A stretch of DNA of 64,000 nt, from NCBI RefSeq assembly GCF_020283565.1, contig NC_060060.1:63969257-64033256 (forward strand), written 5' to 3'. Under the pieces are notes generated by a model that was not told the DNA's origin, did not search any database, and saw only the letters and a list, made by a program, of their open reading frames with translations. Every line of letters starts with the position of its first letter. The first letter of the stretch is position 1. Source of the stretch: Trifolium pratense (lineage: Eukaryota; Streptophyta; Magnoliopsida; Fabales; Fabaceae). Both the position numbers and the translations under genes were made by a program. Below, one piece after another: positions 1 through 64,000 of this stretch.

Positions 1-765
1 CATTTAGAGTTATCTTTACGGAATCAAAGCCCAGCATGTTTCTTCCCATGTGGTCACATGGAAAAGATAAAACACAGAATGTGCATGCATCTCCCAAAAT
101 GACAGAATATGGTTTCTTAACTGTTATCTGGTTTTTTCCATTGTGATTTTACTTAAGATGCATCTAAATGTTTGCATGATTGATATAAGCTGTTTAAGGA
201 ATTGCCTCTCTGATCCCACAATAAAGAATTTTCAGACTTATTATTACGTGAAAAGAGTATGCCAAATTGATTTAGTGATACACATGATACAATAAATTCC
301 AAGTAGATAGATATATTCAATTTCTCTCCCTTATTAAGGCCTCTTCTAGGCTACTTCAAGAGTTTTAATTTCATTTTTTGAGTCGAAACCATATGCCTCT
401 TTCTACCAATATCAATCTTGCTCGAGAAGTTGTTGGCCACTAAATCTAGGTGCTTATCCCAGTGGGAATTTGAACAGTGATTCGTCACGTTGGGCAACTG
501 ATATTTTCTGCTAGACCTAAAATTGAACTTAAGTTATGCCTTAAAATTGTAAAAATAAAGTCAATTTTCATAACCAATTTTGTTGAGATTAAAATGAGAC
601 TACCAAGAACCAAAATTTAACTCATTCTGAGTTATCTCCGTGTATGCAAAATTCATCAAAATTCTTCAAAGGAAATATTGCAGTTAAGAATCAAGAAATC
701 CAGAGATAAGTTCCATATCCATTGATAGACCAAAACAAAATGAGAGATCCATATATATCACTTAC

Positions 766-1455
766 ATCTTGTTCCAAGGATGCTCTATGATTTGAAGAAG
801 CTTTCTTGTTTATACAATTGAGGTTCTCGTGCAATGGAGTTCGTATCCTCAAATCCCTCAGCGGCAATGCCTGTTCAAGTCATAGCAAAACCGATTAATC
901 ATCTCAACTCACACATTCAAAACTTCAAGGCCAACACACAATGCACATGTCATACAATCATTGTTTTTTCACAATTTTGAAAAATCAAAGTTAAAAACTG
1001 CAGTCTAAAAACAAGTCACACTCACCAAAACTTCATCATTGTCTTTCCCTATACTAGAAGCACCTCTTGAGAATTTCAAGTTCTTATCAGAAGCACTGAA
1101 AAATTCACAAAAACATACATACACAAATGCTTTGTCATATAACGGGATTAAATGATAACCGCAATTTGTCTAAGTGCATGTTTGGTATCACAATAGGCCG
1201 GACAAAATAACTTTGGCACCGTGATTTTGTTGAAGTTACAGAGTTTAGCTTTTGCAAAATCACGATAACTCACTGTAATTTTATTAAACTCACTGCGATA
1301 CCAAACAACTTGCTCCTAAAAAAACACTATGAACAATACATGTACAAGAATTTGAAGAAAGTATTGTTAAAACAAAACCTGTTAGATCGTCTGTGTCGAG
1401 AATTAGCCGGTTCTGCATCACTGTGATTTTCAAATACATGACGAAACCCACTCAT
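766..1455 (-). CDS. 5' exons of a probable MIP1-type leucine-zipper/DUF547 protein (incomplete)
   Basis: Three exons on the minus strand join in frame: 1455-1379, 1095-1026 and 870-766, each with GT/AG borders. They give 84 codons starting MSGFRHVFENHSD and ending SNHRASLEQD. The encoded part is basic and Ser/Asn-rich. The end resembles the segment just before the coiled coil of plant proteins with an N-terminal MIP1 leucine zipper and a C-terminal DUF547 domain. That is recalled family knowledge; the zipper and DUF547 exons are not in the window. I found no convincing next exon in 1-765, so the third intron probably runs off the left edge. A 5' UTR exon may lie near 1600-1720, where a GT donor faces the gene. 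Intron 1 holds a palindromic repeat. The exons are well supported; the family name is tentative. Confidence 0.5.
1172..1320. repeat. MITE-like palindrome in intron 1 of the first gene
   Basis: The ends are imperfect inverted copies around the motif GTTTGGTATC (about 1178-1190 and 1295-1312). The interior has repeated CACGATAACTCACTG-like words in both orientations. Related sequence with 'accgtgattttg' words lies at about 15500-15570 and 46600-46680. The family is not identified. Confidence 0.5.
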
Positions 1456-1459
1456 TATT

Positions 1460-3118
1460 AATTCTTAACTATTCTTTTTCTACTTAACATGAATGATGAG
1501 AAAAATATATTGTAGGTTGAATTGAAGGAAGAGTGTGAGCATGAAGTAAGAGAAGTAAATTAATTGAAATAAATGCTACTGTAATTGTTACCTAAAGACT
1601 GCGGTACTGGACAAAGTAGCTGCTGTGGTGGTCACAAAGAATTGAATTCTATGAGTGATGAGTAGTTGAGAGCATTCAATGTTTGTTGCCAGTAATAATT
1701 CTTCATTTTGAAACAGAAGCTAGTTCTACTGGTATTGGTTTCTGTGCATTTCTGGTTTCTTTTACTGTAGTGTTTGATTGTTAATTCCCCGCCAATGAGT
1801 TAAATTATGTTTACTCATTTTAGGCATGGCATCATGATGGGGCTAAGACGTTTTGCCCTTGCCAAACTCAAAATCATAAAGTTCAAATATCCCTATACAT
1901 ATCCAAATTTTGAGGGATCTCCAAACTCATACCCGATGGGGTCATGGGGTTCACGTCCTGCCCCATCTCTGTCTTTTGAAATTGGAAAAAACTCAAACCC
2001 GAATCTAAATCTATTCAATTCAGATTTTCTCCGTTAAAGCGGAGAGGATCCGGACGTGTATCCACATATATGAGTTTTATCGGTGATGGTCGTGTAGAGG
2101 ATTTTATGATTTCAACTGTTATTTATGAATGTTGCATTGTAGATTAAAATATGTGTGAATTAATCACACAGTTTTACAAATCTTATTAAAAATTGTTATT
2201 TTTCGGTTTGGAAAATCGATTAAAAATAGCAACAAAGAAATTACTGGCCGAGTCGCGGTTCGATACGCTTTCTTTAAGACATTTCACGACACTACCCAAA
2301 GTGTGCAAGGTAGACTATCAATCGTGAAGTCCCCAAGATAAAACAGCCAATTCACTGAAAATACCGTTCTCTATTGCACTGTAGAAAACGGGCAGAAAAA
2401 CACCTTCGATGGTCAGTCTAATATTGATAATCGAATTATCAATTCGAAGTGGCAACAACCACTTTCTTTGAAACAACGAAAAATAAATTTTTAAGTAAGA
2501 AGGAAGCAGCGAGAGAGAAGAAGGAAGACTTCGGATTGTGAAATCGGAATATCAAAACATTGTGATAACTGAAGAGTATTTATAGAGCAAAGAATTGAAC
2601 TAGAAAGGAGGAAAAAGTGGGAGCCAGCAAAGCAAAACGTGGCCAAGAAATTTGGCCCATTCAGTTCCAACATAACGGTTATGATGACTCATCATATAGC
2701 CGTTTCAAGACTTGGTCGAAGCACATAAAACATGTGCGAATTAATTTTTGAAACGGTCACATCAGCACACGAAAAGATAATTAATTTTTTCTTTCTGGTA
2801 TTAAAAAATAATATATGCCAAGCCCGATCCGAGCCAGACGGACGGCGGCGCTCGCGTGTGTGATATTTAGCATGGAGTGTCCCGTTTACAAAACTAGGTA
2901 CCCCTTGGGGCGTACCCCAAGTAGTGACCTTCTAGTATATAAACACTATTAAAGTGTGTGTCCTAACCAATGTGGGACTCAATGTGAAAATTTTCAAATT
3001 CACACACTCTAACTCTTTCACTTGTGTTTATTTCAATACCAAGTTCATCATACAAGTTGTTAACTTGTTCCAACAAAATTATTTATACTTTCATATACAT
3101 TCTTACTATAAACAAACA
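1460..3118. other. Intergenic, no convincing gene
   Basis: Short open frames at 1807-2037 and 2491-2673 lack recognisable protein sequence or splice context. The stretch 2860-3020, with the word AACCAATGTGGGACT and a tract of short direct repeats, looks like a decayed repeat end, but I could not pair it with a second end. Confidence 0.4.
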
Positions 3119-3119
3119 A

Positions 3120-3188
<69 letters not shown>
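3119..3188. repeat. (AAT)n microsatellite
   Basis: About 23 uninterrupted AAT trinucleotides. It produces spurious poly-Asn (plus) and poly-Leu (minus) open frames that should not be taken as genes. Confidence 0.97.
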
Positions 3189-3501
3189 TTTATTGAATAT
3201 ATGATTGATGTATCTGGCTTAGACATATAAGAAGAATGTTGGTAATACGATGGATACATATTAATTATCTTGATTACCTTCAAATGGTTCAACAAAACCA
3301 AAATCATCCCATCGAGTAGCTTCTTCATATGCTTTCTACTTTTACTACAACTAGTTCGACATCTGCTACTACCACCACCGGTCATATCATCACATGAATT
3401 TTCTTCCGTTCTATGAGGCAATATATTATGATCACGCCTAACATATGATTCTTCTTGAAAACGAATGAAATGACCCTTCACTTATTCCATGACTTTGTTC
3501 T

Positions 3502-3572
3502 TAGGGTAATGTTAACATATATCCTTAGGGCACATGATAAACTATCCAAATAAAGAAACTTAGCATTTAAAC
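3502..3572. repeat. Truncated MULE-type MITE end
   Basis: It resembles the left end of the MITE at 4745-4920 (GTTAACATATATCCTTAGGGCACATG, with a following subterminal AAACTATCCAAATAAAG). No right end is found downstream, so this is a partial or strongly diverged copy. Confidence 0.5.
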
Positions 3573-3779
3573 CATCGTAATGATTTTGACTAAGTGTTTG
3601 ACCTGAATTTGAGACATCACTGACAAATCGGCACCATTGTTTGTTGTAACCTTGTTTCAACTTTCTAATAACTACTACAATTTCAATTACTCTAATTTAT
3701 TTATTTTTTGTAAAGTAGTTTTTTTGTTACTAAGCAAAACAAGAAAAAAGTAAACCGGACAAAAGAGAAGAAACTATTC

Positions 3780-4310
3780 ATGAAGGAAAAAGATTTCGGC
3801 CGCATCGCTTTGGAGGAGATTTTGAATGCCTTTTGAGGGAAAGCATGAATTAAGAGGTCATTGTCTAAAGAATCTCTAAATTTGGCAATAAATAAATAAA
3901 TAAGCGCATTGAGTTTCTTCTCTAAGGGTATGATAAATTGTACATTGCTATGAGAGAACAACTGCTTAATATCTTGAATCAAAACTGCATATAGACGTGA
4001 AACTGAGGAGATAGACCTTTAATGAGATTGATACAATGTAAACAGTCAGAATAACAGACACGCTCGTCGATGTCAATGTATTTGGCTAAGGTGAGACTTT
4101 GGAATATAGCATAAAACACCGTATGCAAGATGTCAGAAGAGTCTTGGATGAAGCCAGAGAATCCCCATAAGTAATAGATTGAGTTGTTTCATATAATTCC
4201 TCCAAAGCCAGCTCTAAAAGGGGAACTGAGTCAATTTTTATCTACATTAAGAATGACACAAGAGTAATTATTATTGTTCTTCTAGATAAATTTGTCAACT
4301 TGAGCGACAT
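3780..4310 (-). pseudogene. Decayed RNase H-like (RVT_3) retroelement remnant
   Basis: Reading the minus strand downward from about 4310, fragments in shifting frames recall the plant RNase H-like domain found at the C-terminus of LINE-type polyproteins and many legume genes. They are a CVILNVDKN start, then RAGFGGII, GFSGFIQDSSDILH, CYSDCLHCINLIKG, and IQDIKQLFSHSNV near 3970. A stop replaces the residue after DKN, more stops and frameshifts follow, and no upstream reverse transcriptase domain is present. It is not expected to be functional. The family assignment rests on recalled motifs and was not searched. Confidence 0.6.
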
Positions 4311-4744
4311 CGGAATGGGAAAAGAAGCAAGTCTCATTAAAGATCTCTCTCCTCAATTTCATGTCCATGCAATTTTGATTCAAGATATTAATCTCAAATT
4401 GTCACATCATTAGAAAAAAGAATCAATGCAATGATTTTTTTACCAAGCTTGGAGCTTCTTCGGATAATCACCTCTTAATTAAAAAGTATGCAATGTTTGT
4501 TAAAAAGTATGCATTGTTTGCTTGTCCCATAGCAATGTTTCATTGTATTTTTTGAAAAAGTATGCATTGTTTGTTAAAAAAAAATGCATTTTTAATAATG
4601 AGACAAATTAAGTATTTATTTATTTATTTATTTATTTTAAAGTGCATGCATAACTTGCCGATCAAAGTTGAGCTATTCCACTAAGCCGTCCAACCACTCA
4701 TGATCAGTTTCAATAATCATGGCATTTTTTAACAATTAAAAAAA

Positions 4745-4920
4745 GTCATGTTAACTTGTGCCCTAAGGGCACATGTTAAGCTACCTAAAAATAGAAATAT
4801 GACATTTAATGATACAAATAATTTAATGTTTAGATAATTGAATATACCACAAGTTTAATAAATTTTTTCCACATTTATCTTCTTAACATGTGCCCTTAAG
4901 GGCACAAGTTAACATTCTCC
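4745..4920. mobile_element. MITE, probably Mutator-derived (about 176 bp)
   Basis: The termini are inverted copies of GTTAACTTGTGCCCTAAGGG, and each end contains its own small palindrome (TGCCCTTAAGGGCA). The flanks share an A-rich near-duplication (TTAAAAAA). A second member at 10498-12054 has a clear 9-bp target duplication, which assigns the family to Mutator-type insertion. Partial copies lie at 3502-3572 and 57826-57855. Confidence 0.8.
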
Positions 4921-5027
4921 TTAAAAAATACATTGAAATTGGGCATTATCCTAACAAACATTATATTTTAATGTTGGCCTCACCATTCATAGGAAAAATA
5001 AAAGAGAGAAAAGAATCCGACTTAATA

Positions 5028-5172
5028 CTTCACCGTTCTCTATATAATAGAAAATTTATTTTTTAGATTCATCGTAAAGTTGATGTATTTGGACTATAAT
5101 ATTGTCTAGATACATTAACTTTACGATGAATCTAAAATATAAATGTTTTCTTATATATACGACCGGAAGAAG
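5028..5172. mobile_element. Stowaway-like palindromic MITE
   Basis: A 145-bp element that is almost entirely a hairpin: TTTTAGATTCATCGTAAAG on the left is mirrored by CTTTACGATGAATCTAAAA on the right. It is flanked by TA on both sides. The TA duplication and CTTC..GAAG ends fit Tc1/mariner-type MITEs. Confidence 0.75.
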
Positions 5173-5426
5173 TATGTACTAATAAGGTCTAATTTAATTG
5201 ACAATATTGATATTAATAGATTAAATATTTTTACCCGAATTAGACACAATATTTCACGGTTATACTATAAATTATTATGATCAAACTTTTGGACCGAACA
5301 AAGTTCAATGTCACATTCGTCGGCCCCATACCACATCCATTAATTGGCCTATATATACAACTTTTTACCACCTCTTAAGGTATTTGTTACTCTAACTTCG
5401 ACCTCGAGATTATACTGACTTTCACA

Positions 5427-6389
5427 CAGTGTTTTAAAAACCGGATCGGACATCGAACCAGCGAGGGCACTGGTTCACTAGTTCACTGGTCGAACCACCG
5501 GGTCACTGGTCGAACCGCATGACTAAACCGGATTAAACCGGATAAATCGGTGGAATGAACCGATCTCTATAATAAAATTATATAGTTATTAAATCGATTG
5601 AACCGGATGACTCGCGCTACAAGAAAACATCATATGTTGACAAAATTTTTTGGAGTTTAAGCCCTCAAAATAAGTTACAAAATCTATTATTGAAGTCCCT
5701 AAGCCGCCAAGAAGTGGCACAATTTTTCAAAAATTCTGACAATCGCGTTATGAGTCATGGGCCGCAAACAAGTTTAAAAAAAAAGAGAAGATGGAATGGT
5801 GTGTCAAAAAAAAAAGAAAATGAATGGAACGGATCTGAACAAAACAAGGTTTTCATATTGTTTTTTTTTTCTGTCACAACTAAAAACAATATCTCTCATT
5901 TTTCACAAAAACAATTTCTCTTATTTGGTGATTAAAAAAATTTCTCTTCTTTCTCACAAAAACAGATCTGAACACAAATAAGCTTCTATGGTTGCCACCA
6001 ACCACCATGCCACCGTCATCTTCATGGGTTCCACACTACAAGAAAAATCAGATCTAAACACAAATAATAAATAAATTTCATGATTTCCACAGAAAAACCA
6101 GAATAATATTTTCACACTACAAAAGCTTCATATATAGTTGCCAACTAACCACTCGTCTTCTCTTTCTCGCCGCCAACCGTGTTTCTTTCTTTCTCCTATC
6201 TTTTTTTCTTTCTTCTCTTTCACTTGAAAAAAAGGACTTGCAATCAACCGGCGGTTTGGGGAAACCGCCGGTTTTCCTGGTTTCGAGCGGTTCGCGCCGG
6301 TTCAACTACACGTCCGATCCAACAACTGAACCAGACTAGAAACTCTCCGGTTCTCGGTCTGACCGGCCGGTCCGGTTTTTAAAACACTG
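5427..6389. mobile_element. Non-autonomous hAT-like element, 963 bp
   Basis: The terminal inverted repeats are CAGTGTTTTAAAAACCGG on the left and the complement ending AAAACACTG on the right. The subterminal regions are rich in ACCGG/CCGGT words (5490-5560 and 6240-6370), as in hAT elements with many transposase-binding sites. The 8-bp flanks CTTTCACA and CTTCACGA are similar but not identical. Internal open frames (for example 6117-6305) are short and unrecognised. A diverged relative of one end lies at 27745-27835 in an intron. Confidence 0.75.
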
Positions 6390-6786
6390 CTTCACGAATC
6401 CACTAATCACCAATGTGAATTCTCCACTCTCTTTTAACCGGTTTTTTTTTTCTTATAAAATTTTAAGCGGCGTTTATAACTACATCTACGCACAAACAAA
6501 TAGTCTTAATTATCAATAGTCAATTTATGAACGTGAGTATATAATAATTGTTGGACAATCATTGGACTTTATGAACCATTGAAGATGATAAGGGGACTGT
6601 TCATCTCTCATTGTCATAGTGGAAAATATAATGCCCGATAACCATATTTATTGCCACCCTTGTTATCATCATCATCATTTTTTTTTAAAGAATTTTGTTC
6701 TTTTTGTAACCTCGAAAATGACGACACAAATTATTTCTAATGATAATGGAGTTTACTTTCATAATGATTAAATTAAATTAACATTT

Positions 6787-6890
6787 TGATTCGATCCCCG
6801 CAACTGTGATCAGGAGTGACTATAACTACTTGATGTTAGATTAGGCGGTTCTGGTGAACCAAATATTGGTAGTGAAAATTGAAAACCAAA
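6787..6890. repeat. Dispersed low-copy repeat, copy 1 of 3
   Basis: It shares an ordered word set with 30245-30355 and 46686-46790: 'actgtgat', 'gactataactacttgatgt', 'aaccaaatattggtggtgaaa..'. The copies are diverged, without visible terminal repeats, so the class (SINE or LTR end) is undetermined. Confidence 0.4.
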
Positions 6891-6983
6891 AACAAAAAAA
6901 AATTATCATACCCTTACAATTTTTATGCTTATCTATCCATACCCTATTTTCTAAACACCCGAAGTTTCCTTTTGCATAGATTA

Positions 6984-7247
6984 CTCTTCCCTCCGTCCCA
7001 AAATATAAGAGCTAGTTTGTCTAATGCATATATGCCAACGCATAATTTTGATTGCTAATATTTTTAATTCCGTATTAGTAAAAATTATAAAAACTTGATA
7101 TTTTGAAAATACTCATCAAAACGAATCAAACAATATCTTATATGCTAATATTTATATCTATATATTATTAAAAAAATATGGCCAAAGCAAGATAAATGAA
7201 TAGTGTCATTTAGTCAAATTAGCTCTTATAAAATGTGATGGAGGGAG
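6984..7247. mobile_element. Stowaway-like MITE, 264 bp
   Basis: The ends are CTCTTCCCTCCGTCCCAAAA and ..TGGAGGGAG, flanked by TA on both sides. The internal words CAACGCATAATTTTGAT and CTTATATGCTAATATTTAT recur in the relative at 58174-58414. It ends 10 bp before the MULE that starts at 7258. Confidence 0.85.
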
Positions 7248-8100
7248 TAGTTAACATAGGTTCCCTCATTTGAGGATGCCTCTATTTAGCCCATAGATTA
7301 AATGGGTGAGTGCCATGTGAAAAAAAAACATCTAATGGTTGAGATTAGGTCTCAAAATATTAATATTTTTTTAATAAAAAATCAAAACAAAACCCTTAAG
7401 CGCGCGTCTTTTCTTCTTTTTCTCATCTTCTTTTTCTCATCTGCGTCTTTTCTTCTTCTTCTTCTTAACACAATCTTCACTTTCACTCGCCGCCGGATCT
7501 ACTTCTTCCTCTTTCACTCGCCGCCGGTTCAGCCGCCAGTCCTGCATTGGCCCTGTCTGTCTTCCCTAATCTTTTATCCACGCACGTACTTCGCCGTGAC
7601 GCCGTCTCGCCGTCATCGACATGAGCAATTACGCCGTCGCTACCACCGTCGTAACGAGCCAACACAACGTTTCTACTACTGTTAATGGTCAAGGTATTAT
7701 TTCTTTTTGAAACTGTACTTTGTTATTCTTGGTGTTTATTTTTTTTTGGTGAATGTTCTTGGTCTTCTTTTTTTTTTTTTTTTTTTTTTTTTGGTTACAT
7801 GTTCTTGGTCTTCTTTATTATTGCTATAACAGAATTAGATTCTTTTTTGTTATTCATTGAAACAAAATAATTTTATGTTGTTAATCGTTCTTGTTGTAAT
7901 TCCTTTCTCCCATGAATAGACTTAGCTGATTGTCTATGTTGCTGTATTTTTTTACTGAGATTGTTTTGTAATATTTGCTTCAGTAATCAGTTTAATTGTC
8001 TATGTTGCTGCATTGTTCATATGTGGTTGTGCTACAGCCTGTGTGTTTGTTATTGTTTTTTACAATCACTAACATCATCCCTCTATATTTTTCAGAAAAC

Positions 8101-9471
8101 ATGAATTCATCATTACCAAATTGTGTCGATAGTTTGGTGAACAATATCCAGGAACAAAATGTGCAACAAAGTATTGCCAACAGTGAACCTCACTTGGAAA
8201 TGGAGTTTGAATCTGAGGCATCGACTTATGATTTTTATAATGCGTATAGTAAAACAATTGGATTTGGTATTCGTCGAGAATATGGAAATAAAAGCAGAGT
8301 AGATGGAGTTTTGACTTCAAGAAGATTCACATGTTTCAAAGAGGGTATACGAAGTGTTGACAAAAGATGTCACTCGACAGCGGAGCCTAGAGCAGAAACT
8401 AGAACAGGGTGTCAAGCGCGTATGGCTATTTCACTTGATCGAAAGATAGGGAAATACAAGGTTGTTGACTTTATAGCTAAACATAACCACCCTCTTCAAC
8501 CGCCAGAGCATGTTCACATGATTCGCTCTCATCGACGCATATCTGAGGCACAAGCATCACAAATTGTCTTAGGAGATGAATCAGGATTAACACCAAAAGA
8601 TTTGCACGAATATATATCCAAACAAGCTGGTGGGATAGAGACTGTTGGTTTTACAAGAGAAGACCTTAAGAATTACCTTAAAACCAAAAGGAAGCAATCA
8701 CTAAAGTATGGTGAAGTAGGTGCATTGATGATGTATTTCAAACAAGAAAGTGAAAATCCCTCGTTCTTTTATGACTTTCAAATGGATGTGGACGAGCTAA
8801 TAACTAACATATTTTGGGCGGATGCACAAATGATAAATGATTATGGGTACTTTGGTGATGTCATAACATTTGATACCACATACAAGACAAATAAGGATTG
8901 TTGGCCATTAGGAGTATTTGTTGGACTTAATAATCACAGGCAAACAGTCATTTTTGGGGCAGCATTGTTATATGATGAAACAATACCTTCTTTTCAGTGG
9001 TTATTTGAAACCTTCCTCAAAGCGATGGGTGGAGCAAAGCCTAAAACTATGTTAACCGATCAAGATCCTGCTATGGCTAGGGCACTTTCTATAGTTATGC
9101 CGGAAACATTTAATGGATTGTGCACTTGGCATATAAGACATAACTCTTTGAGGCATGTGAATCATTTATATCAACAGAGTTCACGATTTTGTGGGGATTT
9201 TGTTATATTATGCAGCAACAAGCTACAATTCAGGGGACACAATCAAGCCAAGTTGACAATGAAACTCAACATCAAGTTACAATTCAAGGGACACAATCAA
9301 GCCAAGTTGACAATGGAACTCAACATCAAGTTACAATTCAAGGGACACAATCAAGCCAAGTTTACAATGAAACTCAACATCAAGTTACAATTTAAGGGAC
9401 ACAAGGGACACAATCAAGCCAAGTTGACGGTGGAACTCAACATCAAGTTACAATTCAAGGGACACAATTAA
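8101..9471 (+). CDS. FAR1-related MULE transposase, C-terminally truncated
   Basis: The ATG at 8101 (MNSSLPNCVDSL) follows a pyrimidine-rich tract and AG at about 8097, so an upstream 5' UTR intron is likely; the open frame itself extends back to 7996. About residues 35-130 form a FAR1-type DNA-binding domain (SEASTYDFYNAYSKTIGFGI, then an HNHPL zinc-ligand motif). Residues about 225-360 match the MULE transposase core: VITFDTTYKTN with the first Asp, LTDQDPAM with the second, and the CTWH motif. The expected third acidic residue and the SWIM zinc finger are missing. At about 9200 the frame runs into 54-bp tandem repeats and stops. This is a damaged or internally deleted transposase, probably inactive. 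Confidence 0.8.
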   Translation: MNSSLPNCVDSLVNNIQEQNVQQSIANSEPHLEMEFESEASTYDFYNAYSKTIGFGIRREYGNKSRVDGVLTSRRFTCFKEGIRSVDKRCHSTAEPRAETRTGCQARMAISLDRKIGKYKVVDFIAKHNHPLQPPEHVHMIRSHRRISEAQASQIVLGDESGLTPKDLHEYISKQAGGIETVGFTREDLKNYLKTKRKQSLKYGEVGALMMYFKQESENPSFFYDFQMDVDELITNIFWADAQMINDYGYFGDVITFDTTYKTNKDCWPLGVFVGLNNHRQTVIFGAALLYDETIPSFQWLFETFLKAMGGAKPKTMLTDQDPAMARALSIVMPETFNGLCTWHIRHNSLRHVNHLYQQSSRFCGDFVILCSNKLQFRGHNQAKLTMKLNIKLQFKGHNQAKLTMELNIKLQFKGHNQAKFTMKLNIKLQFKGHKGHNQAKLTVELNIKLQFKGHN

Positions 9472-9475
9472 GCGA
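9223..9475 (+). repeat. 54-bp tandem repeat at the 3' end of the transposase
   Basis: About 4.7 units of a 54-bp (18-codon) repeat with few substitutions; one unit has an extra 9 bp (GGACACAAG). The array stays open in two frames. The transposase frame gives LQFKGHNQAKLT-type repeats. The other gives TIQGTQSSQVDNGTQHQV-type repeats, whose Gln/Ser/Thr-rich composition looks more like the original coding frame. Confidence 0.85.
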
Positions 9476-9899
9476 GTTTCACAACTTCTTTTAGACATTT
9501 AATGTCTAAGTATTTTGATTTTAACTTTTTGGGAGACATTTTGTAATATGATCATCACTTGTTTATGTTTAACTGGTTTATGAATTATGACAATGAGATA
9601 TCTTTTATGTTTATGGTTTGTTAGTTTATGAATTATGTCAATGATATGTCCTTTATGTTTATGGTTTTTTTAGAGATATTTGATTCAATGGCATCACAAA
9701 TGACAAATGACTGGTTTACTGGTTTATAGAATTATTACAATGAAAATGACATTTTGTTTTTGTTCTATCTGGATGGTTTCAATTGGCAACACTAAGTATG
9801 TTGACAATTAAGTCAATTTCATCAAAATAACCAAGCTCAAAGGAATCAGGCTAAAAAAACAGTTTTAAAATATATTAACTAAAGAACGGTTAGGATATA
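9476..9899. other. MULE interior, non-coding
   Basis: AT-rich spacer between the two ORF regions of the element. It contains imperfect repeats of 'tttatgtttatggtttgttagtttatgaattatg' (9560-9670) but no gene. Confidence 0.5.
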
Positions 9900-10497
9900 T
9901 CAAAGTAATGACAGAGAAGAGGGCGGCGAAATGATTTCGAGCTGGCGAGACCAAGTGCAAACATAACTATATAACCTTGACATCATGAATAGCTTCATCA
10001 GTTTCTTGTTGTGCAGTTTCAGTAACAATGGAATATGTAACAATTGGCTCCACAACGATCTCTGCCGCAACATCCATATTATTAGTTTATTACTATTATT
10101 ATTATTATGCAGGTCCTTGACATCATGAATAGCTTCATCAGTTTCTTGTTGTGCAGTTTCAGTAACAATGGAATATGTAACAATTGGCTCCACAACGATC
10201 TCCGTCGTAGCATCCATATTATTACTATTATTATTATTATGCAGGTCCTTGACATCATGAATAGCTTCATCAGTTTCTTGTTGTGCAGTTTCAGTAACAA
10301 TGGAATATGTAACAATTGGCTCCACAACGATCTCCGCTGTAGCATCCATATTATTACTATTGTTATTATTATGCAGGTCCTTGACATCATGAATAGCTTC
10401 ATCAGTTTCTTGTTGTGCAGTTTCAGTAACAATGTAATTTGTAACAATTTGCTCCACAACGATCTCAGACTCAATATCAGCAACAACATAATTATTA
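9900..10497 (-). pseudogene. 3' part of DUF4283-like ORF with 132-bp coding repeats
   Basis: Minus-strand frame made of near-identical 44-residue units: EIVVEPIVTYSIVTETAQQE, then TDEAIHDVKDLHNNNNSNN. Repeat starts (the CCTTGACATCATGAATAGC word) lie at 9975, 10115, 10247 and 10379, so spacings are 140, 132 and 132 bp. The 140-bp spacing shifts the frame in the last unit. The acidic, Asn-rich repeats continue across the nested insertion into a partial unit at 12060-12110. Together with the domain fragment at 12105-12235 this was once one gene lying antisense to the transposase inside the MULE. It is broken by the insertion and by frame changes. Confidence 0.65.
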
Positions 10498-10537
10498 GGG
10501 TTATGTTAACTTGTGCCCTAAGAGCACATGTTAAGCT

Positions 10538-10865
10538 TGTTGGGAATAATGCCTAAATATCTTTTTTGGAAGATCTTAGATTTAAATATTATTTAGATTT
10601 ATATTTAAAATATGATAATATTAGGTTTTATGATTTATATTTCTATTTAGAATATTTAAGATTTGTTTAGAATTTATTATAGGATTAGTTTTGTTTTAAA
10701 AATATATGATTTGTTTTTATGTAGCTCTATATATAGAGCCATAAGCATGATGAATAAAATAAGAACTTTAGTATTCTTCATATAACCCTATATTTGAGGA
10801 GAGTTTTCTCCCTAAATTTATATCTCACCAAATTCCGCAATACAAAAACACAAAAAACCATATCA
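10538..10865 (+). repeat. TRIM 5' LTR
   Basis: 328 bp, TG...CA ends. A TATA-like CTCTATATATAGAG lies near 10722-10737, with downstream AATAAA at about 10752, plausible promoter and polyadenylation signals. Confidence 0.93.
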
Positions 10866-11019
10866 GTGGCATCAGAGCGCTAAGGTTCAGATCTGTGAAG
10901 ATGGAAGAAGATGATGAAGACGAAGAAAAAAGAAGAAACCATGAAATCAACAACTCATAACCTTGATTGCATCTTTATTATGAAGATGTGAAAAAGAAGA
11001 GAAAAACAACCCATAGCCA

Positions 11020-11245
11020 AAAACCATAACCATAACCTACACCTTTCATACGTTATATGCGAGATGGTTTCATGTATTATATAACCCATAACCATAACAA
11101 ATACATGAAAAAAGCTCAAGTCTCATATGAAGTTGTAGAAAAACCATAACCATAACCTGCATCTTTCATATGTTATATGCGAGATAGTTTCATGTATAAC
11201 CATAACAAATACATGAAAAAAGCTCAAGTCTCATATGAAGATGTA
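11020..11245. repeat. Tandem duplication of about 120 bp inside the TRIM
   Basis: The block containing TTTCATACGTTATATGCGAG, the ATACATGAAAAAAGCTC word and TCATATGAAGTTGTAG (11040-11140) recurs at 11160-11250 with small changes and a short deletion. Confidence 0.7.
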
Positions 11246-11583
11246 GACAACAAAAACAAAAATCAACATGAATCTCGGGCAGAATACAACATAAAAATAT
11301 TCAGTCAGGGAGGAGTGTTAAACAAAAACAGCAACAAAGAATGTGGATGAACAACAACAACAACAACAACAAAAATCAACATGAATCTCATGCTGGATAC
11401 AACACAAAGATATTCAGTCGAGGAGGAGTGTTCAAAAAAAAAAATTTCAACTCAAATCTCAGGTCGGATACAACACAAAGATATTCGGTCAAAGAGGAGA
11501 GACTTGATAAACAAAAAATACAATAAAATTTCAGTGCAAATCTCAGATTGGATACAACAAAAAGATATTCAGTCAAGGAGGAG

Positions 11584-11911
11584 TGTTGGGAATAATGCCT
11601 AAATATCTTTTTTGGAAGATCTTAGATTTAAATATTATTTAGATTTATATTTAAAATATGATAATATTAGGTTTTATGATTTATATTTCTATTTAGAATA
11701 TTTAAGATTTGTTTAGAATTTATTATAGGATTAGTTTTGTTTTAAAAATATATGATTTGTTTTTATGTAGCTCTATATATAGAGCCATAAGCATGATGAA
11801 TAAAATAAGAACTTTAGTATTCTTCATATAACCCTATATTTGAGGAGAGTTTTCTCCCTAAATTTATATCTCACCAAATTCCGCAATACAAAAACACAAA
11901 AAACCATATCA
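11584..11911 (+). repeat. TRIM 3' LTR
   Basis: Same length as the 5' LTR and no difference seen on direct comparison. It is followed directly by the AAGCT duplication and the remainder of the host MITE. Confidence 0.93.
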
Positions 11912-12059
11912 AAGCTACCTAAAAATAGAAATAGAGCATTTAATGGTAGAAAACATTTAATGTTTAGAAAATTGAATACACCACAAGTTCAATAAATGTT
12001 TTCTACATTTATCTTCTTAACATGTGCCCTTAAGGGTACAAGTTAACATTCTCCTAATT

Positions 12060-12420
12060 ATTATTATTATGCTGCGTTTCTTGTTGTGCAGGTTCTGTAA
12101 CAAAGCATTTCTCACTTCAATCCTTAAGGCGGAGCCTTCCCTTTCCACCGTAACTTCGTCAAAGATGCGACGTGAAAGGTCCATATCCACCAAAATTCGT
12201 GCGTAATGACCAAAAGTGCGGATCACGGGCAAATAACATCCATGGCCGCAAAGAACCAGACCAGGGCTTGAAAGAATCAGGAAAAAGATTCAGATGGCTG
12301 CATCAGATCGCAGAGAAAGGTCCAATCTTACCAAACAGAAGGAAGGTCCAACGGAGTCTGGGCAAAGAAAGTCGTTATAGAAACCCTAGCAGAGCTCCAT
12401 CGTAAAAATTAATACCTCAA
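12060..12420 (-). pseudogene. 5' part of DUF4283-like (zinc-knuckle class) ORF
   Basis: The minus frame ending near 12100 contains RTFGHYARILVDMDLSRRI followed by FDEVTVEREG. This matches the end of the DUF4283 domain that precedes a CCHC knuckle in legume retroelement-derived proteins. The sequence then passes into a partial 132-bp repeat unit (12060-12110) that continues across the nested MITE/TRIM at 9900-10497. Upstream (12235-12420) the frame is interrupted by stops. It was probably captured or carried by the MULE. Family recall only. Confidence 0.55.
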
Positions 12421-13030
12421 ATCAAGTATAACCAGACCATGTTTAATTCGAAATCAGTTACAAGAAAACTTAAATCTATGAGAAACTTTGCTTCCAGATC
12501 CGACTTATTTGTTTTTCAAAGATGATGGTAAGATTTAATTTTAAGGACTTGACCCAATCCGACGACGATGGATGTTACTTGTATGACGGCCATGGTCTTG
12601 TCCTCTAAGCTTTGACAGAATCGGTCATGGCTTGAAAACTCCATTGAAGCATGACGAGAGAATGAATTGGGTGAGTGAGAGAAAAAAATCATGTGCAGTG
12701 AAGACTATTATAATATTGTAAGGAAAAGTTTGATCTCAACCATTAGATGTTTTTTTTCCACATGGCACTCACCCATTTAATCTATGAGCTAAATGGAGGC
12801 ATCCTCAAATGGAGGGAACCTGCACCCGTTGTCATTACGCTCTTAATGAATAAAATATGTATAGGAATCCTATAACTTTTGAAATAAAGAAAAGGTTAAG
12901 GGTGGTTAGTTAGGTCCTAGCATATTAATCAAGCATTATCTTAAAACTAATGTGGCCCATGGTCGGTGCCATGACAACAAAGAATGGCCTCTTTCACAAT
13001 CACATTCATTTTATTATTGTAAACTCTTCA

Positions 13031-13037
13031 TATATAA
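13031..13037 (+). promoter_or_regulatory. TATA box of the TIP gene
   Basis: TATATAA, 126 bp upstream of the ATG at 13157, which leaves room for a 5' UTR of about 95 bases. Confidence 0.55.
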
Positions 13038-13156
13038 TACCATAGCAAAGAATTCTTATGCAAGACATCAATTAATAGTTGATTAGATAAGTTCAAAACA
13101 CCTTAGTCTTGAGTTAATTAAGCTAGCTCTCCTTAGTTTTCAAGTGATTTGCCAAA

Positions 13157-15017
13157 ATGGTGAAGATAACTTTTGGTACATTTGACGACTCTTTTAGCAT
13201 TGCTTCCATTAAGGCATATCTCTCAGAGTTCATTGCCACTCTGATTTTTGTGTTTGCGGGAGTTGGATCAGCCATTGCTTACAGTAAGTAGTGTTAAAGT
13301 GTGACTTTTATTTTTTGTCAAGAGATAAGAGGAATAGGTTGCGTAGTCTCCAGAGGTTTATAATTTTTTTTTCCGTCTCACATAATATTTGTCTCAAATC
13401 GTTCAAGTCACACATAGAATATGAGAAATGAGTACACTTAATAAGTCACCAACATTGTTCATGTCACGTCAATAACATAACAGGCACGTGTTTTTGTCAC
13501 GAAATATTTGAACAATGGTATTGACCTGATGTGCACGTAATAAGACTTAAAGGACCTATGCGATATAAATGTTGTTGTGAAGGAATAATCTGATATAATC
13601 AAACAACTTAAAGGACTAAAAGACTTATTTTGCTTTTTCATTAAGTCAAAATATTGCAATATTGGCAAAAACATAAGCTTATAGTTGGTACAAGTGTACA
13701 AGGAATGATGAAATGTGGTGGTTTTGTATTATGCAGATGAGCTTACATCAGATGCAGCCTTGGATCCAGCAGGTTTAGTGGCAGTAGCTGTGGCTCATGG
13801 ATTTGCACTATTTGTTGGTGTCGCCATCGCGGCCAACATCTCAGGTGGACATTTGAACCCCGCTGTCACTTTTGGATTAGCTATTGGAGGCAACATCACC
13901 ATCCTAACTGGTTTCTTCTATTGGATTGCCCAATTGCTTGGTTCAATTGTTGCATCTCTCCTCCTCAGCTATGTCACCTCTAAGGTATATTAAAAAGGCT
14001 TTGTCTAATGTGCAAGAGTGACTTAAGTCTTACACCATGCAAGACATTATTTTATTCGTTAGATGCATCAAGATCTATCATACCATCTTGCGATTGTAAA
14101 ACTAATGATAACATAATTTTAAGAATTATTTGTTTTAATTTTCTATTTTCCCGCTCGTGGCTGCGTACAAATTAATTTGTTTCAATGTTGGTCATAATTT
14201 CGATTATACCTTCCGAATTTATTTGTGCAAATTTTTTTTTTTGAGAAAAGGATAACAAGAGTTTCAGAATGAAGAGATGAACTTTTCAAGTGACAGAGGA
14301 GAGAGAACGAAAAATTAATTCTTTAACTAATTAATAAAAAATTGAATAAAAAAACTAAATAATATGATACTACGGTACATGTAACAATGTTATAGGTTAA
14401 TTTGATCCAATGGACATAACAAGTCTTGCACGGTGCAAGACTTAACTTACTCTTGCACAGTAGACTTCGCTTATTAAAAAATATGTTACACATTAATAAG
14501 TTCTTTTACTCTTAATCCTAAAACAACAAGGATTCAGAGTTCAATCGAGAGATGAATATAGTGTAATAAATGATTGTTTCAGTCAAAACTTGATTTCGAA
14601 TTCTTACAAACGATTAGTTAACTGTTGGATGTATATTTGCAGAGTGTTCCAACCCATGGAGTGGCTGCTGGATTGAACCCTATTGCAGGATTAGTGTTTG
14701 AGATTGTTATAACATTTGGGTTGGTTTACACTGTTTATGCCACAGCAGCTGACCCTAAAAAGGGTTCATTGGGTACCATTGCACCTATTGCTATTGGGTT
14801 CGTTGTGGGTGCCAACATCTTAGCGGCCGGTCCATTCAGTGGCGGTTCAATGAACCCGGCTCGCTCATTCGGTCCAGCTGTGGTTAATGGAAACTTTGCT
14901 GATAACTGGATCTACTGGGTTGGCCCATTGATAGGAGGAGGCTTGGCTGGGTTGATTTATGGTGACATCTTCATTGGTTCATATGCCCCAGCACCATCAA
15001 CTGAAACATACCCTTAG
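13157..15017 (+). CDS. TIP2: Tonoplast intrinsic protein, TIP2 (delta-TIP) aquaporin
   Basis: Exons 13157-13283, 13737-13984 and 14643-15017 join to 249 codons. The start is [13 protein letters not shown] and the end is [10 protein letters not shown]. Both pore motifs are intact: [12 protein letters not shown] in the second exon and [12 protein letters not shown] in the third, within six hydrophobic segments. Length and two-intron structure match the TIP family. The helix-2 His (VAHGFALF), the Ile in [12 protein letters not shown], and the Gly and Arg around the second NPA fit the His-Ile-Gly-Arg filter of TIP2, known to pass water and ammonia across the vacuolar membrane. The subfamily is supported by the FDDSF start and the [19 protein letters not shown] segment. 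Member number is not assigned. Confidence 0.95.
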
Positions 15018-15992
15018 AATGAGCAATTGTTGTCGTTGGTCCTTTCAAGCTTAAACTTTGTTCACTGTTTGCTTGCTGTTTTGAACCTCTTGGGTTTTTT
15101 CTTTCAAAAAAAGAAAGCTGTAACTTCTATCATCAATCCGCACTGTTTGTAATAAATTTGTAAACTATAAAAGTATGAATGAAGGTCCCTTTGTTTTGAT
15201 CTGAAATATTGTTACATTCTCAAACACTACTCAACTACTAGAAACTAACAAACTATTGCCCAGTTTTAGTAGTAATCACTAGCTTCTACATACAGAGCAC
15301 TGTACTAACTCGCCTACCACCGAAGTGTTAAACCAAAATATTCGATAAATTGGAGTAATGTACTGTGTACACTACAGAATAGCCTACCTTGGAATAACCT
15401 ACCAAAGGAAAAGTAGAACCAGTGTTCACTTGGTAGTGTTATTCACGGTAGACACTAATTGAAATCAAACAAAGAACACTGGTGCATACACCAGTACACC
15501 GTGATTTTGAAAAACTACACTTTATAGCTTCAAACAAAATTACACTGTACCGTGATTTTGTTAAACCCTTTCAAAGTGGGATTAAACAAACAGAAACATT
15601 ATTTGGTGAAGTAACAGTTAACAGAAAGTAAATAATTCTTGGTGAAATAACCGCAACCGTCACTGGATGAGGGGGGATGAATCAAAATCTCAACCAAATA
15701 ATTCCAGATAACATAATCTAGTGAACAGGTAAACTGCCATGATGATATGATGCAAACCAACAATATGTAATTAACTACCATTTATCAAAATGGTTGTACT
15801 CCGGTGAAATGGAGATCAACAAAAACAGGCTACATAATCGCCAAAATATAACATCAGGTTAATAATATGTAAACAAAAATAGTTCAAAATTAAAGAAATC
15901 TAATAAACCCTGCGTTGAAATTGATAGAAGTATTTTTTGCCTCTGATAACAATGCAAAGAAAAGGCACAAGTCAATCATTTTAGTAGCAGTG
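15018..15992. other. Intergenic between convergent TIP2 and SURF6 genes
   Basis: Contains the TIP2 3' UTR (a likely polyadenylation signal AATAAA at about 15151) and a region with repeated 'tgtaccgtgattttg' words (15480-15570) like those at 1172-1320. No gene seen. Confidence 0.5.
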
Positions 15993-17150
15993 TTAACCGG
16001 AAGCACCATTAATAAAACCTTCCCTGCGACCTTCAAAGCCAGGCCGTAATAGCTTTTTCTCTCTCTTAGCAATCTTCCTCATTTTCTTATCATTAATCCT
16101 CTCAGCTATATTAGTTGACCTTTTCTTTTGCTTCTCTGCCTTCAACTGTTCTCTTGATTGAACTCTCTCTTCCCATTTTTCTGCATTTTTCTCCTGCCTC
16201 TTCTTCCCCTTATGGATGCTTTTCTTTATCAGTTTGGGATCATCATGGACCTTAATTCCTGAAGATCTATCCATCGCCGCTTTCCATGCTTCCTTTTTAG
16301 CAATAGCTTCACCCTTCTCAGGATCATTCTTCTTCACTTCCTCCAACTTCTTAGCTCTTTCAAGTTCCTTGTGCTTTGAAAGTTTTCTCTTCTTCCCTTG
16401 CATTTCATCATTTGCAAGTTTAACATGGCCAAACATAAGCTCCGTTGAAGCCTCAGCAGCATCCTTCTTCGCCTTCTCTTCTGTCTCCTCAGGTGCAGGC
16501 TTACTTTCCTCCGTCTCATTATCCCTCTTGCGTTTCTTATCAAAATGATACCCTCTCCTAGCATCTCTCTCTTCCCTCTTCTTAGCAGCCTTTTCCGGAT
16601 CTGCACAGTTACGACTTGACTTAAACCCTTTAAGCTTGCGATGAAACCTTTCACGAAGTTCTTCATAGGTCACAGACCGATCATCTTCCAGACCCTCAAA
16701 AGGCTTAAGGACATCCTTTTCTTCATCACCGTCATTCACTTTTTCTTTTTCAAACCTTTCCTTGACTTTTTCATTTTCAATCCTTTCCTTGGCTTTTTCT
16801 TTTTCAATCCTTTCCTTGGCTTTTTCTTTTTCAATCCTTTCCTTGACTTTTTCTTTTTCAAACCTTTCCTTGATTATGTCAACTGTGGTTGCAGAAGACT
16901 TATCAGGGTCGAAACGGTTCTTCCGTGACTCCTTAATGTTGTTTCTAGTTTGTTTCTTTGCCTCAGCTTTCTTTTTCTTGTTCATACCCTGAAACCATGG
17001 CTTCTCATCATCAGTTGGCAGATAAAACTTCGCTGGAATGAGGTCAGTCAATTTGTCAAAAAATTTGGCATTCTCTTTAATCACAGACTCCAAATCTTGA
17101 CCAGCATCAACGGCCTCTACAACACCCTTTTGCTTCTTCCTGATCCTCAT
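15993..17150 (-). CDS. SURF6/Rrp14-family ribosome biogenesis protein
   Basis: A single coding exon of 385 codons. I chose the ATG at 17150 (MRIRKKQKGVVEAV) over the GTG at 17153. A 5' UTR intron is likely: an AG acceptor (TTTTATAG) lies just upstream of the ATG, and a donor-bearing leader exon lies around 17655-17820. The N-terminal part carries FFDKLTDLIPAKFYLP and PWFQG, typical of the plant SURF6 N-terminus. The C-terminal half has the family's very basic region, ending INDKKMRKIAKREKKLLRPGFEGRR. The protein is a nucleolar factor for rRNA processing. Residues about 94-138 are five tandem 9-residue ER(I/F)EKEKxK units. Confidence 0.92.
   Translation of the reverse strand: MRIRKKQKGVVEAVDAGQDLESVIKENAKFFDKLTDLIPAKFYLPTDDEKPWFQGMNKKKKAEAKKQTRNNIKESRKNRFDPDKSSATTVDIIKERFEKEKVKERIEKEKAKERIEKEKAKERIENEKVKERFEKEKVNDGDEEKDVLKPFEGLEDDRSVTYEELRERFHRKLKGFKSSRNCADPEKAAKKREERDARRGYHFDKKRKRDNETEESKPAPEETEEKAKKDAAEASTELMFGHVKLANDEMQGKKRKLSKHKELERAKKLEEVKKNDPEKGEAIAKKEAWKAAMDRSSGIKVHDDPKLIKKSIHKGKKRQEKNAEKWEERVQSREQLKAEKQKKRSTNIAERINDKKMRKIAKREKKLLRPGFEGRREGFINGASG
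16738..16872 (-). repeat. 27-bp coding minisatellite in the SURF6 gene
   Basis: Five in-frame 27-bp units encode ERFEKEKVK, ERIEKEKAK, ERIEKEKAK, ERIENEKVK and ERFEKEKVN. They would extend a highly charged helix. Confidence 0.9.
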
Positions 17151-17654
17151 CACTCCAAAATCACCCTATAAAAGCATGAGAGAGTAAAACCACTTTTCTA
17201 ACCGAATAAAATTCTACATGATTAGAATGGTACATAAATAAGATTTTTGAATTTGTTCCCTCCTGAGCTTAACTCGGTTGATAGGTACATATACAGGGGT
17301 CGCGTCTGGGTTCGAAATTCAGACACTCCACTTATTCACCTTTTAAGTGTAGAATTCTAATACTAGGTTAATTGACCAACAAAAAAAAAATCTGTATTTC
17401 AAACTAAAATATTCTACAGAAATAAAGAAGCAAAAAACACAAGGAACACTATATTACTCCTAATTAATACGAAAAAAATAAATAAAAGCAATTAACACAA
17501 GCATTTGGAAATTTGCGATGAAAAGATGATAAATTAGCAGTTTAATTTGAATGATACAGATGATTAAGAAAATAAACAAGCAATTGGTTATATGAAACAG
17601 AATCTGAAATAGTGAAAAGTAAAAAGAGAAAAACTGAAATAGTGAAAGCGTACC

Positions 17655-18690
17655 TATGGGAAGAAGTGGAGATGGGAGTATCAGTGGATGACGAAGGGTT
17701 AGAGTCGACGGAAGGGAAAGGGTGGTGGCGATGGGATGGGGGACGGTAGCAAATTAGGGTTTCCGTGTGTACGAGACACACAGAGGAAAGAGAAAGAGAC
17801 AAAGAATGAGTTGAGTTAACAAACAAATAGTGTGAGTGAGGGCATGGGTTCCGGATTATTTAAAAAATAAAATTAAAAATTATTAAAATGCTAGTACATA
17901 AAATAAAATAAATATTTTTTGACTTATTTTTTTTGTAATATATGTTGTTTGCTCATAAAGATTGATCTTATATTTACAAACAAAGAAAGTATAAGTAATT
18001 CAAATAAAATAAAATGAATGATAGTCAATTTTAATAATTTTTTTGGTTTTATTTAAGAAATAAAATGATTTACTAATTTATCCTTCATCGACTCATTTGC
18101 TCACTCTCTCTTTGCTAACTTACTTCAACCAAACATCACAAATTCACTAGACTCTCAATTCAATTGAGAGAATCCTCTCTCGGTCTTAACTCAACAAACA
18201 ATGTTGATATTATTAAGTTAGATATTCTCACTCAGATGTCGAATTCAAGACCTCACAGTTGTGTTTGAGTTGAAGTAATATTTACTACTTCGTCTTAAAC
18301 AAAAATTTTAAATCAAATATTTTCAAATAACTCGAACCGTAGATCTTGATTTTGATTCAAGTAGTATTATAGCTCCATATTAACTATCAATTCTTCAAAA
18401 AGAATTTCACTATCAAGAGTATAAAATTATCGTATTTTAGATATAAGTATGAAGATGTTTGCAACGTACATTCAAATTCTAAGATAATAATCTTAAAGAT
18501 ATAGGTATACATATCTTGTTCGTGAGTATTTGTTTTTCTATTGTTTAAGACAGACCACATATATAGCATAGATAAGTCATTTTCAAATGTTTTAGACCAT
18601 ATATAGGAAAATGTATGTGACCTTTAATTTAATATATCCAATCCAAATCCTCATATCTATAAAAAGAATATCCAAATAATAAAACTAGTA
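17655..18690. other. Divergent intergenic region between SURF6 and PurU
   Basis: About 17655-17820 is the likely leader exon of SURF6, with a GT donor in minus orientation next to 17653. 17830-18690 is AT-rich with no gene seen. A region with a tRNA B-box-like GGTTCGAAATT (about 17268-17380) lies inside the SURF6 leader intron and resembles the dispersed repeats at 31480 and 32409. Confidence 0.45.
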
Positions 18691-18730
18691 CATGTGGTGG
18701 TGTGTGAATGAACAACCAAAAACAAATGAA

Positions 18731-20402
18731 ATGAACAACATCCGAAGATTGTGTTCTGCTTTCAGCTCCAAACTTGTCAGATTTTCATACAGAAATTACA
18801 GTCACAATTCTGTTTCCAGTTCTTTCCTCACACATGGTATCCATGTCTTTCAATGCCCTGTAAGTCATCACATTCATATTCTCCATCCATTGAATATTTG
18901 AATTATCATAATCCAATGTCACGAGTGAATTTTTTTTATTTTTTATAGGATGCAATTGGAATTGTAGCAAAACTATCAGATTGTATTGCTTCTAATGGTG
19001 GTAACATTCTTGCTGCTGATGTTTTCGTACCACAAAATAAAGGACTTTTTTACTCTAGAACGTACGTACTAATTAGTTGTCTTTTATATTCAAATAAATA
19101 ATGTTATATATGTTACTCATATCATTACAGTGATTTTGTTTTTGATCATGTTAAATGGCCTCGATCACAAATGGAAGATGATTTCTTAAAGATCTCTAAA
19201 AATTTTAATGCTGTGAGATCTATTCTAAGGGTGCCTGCTCTTGATCCTAAATATAAGATTGTTGTTCTAGCATCAAACCAAGTATGTACCTATACATTAT
19301 TAATGTTCTTCTCATGTTATCTTCATAATAATATAGAGCAGCGCTTTGTTACTATCGTTAAGATTCATATCGTCAATCAGAAGACCATTTTTTCGAATCT
19401 TGAATCAAATCTTATGAATCACCAAATACATTCCAGGACCACTGTCTGATTGATTCATTACATGGATGGCAGGATGGAAGACTTCCAGTGGATATAACTT
19501 GTGTAATTAGGTGAAATTTCAGAAACTACTAATCTTTTTTGATATCATTTTTCAATCTTACTCATTGTCTTATATGATACATTTAATAGTAACCATGATA
19601 GAGGTCCAGAAAGCGAAGTGATTCGCTTTCTTGAAAGACACGGCATTCCTTTTCATTATTTAAGAACAACGACAGAGAATAAAAGAGAAGAGGATATCTT
19701 AAAGCTAGTTCAGAATACTGATTTTTTAGTACTTGCAAGGTATATGCAGGTAATTAACTTATTGGAATTTATGCTCTCTTAATGTTAAGTACTATTCCAA
19801 TATCATTTTTTTAAGAGTAAGATATTGTGGCGATTGATTTATTTGTGTAGATAATGTCAACCGACTTTTTAAGAAGTTACGGGAAGGATATAATTAACAT
19901 TCACCATTGCCTGTTGCCATCATTTCGAGGTGGCAATCCATGTAAACAGGTAATCTCATGCATAGATTGTGCAAGTACATGTATAATAATAAGTACTTAT
20001 GCTATAAGCACTTAATTGAGTTGTTTATCCAAAGAGCGTGTAAATGCGTTTAATATGACATATTATCTTGGCAGGCCTATGATGCAGGTGTGAAACTAAT
20101 TGGTGCAACAAGTCATTTTGTGACTGAAGGAGTTGATGCTGGACCTATTATTGAACAAATGGTGACCAAAACTTTTAACTTTGCAAATTGGTTATTCATA
20201 AATCGTGATACAACTTTTTCATTTTTGGAGTAAAATGGTTGAATTTCAACTGCAGGTTGAAAGAGTTTCTCATAGAGATGACTTGCAGAGCTTTGTACAG
20301 AAATCGGAGAATCTTGAGAAACAATGTCTGTCAATGGCAATCAGATCTTATTGCGAGCTTCGAGTATTACCATATGAAGAAAAGAGTACTGTTGTATTTT
20401 AA
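18731..20402 (+). CDS. PURU: Formyltetrahydrofolate deformylase (PurU), organelle-targeted
   Basis: Eight exons join in frame to 319 residues: 18731-18859, 18949-19061, 19131-19281, 19437-19510, 19590-19749, 19851-19949, 20075-20161 and 20256-20402. An in-frame ATG at 18692 would add 13 residues. The basic, Ser-rich start [20 protein letters not shown] suggests a mitochondrial transit peptide. Residues 36-110 form an ACT-type domain ([20 protein letters not shown]). The catalytic half has [11 protein letters not shown] with Asn225 and His227, and [13 protein letters not shown] with Asp263, matching the Asn/His/Asp set of formyl-transfer enzymes. It hydrolyses 10-formyl-THF to THF and formate. 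The residue after the His pair is Cys229, and the usual GGxPAKQA reads GGNPCKQA, both unusual. Confidence 0.93.
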
Positions 20403-21081
20403 GGGCAAACATCAACTATATATATATATATACTGTAATAATGTACCAAAATATGTAATCGAACTACTCACATTATATTCCACTTTAGTAATGAGACTTT
20501 TAGAGATATACACTTTTAACCTGTCAAATTTTTATACCTAAGTACAACTGCAAAATAATGTTATGTTTTTGTCTGGCTTAGGTAATTTGATCTCTAGTTT
20601 TTGCGCATGGAGAAAATTTAGCTGAGAGGGAGAACATTCTTTATGTGCCCAATAGGTTATTCGATGAAAAATCACTCTTAAATGATGGTATACCTTGTAC
20701 CCCTCTAACATGGTTATATAAAAAATATGTGATCAAGGCCAAAAACATAAGCCCGTCTAATGTGATCCAAGCCCATCTATTTTAGAATTCATCCATTGAC
20801 ACATTGACATGTTCCATGCGATACACTTGGCTTATTATATGAGATACATTTGGTTTATTGTATGTTTCACAGTGTCTTGTTGCACGTAGTTCCTTTAACA
20901 CTTGTCTTGTTGCATGTATTTCTTTTGACACTTTTCTTCTTGCATGTAAGCCTCGTAGTTCTTCTTCTCCTATAAATACGATTTCCTAATATACTTGGGA
21001 GCATTCAAGCATTAGAAGTCAAAGTGAGTTTGTGATCTCTAAACAAATTGCTTCTGTTTTCTTTCTGGTTCTGATCCAATA
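20403..21081. other. Intergenic between PurU and the copia element
   Basis: The stretch 20800-20960 contains imperfect tandem words ('gtcttgttgcatgta..ttcttttgacac'), followed by TATA-like CTATAAATACG at 20971. This might be a decayed LTR, but no partner was found. Confidence 0.35.
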
Positions 21082-21229
21082 TGTAGAAAATAATAAGTGA
21101 ATACTGTTGTGTGTTATTCCTCAGCTCAAGGCTGGTTTAAATAAGAAGAGTACAAACATAAAAGGAAATAATAGATAAGCTTAGAATCTCCTAGAAATAA
21201 CAAACTAGGAAACTAAATATTTTCCAACA
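21082..21229 (-). repeat. Copia 3' LTR
   Basis: 148 bp, TGTAGAAAAT..TTTTCCAACA. It is the downstream LTR for the minus-strand element, with the polypurine tract on its inner side. Confidence 0.95.
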
Positions 21230-21236
21230 CCCCCCC

Positions 21237-24200
21237 TCAAGTTGGTGCATAGATATCTATCATGCCCAACTTGCCGATCAAATGCTCAAAGGTGAGTCTT
21301 GCTAAGCTTTTGGTCAAGATATCTGCAGTTTGCTGACTCGAAGTTACAAAAGGTAGACATATGATTCCGGCATCTAACTTCTCTTTTATGAAATGTCGAT
21401 CGATCTCAATATGCTTGGTTCTGTCATGTTGAACTGGGTTATGAGCTATGCTAATAGCGGCTTTACTATCAGAGTATAATTTCAATGGAAGCTCAATTTT
21501 CATCTTAAGCTCTTCTAGGACTATGTGGATCCATAATCCTTCACAAATACCTTGAGCCATAGCTCTAAACTCAGCTTCTGCACTACTTCTTGCTACAACT
21601 CCTTGTTTCTTGCTCCTCCATGTCACAAGATTACCCTAAACATAGGTACAATATCCGGAGGTTGATCTTCTGTCAGTGACTGAACCTGCCCAATCAGCAT
21701 CGGTAAAGATAGACACATTTCTTTCACTTGTCTTCTTAAAAAATAATCCCTTTCCCGGATTTGCTTTCAAATATCGCAGTATCCTATAGACTGCCTCAAG
21801 ATGTTCCTCAAAAGGAGAATGCATAAACTGACTTACTACACTAACCGAGAAAGCAATGTCAGGTCTAGTGTGTGACAAATAAATTAGTTTCCCAACCAAT
21901 CTCTGGTACCTTCCAGTATCAACAGGAACACTACCTTCTTCCCAAAGTTTTGCATTAGGATCCATGGGAGTATCTGCTGGTCGACATCCACTCATTCCTG
22001 TTTCTTTCAATAAATCTAGAATGTATTTTTGCTGGGAAACTACAATACCATCTTTTGATCGAGCAACCTCCATACCAAGAAAATATCTCATGGATCCCAA
22101 GTCCTTGATTTCAAAGTCTAATGCCATTTCAACTATATCATCTCCAGTAAGGACGATATCATCAACATAAACAATTAGGACAGCAATTTTTCCATCTTGG
22201 GAGAACTTTGTGAACAAGGTGTGGTCAGCTTGTCCTTGAATGTACCCTTGTTTCTTCATGGAATAAGTGAACTTTTCAAACCAAGCTCTAGGAGACTGCT
22301 TTAATCCATACAAATACTTATTTAGTTTGCATACATTTGATCCAAACTTGTCTTCAAAACCAGGAGGAATGTCCATATATACTTCTTCTTCTAAATTACC
22401 ATTGAGAAAAACATTCTTAACATCCAACTGATGTAGGGGCCAATCTAAGTTAGCAGCAAGAGACAAAAGAATTTTGATAGTGTTCAATTTTGCAACAGGA
22501 GCAAAAGTCTCTGAGTAGTCTATACCATAGGTTTGAGTAAAACCCTTAGCCACCAATCGAGCCTTGTACCTTTCGATTGACCCATCTGAATTATACTTCA
22601 CAGTAAACACCCATTTGCATCCAACCATCTTCTTGCCATCCGGTAGTGTCATAACACTCCAGGTTTTGTTCTTTTCAAGAGCTTTCATCTCCTCAAGTAC
22701 AGCTTCCCTCCACTTTGGAACTTCTAGAGCAACCTGTACATTTTTTGGAATCTCTACACTAGACAATTTTGAGGTAAAGGCAGAAAAAGATGAAGACAAA
22801 TTTGAATATGATATAAAATTGGACAATGGGTATTTAGTGCAAGATCTAACAGGTTTTCTAACAGCCACAGGATCATCAATATCAGGATACAAAATACGAC
22901 TCTCAGAAACAGAGATAGACTTACCTTTTCTTTTTTTAGGAAGTTGATCATCCTCCGGTTCAGATTCATGACAGTGTTGAGATGTGGACTCATCACTTTC
23001 TTTGTGATTCTTTCTCACAAAAACCTTTTCTTTCCAAGTCTTGTTTCCTGCTTCAAACCTATTATCTTTATATGACTCATTATTTTGTGGCATTTCAATT
23101 AGATCATCATTATCATTGTTTTCAAGATTCTCATTGTTTTCTTCATGAGAAAATGTAGGCTCGGATTCACCAAGCTCACTACTCATAACAGGAGTAGGAT
23201 TAGATAAAGAATCATGGTCATTTTTCGTTGGTGCAGAAGTATAAGTCTTAGAACTTTGTGATACCGGCAAAGATAAATTATTAAAAAAACTCATGTCCTC
23301 AGTTTGAAACGAGTTAAAAAAACTCATGTCCTCAGTTTGAGACGAATCTTCATTTAAATTTCCCCCCTGAAGATGCGTGTCAAAAAAAGGTTTGTTTTCA
23401 AAGAATGTAACATCCATGGTGACAAACATTTTCTGGTTTTTTGGATCAAAACATTTATATCCTTTATGGGTTGGAGAATACCCAACAAAAACACATTTTA
23501 TAGCATGCAGTTCGAGTTTGCTAATATTCTTATGTTCATGAACAAATGCAGTGCAACCAAAGATTTTTAAGGTCAAATCGTTTGAAACACGATCATTAGG
23601 AAAACATTCTTTGAAAATATGAATTGGAGTTTTAAAATTAAGAACTTTGGAGGGCACTCTGTTAATTAAGTATGCAGCAGTTAAAACTGCTTCACCCCAC
23701 AAATAATTTGGTACTTTACTTGCGAAAAGTAAAGCTCTAGCCACCTCCAACAAGTGCCTATTTTTTCTTTCTGCAACTCCATTTTGTTGGGGAGTGTTAG
23801 GACATGAACTTTGATGCACAATTCCATTTTCACGAAAAAAATCACTCAACATTGTGTTAAAATATTCTTTGCCGTTATCACTTCTAAATACTTGAATATT
23901 TGTTTGAAATTGATTTTGCACCATCTTAACAAAATCTTTTACGGCCTAACAAACGTCAGATTTCCCCTTTAACAAGTACACCCAACAAACTCTTGAGTGA
24001 TCATCTATAAATGTGATAAACCATTTTTTATGAGAAAGTGTACTCGTTCGGTTAGGACCCCAAACATCACTGTGAATAACATAAAAAGGTTTTGATGGTT
24101 TGTAGGGCTGTAATGGAAAATGAGAACGATGATGTTTTGCAAATTCACATGCTTCACATTTAAACAAAGATAAATCCTTATTACGAAATAACTCAGGAAA

Positions 24201-24902
24201 TAAGTGTTTTAAATAAGGAAAACTAGGATGACCTAATCGTGAATGCCATAACATAACATCATCATTATTATTATTCAGAACTAAAAAGGATTCAAAGCAT
24301 GAACTTATTGGTTTGGAAGGTAGTTGTGATTCAGGTTCAATGTCGAAGTAGTAGAGTCCTCCACTCTCCTTAGCACTACCAATCATCTTCCCCGAGTTCA
24401 AATCCTGAAAAACGCAATGAGTACGGAAAAAATTAGTTTGACAATTTCTATCTTGGGCTAATTTACTGATAGACATGAGACAACAAGATAGATTTGGGAC
24501 ATGAAGAACATCTTTAAGGGTTAGACTTGGAGACAACACAACCGAACCTTTACCCGCAATGGCTGAAAAGGATCCATCCGCAATTTTTATTTTATGGTTA
24601 CCTGCACATGGACTATAAGAAGAAAACAGAGTAGAATCACCTATCATGTGATCACTTGCACCTGAATCTACTATCCAAGCACGACTGGGACTGACACTAA
24701 AAAGGGCAGAAGTACCTTTGGGGGCACCAGAGCCAGAAAGAGTGTTAGATTCAAGAATTTTGTACAGTTTGTCTAGTTGTTCCATCGTGAATGAAAGCTG
24801 AATTGAAATAAAACTGATGTTCTTGATCAGAATTACTGGCTTGGAATGTATGACCCTCCCCTCCACCTTTGTTCTTTTGATTTGAAGGTCGCGGAAGACC
24901 AT
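21237..24902 (-). pseudogene. Copia pol polyprotein with two nonsense codons
   Basis: Three same-strand segments. 24902-23946: protease remnant and GAG-pre-integrase (LWHSRLGHPSFPYLKHL), then the start of integrase (SDVWGP, ITFIDDHSR). 23924-21636: the rest of integrase (NGVAERKNRHLLE), reverse transcriptase with YVDDIVLTGDD, and a copia linker ending in DRRSTSGYC. 21626-21237: RNase H (SSAEAEFRAMAQ to KLGMI). In-frame TAG codons lie at 23948-23946 and 21638-21636. A short deletion is likely after TGDDIVEM, where the spacing to FEIKDLG is reduced. It is not expected to give a full polyprotein. Confidence 0.93.
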
Positions 24903-24960
24903 GTAATTTCCAAAATTGAAAAATAGTATGTCCCAAACGATGACAATATGTGTTTGTTAA
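24750..24960 (-). pseudogene. Residual copia gag end (zinc knuckle)
   Basis: A minus-strand frame with CHRLGHTIFQFWKLHG resembles a copia gag zinc knuckle (CxxxGHxxxxCWKLHG), but the last Cys is replaced by Phe. Reading on requires a frameshift to enter the pol frame around 24780-24900. Upstream gag is absent and replaced by a MITE. Confidence 0.6.
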
Positions 24961-24983
24961 AGAGTGTGTTGCTAGCATATTCT

Positions 24984-25180
24984 ATTTGGAGGAGTGCTAG
25001 CAACACACTCTTTAACAAACACACTCTAACACACTCTCTTTTATTGGTTAAAATTTATATGGTTCCTATAAAAGTTATATGGGTCCATATTTTTTTATGG
25101 GACCCATGTGAATTTCAACCAATAAAAAAGAGTGTGTTAGAGTGTGTTTGTTAAAGAGTGTGTTGCTAGCATATTCTATT
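24984..25180. mobile_element. MITE inside the copia leader/gag region
   Basis: Inverted ends contain TGCTAGCAACACACTC (from about 24994) and GAGTGTGTTGCTAGCA (to about 25170), with a second inverted pair AACACACTCTAACACACTCT inside. A 39-bp segment ending in GTTGCTAGCATATTCTATTT occurs in direct orientation on both sides (24949-24987 and about 25145-25183). The left flank may therefore be the tail of a second copy. Confidence 0.75.
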
Positions 25181-25506
25181 TGCATTCACGACGGTATTTG
25201 AAAGTGGATGATCGTCGTCGAGAATAAAAAAACGTCATAATTAATAATCTTAGCCAAGTAGTACCGGAAGGAGCAAAGGAAAAGTAGCGCGGTGAACAGT
25301 ACTCGTGACCAGTAATCACGTAATGAACAGTGCCGTCGGTGAACAGTACCACCAGAACAGTATCACGTGATGAACAGTGCGTTTGAACAGTATCACGGGT
25401 GAACAGTGCCGCACACAAAATCAGTTGTCGTAGTCAGATTGTAAACACGACGGCGGCTAGGGTTTTGCGGAAGCGAGACCCCCAAAATCGGGAGCTCTCG
25501 ATACCA

Positions 25507-25654
25507 TGTAGAAAATAATAAGTGAATACTGTTGTGTGTTATTCCTCAGCTCAAGGATGGTTTAAATAGGAAGAGTACAAACATAAAATGAAATAATAGA
25601 TAAGCTTAGAATCTCCTAGAAATAACAAACTAGGAAACTAAATATTTTCCAACA
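25507..25654 (-). repeat. Copia 5' LTR
   Basis: 148 bp, next to the primer-binding site. It differs from the other LTR in CAAGGATGG/CAAGGCTGG, AATAGGAAG/AATAAGAAG and AAAATGAAA/AAAAGGAAA. Confidence 0.95.
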
Positions 25655-25786
25655 CAATATCTTAAAATAATTTGACCAAAATGTAAATATATCATTCAAG
25701 GTGTGATTTTGATAGCCAATAACGTGTGTTTGACCTAACACCAAACTACCAATCACACAATCGAAATATACATGATATTTGATATC

Positions 25787-25793
25787 TATAAAA
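25787..25793 (+). promoter_or_regulatory. TATA box of the cysteine-rich peptide gene
   Basis: TATAAAA about 90 bp upstream of the first ATG (25881), a normal position for a TATA box with a short leader. Confidence 0.5.
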
Positions 25794-25880
25794 GTTAAAG
25801 GAAGAAATAAAACACAATTGTTTCTATTAGTTTTTCTATTGTAGTGAAAAATTTCTTCTCATAATATATATTAAACTTCA

Positions 25881-26288
25881 ATGCACATACCTCATCACAT
25901 CATGAAAGAAGCTTCATCCAAGTTTGTTTTATGGATAATCTTCTTTATTCTTGCATCTAGTATATCTTTTTGGCTTGCAGGTGTACAATTTAGAAGGTTG
26001 GTTATGGTAGAAGCACAAGAACAACAAACTAATGGTAATAAGTGTGAAACAGATGCAGATTGTGAAAACAAATGTGATGCGGGAGTTTGCAAAAGGAACT
26101 GCCTCGAGTTGCCTAGTAGGTGCTTCAATGGCCAATGTGCCTGCCCCTTTGGTCCAGAACACACTGCTACAAAAACTTTGCTAAATTCAACTTGCACCAT
26201 TGATGATAATTGCTCAAAGCTTTGTCCATCTGATTGCAACATTAGAAGCTGTCTCGAGGCTAAGTGTCATTGTGGATGTCATGGATAG
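25881..26288 (+). CDS. Secreted two-module cysteine-rich peptide, NCR/defensin-like
   Basis: Single-exon ORF of 135 residues; an internal Met at 25902 gives 128 and may be the real start (MKEASSKFVLW). A hydrophobic segment (VLWIIFFILASSISFWLAGV) acts as signal peptide or anchor, followed by a short basic/Gln-rich linker. Two cysteine modules follow. The first spaces Cys as C-x5-C-x3-C-x4-C-x3-C-x6-C-x4-C-x1-C, the second as C-x5-C-x3-C-x3-C-x4-C-x4-C-x1-C-x1-C. The opening CxxDxDC and closing CxC resemble legume nodule-specific cysteine-rich and late-nodulin peptides, which normally have one module and an intron after the signal peptide. Intronless tandem modules are unusual. Alternatives are defensin-like or metal-binding peptides. 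Expression and target are unknown. Confidence 0.7.
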   Translation: MHIPHHIMKEASSKFVLWIIFFILASSISFWLAGVQFRRLVMVEAQEQQTNGNKCETDADCENKCDAGVCKRNCLELPSRCFNGQCACPFGPEHTATKTLLNSTCTIDDNCSKLCPSDCNIRSCLEAKCHCGCHG

Positions 26289-26770
26289 GAAGCAAATATG
26301 ATGTCGATGTACTATTATATTGTATGTTCATATTCCATTTGCTACTAAACCACAAGTCGCAACAATCCTAGAATTTTTAATAAACAAATAAAAAGGTTGA
26401 TGTTGAATGCATTGATATTTTTGTGCTGCACATTCAGTACTTAAAGGTATTACTAAGGTTTTAATTCATGATTGTTGCAATTTCCGCGTCGCAATATTTG
26501 ATATTTCACAAAATCATGTTTAAATGACATTGACACTGCCTCAAATTTCAATCATAGTCACAATGATGTCGAAAACCATGATACTGCAGTAACATTATTA
26601 AGTATTAACAAACATGGTCATAAGCAGCTTCTGTAGCGAACATTATTGCTTCACTTTCGTGTTTGCATTTTGTGTCGTAAGAGGTATAATGTAACATTCT
26701 TATGAGTTTCATTGTCTGGCAAAAATTTATATATCCTACTCTAATGAGGCATATACAAAATCCAAACAAA
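26289..26770. other. Intergenic, nothing recognised
   Basis: 3' UTR of the peptide gene (AATAAAC at about 26381), then AT-rich DNA up to the stop codon of the convergent VAN3-binding-like gene. Confidence 0.4.
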
Positions 26771-29546
26771 TCAAGTGCTGGTACTAATATTTAAAAAATT
26801 CATAGATTTTTCTGTCGCTTCAGCAGAGTTAACTCGACCAAGTAGAAATTCTATCCCATCAACCCATTTTTGCTTTTGGAGTTTGCTCTCAGACTTAAAT
26901 TCTAGAAGACCTTGTGCAGTTTTGAGGCCAAAATAGAGCTCTTCAGAAGCTTCCCTTTCTTTTTGATATGGCCATGCCGAGTCTTCATTACACACTCCGT
27001 AAACCACACCTACAATATTTGTGTTACATGTAATTAGAAAGTGCCTAATTGCTTGAATCAATCTAGAGTCAAAAGAAAGGAGAAACAAAATTTCTGAAGG
27101 AAATGATTTTTACAATGACAAAATATATTTTGCTTACATTTATTCTTTTTGGAGAAAGTTCCTCCAATGTGCTTGCTTTTGATCTTAATTTTGACCTGAA
27201 AATTATGTTAAATATTAGATAAATTTTCATATCTCCAAAATATATTTGCTTTTAGGCATGAAATAGGGTACCTGATATTTCTTGTTGATGTAAACAGACA
27301 CATGTTTCCATCGTAACGCACCTATAATAGAGTACATCAATAACCATAAACTATAAATAATGATAACAAAATCAAATCAAATACTACAATGTTGTGAATT
27401 CCTTAATCTTATTGAGAAAGAGCTAAGAGCGATCTTTAACAATTAATTACCTTTTTCAGTAACCTGCAACAAATCACCCACACATGGAAAAAGGTTTTCC
27501 AACATCTGACCCTCAAAAGTAGGAGGACATTGTGTTTCTGCTATTCCCTTATCATAGGGACTTATTGATGCATTCTTCTTTGCTTCTTTTGGAAATCTCG
27601 CTCTCAAAGCTGCTTCACCTCTTAAAGCTTACAACGCAAGGAAAAAAAAATGCATTAGACAGAACCATCAATATTGTTGCATAGAAAATCTTACAACTTA
27701 CAAGCATAGAAAACAATGTTTTATAATGAACCAGGACAAAATCGCGATTGAACTGCTTAAATAACCGAACTGTAGATAATGTTGGTTCACAGTTCAACCG
27801 GTTGAATTGTCTGGTTTGGCTCGATTTTTTAAACATTGATAGAAAGATTAAGCAAGTACCTGTCGCAGCTGCGGCAGTAAGAGTTATTAGATCACCCGGT
27901 GTTTGAATATCAACTGCAGACTTGACAGTAGAAGCGACACGGTCATGATCAGCACCTGCTAACTCTGCCATTTCAACACAGTAAGATGCTAAGAGTTGTG
28001 TGGCTGAAGCCATAGCAACATCCAATTTAGAGTGATTGTCACTACTAGCAGCCACAGAAGCCAACGCGGAGGCTAGTCCGGCAATGGAAACAGCAGAATG
28101 CACTCGCGCATTTTCTACACGTGCTCGATCTTTCCTCTTAACAGACATGTTTGCATTCCCGTGCTGCTTCTGATGTAACCATTTTCCAATGGTACCTCTT
28201 CGACAGTTGGTAGAAGGTATAATCTTTCCTGGCTGCAAAAAAGGACCACAAAACTTGAAGCTTGCATAAACAATCAAAACACAATATAATACACCAACCA
28301 AGCATGCTACTTTTTGTCCATACTTGAGTTTCCACAATATGTTGTTTGGATAAACAATTTAATTAAGCACTTATAGCATAAACGCTTATCATATAAGTGC
28401 TTACTGCTTACTCCCCTCCGTGACATTTTATATGCAAATTTCACCTGTCTAGGTTCATTGTATAATTAATGTATCTGCGACTATAAATAGTTCAGATACA
28501 TTAATTATACAATGAACCTAGAAAGGTGAAATTTGCTTATAAAATGTCACAGAAGGAGTATATATAAGCTGTTTCTATAACAAAAGACAAAATTCAAACT
28601 GTTTTTATGTAAGTTATTATAGGTTGTTTTTATAAGCTATATCAGCTTATGGAAATAAGCTGAAATCAACTTGTTTCTATAAGCTCTCACAAATCCTTGT
28701 TTGGATAAATAGCTTAATTAATCACTTATAGCATAAGTTTTATGTATAAACTAGTCAAATTGTTTTTATATAAGCTATCAGCTATTTTCATAATCAATTA
28801 TGGAGAGCTTATAGAAATAAGCTGAAAATGGCTTATGAATAAGGGTTTGTTTGGATTAGCTTATTTTTGAGCTTATGCAAAACAACTTATGCAAATAAAT
28901 AAAGTTTTATGTTAATTTATAAGTTTCAACTAACAAAAACTGTATTTTTATAAGCTATTTTATCATAAATTATCTTAACAAACTTATAATAACGCATAAA
29001 AACTTATTTATTTGCATAAGCTGTTTTGCATAAGGCTAAAACTAAGCTAATCCAAACGGGCCCTAAGTTATAAGCTGAAAACAACTTACCAACATGTCAT
29101 ACATTATTTTCATAAGCTCTCTCAGACAGTCTCACAAGTGCTGATGATATTAGATAAACTCAAATAACCGAATCCAAACAGACGGAAAATGTATTGGTAC
29201 TCAACATTGATTCAATGAATGGTTGATTTGAATGAGAAAGTATAGTATAACTTACTGTTAATTGAGGTGCAGGAACATCTTCTGGCAATGTTTGAGAAGC
29301 GATCTTATCAAGAAAAGTATGTTTATGTTTCTCAGAAAGTGCTTTTGAAATCTCAGAAGCAGATAGACTCCAGGATCTAGACAAAAACTCCATAGGCTCA
29401 AGAGGTGTTGGTGGCTCAGGAATCTCCGGCAAAGATAACATTAATTTAAGTTGATCATTTTCTTTCATATCATCATCAAACTCTTCCCATTGCCATGATC
29501 CATTTCTCCAATGTTGTAACACATCACTTTCATTCTTTTGTTCCAT
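26771..29546 (-). CDS. VAN3-binding/FORKED-like protein (DUF828 and PH domains)
   Basis: Six exons (29546-29256, 28232-27860, 27627-27451, 27321-27272, 27195-27138, 27009-26771) join to 395 residues. The start is MEQKNESDVLQHW; the upstream TTG was rejected. The N-terminal region has PPTPLEPMEFLSRSWSLSAS, the signature of plant auxin-canalisation (DUF828) proteins. A helical Ala/Ser-rich block follows (ARVHSAVSIAGLASALASVA). The C-terminal PH-type domain starts near ALRWKHVSVYINKKYQ and ends at KQKWVDGIEFLLGRV. Family members bind the ARF-GAP VAN3 and act in vein patterning and PIN trafficking. Intron 1 (about 1 kb) is loaded with MITEs. The exact family member is not assigned. Confidence 0.9.
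27735..27840. repeat. Solo hAT-like end in a VAN3-binding-like intron
   Basis: Words such as 'aaccgaactg', 'ttcaaccggttgaat' and 'tcgattttttaaacattgat' resemble the ACCGG-rich ends of the element at 5427-6389. No second end is present. Confidence 0.45.
28411..28558. mobile_element. Stowaway-like MITE in intron 1
   Basis: A 148-bp hairpin with ends CTCCCCTCCGTGACATTTTA and ..AAATGTCACAGAAGGAG and a TA duplication on both sides. The internal arms match over GGTTCATTGTATAATTAATG. Confidence 0.85.
28565..28842. repeat. Dispersed 'ataagctgtttttataagct' repeat block
   Basis: Contains several copies, in both orientations, of CTTATAGCATAAG / ATAAGCTG / TTTGGATAA words. Similar short copies occur at 20000-20030, 28340-28400 and 39770-39910. 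It looks like overlapping decayed MITE ends. Confidence 0.5.
28843..29063. mobile_element. Tourist/PIF-like MITE, 221 bp
   Basis: Inverted ends GGGTTTGTTTGGATTAGCTT and AAGCTAATCCAAACGGGCCC with a TAA duplication on both sides (28840-28842, 29064-29066). A 3-bp TAA/TTA target is typical of PIF/Harbinger MITEs. Confidence 0.85.
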
Positions 29547-31829
29547 CAATTTCTTCTAACCTCTCCAATGTTGATCTAGTTTATGATCTCGATTTTTAAC
29601 CTGTGTTTTTGTTATGAGATTAGTGTGTGAGATATAGGAGACAGAAGAGAATAGTGAAGTAACAAGAAAACAGTGAGGAAAGTGTTGTGTTTAGAACCAG
29701 AATCCTTGAATTGTGGTGGAAGTTAATAATTAAAAAAATAAATAATTAAATGACTTGTTTTTTGGCTTAAAAAAAGTATGGTTGTGAATTTAAGAAAACA
29801 TAATCCTGGATAAGAGGGTATGGGTTCTTGTTTGTCTGTCGATGAAGAACTGAAAACTAAAGTAAGGTGAGGAATATTGAGATGTGCGATCCTTTTTGTT
29901 TTGACAATGTTTGATTGGTTGGTTTGGTTTAGCGCGTTTTCGTACGTAGTACTACTTTTTTCGATTGTTCTAAATTCTAATCTTAGGAGATTGGAAATAT
30001 ATTTGAACAAAGTACTATGTGTAAGTGTCAGCCAATCCAATCAACTGGACGCTGGTGCTGTTTCGGATATGTTTCCCACACTTTCCCTTACTAGTACACT
30101 ATCTTTGATTTCTACCTCGTGTACTTAAAAATAAGGGTTGCTAAAGGGACCAATCCGCCCTGTTCTGTCATTAATCTTTTTAAAATAGGGATTGCGGGGT
30201 TTCAAAGTAATTAAACGGCTACAGATTCGTTAGTTGTTCCAGTAGTGATTGACGCTGAATTTGGTAGAGAGGACCACAACTACGATTGAGAGTGGCTGAA
30301 ACCACTTGATGTCATAACTGACCCCCGAACCAGATTAAACTGGTGGTGACGGCCAAAAAAAAAACCCGCTATTATTCATTTCGTATAGTTTCACACATAT
30401 CTTAACTGTTCGTTTATGATCGGACAGTCCATGTTGATTATTGTGTTAACTTATTGCAGTAATTATGTATAATATGTTTCTCTAAAATAATGTGTGGTGG
30501 ATCGACTAGAGGTCTGGTTGAGCGTATTTGAAAGTGTGTCTTATTGTCTTATTGGTTCTTAAGTGTATCAAAATTGTAAATACTTTCATAAATGTTCTTT
30601 TTATTAGTTAATTTGATCTTTAAATTTGTTTTTACGCATAAAATATAGCATCAAATGTGTTTTTTGTTAATAAATTTAGTACAGAGATTTACTAATTAAT
30701 GTGACAATGAATTATATTTTCATGTACCAAAATAACAATATAGTCGTTCAAATACTTTTTTCTAGCTCATGGTAATTAAGATATATTCCTTTTAGAGTCG
30801 GTTATAAGATTAATCTTTAAATCAACGGCGAAACATTTACTTTATTTTTCAACCCACAAATCAAACTTAAATTCTCTCCTTTACCATTTTTTATAAGGAA
30901 AACAAAAGAAAAACCTTACAATGGTCTTTGCCACGTGTTTGGTACTTGGCATTTGGATTTGAAAATCAAGCCAAATGAGCAATTATTTTTTTGGCAACAA
31001 ACTAGGTAGTATCTCACTTTCTCAATGGAATGACCACAAATTTGAAATGCATGTTAAAAGGGATAAGATTCCAATCCAATGTATATTGATTGAAAATTTG
31101 GAAGTGTACTAAAAAGAGGCAAAATATATGTAAATACAAAGAACTAAACGTGAGTGCCTAATTAATAGTGTACCCAAATTAATGTTAGAAACTTTCATAC
31201 GTTTGGACACTTGTCCAATATAATTTGAATAAAAACAACTATACCTTTTTTCAGATGTGGAAACTAAGAATTTTTTTTGAAATCAACACTTATTTGCTTC
31301 TATTTGTTGCTAAGCAAGACTCAACTTTCATTTATCATATTACAAATTTTTATAGTATAAGATAAGATAGAAACACACGTATATTTTTTTTTGGTATACA
31401 AACATATTTATATATCTTAACTACAAGTGTTGTGGTTTGGGGTGCAAATAAATTTTAATTTTCGTTCATTTTTTTTTTTTCAAATAGTCTAGTGGCTAGA
31501 AATTCCACCTTAAAGTGGATAAGTGAGATGATCAGGATTCGAACCTCAACCTCTACATATATAATGTATTGTCTTTGTCAACTGAGCCAAATTTACAGGA
31601 CAAAATCTACCAAGTTTAACTATTATTTTAGTACTGGTATAGCAATGCTCAAAAAGACTTTTAAATCTACCAAGTCAAACTATTTAAATAAATATAATTA
31701 ATAATTAATATTTTTGTAGTTTTTATTATTATATTAGATTTGAGATATTGTCCAAAAAATATGAGAGCCTACATAAAAAAAAACTTGAAACTATAAAAAA
31801 AACCTCATTTAGAAATAACTTCATAACAA
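29547..31829. other. Intergenic, repeats only
   Basis: Promoter and leader of the VAN3-binding-like gene up to about 30040, the dispersed repeat copy at 30245-30355, then AT-rich DNA. About 31480-31605 carries a tRNA B-box-like 'ggattcgaacctc' and the phrase 'gtcaactgagccaaat' shared with 32409-32698, a likely tRNA-derived SINE remnant. Confidence 0.45.
30245..30355. repeat. Dispersed low-copy repeat, copy 2 of 3
   Basis: Contains GGTAGAGAGGACCACAACTA, then ACCACTTGATGTCATAACTG and AACCAGATTAAACTGGTGG. It is collinear with 46686-46790 and, less well, 6787-6890. Confidence 0.5.
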
Positions 31830-31901
31830 ATCAGAGTGGTGGAGCAGAAGCGTGGTGGGCCCATAACCCACAGATCCCTGGATCGAAACCAGGCTCTGAT
31901 A
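31830..31901 (+). tRNA. Initiator tRNA-Met (CAT)
   Basis: 72 bases. The acceptor stem pairs ATCAGAG with CTCTGAT, with A as discriminator base. The anticodon stem/loop is GTGGG-CCCATAA-CCCAC with anticodon CAT. The T-arm is CCTGG-ATCGAAA-CCAGG. The A-T first pair, GGG/CCC anticodon stem and ATCGAAA T-loop mark the initiator type. Compared with the usual plant sequence, the T-stem has a compensated swap, and one D-stem pair (GTGG against GCGT) is a G-G mismatch, so function may be reduced. Confidence 0.88.
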
Positions 31902-34276
31902 AAATGTTTATTTTTTTCAAATGTCTTTAATTTTTATCCACTATTATCTTAAGGTTTTATTAAAAAATAAACTACTATCATATTTTCAAAAAATATAAAA
32001 TAGATTATCATGTCGGTCATACTTTTCAATAGAAGCCAAATATTATATCATCAACCACTTCCTAAACACGAGACATTATAGGAAGGATACAAATGATACA
32101 TCAAAAATCTCAATCAGCCAAACACAAAATACTCAAGAACACTCAAAACCAAAACACCATGTATCACACAAGAGGTCATATAAAAGCACCCCTAGTACCT
32201 TAAAGAAATACTATCATGTTATATAAATATAAAGTAGACATATAGACTTAAACTTGATTCGACCTACATATTTTCACTTTATTATACACAATTTAAGTCG
32301 AGTAACAATTCATAATATAACATACTAAGAAATTTCAGATCAAATCTAAGAAAAAGCCAATGATAGAATAAACCAAATCTTAAATTTTAAAGAATATTTT
32401 TTCTGTCAAGTTATCTAGTGATTAAAAATTCCAAGTAAATAAGTGGAGTGTTCGGGGTTCAAATATCAGCTCATACGTATATAATGCAATATCCCTACCA
32501 ACTGAGCTAGATTTGAAATTTCAGATCAAATCTAAGAAAAAGCCAATGATAGAATAGACCAAATCTTAAATAAGAATATTTTTTCTGTCAAGTTATCTAG
32601 TGGTTAAAAATCCAAGTAAACAAGTGGAGTGTTCGGGGTTCAAACATCGGTTCATACGTATATAATGTAATATCTCTACCAACTGAATTAAGTTTACAAT
32701 GACTAAAAAATATTTTTTATAAACAAGAAAAATGCTAACATTTTTCTTGGTGTTAATTAGCATGATCCTATAAACAAATAAGAAGGAAAGTTTGGTTCAT
32801 CTCATAAACTTGGCTTTCCATGACAATCAAATGTGGGGTGATAAGTACCTCCAACTGCAATATTAATATTACAAGAGACAAGAGTCGGGTATTTATTAAT
32901 AAATAAAACAATCACAAGGAGGCAATATGAAAAATGAAGATATATAAAACAAAAATTATATTATATTTTTACACATCTCATCCCATCATAAGCTCGAAAT
33001 ATTCATAAGTCTTATTTTCTCAATTTGTTTTAATTATGAAAAAAAAATACAACTCTTCTTGTGAAGTAATGCATCTATATCACTGATTCATATTAGACAA
33101 AGCCCTATATATAATATACATTACTTCAAATTTTCTTTATTTTGACTATCCCTTTTTATAGAGCAAAATAGTGCAAATGTCACTTCTAATGAACTGTTAT
33201 CTTGACAACAACAGGCATAGGATTTTGAGTGGGCCATTTGGAAAGTTGTCATGATTAGCTGTTGTCGAACCATTTGTCAAAATGATAATGTGTTCATGTT
33301 TTGGGATGGAGAGTGGTTCTTATATCATGCAAGTTAGGCACACAAATTCATGTGACAATGTCTCAAAGATGCAGGTGTAAGATAAGCATCTTGAACCTAA
33401 GTTAAATACCTTGAAAGTTCCTTCATACCTACCATATATTCGTATGCATCCAACCAGAAAGTTCATGTTTAAGGTGTACTGACGTTTGGCCCGTGTTATA
33501 GCACATATGTTAAAGATGTACTGGGAATTAGAGTCTAATGACATCTCTAAAGAAACCTATACAATTTTATAGATCTTATGGCATATCAGATGCATTTGAA
33601 GTGTTGGAACGTGTAATACAACACATGACAATAAACTTATTTTTTAAAAACTACTTAATCCACTAGGTTTTCAGAATGAACATTTTTTTCATGGTCAATT
33701 TCAAGAAAAAATTCAAGTCCACACTTTATAAGTCCCACAAGTTTTGTCGTATGCTCATGGACTCATGGTCCTGCCTCCTACATTATGTTTCAAATAGTCT
33801 ACTTGATGTATAATGAAAATAATATTAAACAATAACTCAACATATTTGTTACCTCAACAACAAAACAATTGACATAGTAATTTGTACAATTAGAAAAATT
33901 GTCAAAAAGAAATAGAGAAAATGAAAAATGCCACTGTCAATTTAAACTAGTTTTACATTACTGTTTTTAACTAGCCCTAATTTTTTTTGGTCATGCAAAA
34001 TTGCAAACCAGCAATTATTAGAACAGTAGTTGTTTTTAATTGACCTAAAAGAAAAATGAAAATAAAAAAAATGTTATTGATGTAAATTGATGGTCACGAG
34101 TATTTATCAATGTATAAAAAATACGGCATCTGTAGTTTCACTACAATAAACATGGCGCCAAGTTTGCAAATAAAATACTTTTAAGTTAGAATGTTGAAAA
34201 TAATTTATGTTAGAAACGTGCGCCTGGGGCAGAGTACATTCCGAAATGTAACGAACCGCGGATAAAATTAAAATGG
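31902..34276. other. Intergenic, mostly AT-rich
   Basis: Apart from the tandem duplication at 32331-32698 I see no gene. The stretch 33230-33560 is less AT-rich and may be a very decayed coding remnant, but no domain is recognisable in any frame. Confidence 0.4.
32331..32698. repeat. Tandem duplication of a 186-bp unit with a tRNA-like SINE remnant
   Basis: The unit starting AATTTCAGATCAAATCTAAG at 32331 restarts at 32517 with few changes. Each unit includes 'agtggagtgttcggggttcaa', which resembles an RNA polymerase III B box, and 'taccaactga'. Confidence 0.75.
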
Positions 34277-37200
34277 TCACGAACTATGCCATCTCCCTAG
34301 AGCCTCACCAACTCGTATTCTATCCCCACATTTGACATTGAAATTGAACTCTTGTGATGAATCGCCTTCCTGAAGCAGTTTTGAAATTGGAGCTTGGAAA
34401 ATAAGCACAACTGTTGATCCCATGTTGAAAGCACCTAACTAGAGATCAAGAAGAAAAAAAAATGAATTGTGAAATCTACTTGATAGTACACTAGTAATTT
34501 GAGTACCATAAAAGGAAACAAGTTGAGCAGCATCTCGACATTCTCTATAATAGTGAATCAAGCACAACATTCTAAAAGATAACTTAGATCACACTTCTAA
34601 CCTCATCTCCTTTCTTAAGTACTCTACCAACACCTTCACAATCATAGACCCGTTCTTCAGGAAGATCTGAATGTAGGGACTTCTTTATTGCCTTGTTTGT
34701 TTGAAGTTCGGGCTCAATGAAAAGCTGTCATGAAAATGATAGAGTTTAAACTGAAGGAAATAATGAAAAAGCAAGTAATGACAGGACACCAGTAACTGTA
34801 TATACAAGTCATCCAAGCCAATGGGCTATCTTTAATATTGGGTCCGCTGGCTTTTATTTTTCAATTTTGGTTCATTAAAAAAGAAACTTATTTTTATTTT
34901 TTTTTTGTATTAACCCTTTGGTTCTTAGGAGAAGGGGAAATCAGTAATCCAGAGTTCGGCCGTGAGGTAAGTAAAGTTTGGCCAAAAATTGTTCCTGCCA
35001 GGAGTCGAACTCGGGTTCTCCCAAACGATCCGTCCTAGGGGTAGCTCATTAACCACTTGAGTCCAATGTCTTGGTTAAAAAGGAAAGGAAACTTATTTTG
35101 ATCCATGCAAAGCTGATATATACAAGCTAGAGTATGTTAGTTAACTTGTTGGGAAGGAAAAGTAGGACTTGCAAAACTAACAACAGTTTTAGTTATTTAG
35201 CTGGGTTGCTATATCCCGGATAATGGGTTTGGTGGAAGTTGATCATGTTTTTATTATGTTAGTACTTCTATAGTTTTATTAGATTATTGAGGAACTGTGG
35301 ACAAACCTCAATTGAGCCAATATTTGTGGCGCCAACTGCAGCAAGCGCCATAAACCCTTCCTGCCACACACCTTCAAGAATAACCTGAACAATTTTTTAG
35401 TCAAAGAATTTAATCAGTGTTGAATTAAACCAATCAGGAACTATAAAAGCAAACAACATCCAAGGCATAATAAAGGTTAATGTTCTGATTTTTTTTTTGA
35501 AGAAGCTAAATTAGCCCACCTAAATTGGCACCAAAGAGAATCAAACCTGAGACCTTAAGGAGGAGCACACTCCCAGGTCCCAAGCCAATACCACCAGACC
35601 AACCCAAGTGGGTTAGTTAAGGTTCTAATTAAAGGACACCATCGTGATGAACTTATAAAGAACTTACTAACTACAGAGCTGTTTGTCCTATTATAGAGTG
35701 GTGAATGATTAACCATTTTATGACAGGATTCCCCTCTTGATTAATGGGGTATTCTTTATGAATAAGTTCATATGCTGGTATTCAATGGTAATTCTCCCAA
35801 AATAAAAGCAAGACAAAGGCATAACACAAAAGGGAAACTCCCAGGAGTTTACATATAGTACTAAGTGCACCTATACAAAATGGCACTTCAAAAATAAACT
35901 AGATAGAGTTGCTTGTGCTAGTGAATAAGTTCCTGTTAATTTTTCAGCTAACATATTCTTTCAAGTGAAAAAGTTTTCTTGACAAAGTCCTAACTTTAAT
36001 TTTTTTAAATTGCAAAACTACATAAATAAAAACACGAGGCCTTGCAAGTAGAAGCTAGGTAAAATACACTCTTATTGCCCATGGCAATAAGATATCAGTT
36101 ACCCTCTCATTCTCAATATAGAGGTTTCTAATTGTTCTTGTAGCACGTTCGTTCACAGGATAAAGATGGCCTGCAGCAAAAACAGTAAACCAAAATAAGA
36201 ATATAATAAACAAATTACAAATTAACTAGTATGCTGCATGATAATCATATAGTACTGAGTTCACAAGTCACAACCAAATAAAGTACTAACTTTCTTCAAC
36301 TCAAGGTCAAACAAAGAAAGACATCATTACACATGATGGATTAATATGGAAAGGAGAATTTTGCCCAAATTCCTTCTAGAAAGGGTTTCTGTTATAATTC
36401 AAGTCCATGAGTGCCCATCCTGAAAAACAAGCATACTCAATAGAAGTGTCTTATGACTTAAGTACCACATTGAACCTACTACTTTGCAAAACACATGACA
36501 TTGCACACCCTTTTAAAAGCCAGTGTTAGCTATGACCACTTTAGGCATCCACTAAGGGCGGTATTATGATACAATATAAAATCACTCCCGCATCTTTACT
36601 AAATAACTTAAGTTTTTCGGATAGTTGGTTCATGACATGACATTAGAATTAGAGCCTTTATAACCAAATGGTTTAGAGTTCAATCATAACTGTCCTCAAT
36701 CCTCATTTTTATATTATAAAAAGTTAAATTTCAGCATAAGGCATGTGGGTTTGTGCATTGTTCACACACCAGCCCAAGATGATCTTGCATGAAGGGACAT
36801 GTTAGAGATATAATATAAAACCATCCATGAGTCATTGTGTCTTTACCTAAGAACTTAAACTATTAAAACAGATTAACATGAGGTGTTATTCTTAATTTGT
36901 TCGACTGGTAAGATTTGCATGAGATGGTTTACCAGAAAAATGTCTGCGTACAAGAATATTCCAGTCAGCTGGGGAATGTATCCGATGGTAATCTCCAGGA
37001 TTTAAGTAAATCACACAGTAGAAAAGGCCTCTCTTTGCGCTGCAATGGAAAATTTTAATGATGAATAGACTGTCATGCATTACATTTAATTTCTGTAGCA
37101 ATAGAATTTTAAGCTGAAATATCGGTTCTAGGGGACTACATATCAATGCAAAACAATACACTTGGCGTAAAAAAGTAACAGTTATTGTAATATAAATAAG

Positions 37201-38787
37201 AAATACCAATGTGAAATGCAAGCTTCTGAACCATGTAAGTATTCAAGCAATAAAAGTGCTGAAAAACAATTTTTCTTGTGTAGTTTGAAGTTTGAACTAC
37301 TCTTAAGTTTGCTTTATAATTTTAAAATAATAAGAACCATGCACAAAGAGAAGTAGGGCTTCTTGACAAGATGACAGGAAATATATTAAAAATTGTAAAA
37401 GAAAAAGAAAACTTTCTTATTATAAAGCTTTTATGGCACCGTTAGGCCCTTTATCCTGTTTAGTTAAATCAGCCTTGGTTTCTATCATAAGTAATCAGCA
37501 AGCTTACAAAATCATGGTTCATAAGTTTAAAACCTACCTGAATTTGAAAACATATATAAATTTCTATCAAATGCGTCATGGAAAAATAACCGGATTTGCA
37601 TGATTAACATTTACAGCTTTCTTTAACAACCAGATCTATTTAAATATAAATGCTCACAGCCAGATGAATCGAGATATTGGCAGCAAAAAAAAAAATTAGA
37701 ACTACATCAACAAATTACCGTGATGAAGTTGGGTCCCAAACTTTTGGAGAAGCTAATGAAACTCTCCACCATGATTTCTTGCTCTTCTCGGTAGTTGTTA
37801 TTGATTCAGTATGCTCCTCTTGCACATTGATATCAGCAGCTGTTGGAAGGAGAGAGCTTGCACCAAGAAGGGAAAAAACGGGATACGAAAACCCTTTAAC
37901 TTGTTCAATCATTGCCCCCGCTCCTTTCAACTCTCCAAATCTTAAGACTGTGCCATCAACAGGACTGACCTGTAGAAAATGAATATGGTCAAGCAAGTAA
38001 TGTATCAGATATCAACTAAAAACAGTACAAATGAATATGTTTGAGATTGCCAAATAGATGTTACCAGTTACCAGACATTGTGGATCAGCATTGATAGGCC
38101 TGGAACCTTCTTTCAAAGCACGAGCAAAAAATTCCTTTAAAGATGTATACTCTTCCAGAGGTAAAGCAGCTTCTTCTAAATCTGTGATGTCATTAGGAAT
38201 TAGGATTACATTGACACAAATTTTAAAGCATAGTTTATCACGATTTTTTTTTTCCATTTTAGTGGCTATATAAGCTTATTACAATAAAATGAAAAATGTT
38301 AACATCAACAAGAAAGGCATAACTACAATACTTGAATGGAATGCCCGAGCCCAAGCTCTGTATACATGTGGCCTTAACCACACTGGTATTTCCTGAAAAT
38401 TTAGGTAAAATCATCATATAAATAATATTACATGTAGAATATATAAGACTTGGATTGAATGAAAGGAGATTGAAAAATATAATGATACAAATATACTTTA
38501 AACTCTTAAAAATTATGATGTACAGTGCTACTTTTTTATTTCAGTGTACTTTCTTTTTCCTGATTAGGATCCCTGCCCTGTTTTTCCTCCCTTACCATCA
38601 TATCATGTACTTTCTTTCCTTCTAATAATATCTCTTTTTTTCATATATTAAAAGGCCATTTTTATTTGTTCATTAGGTTTCTTATAGTTGCATTACTTCA
38701 AATACTGTCTCTTTAGTCTTTACTATTATTACCAGTGGCAATACAAGGGGAACACAATTGCAAACAGAAAACAAAACAGTTTAATGG

Positions 38788-38851
<64 letters not shown>

Positions 38852-40224
38852 TATTCAAAGGTTGAGTTAACTTCTTACCATGCTAGTCAACTGTCCCCAA
38901 CATCTAGAAATCGATCGTAGAGGCAGTAATCTCAAAAATGAAGCCTAGTTAGATACAACACAGGTCTTAGTAAGCGTTCAGATACAACACAAAAAACATA
39001 CATTCTTTCTTCCCCATTTTATGGAGAAGAAATAATCTTGGGGGAAGTAAAATTTATACCTTCGCATCGGGTTGGAACTCCAACTCAATCCCTTTTTCTC
39101 GCATCTCTTCATGCTGCCACAAGGGTAAACAATTTTTTTAATCGAGATTATAAAATATAAACTGCAATTGAGCAAGAGATAACATGAGCAACAAATTCTC
39201 AACTGGTTTGAGCTAAGGGTTAAAGGACCAGTGAAGGAGAAAATACTAACATTAACAATTTATTATTGACTTTGGCCGTTTTAGAATGAACATGAGCAAC
39301 AAATTCAATAAGTGAAACAGTTCAATGTGTCCCACAAAGTCACAAACAGAAGGCCTTCGCCTCACACAAAGTGTTTCTTGTTTTTCTTAACACAGGCTTT
39401 AATTTTATAGAGCAATGGATGTATACGAAAAATGAGAAATAAACGGTAAACACAAATGACCTAATGGAAATGACTAATTACCATCATAGAAAATGCAGTT
39501 GAACTCTACAACAATACAAATGGAGAAAAATGGAGATCACTGATATAACGGCGACCCTAACCCTAAAAGGCATTACACATAATGAGTAGTCAAAAGCGGA
39601 CCTTCTTGTCATCATACATTCGTCTGGCATGTAGAGCACCAAGCATAAGTATTGTAGCAACTGTTGCTCCAGGTAAGAAATAAGAAGAATCCCCTGCACA
39701 TTCTCACATCACATCAATAATACTTACACACATAAAGAACCTATATGAATTGACTTATTTGAGCTTATCTACCGACATAAGTACTTGTGAGTTGTGACAC
39801 TGTTTGGGAGAACTTATAAAAAACAGCTTATAAGTTATAACATGTTCCTAAGTTGTTTTCAACATATTTCCATAAGCTCTTCAGTATAGCTTATAGATTA
39901 TATGAAAGCAGTAATATACTAAAAATCATAATATATTACATTCCAACTAGGCTAATTATTTTGAAAACCTAGTTCAATTTGTATAGTTGAATATTGGATC
40001 ACTACTTGTAATTGTTGAGCATTGAATGAGGTTAATAGTTAAAAAGCAGTTAGTTAAGTGAAGTGACCTTGAGAGTTTCCTCCTCCATTGGTGGCGGCGT
40101 TGATAGAAGGAGGAGGTTGAGGTGTAAGAAGCTTTTTGGTGAAGGAAGTGAAGGGTTTAGAGTGGTTAAGAAAACGAGTGTGGTAATAGAATAGAGGGAA
40201 CCTATGCGGAACCCTTGGTTTCAT
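34277..40224 (-). CDS. PSD1: Phosphatidylserine decarboxylase, mitochondrial type
   Basis: Eleven exons join in frame to 420 residues: 40224-40068, 39693-39602, 39113-39060, 38392-38332, 38181-38072, 37969-37719, 37039-36933, 36170-36103, 35384-35307, 34724-34602, 34438-34277. The Arg/His-rich start [18 protein letters not shown] fits a mitochondrial presequence, and a hydrophobic segment ([14 protein letters not shown]) follows. Core motifs are [42 protein letters not shown], and near the end [14 protein letters not shown]. Ser375 of GST is the expected self-cleavage site that becomes the pyruvoyl group. The enzyme converts phosphatidylserine to phosphatidylethanolamine. A partial copy of the exon 9 region lies at 44934-46240. 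Confidence 0.95.
34925..35070. repeat. tRNA-like dispersed repeat in a PSD1 intron
   Basis: Contains 'aggagtcgaactcgggttctcc' and 'agctcattaaccacttgagtcc', words shared in type with other tRNA-derived repeats here. A similar but distinct segment lies at 35505-35612 ('gaatcaaacctgagacct'). Confidence 0.45.
38793..38850. repeat. (TAA)n microsatellite in a PSD1 intron
   Basis: About 19 ATA/TAA units in the intron between the third and fourth coding exons. Confidence 0.95.
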
Positions 40225-40329
40225 TTTCACAGTTTAGAGGACAACACCGAATTCGGAAGCTCTAGAGAGACTCTATTATACTGAACTAGTACTTCTTTTC
40301 GTCGGCCCTCCTCATCCTCTGGTGTTCGG

Positions 40330-40583
40330 ATGTTTTTTCTTTAGGTCTCAGGATTCTTTTTTCCCTCTTTAATTTTTTTTTTTTTGTTATTCAATAAAAA
40401 TTTCGATTGCTATGAATTGAATTTTTTTACCTTAAAAAAAAAAATTGATTTCTATTAACCGAATTTTTCCTGAATTTGAACTAGAACAAACTTCGGTTTC
40501 TGCAAACCGAAATTTTTAACAAGGGCAAAATTGAAATATTTGGAGTATAAAAGATACATGTGAGGCCTAGAAAGAAAACATAT
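40330..40583. mobile_element. MITE, member of a pair inverted relative to 60399-60630
   Basis: Ends TTTTTTCTTTAGGTCTCAGG and GAGGCCTAGAAAGAAAACA are inverted repeats. The interior contains 'aaacttcggtttctgcaaaccgaaatttttaac', which recurs inverted in the second copy. Confidence 0.65.
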
Positions 40584-40646
40584 TTGATTTGGTGAATAGC
40601 AAATCTATTGATTACATGTAATTTATATATATATATATATATATAT

Positions 40647-41041
40647 GAGTCAGGATCCGTTGACACCAACTAGTTTGACACCAAATGTTACACCTCTCAA
40701 TAACGTTTTAACCGATATAAATTTTATAAAATCCACCGTTGGATTGAAAGTTTACATCATATAGATCATTTGTGTAAAATTTCAGACAAATCCAAAATCA
40801 TTTGATATGCTATTGAGACACATAAAGATTAACGGCATTTAAAAAAATACAAAAACCGTTAATTTTGATGTATCTCAATAACATATCAAATGATTTTGGA
40901 TTTATTTGAAATTTTACACAAATGATCTATATGATGTAAACTTTCAATCCAACGGTGGATTTTATAAAATTTATATCGGTTAAAACGTTATTGAGAGGTG
41001 TAACATTTGGTGTCAAACTAGTTGGTGTCAACGGATCCTGA

Positions 41042-41044
<3 letters not shown>
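40647..41044. mobile_element. Long-hairpin MITE (398 bp) inside a TA microsatellite
   Basis: The arms are close to perfect over about 185 bp each: GAGTCAGGATCCGTTGACAC on the left is mirrored at the right end, and AACGTTATTGAGAGGTGTAAC mirrors the left arm. Only a short loop near 40835-40860 is unpaired. TA repeats flank both sides (40624-40646 and 41045-41099). Confidence 0.9.

Positions 41045-41099
<55 letters not shown>
41045..41099. repeat. (TA)n microsatellite
   Basis: About 27 TA units adjoining the long-hairpin MITE. Confidence 0.95.
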
Positions 41100-41102
<3 letters not shown>

Positions 41103-41519
41103 CTGATAATATGTATTTTCATTAAAACTAATTTATTCGTCATTATTACTGATTTTTTAAATTTTTTTAGTTTTTTTAAGACGAAAAATTAATAGTTATT
41201 TATTGTATTCGATTGGTAGAGAGTAGAGACTATTACATTATAGGTGGAGGAGTCAGTACAATTCAGGCTCACCACTTATTCACTTTTAAGATAAAATTTC
41301 TGTAATTAGACTGTTTACAAAATAAAAAAAATGAAACATTGATCCCTTAATTCAAATAGCAAGGACATGAAAGAACATAGTGATAGATATGTCCACGTAT
41401 TAAATCATTCGATGAATTTACCCCGAATGTCCGCATATGTTGAAATTTTAATAGATTTGTCCATATATATGATGTTTATAACTGTGATAATCACTTGATG
41501 GATTTAAAATTAGATTCTA

Positions 41520-42666
41520 GGCTTAATTACTTAATTGGTCTCATAAAGACATTTATGGTTTCAAATTGGTCCCTTAAAGAAAAAAAGGGCCAAATTGGTC
41601 CCTTAAAGACTTGCCGTTAAACATTTTGGTCCTTTCCGTCCAGAAACTGTTAATTTTTACAGGTGGCGAACTGGATGCTTACGTGGCTGCTATGTGGCTG
41701 CTATGACTAGACAAAAAAATTGGGTGATTGTGTATTTAACTTTGTTTGTTGATTTTAATCAAAAAAAAAATTAGGGTTCTTTCATATTCATCTTCATCAT
41801 TCTCTTCTTCTTCTTCTTTTGAGTAGCAATAGCGACGGGTGGTGGTGTTGGGTAACGACAATAATGGCGGAAACAACCACTGTGATGGGTGTTAGGTGGA
41901 AGGTGAGATATGAAACAAAAGGTGGTGGCTAGCTCGTGGAACCGCGACCACATCAGATCTACGACAGACAGAAGTTTTCCGGCGAAGCTTACCCTTTGTC
42001 TATTTGTTTTCTAAGCAGCGATGTTGATTTTAGGCATAAAATAATTCATAAAAGATGGGTGTGAAGAAAACATGGAAGAATTCATAATCTCGATGTTGAA
42101 TGTGTGAAAGAACAAAAAAGAATTGATAGAAAGATGAATATGAAGTTAAAGGATGTAATTGCTAAGCTTATAACACTTCTTCTGGGAAATTTAATTTTGT
42201 TAGGCCACAATAGTTGGCTTTTATTTGCTTAGTTTGATTCTATGGTTGTTGTCAAATTTATTTCAATTTGTTGTGGTTTGCCCCAATTCAAGTGAAACAG
42301 AGAACAATACCATCATACAGGCGGCGCTGGGATGGACGACGCAAGCTCTTTCTTTTTTTTCCTTTCTGAGTTTTCTGTTTTATCTCTTTTGTTTTTTAAT
42401 TTGCCATTTTTTTTTATTTTAAATTTTAACTTTAAGTTTTTATTTTAAAATTAAATGATTTACCTAGTAAGCAGCCATGTAAGCACCCATGTGAGCAGTC
42501 ACGTAAGCATCCAGTTCGCCACCTGTAAAAATTAACAGTTTCTGGACGGAAAGGACCAAAATGTTTAACGGCAAGGTCTTTAAGGGACCAATTTGACCCT
42601 TTTTTTCTTTAAGGGACCAATTTGAAACCATAAATGTCTTTAAGGGACCAATTAAGTAATTAAGCC
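41520..42666. mobile_element. Non-autonomous MULE, 1147 bp
   Basis: Terminal inverted repeats of about 180 bp (41520-41705 and about 42475-42666) start GGCTTAATTACTTAATTGGT. They carry repeated 'aagggaccaatttg' words and 'gtccagaaactgttaattttt'. A perfect 9-bp target duplication TAGATTCTA flanks it (41511-41519 and 42667-42675). The interior has no transposase; short frames at 41771-41953 and 42225-42422 are unrecognised. Confidence 0.93.
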
Positions 42667-43459
42667 TAGATTCTACCTAGTCAAAAGTTTATCGAGTTTA
42701 CACATTCAGAATTTTATAATTGTTAGGTCAAAGATTGAATGAATCATATCTTAATATAATTTTTAATTTATTTTAAAATAAAAATACCCTCATTTGAATC
42801 TTATATCTTTCGATCTTGATCAGTTATTTCAATGATCGTAGCGCAAATGCGGCAAACTATTTACAAAATAATAATGATTGGATGGATTCACTTTCACTTT
42901 GAGTGTCAAAAGACATAAAGTTTATTTTCCCAGAAAAATTACCATGCTGCTTAAATAAAAAAAGGTTACCATGGTTTTTTTCCCACAAATCCTAGTTTAA
43001 GTGACAGAAATGTCGAAATTGTTAGTGTCGGACGTCTTGATCGGGATTCGATCTCCGATCCCTCCGCTTTATGTGTATGAGTTTCTAATGACTTACCATT
43101 TCGTCTATCTACCAAACAAAAAAAAAATACTTGACCAAAAATAAAGTAAATCAACCATTTATTTACTAAAAAAACTTTTTTTTTTTGAGAAAATTTACTA
43201 AAAAACCTCGCTATTAATTAACTGGAAAAGTAGGGTTTAATTTTGCTTTTGAAACCTTTGTGCACCGCTGCCTCTCTCTCTCTCTCTCCGCCTTCCTGCA
43301 AATCGCATTTTCCTGGTATCTATATTCGTTCCTCAGTTCTCAACATTTTTAAGACCCGCTTTCGTTCCTCTTTCTACACTTTCTTTCTCTCATTCATCTA
43401 TTATATTTTCTTTTGTTTTATGCAGGAGTAGTTAATTCCTTTCAAATCAACCACAAAAA
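42667..43459. other. Intergenic and 5' leader of the eS12 gene
   Basis: A tRNA-like repeat ('gggattcgatctccgatcc', 43000-43115) is followed by the eS12 leader from about 43230, rich in CTCTCT/TTCTCT pyrimidine tracts typical of ribosomal-protein transcripts. Confidence 0.5.
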
Positions 43460-44586
43460 ATGTCAGGGTATGCTAATTTCTCTTCCCTCTGCTGCATGCC
43501 TGCATCTATCATATGAACTACTATATTGAATGTTTCAAATGAATTAGAAATAAAACGAATCAACTTAATTTGATTGGTTAGATAATTGGATCTGATATAA
43601 AACATCTGAACTAATCATATGCATAAGAAAACATCTCATGAATAGCTTTTTGTTGAATAGTTTATGATTCTTTGATTAGTTGCTGACTATTGAAAAAATC
43701 TTTGTTATGCAGTGAAGAAGAGGTTGTTGCTGCAGTTGAGCCTGTTGTTGCTGCAGGAATTCCAGGTGAGCCAATGGACATCATGACTGCTGTACAGCTC
43801 GTGCTTAGAAAGTCACGAGCTTATGGCGGTCTTGCACGAGGTCTTCATGAAGGTGCAAAAGCGATTGAGAAGCATGCTGCACAGCTTTGTGTTCTAGCTG
43901 AAGATTGTGACCAACCTGATTATGTCAAACTGGTGAAAGCCCTTTGCGCCGAGCATAATGTTAGCCTGTTGACAGTTCCAAATGCTAAGACCCTTGGAGA
44001 ATGGGCTGGTGTAAGTGCCCTTGATTCTTAACCTAGTTTTGACCAATTGCTTGTGTTGTCCCTTTATTCCAAACTATGAAGCACCGACATGACACGGACA
44101 TCGATACGTCCACACCAATAAGAATTTAAGAAAATGACCCAATTCAATATAATTATAAGTGTGTTTTGTTGTGTCGGTGTCCGACACCGACACGTGTCCC
44201 AGTGTGTCCAACACTGGGACACGCCTATTCCGAGGAGTGTCCGTGCTTCATAGGTTCCAAATTCCCAAATCTAGATTGTGAATTTTGATTCGTTTATTGT
44301 TCTTTATTTATGCTTGTACAGTTTTGTTGCGTCATTTTATTGTATTGATTTTTGGGAGTGTTTTTTCAATGCAGTTGTGCAAGATTGATTCAGAAGGTAA
44401 AGCTAGGAAGGTTACCGGTTGCTCTTGCGTGGTTGTCAGGGTATGACTACACTTGAAATGCAAATGTTTCTCGTGTCTTTTTTTTCACGCTATATATATG
44501 TATATTGAAGTGTTTGCATTTTGCAGGATTTTGGGGAGGAACATGAAGCCTATAATGTTGTTTTGCAACATGTGAAAGCTAACTGA
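43460..44586 (+). CDS. RPS12: 40S ribosomal protein eS12 (RPS12)
   Basis: Four exons (43460-43467, 43713-44010, 44375-44440, 44527-44586) join to 143 residues. Only eight coding bases (ATG TCA GG) are in the first exon. The protein starts MSGEEEVVAAVEPVV and includes LRKSRAYGGLARGLHEGAKA, an LCVLAEDCDQPDYVKLVKAL motif, CAEHNVSLL, LGEWAGLCKIDSEGKARKV and the Cys-rich VTGCSCVVV, all characteristic of eS12 in the L7Ae/L30e-like fold. Length equals the family norm. It is a structural component of the small subunit beak. A palindromic repeat sits in intron 2. Confidence 0.97.
44074..44253. mobile_element. Palindromic MITE in eS12 intron 2
   Basis: Ends CTATGAAGCACCGACA and TGTCCGTGCTTCATAG are inverted repeats. 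The interior holds nested palindromes (TGTCGGTGTCCGACACCGAC and CCCAGTGTGTCCAACACTGGG). Confidence 0.75.
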
Positions 44587-44933
44587 GTTGTAATATGCAT
44601 TGATTTGCGGTTTTCAATTTGAAGTTTTTGTATGAGTCTTGTGAATTTTGCCTCTCTGAAGAATTTGCCAAATGGATTTTGATGGTTTATGATGATTTAA
44701 TACATTATTCATCTCATTTTTGCTCTTGCTCAATTTTGACTACATACTCTGTTTTTCTTTGCTATTGAGACTGCCCTGTTCAGTGAAATTGTCTATGCTA
44801 ATCAAGTTCTGAACTAGAAGAGTAATTCGACTGGTACAAAACATATGCTAGTTAACATTGAAATAGAACTAGCATTGTAAGTTTGTAACAAGTACATTAG
44901 CAAAGCAAGTATGGTAGAGTACTACTGTTGAGG

Positions 44934-46240
44934 AACATACTTCATTTGACCCAGTATTTGTGGTGCCAATCATGGTTGTCAGGATCGAGATCCCACTAAA
45001 GATCTTTGGGGTAAAGAAAGATCGTAGATCGTAGGATCGTAACAAGGATCGTAAGATCCCACAAATTTTCTTAAACATAAAAACTTCAATACTCTTTAAC
45101 ATAACCAAAATACTCTTTAACATAACTCTTTAAACAACATAACTTCAATACTCCTAGGGAATACGATTGAATAATTAGCAACCATTAATGAAATTAGTGA
45201 TACAGTTGATGAATAGAGATAGGGATGCAAGGCTCGATGCAAAATTCCCAGTTCCATATGATATTTTTGATACGCAATCATGTTTATAGGTGAAACTGTT
45301 CCTTTTCCCCACGTAATCAGGGTTAGATGCACAACGAGCAGCTTTTTAGGTGAAGCGGTTCGTTTTCGGGTCGGGTCGGTGTAATTTGAACCGGGTAAAA
45401 AAAAAACATATCAAATGGGTCGGGGCGAAACGGGTTGAATTGAATCTTTATAAACCCATAACTAAAACAACGCGTGGAAGATCTCTGCTTTCACGATCTT
45501 ACGATGTTTCTCTGCGCTTTCACGCGTTCCTCCATTCTTGCGATCTTCTCTGCGCTCCAGCACGGTGGCTCACCCCCAACACGTAAGATCGTGGGATCTC
45601 ACGATTTAACTATAGATCTTAACAACCATGGTGCCAATTGCTGCAAGGGCTATAAACACTTCCCGCCACAGGATCCTCACGAATAACCTGAACAGTTTTT
45701 TACTTTTTGGTAAAAGAGAGAATTTAATCACCAAAGAACTTTGCTTGAGATGGTTCGGGTCACTTTAGCTTAATCAAATGTCTTAGTTTGAATTTAGTTT
45801 TAGGAATGCATTAGCGTTAACATTCTTGAGGGAGAGTTTTGTCATCCATTGTAGGCTTATGTGCCTCGAGTGAAATCAATTGAGAATTGCAAAACTAAAC
45901 GCCCAACGCTAATGTTTTAGAGTACAATGTCATGAACTTATTTGTGAAGGATCTATAAACTATTGAGCTATTTTATTCATTATTTATTAAGTGGTGAATG
46001 ATCAATGCACCACTTTGGCATGCATTGCTAAAGTGGTAGAAAAGTGAAAGAGAGAGGAGAATTGACGAGAAAGATAGAGTGGATAGAGATGTGGAGAGTG
46101 TTCAAAGGTCAAACTCTAACCGAAGAAGAGGTGGATTCATATACGATCCAAACAGGCTAACATAAGCATTGCAATCCTTATTCATGATTGGAATAGTTGG
46201 TTCACAGCATAACAAATGGTTTAGAGTACAATTATACTTT
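44934..46240 (-). pseudogene. Partial duplicate of the PSD1 exon 9 region
   Basis: The pieces 44934-44970 and 45631-45692 together align with PSD1 exon 9 (35384-35307) at high but imperfect identity, including the splice-acceptor side 'aataacctgaacagttttttac'. Downstream, 45940-46010 ('gagctattttattcat..gtggtgaatgatcaa') and 46170-46240 ('ttggttcacagcataac..aaatggtttagagtac') recall the PSD1 intron at 35650-35720 and 36620-36690, in the same order. Exon 8 is missing. It is a non-functional segmental copy about 10 kb from the parent, split by the insertion at 44971-45630. Confidence 0.8.
44971..45630. mobile_element. hAT-like non-autonomous element, 660 bp
   Basis: Ends CATGGTTGTCAGGATC and the complement of ..TTAACAACCATG share CATGGTTGTYA. 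A perfect 8-bp target duplication GTGCCAAT flanks the element (44963-44970 and 45631-45638). Subterminal regions repeat GATCGTAGGATCGTA / GATCGTGGGATC words. No transposase is present. Confidence 0.88.
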
Positions 46241-47108
46241 ATGTTTGGTTCTTGTTTCACGTTTGAGTTGATCAAATGTGGTTCGACGAGAAATTAATTA
46301 TGTTTGATTGTCGTTTCTAAACTTGATTTAATTCTAAACCCGTTTCTTTCTTCTTTTTTTGATATAATTTCATGTCAATTCTACCTAAACCATATTAGTT
46401 TTCCAGCTTTGACATCAACATATATAAATATATACACACTAAGTTTTTTTTTTTTTTGAAAAGTATACGCACTAAGTTTTGGTTTCACGTTTAACTCACT
46501 TTTAATATATCCAACTATAAATTATTTTATCTCAATTTTACAAAATTAATTCGCTCAAAATCAATTTTTATTACAGAACTAAACAACACTAAAGACATAT
46601 TTGGTATCATGTTGCTGACACTACATGGTGACACTGTAGTTTTATTAAAACTCTAAAATGTAATTTTCTTAAAATTAAAATTGGCTTGTGACTGCGATTG
46701 AGAGAGGTTGAAATTATTTGATGTCAGAACTGACTTCAAACTATATTAGGCGGTACAATGAATTGGTGGTGAAAACCAAAAAATAAAATTATGATTGGCC
46801 CAAACTCTAAGATATATCTCTTTTACAAATTTTTACATTCAACTTTTTTTAATTAAAAATTAGTTTATATTCAACACATTTTTAAATAAGATCAATTTTT
46901 CAAATTAATATTTTTTTTTTTTTTTTGTAGATTAAATTAATTTTCCTATGACATACTTAAGCCTCCTCCATGACTTAACATTTAACAATACCGAATACGA
47001 CGCTCAAAAGTGCAATCTCGCGTGACAAATAACCGTCTCTCTTATAAGTATCACACTCTAGGTGGCGCGAAAATCAAAATCTACTGAAACTTGAAACCAC
47101 ACGCAGCA
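46241..47108. other. Intergenic upstream of MSH4
   Basis: AT-rich with a poly-T tract at 46910-46927 and the dispersed repeat copy at 46686-46790. The MSH4 leader is probably within 47040-47108. Nothing else recognised. Confidence 0.45.
46686..46790. repeat. Dispersed low-copy repeat, copy 3 of 3
   Basis: Shares 'gactgcgattgagagaggttgaa', 'atttgatgtcagaactgact' and 'ggtggtgaaaaccaaaa' with 30245-30355 and 6787-6890. Confidence 0.5.
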
Positions 47109-50100
47109 ATGGAAGACGACGGTGGAGAGGGTTCAAGCTTCATAGTCAGCATCATCGAAAATAGAGCTAAAGAGGTTCAGATCTTCGATTCTTCGTTAAT
47201 CTTTCTTCCATTTCCATTCAATAAACAAATCATTATCTTCACCATCTCTTTTTCTCTCTTCAGTTATTTTCCATTTCGCTTCAAGTTGATTATTGTAGTT
47301 GATTAATCGAGACGAAATTCACATTACTTCCAGGATTAATCTGTAGTTTTAATTGTTCTTATCGATCCATGCAGTGTTAGGATTTTCAGTTAAGCAAGCG
47401 TTAGAAATAGAAATCTAGATTTGATTTTCAAATTGCAATGTCAAATACTACATCATAGTTGTTATATACGATTTGCATTTATTTAATTATTTTCCGGATC
47501 ATTGTATTTAGTGGATTGCTTCTGAATGTGAAAAATGCATTTTATCATGTTTATAGATTCTGTTATCATTTAACTTTCTTTCCCTAATTCTTACCAGGTT
47601 ACAACTTACAAGCCAGATCGCATGCACTTTTTCATGTTCAAATAATTTTAACCACTATATATTCTGTTTTTGTTTTAATTATTATATTGTTAAGCGAAAT
47701 CAATGAAATTAGGTACTAATAGTAGAAATTTAATGTTTTCCCCAAATATCCGGCATTCCGGTTAATAGCCAATTTTCTATTTTGTAGTAATATGCCGATC
47801 AACTAATAATTCCGGGTAGTTCGTTCCTGGATTTTTTTTCTTACATTCTTCTAATAGCTATGAAAGAAATTTGAATTGAACATGGTAATTCATTTTGAAG
47901 AAGAAATCTAATGTGATCCGTAACTTGAAACAACTAATAAGTCAAATGGTAAATGAAAAGAGTGAAAACATGTCCTCAACTAATTTATGAACATTACAAA
48001 GGAACTTTTGCTTGTGAGGATTTCAGTGGTGTTCTGAGAAAGTTCATACACGTTCGAAAGGAATATTAACAAAGAATTGGTACATCAGTTGAAATTCCCA
48101 TGTTATGTATTTTTGTAACTTAAAAGAATGGGTCAGTAAATTTTTTAGAGTTTGATAACATTTTTGATGACTTCTAACGTATTAAGGAACTGGTTCAAGT
48201 TAAATAAATGAAATGTATAGTGCCTAACTGGGTTCAAATCAATTGATGATCTGACAGGTTGGATTAGCTGCTTTTGATTTGAGGTCTGCTTCACTGCACC
48301 TTTCACAATATATTGAAACAAGCAGTTCATATCAAAACACGAAGACGTTGCTGCATTTTTATGATCCCATTGTGATCATTGTTCCTCCAAACAAGTACAG
48401 TTCTACAAGTACAGTTACAGAATTGGTTGATAGATATTATGGTTCGGTTAAGAAGGTAATGTGACCATGTCTCTTTGTCTTTACATCCCTTCTCGTGGTT
48501 GTGTTTTTCAATGCAAAACTCTTGTGCATTATATGTCTGTCTGCGAAGTACATTTCATTTGGAGTCCTCTTATATGCAGGCAGTGTTGTCCCGTGGTTGT
48601 TTTGATGACACAAAGGTTTTATCACATACTTTTTGTCTTTCAATTGATTTCAAGATATAGGGTGCTATAACATTTTTTCCCTCAGAAATGCACTGAAGTT
48701 TTGTGTTTTAGGGCGCTATCTTAATAAAAAACCTAGCTTCTAAGGATCCTTCAGCACTTGGTTTGGACACTTATTACAAGCAGTATTATCTGTGCTTGGC
48801 TGCCGCTGCCGCTGCTTTAAAGTGGTACTACAGCCGTCTCAATTTATTTGTACTTTCTTAAGAAAATCATTAGTTATGCTATGCTCTTTCCGTAGGATAA
48901 ATAATCCTTTTTGACTAAAATATCCTTATGGGACTAGAGGTTTGACAGGACTGAAATTCATTTTTGACGGCTTGACAGGACAGAAGCAGAAAAAGGGATT
49001 GTTGTTACCAATCACTCATTGTCGGTATGTGTTGCATAATTTTTCCTTCATTGATGTTTTTTGAAGTTACATTAGTTAGCTGGAATGTTAAAAAACTATT
49101 GCTTATCTTGTCAACATTTCCTGCAAAAATAATATATGTTGATCCTTTTGACCTTTAAGTGTGGCAGCCTATTTTAAAGTTATGCTATCTTATGTGTAAA
49201 AATCATGCAAGTAGCATAATAGGATTTTATGCTGGCGCATCATGCATGCATCCACACATTTGTATGGATACAAATTCACATTTAAAATAATAAATGAATA
49301 AATCTCTTTCTTGGATATTGCAGATTACTTATGACACTAACATACTGCGATGCTATATCAGAAAATGCATTATATTTTTTTTGGATGTGCAAAACCCATA
49401 TGCAAGCTAGAAAAGAAGTTCTGTTTTATTTATTTATTTTGCATGATTCATTATACAAATCAATAAGCTTTAGGGTGCTTAGTAGTATACAATGTTCGCA
49501 GGAAGTATACTCTGTCAGCCTGTTGCTATATCTTTAAAATTTTCAGTACAAATCTTTATTGGACAATGCCCGAACTCTATACTTTTAAGTTCTTGTTTAC
49601 AAATCTCTCACATCAACTCTATATGTATATCAATCTGCACTTAGTGTGAGGAGGATTGAATTCCCCATTTTTGTGACGCATTTCTCTATTTCAGGTCACC
49701 TTTAATGGATCATTTGATCACATGAATATTGATGCAACCAGGTAAGCTTGCCTGCTCTTTTGAGCTGTAGCCATTCTTTACTGGTGACGGGTTAGTATAA
49801 ACTACATACATTAGCTTTCCCTAAAATAATATTCTACTGATTTGATCTCTCTTGATTCCCTAACCTTACTTTTGTCATATATTCTCAGTAATAAAATTTG
49901 GATAAAACGTCCATTATACATTATATATCTGTTCAGTCTCGAATAATGGATTTCGTGGTTCAAATTTAAATGCAGCGTCCAAAATTTGGAAATTATTGAT
50001 CCATTTCATTCTGCCCTACTGGGAACAAGCAACAAAAAGAGAAGTCTTTTTCACATGCTCAAGACAACTAAAACTATTGGAGGGTATGTGACGATTTACA

Positions 50101-50842
50101 CAAGTTTCCAGGCGCAGCATTGGTTGACTAACTTTATATTTGTTTCCTGCAGGACTAGGCTCCTTCGCGCCAATTTGTTGCAGCCTCTAAAAGACATTAA
50201 AACAATCAATGCTCGTCTTGATTGCCTAGTCAGTGTCACTCACATTTACTCAAATTTAACTATATGTTTCTTTGTCTGTTAACTTTTCAATTTTACCATT
50301 TTCACCTTTTTTTGCAAGTCTACCCTTACTAGTTACTATCTATCACAGTCCTGGTGTAAACTTTAGTGCTCTAGTCTGAAACTCCATTCATAACTGTGGT
50401 CTGATTTGAATTTTTTAAGCTTGAAAACTGCCTGACAGAGGTTTTACATTATTCATTCATGGTTATTTATTATGGCATGTCCTTTTATATTTCATTTTTT
50501 AGGATGAGCTGATGAACAACGAACAGCTATTTTTTGCTCTCTGTCAGGTTTTGCGTAAATTTCCAAAAGAGACTGGTAACTAAATAGTTAACTGACATTA
50601 GGCTTTATGAAGTTTATGCATTTTTTATAGTAATACATACAGACTGTATGATTTCAGATAGAGTATTATGCCACTTCTGCTTTAAGCCGAAGAAAGTTAC
50701 AATTGAGGCCATGTCAGTTGATCGTGCTAAAAAGAGTCAAGTGCTAGTATCAAGTGTAATACTCCTTAAAACTGCTTTAGATGCCCTTCCATTATTGTCT
50801 AAGGTACCTCTCCCTCCCTCTCTCTCTCTCTCTCTCTCACTC

Positions 50843-50912
<70 letters not shown>

Positions 50913-53900
50913 ACCCTAATTAGAGTTAGGTACTCCTAATAAACATAATTAACTGATGTTACAGATCTTTTCTTCTAATAAACATAACAGGCGCTTAAGG
51001 ATGCTAAAAGTTCCCTTCTCTCAAATATCTACACATCTGTTTGTGAAAATGAAAAATACGAACTCATTAAAAAAAGGTATGCTAAAGTTTTCTTATATGC
51101 CAAAGTGTACATGCAACTGTTACATGTTAGATGATGAAAACATTATTCCTTGACTTAGTATAGTTCTGAAGCTATAATGAGGGGAAAAGACTGACTAGAA
51201 AATTCAGAGAAAAATATTGCTAAATCAATATTCAACAAAGATTTGTTTACGACTGCATGACAAAATTAATATATGCGACGGAGTTCCTGATAAATATGAA
51301 TTGCTCCATCCTAGCGAATTTTTTGCACACAGTGCACAATAAGTTAAACCCTGTTGATTGGATCAAAAAAATTGTTTTCTACCCATTGCTTTTTAAATCT
51401 TGGATGTTTGATAGAAAGCTTCATACTCTAGATGGCAACATCCCACTGCAATGTAAACTATTTAATGAGTAATATACAATATACTAATTGATCCAAAAAA
51501 AGTAGTGCTTTTTACTGTGTATTTACATTTAATTCCAACTTAAAAAAAATAATAGGACCAATCAGTTCACATCTTTGAGAATTTTGTTATAGGATAGAGG
51601 AGATTATTGACGAAGATGTGCTTCATGCGCGGGTTCCTTTTGTTGCCTGCACTCAGCAATGCTTTGCTGTTAAGGCTGGAATTGATGGTCTCTTGGATAT
51701 TTCACGAAGATCATTTTGTGAAACCAGTGAAGGTTTATAAATATGGTTGCTTAAGTTTTCTTTCCTGTCAACAGTGTAATATTTCTTTGAATGCAACTCA
51801 CCATTTGAGGATATCCTAAAGCATCTGGTGTTTCTTGCACAGCTATCCACAATCTTGCAAACACTTATCGAGAGGATTTCAAGTTGCCAAATTTAAAGCT
51901 TACATTCAAAAACAGGCAGGGATTTCATTTTGTTATACCACAAAAGAATATTCAAGGAAAGCTTCCAAGCAAGTTCATTCAGGTTAGGGGTTGAATTTTT
52001 GTTGCTATATTTTTAAGAATATCCTTTTAAATGCCTCTTTTCCCTGATCCTAGTATTTTTCCCCCCTACCTGTACTAGGTTGTAAAACACGGGAACAACA
52101 TTCATTGCTCAACTTTGGAACTAGCATCTGTGAGTAATTTGATCATTTGAATTTCATTGACATATGAATTCTATTCGACTTACAATTATAATATCTAGAT
52201 AAAAATGGCCTATTCAAATGCATAATGCATTAATATGGAGTATACTTGTTTGATGACTGGTTGGAGTCTACAAATGTAAATGGCTTTAAATGTGGGTCAT
52301 TAAATTTGAATAAGATCTTGGTCAAGCTAACCGCATTGTTCCCAATAATGACGTTTGATGGATATATACCACAGAAGGATATGATCCCTCTGTTCCATCT
52401 ACTTCCGGCTAGTAATGGAGATTCTTTATTATGTATAAATGGCTCATATCCTAATGACATTTATAAATTATAATTTATAAGTGTCAGATTTGAATAGACA
52501 TTTAAGCTTTTCACTGGTGAAATCATCTTTGTTTTGTATATGGTTGGCCCAAGAATTTTTTTAACTCACAAAATGGTACGCATGATCCAAGCTAGCTTCT
52601 GATTTAAAATAGGCTTAACTATACATTTGGTCCCTTACGTTTATTTTAGATTTTAATTTAGTCCCTTACGTTTAAAAAGTATCAATTTGGTCCCTTACGT
52701 TTATTTTAGGTTTCAAGTTAGTCCTTTCCGTCAATTTTGTCACATGTGGCAGCCAATTTGCATATGTGGACTGACACGTGGCACTTGAACACAGTGACAT
52801 GTGTACTGTTCAAACTGTGTTAGTGACAAAACTAACGGAAAGGACTAACTTGAAACCTAAAATAAACGTAAGGGACCAAATTGATACTTTTTAAACGTAA
52901 GAGACCAAATTGAAACCTAAAATAAATGTAAGGGACCAAATATGTAGTTAAGCCTTTAAAATATAATGCATAAATGCAGCTTCATTTGTTTGATATGTCA
53001 CCACACTATAAGATGTTTTTTAGAAGCTTGTTTAGTCTCCTGAAAACTCCAATTTTATTTTATTTTAATGAAACTTGCAGTTGAATGCTAGGAATAAATC
53101 TGCAGCTGCAGAATGCTATACAAGAACAGAGTTTTGTCTGGAAGGTACTAGTACTTAATGTACTTCCAAGTGCCACCTTCCAATACAAACTTGCATGGGC
53201 CCGCTTGGGCATGTTTTCTTTTTTGTTCATTTGTGCATGAATTACACAACTTGCATTGACTTTGGCAATTCCAAGAAAGGAAACTATTGAAAGATCAATT
53301 TGAGTTGGAAAATTCAGGTTACTCCATGTGAGCAATAAACTTTTCTTGAAATAGTCTATATTCATTCTTGGCCATGGGATTTGAACTTGAAATGTAAGTT
53401 AGAATGAAGGTCTTCGTGAGAAATAATGAGAGACTCAAGTCACCATAACTATAATATATTATCTGTGTTAACCTGTTTGTTTAATGAATTGTTTTCCTGG
53501 AAAGGATTATATTATGGTCTTAGCTCCAGCATTTGATATAAGATTTTGACAAAAGAGTTGACATATTTCAAAGAAATATTGGTTATGTTAACTGGCAGTG
53601 TTTCCCATTATAAAATAACATTGGTTCTGTCTCTGAGGAGATTTAAACTCCTTCCCTCGAGATTAAAACGTCAAGGTCTTACCACTTAGCTGACACCTCA
53701 TGGACCAATAAAAAAACATTTTGAAGAGAAGATAGTAAAAACAATCCATTATTTTTCTTTTCTTCCCTCCATCCCTTTTTGCTTTCCATTTTCTTGTTTC
53801 ATCTTCTCAACTAAGTATTTTTTTAGGGTGGGATGTGGCGATCTTTTATTAGTATTATCCGACTAACTTTCAGGGGTACTACCTAATGTAAGCTTACAAG

Positions 53901-56693
53901 GTTAAATTAAGCAAGTTTAACTTGCAACAATTGTACATCAAATGGATTTTGTCTTCAGTAAATATTAAAACCGTAAATTTAATTATTAACAAACTGATAT
54001 GTAGATACAGGTCCTATATATTTAATTCCTTGCATTTGCAATATCTCATACTTTCAGGTATTGTATTTCCTTGGTATAAATGTATCTATTATAATAGAAA
54101 TTTTTGACAGAACTAATGGATGCGATTCGTGAGAATGTCTCTGCATTGACACTGCTAGCTGAGATCTTGTGCTTGTTAGATATGATTGTGAACTCTTTTG
54201 CTCATATGATCTCAACTAAGCCTGTCGATCAATATACAAGACCAGAATTTACGGGTATGAAAATTTGTAATTTCTGTAACATTTTTGAACTGCGATGGAG
54301 AAAACTCTTTATTGATATTTTATTTTATTTACTAGAGAGTGGGCCAATGGCAATTGATTCTGGTAGGCACCCAATCTTGGAGAGCATACACAATGATTTT
54401 GTTGTAAGTAATGAGCATATCCGGTAAACACTGTAATTTCCCCTAACATAGTGACACTTTTCATGTTCAAGGATCTCTGCACTTTTCTTATTGAGTAAAT
54501 TAATCTTTCGCGTTGCAGGCCAACAATATATTTCTGTCTGAAGCCTCAAACATGGTGATTGTGACAGGCCCTAATATGTAAGAAAATAGGATTGGTGGCA
54601 GTGAAACTTTAGATGAACTTTAACTGACCTAGACAATTACTATCCATCAGTCACGACTAAATGCTTTTAGTAAGAATGCGGAAGCGCTTATAGGCTTATT
54701 AGTGATAAGAAAACATAGCACAGAGTGTATAAAACAATTTTTTAGACGAGGTTGTCGCTTTTAAAAATCCAATAAACATTATATGTAGAAACTAGACTTA
54801 ATTAGGTGATGTAAGCAAACAATGCTTTAAAACCCAACATCGGTCTTTAAAATTATTATGTGTCACTTAACATTTTAAATATGAATTATTCGTGGACTAC
54901 AACTAATTTTATTTTTTGTATGGCTATCCGTTTAGATGAAGAGTATAATCTCGATATTTATTTCTATATTCCTTTTCCTCAGGAGCGGAAAGAGTACTTA
55001 CCTTCAACAAGTGTGTCTCATAGTTATTCTTGCTCAAGTTGGGTGTTACGTTCCTGCTCGCTTCTCAACTCTGAGGGTAGTTGATCGTGTTTTCACAAGG
55101 ATGGGTGCAGTTGATAATCTTGAATCAAACTCTAGCACGGTAAAATTTCTTGATGCATGTGTTTTTAGCTATTTGACTATGATCACATGGTTTTTAATTA
55201 TATATGAAGTTATCTGGAAGTGTAGTTCATGACAGAGATGAAAGAGACAGCTTTTATCATGCAGAATGTTTCACAGAGGTAACACTACCTTTTGATTTTC
55301 TTCACTCTTCTTGGCATGCATGACAGCTTTAAATGCTTTGTTTGATGCAGGAGTCTGATTGTTATGGATGAACTTGGTAGGGCTACTTCTTCATCTGATG
55401 GATTTGCAATTGCATGGAGTTGCTGCGAGCATCTTTTGTCACTTAGAGCGTAAGTGTTGCTTATTTTTTTATCATAGCCATTTTTAGCGAACTTTAATGG
55501 CATGGGTTTCTGATAACTAATAAATCAAAGGTCTTGGTTAGCTTTTCGATTTCCCATTATCTCAGTGGAAGATAAATGGATAAAAAATAGCAGACACTAA
55601 AACACTCAAAAACTTGGAGCTTAAATTTTCTTGACTGCTTTGGTATTTTTTTTAAAGACAACTGGAGACTGCAAAAGTTTTCCACATCAAAGGAACATAT
55701 TTATATAACTGACCTTCCTGTCTTCTGAGCCATATTTTTAATCTTCCTTCAGGTATACCATATTTGCCACTCATATGGAGAATATATCGGAATTAGCAAC
55801 AATCTATCCCAATGTCAAAATTCTTCACTTTCATGTCGAATTAAAAAACAACCATTTGGAGTTCAAGGTGGTATCTCTATGTTTTTTCTCTTGCATTGGA
55901 TGAATATCTGCAAACTAATACTCTTGTTTTTTACTTAGTTTCAACTTAAGGAAGGACCGAAACACATCCCCCATTATGGTCTTCTCTTAGCAGAAGTGGC
56001 AGGATTACCAAGTTCGGTTGTTGAGACTGCCAGAATGATCACATCAAGAATTTCAGAAAAGGTGATATATCATGCTTGCAAAAATAAGATGTTATTTTAA
56101 ATGAGGCACACTTTAAATCTCCATGAAAGAAAAGATAATCAAGTTTGATTCCTTAAATTATAAATACTCATTGAGGAAATTTCAGTGCAAACAGCAGAAT
56201 CAAGTGCTTAAATTTTTATGTGAAAACTCACACATGAATGCATATAAAGTTTGTAGTCAAACACACTGGCAAGATCATTCCTAAATAACATGTTCACTTC
56301 TACTAGTTTCATACAAACCGTTGTCTGAACAGGTTAATTAGCATTTTAATTTCATTAAGCTGTCATCACTATGATTGTGCCATCAATGAAAACATCTAAA
56401 TTGCACGAAATTGAGTGCTGCTTTTTTATTTTCATATCAATTGACATGTTAAGTATGCAGTGGACAACGGGCAAGTGTTAAACATAAACAGGCACTGACA
56501 CTAACGTATTGAATCACTCTGTCATCAGGAAAAGAAAAGGATGGAAGTCAACTGTTTGCAGAATCACTCAATACAGAGTGCTTATCATGTTGCACAAAGG
56601 TTGTTATGCCTGAAATATTCCAATCAAGATGAGGATACAATCCGGCAAGCTTTGCGGAATCTCAAGGAATACTGCATCAAGCAAAGGCTTTAA
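47109..56693 (+). CDS. MSH4: MutS homolog 4, meiotic recombination protein
   Basis: Twenty-four exons join in one frame to 790 residues (exon starts 47109, 48258, 48580, 48712, 48979, 49695, 49976, 50153, 50503, 50658, 50991, 51593, 51843, 52079, 53081, 54111, 54336, 54519, 54983, 55226, 55351, 55753, 55939, 56529). No extra residues or breaks were needed. Motifs include [49 protein letters not shown] and ATPase [14 protein letters not shown] (Lys557). The Walker B/signature motif is [15 protein letters not shown] (Asp630-Glu631), followed by [12 protein letters not shown]. It lacks the N-terminal mismatch-binding domain of MSH2/6 types, as MSH4 does. With MSH5 it stabilises crossover intermediates. 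Length is the plant MSH4 norm. The catalytic core appears intact. Confidence 0.97.
50809..50914. repeat. (CT)n(CA)n microsatellite in MSH4 intron 10
   Basis: A TC-rich tract of about 75 bp followed by about 13 AC units. It lies just after the exon 10 donor at 50804. Confidence 0.95.
52612..52954. mobile_element. MULE-type MITE in MSH4 intron 14, 343 bp
   Basis: Inverted ends GGCTTAACTA..TAGTTAAGCC with 'ggtcccttacgtttattttag' repeats in each arm. A perfect 9-bp target duplication TTTAAAATA lies at 52603-52611 and 52955-52963. It shares terminal layout (GGCTTAA, 'agggaccaa') with 41520-42666. Confidence 0.93.
53620..53710. repeat. tRNA-like repeat remnant in MSH4 intron 15
   Basis: 'gaggagatttaaactccttccctc' and 'accacttagctgacacctcatgg' resemble the 3' halves of other tRNA-derived repeats in the window. 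Confidence 0.35.
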
Positions 56694-58171
56694 AAATTGC
56701 ATTCGGACAATATTTTCAATGGGCTGATTCGTGTCAATATATGCAACTGTCCTTAGATTGAATAATTTTGGAAAAAACTGGACTACATTGCATCACTATT
56801 AGAACTTAGAAGTTTACTAGAGTTTAAGGGTAATGTTCTTTTTTCAGGACAAAAAAAAGATTGATCTATTCAATGTGCTAAAACTTAAAGTAGTTTTTGT
56901 GATTAAATATTCAACTTAGTATGACTAAGAAAACAATGGTTAATCAAAAAACTTCACATTGATAGATAAATGTTATACATTGAGAATTTCCCTCGTGCAG
57001 TAGTGCTAAAACTGACTAATAGTCAACTTTTTTCTATAACATTTTGATTGTCCAGGTACCAGGGATTACTGATAAGAAAACTTTTCTAACCATCCTTTGT
57101 ATAAGAACTAGCATGAGTTATAAATTTCTAAAGAACCAAAGGTCAACGATTGATGGAGGAAAAATGGTTAAGGCGTTTAATTAAAAGGGAGTTCCTAATT
57201 AAAACTTATTTTCATGCTAAATCGTCAAATGCTGTTAGCAATCAAATTTCTATTGGTCATTCATTATTATTTTCTTTCTAATTTTTTTCTACTATCAATT
57301 AATTTGTTAATGAATTTTGATTAACAGAGAATTTTAAAATAAAAATTTTCTTTCAAAAAATACATAGAATTATAGTGACAGTTTCACCAATATCACACGA
57401 GATAATTTTGTTAACTTGATGCACAAATGATTTCTTTTTCTTCTAGAAATAGCTGGATACTAACTCGAAATGAGTTTGTTTCAAAATTTAATAATATAGT
57501 ACCTTGACGAAAATAGTATATCAACGAGCAGAATAACTATAGATGAAAAATGTTGTATAAAGCGGAAAACTTTTACGCGGTCACAAAATTTGTCCTAAGG
57601 TTTAAACAAGTTCAAAGATAAATAAAAAAGGGTCAGGCTAACCGGTGCCCCGGGGCACCGGTTAAGGAAACCAAAAAAGGAAATTTTAAAATTGAAAATA
57701 ACACTTTTTAGACTTTCAAGGCATTGACTGCACAAACTTCAATATGATATTACTATATTTGGTTCCTTAAACAGTGCCCCGGGGGCACCGTTTAGCATTT
57801 TCCAATAAAAAAATGAGAAGGTTAACTTGTGCCCTTAAGGCACATGTTAAGAAGCCACATGAATCCGTGATTCACTTATGACGTTATGCTTATGCACCAA
57901 TTAATTTGGAGTAGGGAACAGAAATGAATGATATTGTTGGGACTTAACTTCTTTTCTCTTTTTAGTAAAAAAAAAAAAATTCTTTTTTCTCTCATTAATT
58001 TAAAATGCAAAATATTACCGTATGTTCTTAATACACGTGTTAAAAAGATACTAATATAAAAATATTCTTTTAAAATTATACATTTTATTTTTTAAATATT
58101 AAATTCTTTGTATTATTAAATACAAAACTTATTTTATTTAGATATCTTAACATAGGTTATTGTTAGTCAAT
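56694..58171. other. Intergenic downstream of MSH4
   Basis: MSH4 3' UTR, then AT-rich DNA with the palindromic MITE at 57637 and the MITE fragment at 57826-57855 (GTTAACTTGTGCCCTTAAGG). Confidence 0.5.
57637..57796. mobile_element. MITE with GC-rich palindromic termini
   Basis: Ends GCTAACCGGTGCCCCGGGGC and the complement of ..GGGGGCACCGTTTAGC. Each terminus is itself a hairpin (GGTGCCCCGGGGCACC). A half copy with 'aagtgtccgggacactagttagca' lies at 61340-61365. Confidence 0.75.
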
Positions 58172-58173
58172 TA

Positions 58174-58414
58174 CTACCTTCGTCCGTAACTATAACATCC
58201 TGATTGACCACATCACGTACGCCAATGCACAATTTTGATCACTAATATCTTTAATTCTTTATTAGTAAAAATTTAATATTTTGAAAATACTTATCAAAAC
58301 AAATTGAACAAGATCTTATATGCTAATATTTATATTTATTTATATATTATTAGAAAAACACGGTCAAAACAAGATAAACAAATGATATATTTTTGTCAGT
58401 AAGAACGGAGGCGG
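58174..58414. mobile_element. Stowaway-like MITE, diverged relative of 6984-7247
   Basis: Shares CGCAATGCACAATTTTGAT-type and CTTATATGCTAATATTTAT words in the same order. The ends are eroded (CTACCTTCGTCCGTAAC and AAGAACGGAGGCGG) and flanked by TA. Confidence 0.75.
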
Positions 58415-58949
58415 TAGAACTCAGTAGAAGATAGCATAACGAAAATTAAAAAGTTGTCGGTATTTGAGATGATAGAGGAGACCAACATGGGATTGCATTT
58501 GGCATGGTGGCCACTGTGTGGCGGTTAGTTTGTGGCACGAACGACAATGGCAATAAATATAAGAAGGATCTCACATCACATAAGGGCATGAAGCCAAATT
58601 TGGGATGTGCCCACAACTTTTTTCTAGTTAAACTGTCTCTGTAATCTTTCCAAATAAAGTGAAGCCAATAATTATCACCCATCCATCCAAATCATGCATT
58701 CACAATTTTTTTTTTTTTTTGTTCTTTTATCACGTGTTTCTTTTTAGTTTTGATGAGACACTCACGCTTCCACTATTGTGTTACTTATACTTTTCATCTT
58801 AACGCTTTAGTTTCTTTTCTTTTTTATGGTAAAGAATTCACAGCATTCTATTCATGATAATGTTATTGATACAATTAGATACATAAGTAAAAATATGGAA
58901 ATTAGAAAAAGACATGGTCACCCTTACAAAAGCATGAGCAATTAATGAG

Positions 58950-59470
58950 CAATTACATTAGCTTGTTTTATGATAAACTCTATCTAAGAGTTCCTAAAAT
59001 AAGAGTTATAAACACGCTTACAATCTCTAATGATGTCTCCCATCTCTAACATATCAAATCTAGTATTATGAAATTTAGAAACAGTTTTAGAATCAAGCTC
59101 GAAATCAACGGCACCTACTTGAAACTTCTGAACCCATGTTAATGCATTGAGACGACCTAAAGCTTAACCGACGTCGACATGAATAATAGGTGAGAACTAC
59201 TATGTCCTTGCAAGAACAAAACTTGTTTGATCATCTCTAATGTCTCTATAATAGGTGAGAACTACTCTGACACATCAATTTTAGTATTATGAATTTAGAA
59301 ACAACAATTTTGGAATCAAGCTCGAAATCAACAGTATCTAGTTGAAGCTCCTGAACCCATGTTAATGCACCGAGAAGACCCAAAGCTTAACCGACGTCGA
59401 CATAATAGGTGAGAATTATTTTGTCTTTACAAGAACAAAATTTGTTTGATAATCTCTAATGTAAACTCCT
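58950..59470 (-). pseudogene. Decayed RNase H-like remnant, tandemly duplicated
   Basis: In minus orientation, 59250-58950 reads ALTWVQKFQVGAVDFELDSK, followed by EMGDIIRDC and later FIIKQANVIAH. This is the RNase H-like (RVT_3) pattern of plant LINE-type elements. The stretch 59246-59465 repeats the same block (ACCGACGTCGACAT.. and AATCAAGCTCGAAATCAAC) with more damage. Several stops are present in each copy. Confidence 0.6.
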
Positions 59471-61989
59471 ATTTCCACTTTAATTTCTATGAAAAGAATT
59501 ATCATTGTAATTTGGAGTTCAATTGATAAGTAACTATTTACTAGTTTTAAGGAGATGAAAAAAAAATAAAAAATAAGTAGAGTCAAACGATTAATAAATC
59601 TAATAAAACATTATTTTGGTCAAAGTTTAAGTTTGAATATCCACTTGACAAAAAGAATTTGAATATTCTTGATTGAGTTGTCATTAAAATTATTTGAGTT
59701 TAATAATTAATTAATTGAATGCCACTTATGTGATATTCTCAAAAAACAAATGTGAAATTTTAATCAAAGTATTTTTTTGAGTTTAAGAATTATTTGAGTT
59801 TAATAATTCTTGTCTAAGGTTTATTTTTTCGTCAGATAATCATCATTTATTAAAAATGAGTACAAAATGTACTCAAAACCCATTAAAAAAAAGTAGTCAA
59901 ATCTCACTACAAAGAATTTGTCTCAAATACATTGGAGACTTTTATTCGTACGTTTGATATATATTTATGTACTGACCACAACAATCGTTTTATGCAATTC
60001 ACCACCTCCAATGGATATTTGTCACTTTTCCATTGAGCAAGTTATCTTCAACCAAATGCATTCAACCAAAGACAACCAAGTTAGACTTGAAAGAAAAAAA
60101 AAGTCATATTTTTTTTATATGCACTAGATATTCCTACACACAATAACTACAGAAATTAATCTCTCAGCTCGAGTAGCATTAAAAAGATTGACAAAACTCT
60201 TCCTCAAGAAAATACTATTGCATTTTTATAGCTGAATTTTAGTACAAATATCATAACTTTTTTCAATTACTTATACATTTTTCTTATTTCATATAAAATG
60301 GTGAAATGAGTGGTGGTAAGATTGAGTGAGTAACATTGAGTTCCACTATTTCCCATGCCATGATAATATGATATATTTCTTTTTATTGATCATGATGTTT
60401 TCTCTCTAGGCCTTTCATGTATCTTTTATACCCAAAATTCCAATTTTACCCTTGCTAAAAACTTCGATTCGCAGAAATCAAAGTTTTTTCTAGTTCAAAT
60501 TCAGGGAAAATTCGGTTAAAATTCAAGGCAAAAAAAAATTGGTTCGTAGCAACTGAAGTTTTTATTGAAGGGCAAAAAAGTAAATTCCAAGGAAGAAAAG
60601 AACCATGGAGCCTAAAGAGAAAACATCTATAACCATGCCATGATATCTTTATCACTTTATGTGTAGTTTTCATTGCCAACTGAATAAAATTTATTTTGAC
60701 CAAAAGAATTAAAGCATGAAGTTGATGTATGTATTGTATGTTTACTCTGAGTTGTTTCTCTCATTAATGGTCCATGTCTATTATATCTACGAAAATGCCA
60801 AACCTCTACTCTACGCCAACATGACTATTTTTTTGTCAAGTATTTGTTAACATGATTATTTGTAATAAATAAATAAAAAAGTTCATGTGCTAATAATTAA
60901 AAGTGATTAATTAGATTTAAATAGTTAATAAACTTTACTTAAGAATGAATCGTTCAAAAAGAATAGGAGTTTCAATTATAGGTAGACGTACATTGGGTGC
61001 TCTGTACTTACAACAAGCCATAAAAAAGTTGTATGTTTCTTGTTTTTCTTTTTTTATGGCCAATTGAATATGATGATCTTGTGCTCATAAAGCTACGTAC
61101 CTAACTAGAGGGGGAAGTTGATCTCACACTCTCAAGTGAAAAATTCACATGTAGGGATTAATCTTTGCCCCAAGATTCCTCATATTGGTATATAAAATCA
61201 GATAAAAAAAGTTCCTTAAAAAATAGAGTTCCTCCTTTTTATCTAAGGAGATTAATGACCATTCTAAAATTATTGAAAATAATTTATTTTAAAGAAAATA
61301 TATAGTTTCGAACCCCAGATTGCTATTTTTGGTATCTTAAAAAGTGTCCGGGACACTAGTTAGCATGATCTAAAAAAATGTTTTTATTTTAAAAATGTTA
61401 TTATTTATTTTTCATCAATGATCAAAGCTGAATATTACATTACTTATTTTTTTACCAATAACAGCCCAAATATTTATTATAGAGAAATAATATACATTTT
61501 TTTGGTACAATAGAGAGAATGAAAATTCCTTAAAAAAAAAAGAGAGAATGAAATTGATACAATGACGGTCGATATTAAAATATCACAGAAAAAACAAATG
61601 GTTTCATGTTAAGACAATTTTTTTATTGATTTCTTTCATTTTTGTAAACAGCATTAAATCTACACTAACAAAGAAAAGGAGGTTATAAACTTAATTTTAC
61701 ATAAAAAATGGAGGTTCAATATTGCCAAACTCCAAAAAAATGCACCAAATACTTAACCATGATTTTGATTATTTGTTTCATAGTAGCCTTCTTCGAAGGT
61801 ATAATCCTTTGAGAATTTCACCCATTTTGAAGATCTTTTATTTTTAATAAATGGTAACAATATAATATACATATTGATTGATGATAGGTCTCTTATTAAA
61901 GGAAGTAAATAATTTAGATACCAAATTGTGAAGATACTAAACGAAAGGAAATAAATAATTTAACCTTTGACCTTTGAACAAATTAATAA
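59471..61989. other. Intergenic, AT-rich
   Basis: No gene seen. It contains the MITE at 60399-60630 and the half repeat at 61340-61365. Frames at 59918 and 61974 are unrecognised. Confidence 0.45.
60399..60630. mobile_element. MITE, inverted copy relative to 40330-40583
   Basis: Ends TTTTCTCTCTAGGCCTTTCA and ..GAGCCTAAAGAGAAAACA. Internal blocks ('aaaaacttcgattcgcagaaatcaaagtt', 'ttctagttcaaattcaggg') match the reverse complement of 40330-40583. Confidence 0.65.
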
Positions 61990-62583
61990 TTAAGGCTCCC
62001 ACGGTAAAGGCTCATCCAGCCCAAAACCTGAGTTTGAATATTCAGCTCCAGCCGCGAGCCACGGCATTGAAGAATAATATAATTCAGTTGTTGAATTGTT
62101 ATTTGTATCGAGTAAGAGATCCGGCAAGTCATAGAACATGTCATCCTCGTCAGTTAAAGATGAATTTGACGATTCTTGTAAGTCATGGGCTTGGGCCTGG
62201 GCTTCATGACGAAAGTCCATTGAAGCTGCTTTGGCGGCGGCTTGAATGTCCTTCGGAGAATTGGTGGCGGGGCGTGGGAGGTGTTCGGCTAATTCGGGGA
62301 AATTAAGGTAAGCCGAGCTTCCTTTGATGGCTTGGGCCGCAACATCATGGGCTATAGCTGCCATTTCGGGTGTCGGAAAACTACCTAGCCAAATTCTTGA
62401 TTTTTTCTTGGGCTCTCTAATTTCAGAAACCCATTTACCCCAATGACGCATTCTTACTCCACGATACAAAGGGTGTTTCCCATTATTATCACTTTTTGGT
62501 TTGGTTTTGTTATTTTCAATGGAAGAAGAAATTGAAGTGGTTAGTTCAATTTCATTGTCCATTGAGACAGAAACTTGTTCCAT
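61990..62583 (-). CDS. AP2/ERF transcription factor, DREB subfamily
   Basis: Intronless, 197 residues from ATG 62583 ([14 protein letters not shown]); upstream in-frame sequence lacks another ATG. The single AP2 domain spans residues 39-97: [20 protein letters not shown], then the [23 protein letters not shown] stretch, the [12 protein letters not shown] end and ELAEHLPRP. The Val in KWVSE and the KKSRIWLG segment place it in the DREB group, closest in memory to group III (A-4/TINY-like). The C-terminal part is acidic ([16 protein letters not shown]), a likely activation region, and ends DEPLPWEP. It would bind DRE/GCC-type promoter elements in the nucleus. Target and inducing signal are not visible. 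Confidence 0.93.
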
Positions 62584-62680
62584 GTTTTTTGGAGAAAAGA
62601 CAAGAGAATAGATATTAGATATAGACAGAGAAAGAGAGAGTGGTGTGGAATGGAGCAAAGAAAAAAATGTGGTGGATACT

Positions 62681-62689
62681 ATTTATATA
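62681..62689 (-). promoter_or_regulatory. TATA box of the AP2/ERF gene
   Basis: TATATAAAT on the minus strand about 100 bp upstream of the ATG at 62583, a normal spacing for an ERF promoter. Confidence 0.6.
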
Positions 62690-62824
62690 GTGGTGATTTA
62701 AGTTGTGATTGTGACTGGGAATTTAATTTACGTGTATATAAAAATATATATATATATATTTGATTTGATGTAGATCCACTTTTTTATACAGTTGTGTATG
62801 ATTTTACGTGCATGATTTACCATT

Positions 62825-63130
62825 AAACTTGTTGTTCATTTTAATTATGGTTGTAGATTGAAATTGAATTAATCATTTACTCCTATTTCACTAAATTAAT
62901 TCTATTTTTGTACGTGATTAATTTAATGTCGCGTTTTCTGTTAAAATTGTTGTTCATTTTAATTATGGTTGTAAATTGAATTAATCATTTACTTCACTAA
63001 ATTAATTCTATTTTTATACGTGATTAATTTAATATCGCGCTATTAAAATTATTGTTCATTTTAATTATGGTTAATTTTTTTTTTACAAACCATAATTCTA
63101 TTTTTGTACGTGATTAATCTAATATCGTGC
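62825..63130. repeat. Three degenerate tandem units of about 110 bp
   Basis: The blocks TTGTTCATTTTAATTATGGT and CTATTTTTGTACGTGATTAA recur in the same order starting near 62831, 62950 and 63052. They lie in the AP2/ERF upstream region. Confidence 0.75.
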
Positions 63131-64000
63131 GAATTGAATGTATAAAAATGGGTGTTTATGTATTATTGAATAAGTAAAAAAATTTATCAATGCTTGTATT
63201 TTATATAAGGAAATTAAATGGGTTATTTTCGTCCAATTCAAAAGGGAAAGAAAATATATTTTATATAAGGAAATGAGTTTTTGTTTTTTTTTTTAATGCG
63301 AAGGAAATGAGTTATTGGTTCAATCCAAAAGGGAAAGAAATATATTAAGGTTCCTTTTATATGAATGAATATAAAAGATAGAGACAAAATATTATAAGAA
63401 GCTACACCATAATACGATAGTGACAAAATATATGTTTGGTGCACACATAGCAAAAAAACACGATAATATTATTTATTATTTTTTAAGTTTATGTAACGTT
63501 TTTAATTTTTAACTATGACATGATAAGATATGTGTCGTAGTTAAATAATGAGGTTAACCTTCTAAAACACATACATACTAGTATAATTTACCCGTGATAT
63601 CGCCCGGATTAATGTTCTATGAGAAATATAGATCATTTTTTTTCACACATGAAAAATATAGATTATTAAAATTTTAATATTGTGATTTTTTTAATTATTT
63701 GTAAAATTAATTTTATATTTATGTAATAGTTTATTTAAATATGATAAAAGATCCAAATTTTGGAGATTTTAAGGAGAAATTAAATGGCATAATGGAGAGT
63801 GATACTCCATTCCCCGTTCCCAACTCACATGTTCATATATTTGTTCTTTTATTTTCATAAAAAAAAAATGTCATTATGCAAAAACTAATCTAACGGTTAA
63901 TATATTTGTTCTTAATCGTCATCTCTCTCCTTTAGACATTTATTTTCTTCAGGAGTATTTTATCTCATGTCCCCGTGTGAAAAAATTTCACATTTGAGAA
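63131..64000. other. Intergenic to the right edge
   Basis: AT-rich. A short duplication 'aaaagggaaagaaa(a)tatatt' appears at 63239 and 63328. No gene seen. Confidence 0.4.

Follow-up and report, generated by a model that had tools for sequence, protein, structure and literature searches.

Among the coding Mutator-like elements (MULEs) of maize and rice, 36% of 530 and 41% of 476 contain nested insertions (Zhao and Jiang 2014, PMC3903597). These elements bear transposase and are interrupted by MITEs and LTR elements, as is the clover element described here. The clover layers are stacked one within the next (a TRIM in a MITE, the MITE in a LINE piece and that piece in a MULE); the passages of PMC3903597 on nested insertions give no nesting depth. 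Pack-MULEs, as introduced in PMC8903248, hold foreign coding fragments between MULE ends, and the clover element does likewise. Unlike Pack-MULEs in that account, it also holds a piece of transposase, and its fragment appears to derive from another transposon. The inner layers have described counterparts too. MuTAnT of Medicago truncatula comprises, like the clover MITE, short legume elements of MULE type with 9-nt duplications and AT-rich sites; its TIR mask is GGGGTTTGCTAGAACA, compared with GGGTTATGTTAACTTG in clover, and its targets are mostly (TA)n, whereas the clover targets are AT-rich in general (compared with passages of PMC4486113). Plant TRIMs, in the description given by PMC4717578, are similarly small and non-coding, with two LTRs and a 5-bp duplication, and the clover TRIM differs from those described there in its LTRs of 328 bp. 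Finally, passages of PMC11288735 present DUF4283 as a conserved ORF1 domain of plant LINEs, and in Celine and other plant LINEs a DUF4283 ORF1 is followed by ORF2, as in the clover relatives discussed below. Unlike the Celine-type LINEs of that source, two of these relatives (L060 and L061) are missing the greater part of ORF2, and our locus holds only an ORF1 piece.

Here, we analyse a stack of transposons at C2:63976514-63982083 in red clover (Trifolium pratense), contained in a stretch of 64,000 nucleotides (the window). The stack is very probably a FAR1-type MULE that is unable to make a complete transposase and that holds a LINE piece, a MITE in the repeat array of that piece and a TRIM in the MITE. 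The nesting is clear, yet such insertions occur commonly in plants and the case is an ordinary one. At the level of titles and listings, a literature search found neither the window locus nor a MULE carrying DUF4283. The same search found nothing on DUF4283 and Mutator-like elements together and, for DUF4283 with FAR1, only an alfalfa SNP study. The parts of the stack are as follows.

7258..7345, plus strand: left TIR of the MULE (repeat detection and end alignment with relatives)
7621..7693, plus strand: transposase exon 1 (deposited protein model P0001; coordinates read by eye)
8096..9202, plus strand: transposase exon 2 with FAR1 DNA-binding and MULE domains (Pfam)
9213..9490, plus strand: 54-bp repeats behind the probable transposase deletion (repeat detection, L011 comparison)
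9491..9979, plus strand: 3' region of the transposase gene (common to L011 up to 9979)
9975..10488, minus strand: 132-bp repeat array, reading antisense as units like a repeated LINE ORF1 tail (repeat detection)
10489..10497: MITE target-site duplication TAATTATTA, left copy (flank comparison)
10498..12054, plus strand: MITE of MULE type, 178 bp, interrupted by the TRIM (ends, duplication, genomic copies)
10533..10537: TRIM target-site duplication AAGCT, left copy (flank comparison)
10538..11911, plus strand: TRIM, 1,374 bp (LTRs 10538-10865 and 11584-11911, internal part 718 bp)
11912..11916: TRIM target-site duplication AAGCT, right copy (flank comparison)
12055..12063: MITE target-site duplication TAATTATTA, right copy (flank comparison)
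12064..12110, minus strand: partial array unit beyond the MITE (repeat and ORF1 comparison)
12112..12221, minus strand: probable LINE ORF1 piece (matches P0121 residues 196-231)
12435..12732, plus strand: right subterminal region of the MULE (comparison with L011)
12733..12821, minus strand: right TIR of the MULE (repeat detection and end alignment with relatives)

The host of the stack is a Mutator-like element whose TIRs (7258-7345 and 12733-12821) are identical at 85 of 88 aligned positions with one gap (96.6%, outer bases included), and these terminal repeats enclose all other layers, as a first-pass annotation of the DNA had stated. Repeat detection in the window delimits core inverted repeats at 7267-7345/12733-12811. 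The outermost bases of the left TIR are missing where relatives have GAGTGC or GAGTTC; judged from the same relatives, the right end may lie at 12827 rather than 12821. A Stowaway-like MITE adjoins the left end. Elements with such ends make 9-bp duplications: three short relatives with related ends are flanked by them, as read by eye (L013 ATCTTGGAC, L015 GTCTAACTT, L016 CACATACAT). The copy in the window has no recognisable target-site duplication, its best 9-mer flank match being 6/9, a score equalled by 1,106 of 2,000 random pairs; GTTAACATA/GTTGTCATT, considered as a diverged duplication, was rejected on these grounds. That is, long TIRs and a MULE transposase domain are present and the copy's own 9-bp duplication is absent, and because none is kept we would class the copy as a decayed MULE member only. 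In an alignment to genomic copies, which the first-pass annotation had proposed, the relatives L010 and L011 hold the inner MULE parts in the same order, and no complete copy of the same layout was found among seven extended loci, drawn from only 9 scored genomic TIR matches. The missing duplication and the lack of a complete sister copy count against the MULE-stack model.

The transposase begins with MSNYAVATTVV in the deposited model and scores 85.2 bits for FAR1 (PF03101) and 90.3 bits for MULE (PF10551) in Pfam. Its C-terminal half with the SWIM region is gone from this copy and is present in L011 (359 aa). Comparison with L011 indicates that an internal deletion of some 1.2 kb broke the gene off at about 9198-9202; this copy, with its incomplete transposase, is not an autonomous MULE. 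None of the retrieved relatives keeps DNA on both sides of the deletion site, and microhomology at the deletion was set aside as not demonstrable without such a relative. Beyond this point, L011 has 9198-9979 and then 12435-12809 in the same order as the window MULE, with 96.8% identity over the latter interval. In L011, the sequence of the 54-bp repeats comes downstream of the stop that closes the transposase frame of 359 aa (last exon or 3' UTR). The database model of this broken locus is named 'protein FAR1-RELATED SEQUENCE 5-like' (P0001, 482 aa), and its last 94 or so residues come from repeat-rich DNA that lies after the stop in the L011 frame; annotation methods could usefully be tested on this locus.

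The antisense ORF was initially described as DUF4283-like. Its relationship to a clover DUF4283 protein stands, although visible only against that 397-aa protein; the antisense ORFs in the MULE have no Pfam match to DUF4283, so we call the window ORF a fragment and not a LINE ORF1 member. Of DUF4283, the piece retains no more than the final residues, followed by the linker, with 92% identity over 36 aa. At the DNA level, it matches L060 and L061 at 91.8% over 110 bp. These two loci are LINE copies that have retroposed. They retain poly(A) and remnants of ORF2, which match Pfam below curated cut-offs (RVT_3 16.1, Exo_endo_phos 13.7 bits), and they carry direct repeats (17 and 9 bp). The ORF is thus most likely a broken LINE ORF1 piece and no partner gene. 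A decayed fragment is consistent with passages of PMC7935947 that list DUF4283 with the families found in excess among plant pseudogenes. We also considered an ORF1 start codon preserved near 12245 and dropped it, as 25 of 500 shuffles reached its score (not clearly significant). Bases 12229-12434 are left uncovered by the LINE ORF1 explanation. The adjoining array (period 132, 3.7 copies over 9975-10466) matches ORF1 tail DNA at just 62-73% identity in the longer matches, and a protein search with it in a large database retained 0 of 4,165 candidates. These array results, the start-codon score, the uncovered bases and the low Pfam scores of the ORF2 remnants all count against the MULE/LINE/MITE/TRIM model.

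How the LINE piece came to lie in the MULE is less certain than its identity, and we lean towards capture by the MULE rather than insertion followed by trimming. It occupies a slot between the transposase 3' end and the right end (9980-12434), and in L011 another fragment, an LRAT-like exon, is found between the same two borders; it scores 18.7 bits, under the cut-off of 24.3. Both pieces are antisense to the transposase. An ordinary LINE insertion, later trimmed at both ends, with the L011 slot filled independently, is possible but on the unlikely side. In its favour, retroposition with poly(A) and direct repeats does occur among clover copies of this LINE family, and the fragment keeps ORF1 order. 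Retroposed LINE copies normally retain their 3' end, however, and this fragment is without one; inspection by eye showed neither poly(A) nor ORF2 nor a flanking duplication round it, and trimming does not sit easily with an unrelated fragment between the same borders in L011. A more ambitious idea, that MULEs of this family capture preferentially at this slot, where unrelated antisense coding fragments are swapped while both flanks stay unchanged, is speculative and probably wrong; if true, it would make the slot useful for studying fragment acquisition by MULEs.

The first-pass annotation had also suggested a MULE co-evolved with a non-transposase gene. mudrB is a gene of MuDR, and the antisense ORF could by analogy be a functional second gene of the family, degraded only in the window copy. 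It does adjoin the transposase in antisense position, and a passage of PMC4486113 mentions that Mutator elements have a second gene whose function is poorly defined. Nevertheless, we regard this as very improbable, and the co-evolution claim is not supported: the ORF resembles a fragment of a broken LINE ORF1, its two best genomic relatives are LINE copies and the L011 slot holds the unrelated LRAT-like piece. Moreover, among 10 other genomic matches to 12060-12440, the three that were extended (L060-L062) have no MULE end or transposase match. As this case shows, a 'gene' adjoining a transposase can be no more than a leftover of some other transposon. It is also improbable that the terminal repeats come from two different MULEs joined by chance or recombination. 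The lack of a duplication round the element, the missing left terminal bases and the adjoining Stowaway-like MITE would suit such an origin, as would a multiple alignment in which the right end shares slightly more with L010 (92.1%) and L011 (92.2%) than with the element's own left end (90.9%). That alignment misplaced a one-base gap, however; with correct placement the element's own ends reach 96.6% and are the most alike of ten end pairs compared, ahead of the right end and L012 (96.2% with five gaps). With the inner parts colinear in both L010 and L011, the ends do not look like those of unrelated elements, the outcome that the first-pass annotation had itself set down as contrary.

Returning to a single MULE with a captured LINE piece, comparison with relatives suggests the following beginnings. 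A MULE would have borne a FAR1-MULE transposase gene and come to hold, between its transposase 3' end and its right end, an antisense LINE ORF1 fragment of the DUF4283 family. The zinc knuckle and most of the N-terminal part would have been lacking from this fragment, and its repeated tail would make up the 132-bp array. An internal deletion would have taken the C-terminal half of the transposase; we list it third, a place in the series and not a relative time.

The fourth step, recorded by the perfect 9-bp duplication TAATTATTA at 10489-10497 and 12055-12063, was insertion of a MULE-type MITE into an AT-rich part of an array unit; the first-pass annotation had likewise placed the MITE in the array. 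The right copy continues into a TTA run, which leaves some play in its exact boundary. The MITE is short and non-coding with many copies and fixed ends: the genome gave 1,597 first-look candidates, of which 40 were scored, and the 30 copies examined are all near full length; in 25 of them the same two ends are flanked by a 9-bp duplication without mismatch. Because of this family size and these shared duplications, the MITE is no chance match.

The fifth step was insertion of the TRIM into the MITE, shown both by the AAGCT duplication noted in the first pass and by empty sites. The TRIM site is empty in all 30 of the other MITE copies that were examined, including one inside the window, and 39/39 other scored copies begin exactly at it. 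The 30-copy comparison picked the best match by alignment length and scored L028 and L042 at 77% and 89%; each reaches 95% in the 40-copy scoring, and both are without the TRIM either way. The insertion was so recent that the LTRs are still identical across all 328 bp. The order of events can thus be read without dating, from the nesting of TRIM in MITE and MITE in array within the MULE ends. This part of the earlier interpretation holds, the co-evolved gene is not supported, and the transposase proved truncated. The stack is a clean relative-dating record of four transposon types. The TRIM itself is a small, non-coding LTR element (longest stop-to-stop frame 84 aa) with a 5-bp duplication. 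It contains TGGCATCAGAGCG after the 5' LTR and AAGGAGGAG before the 3' LTR, which may correspond to an initiator-Met tRNA primer-binding site and a polypurine tract, respectively. A second copy elsewhere in the genome (L048) has its own duplication, GATAC/GATAC, and LTRs identical at 326 of 331 positions.

The element lies within C2:63969257-64033256 of the 413.6-Mb red clover (Trifolium pratense) genome and is a stack of four layers and four transposon types: a MULE, a LINE piece, a MULE-type MITE and a TRIM. In window coordinates, its parts are:

7258-12821, decayed MULE
8101-9468, transposase sequence with FAR1 and MULE domains
9980-12434, slot between the 3' region of the transposase gene and the right subterminal region of the MULE
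10498-12054, MITE, interrupting a 132-bp repeat array
10538-11911, TRIM within the MITE
12220-12113, antisense to the transposase, conserved piece of the antisense ORF

The MULE inverted repeats (7258-7345 and 12733-12821) are identical at 85/88 aligned positions with one gap in a pairwise alignment, which corrects the 90.9% of a multiple alignment where this single gap was misplaced. A genome search with the left repeat gave nine matches, including the element's own two ends. Three short relatives (L013, L015, L016) end in GAGTGCAGGTTCCC or a close variant and are flanked by 9-bp duplications, read by eye as ATCTTGGAC, GTCTAACTT and CACATACAT, respectively. In the window, the left end is missing the first bases of the GAGTGCAGGTTCCC form and the right end, CCTGCACCC, extends to 12827. 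No 9-bp duplication was found around the window MULE: its flanks agree at best at 6/9 positions, no better than chance (1,106/2,000 random pairs equal this). By both ends and transposase, then, the element is a MULE, with its insertion footprint lost. Adjoining its left end, 8 bp short of it, is a MITE (~6984-7249; ends CTCCGTCCC) that we take to be Stowaway-like; a relative, 77% identical, lies at 58177-58378. A related MULE on chromosome C3 (L010) seems, by eye, to be interrupted at ~4750-8545 by ~3.8 kb of other sequence, possibly an LTR or a different kind of repeat.

The transposase carries Pfam matches to FAR1 (85.2 bits) and MULE (90.3 bits), and its database entry reads 'protein FAR1-RELATED SEQUENCE 5-like [Trifolium pratense]'. 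A protein search brought up 2,294 candidates, 596 of which match it at E <= 0.001 (the best 120 were listed). Past HLYQQSSRF, its frame diverges from those of longer relatives, P0002 among them (609 aa; SWIM, 20.1 bits). A related MULE on chromosome C3, L011, retains a C-terminal half in a 359-aa open frame (SWIM 16.9 bits, under the cut-off of 19.6); sequence resembling a last intron comes next, and then the 54-bp repeats. The window exon joins this intron-like sequence directly at ~9198-9202, a loss of ~1.2 kb as judged from L011. The final ~94 residues of the 482-aa database model (P0001) are read from sequence whose L011 counterpart lies past the stop of the 359-aa frame. The window copy cannot produce a complete transposase.

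The first-pass annotation suggested that the antisense ORF was a gene acquired by, or co-evolved with, the MULE; a fragment of a LINE now replaces that reading. The ORF, called DUF4283-like, has no Pfam match to DUF4283 of its own; its tie to that domain shows only through a protein bearing it. An X-padded query of 61 residues found 15 proteins among 24 candidates, the best being the 397-aa red clover protein P0121 (92% over 36 residues), which has DUF4283 at 82.1 bits and a zinc knuckle at 25.3 bits, under the cut-off of 27. Residues 196-231 of P0121 are those kept at 12220-12113, and the 132-bp array, past a gap, consists of units like its repeated tail (EIVVEPIVT...DLQNNN). A genome search with 12060-12440 found 11 places: apart from the window itself there are 10, which match solely within 12112-12228. 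For 12229-12434, which separates the LINE piece from the right-hand part of the MULE, it gave no other match. Three of the ten were extended. L060 and L061 carry a P0121-like ORF1 with a repeated tail, within which the frames are shifted, followed by the beginning of a LINE ORF2 (MKIIFFWNLRGIGNP...) fused to an RNase H-like end, and by poly(A); direct repeats of 17 and 9 bp, respectively, surround the whole copies. Their ORF2 pieces match Pfam weakly (16.1 and 13.7 bits, both under cut-off). L062 has a more distant ORF1 (~60%). Because of the likeness to P0121, L060 and L061, and because DUF4283 is reported to be conserved in ORF1 of plant LINEs (PMC11288735), the antisense ORF is most likely a scrap of LINE ORF1. 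Counting against this origin, the array as protein matched none of 4,165 candidates in a large database, and its DNA is 62-73% identical to ORF1 tails in longer matches; it reaches 84-93% in matches of 29-38 bp. As the L060 and L061 tails are themselves repeated, the repeats probably predate the arrival of the fragment in the MULE.

The two LINE copies (L060 4352-6763; L061, reverse strand, 4291-6754) are 95-97% alike over two main aligned blocks. Both retain DUF4283, zinc knuckle and repeated tail in ORF1, have lost most of ORF2, and have poly(A) and direct repeats separate from those of the other copy. Such copies may have transposed as LINEs with ORF1 alone, in the manner of mammalian HAL1.

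The case could rise above the ordinary through its slot, where two sister elements carry unlike fragments, both antisense. The likeness between the window and L011 (93% over 9267-9979) stops at 9979 and resumes at 12435 (96.8% over 12435-12809); the stretch between differs. There, the window has the antisense ORF, and L011 has a short frame, also running antisense to the transposase, that resembles LRAT at 18.7 bits, under the cut-off of 24.3. Two copies are too few to establish this.

The order of events proposed at first, MITE into array and TRIM into MITE, all within the MULE, proved right. Without the TRIM, the MITE is 178 bp long, with ends GGGTTATGTTAAC and GTTAACATTCTCC; its duplication within the array is TAATTATTA, and array-like sequence resumes on its far side (12064-12110). 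A genome search gave 1,597 candidate places; among 40 scored, 39 were other copies, all beginning exactly at the TRIM site. Of 30 copies examined (29 of these 39 and one in the window at 4745-4921), 30 are TRIM-free and 25 have a perfect 9-bp duplication. The 4745-4921 copy, 91% identical, provides an empty TRIM site inside the window.

The TRIM has the duplication AAGCT, two 328-bp LTRs with zero differences and no frame >84 aa. Because of this LTR identity, it is probably younger than ~0.35 million years at 1.3e-8 substitutions per site and year, the rate quoted in PMC3903597. A second copy (L048, 1014-2877; LTRs identical at 326/331 positions, duplication GATAC) has a further copy of the MITE ~400 bp away.

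Nested insertions, as in the window MULE, occur in 36% (maize) and 41% (rice) of candidate coding MULEs (PMC3903597), so the stack is an ordinary case, well preserved.

Further along the window, open frames at 21636-24956 resemble, by eye, the integrase and reverse transcriptase of a copia-type polyprotein. A gene at 13157-15017, which we take to resemble a tonoplast aquaporin, starts ~340 bp beyond the MULE's right end, which places the MULE in the region upstream of this gene.
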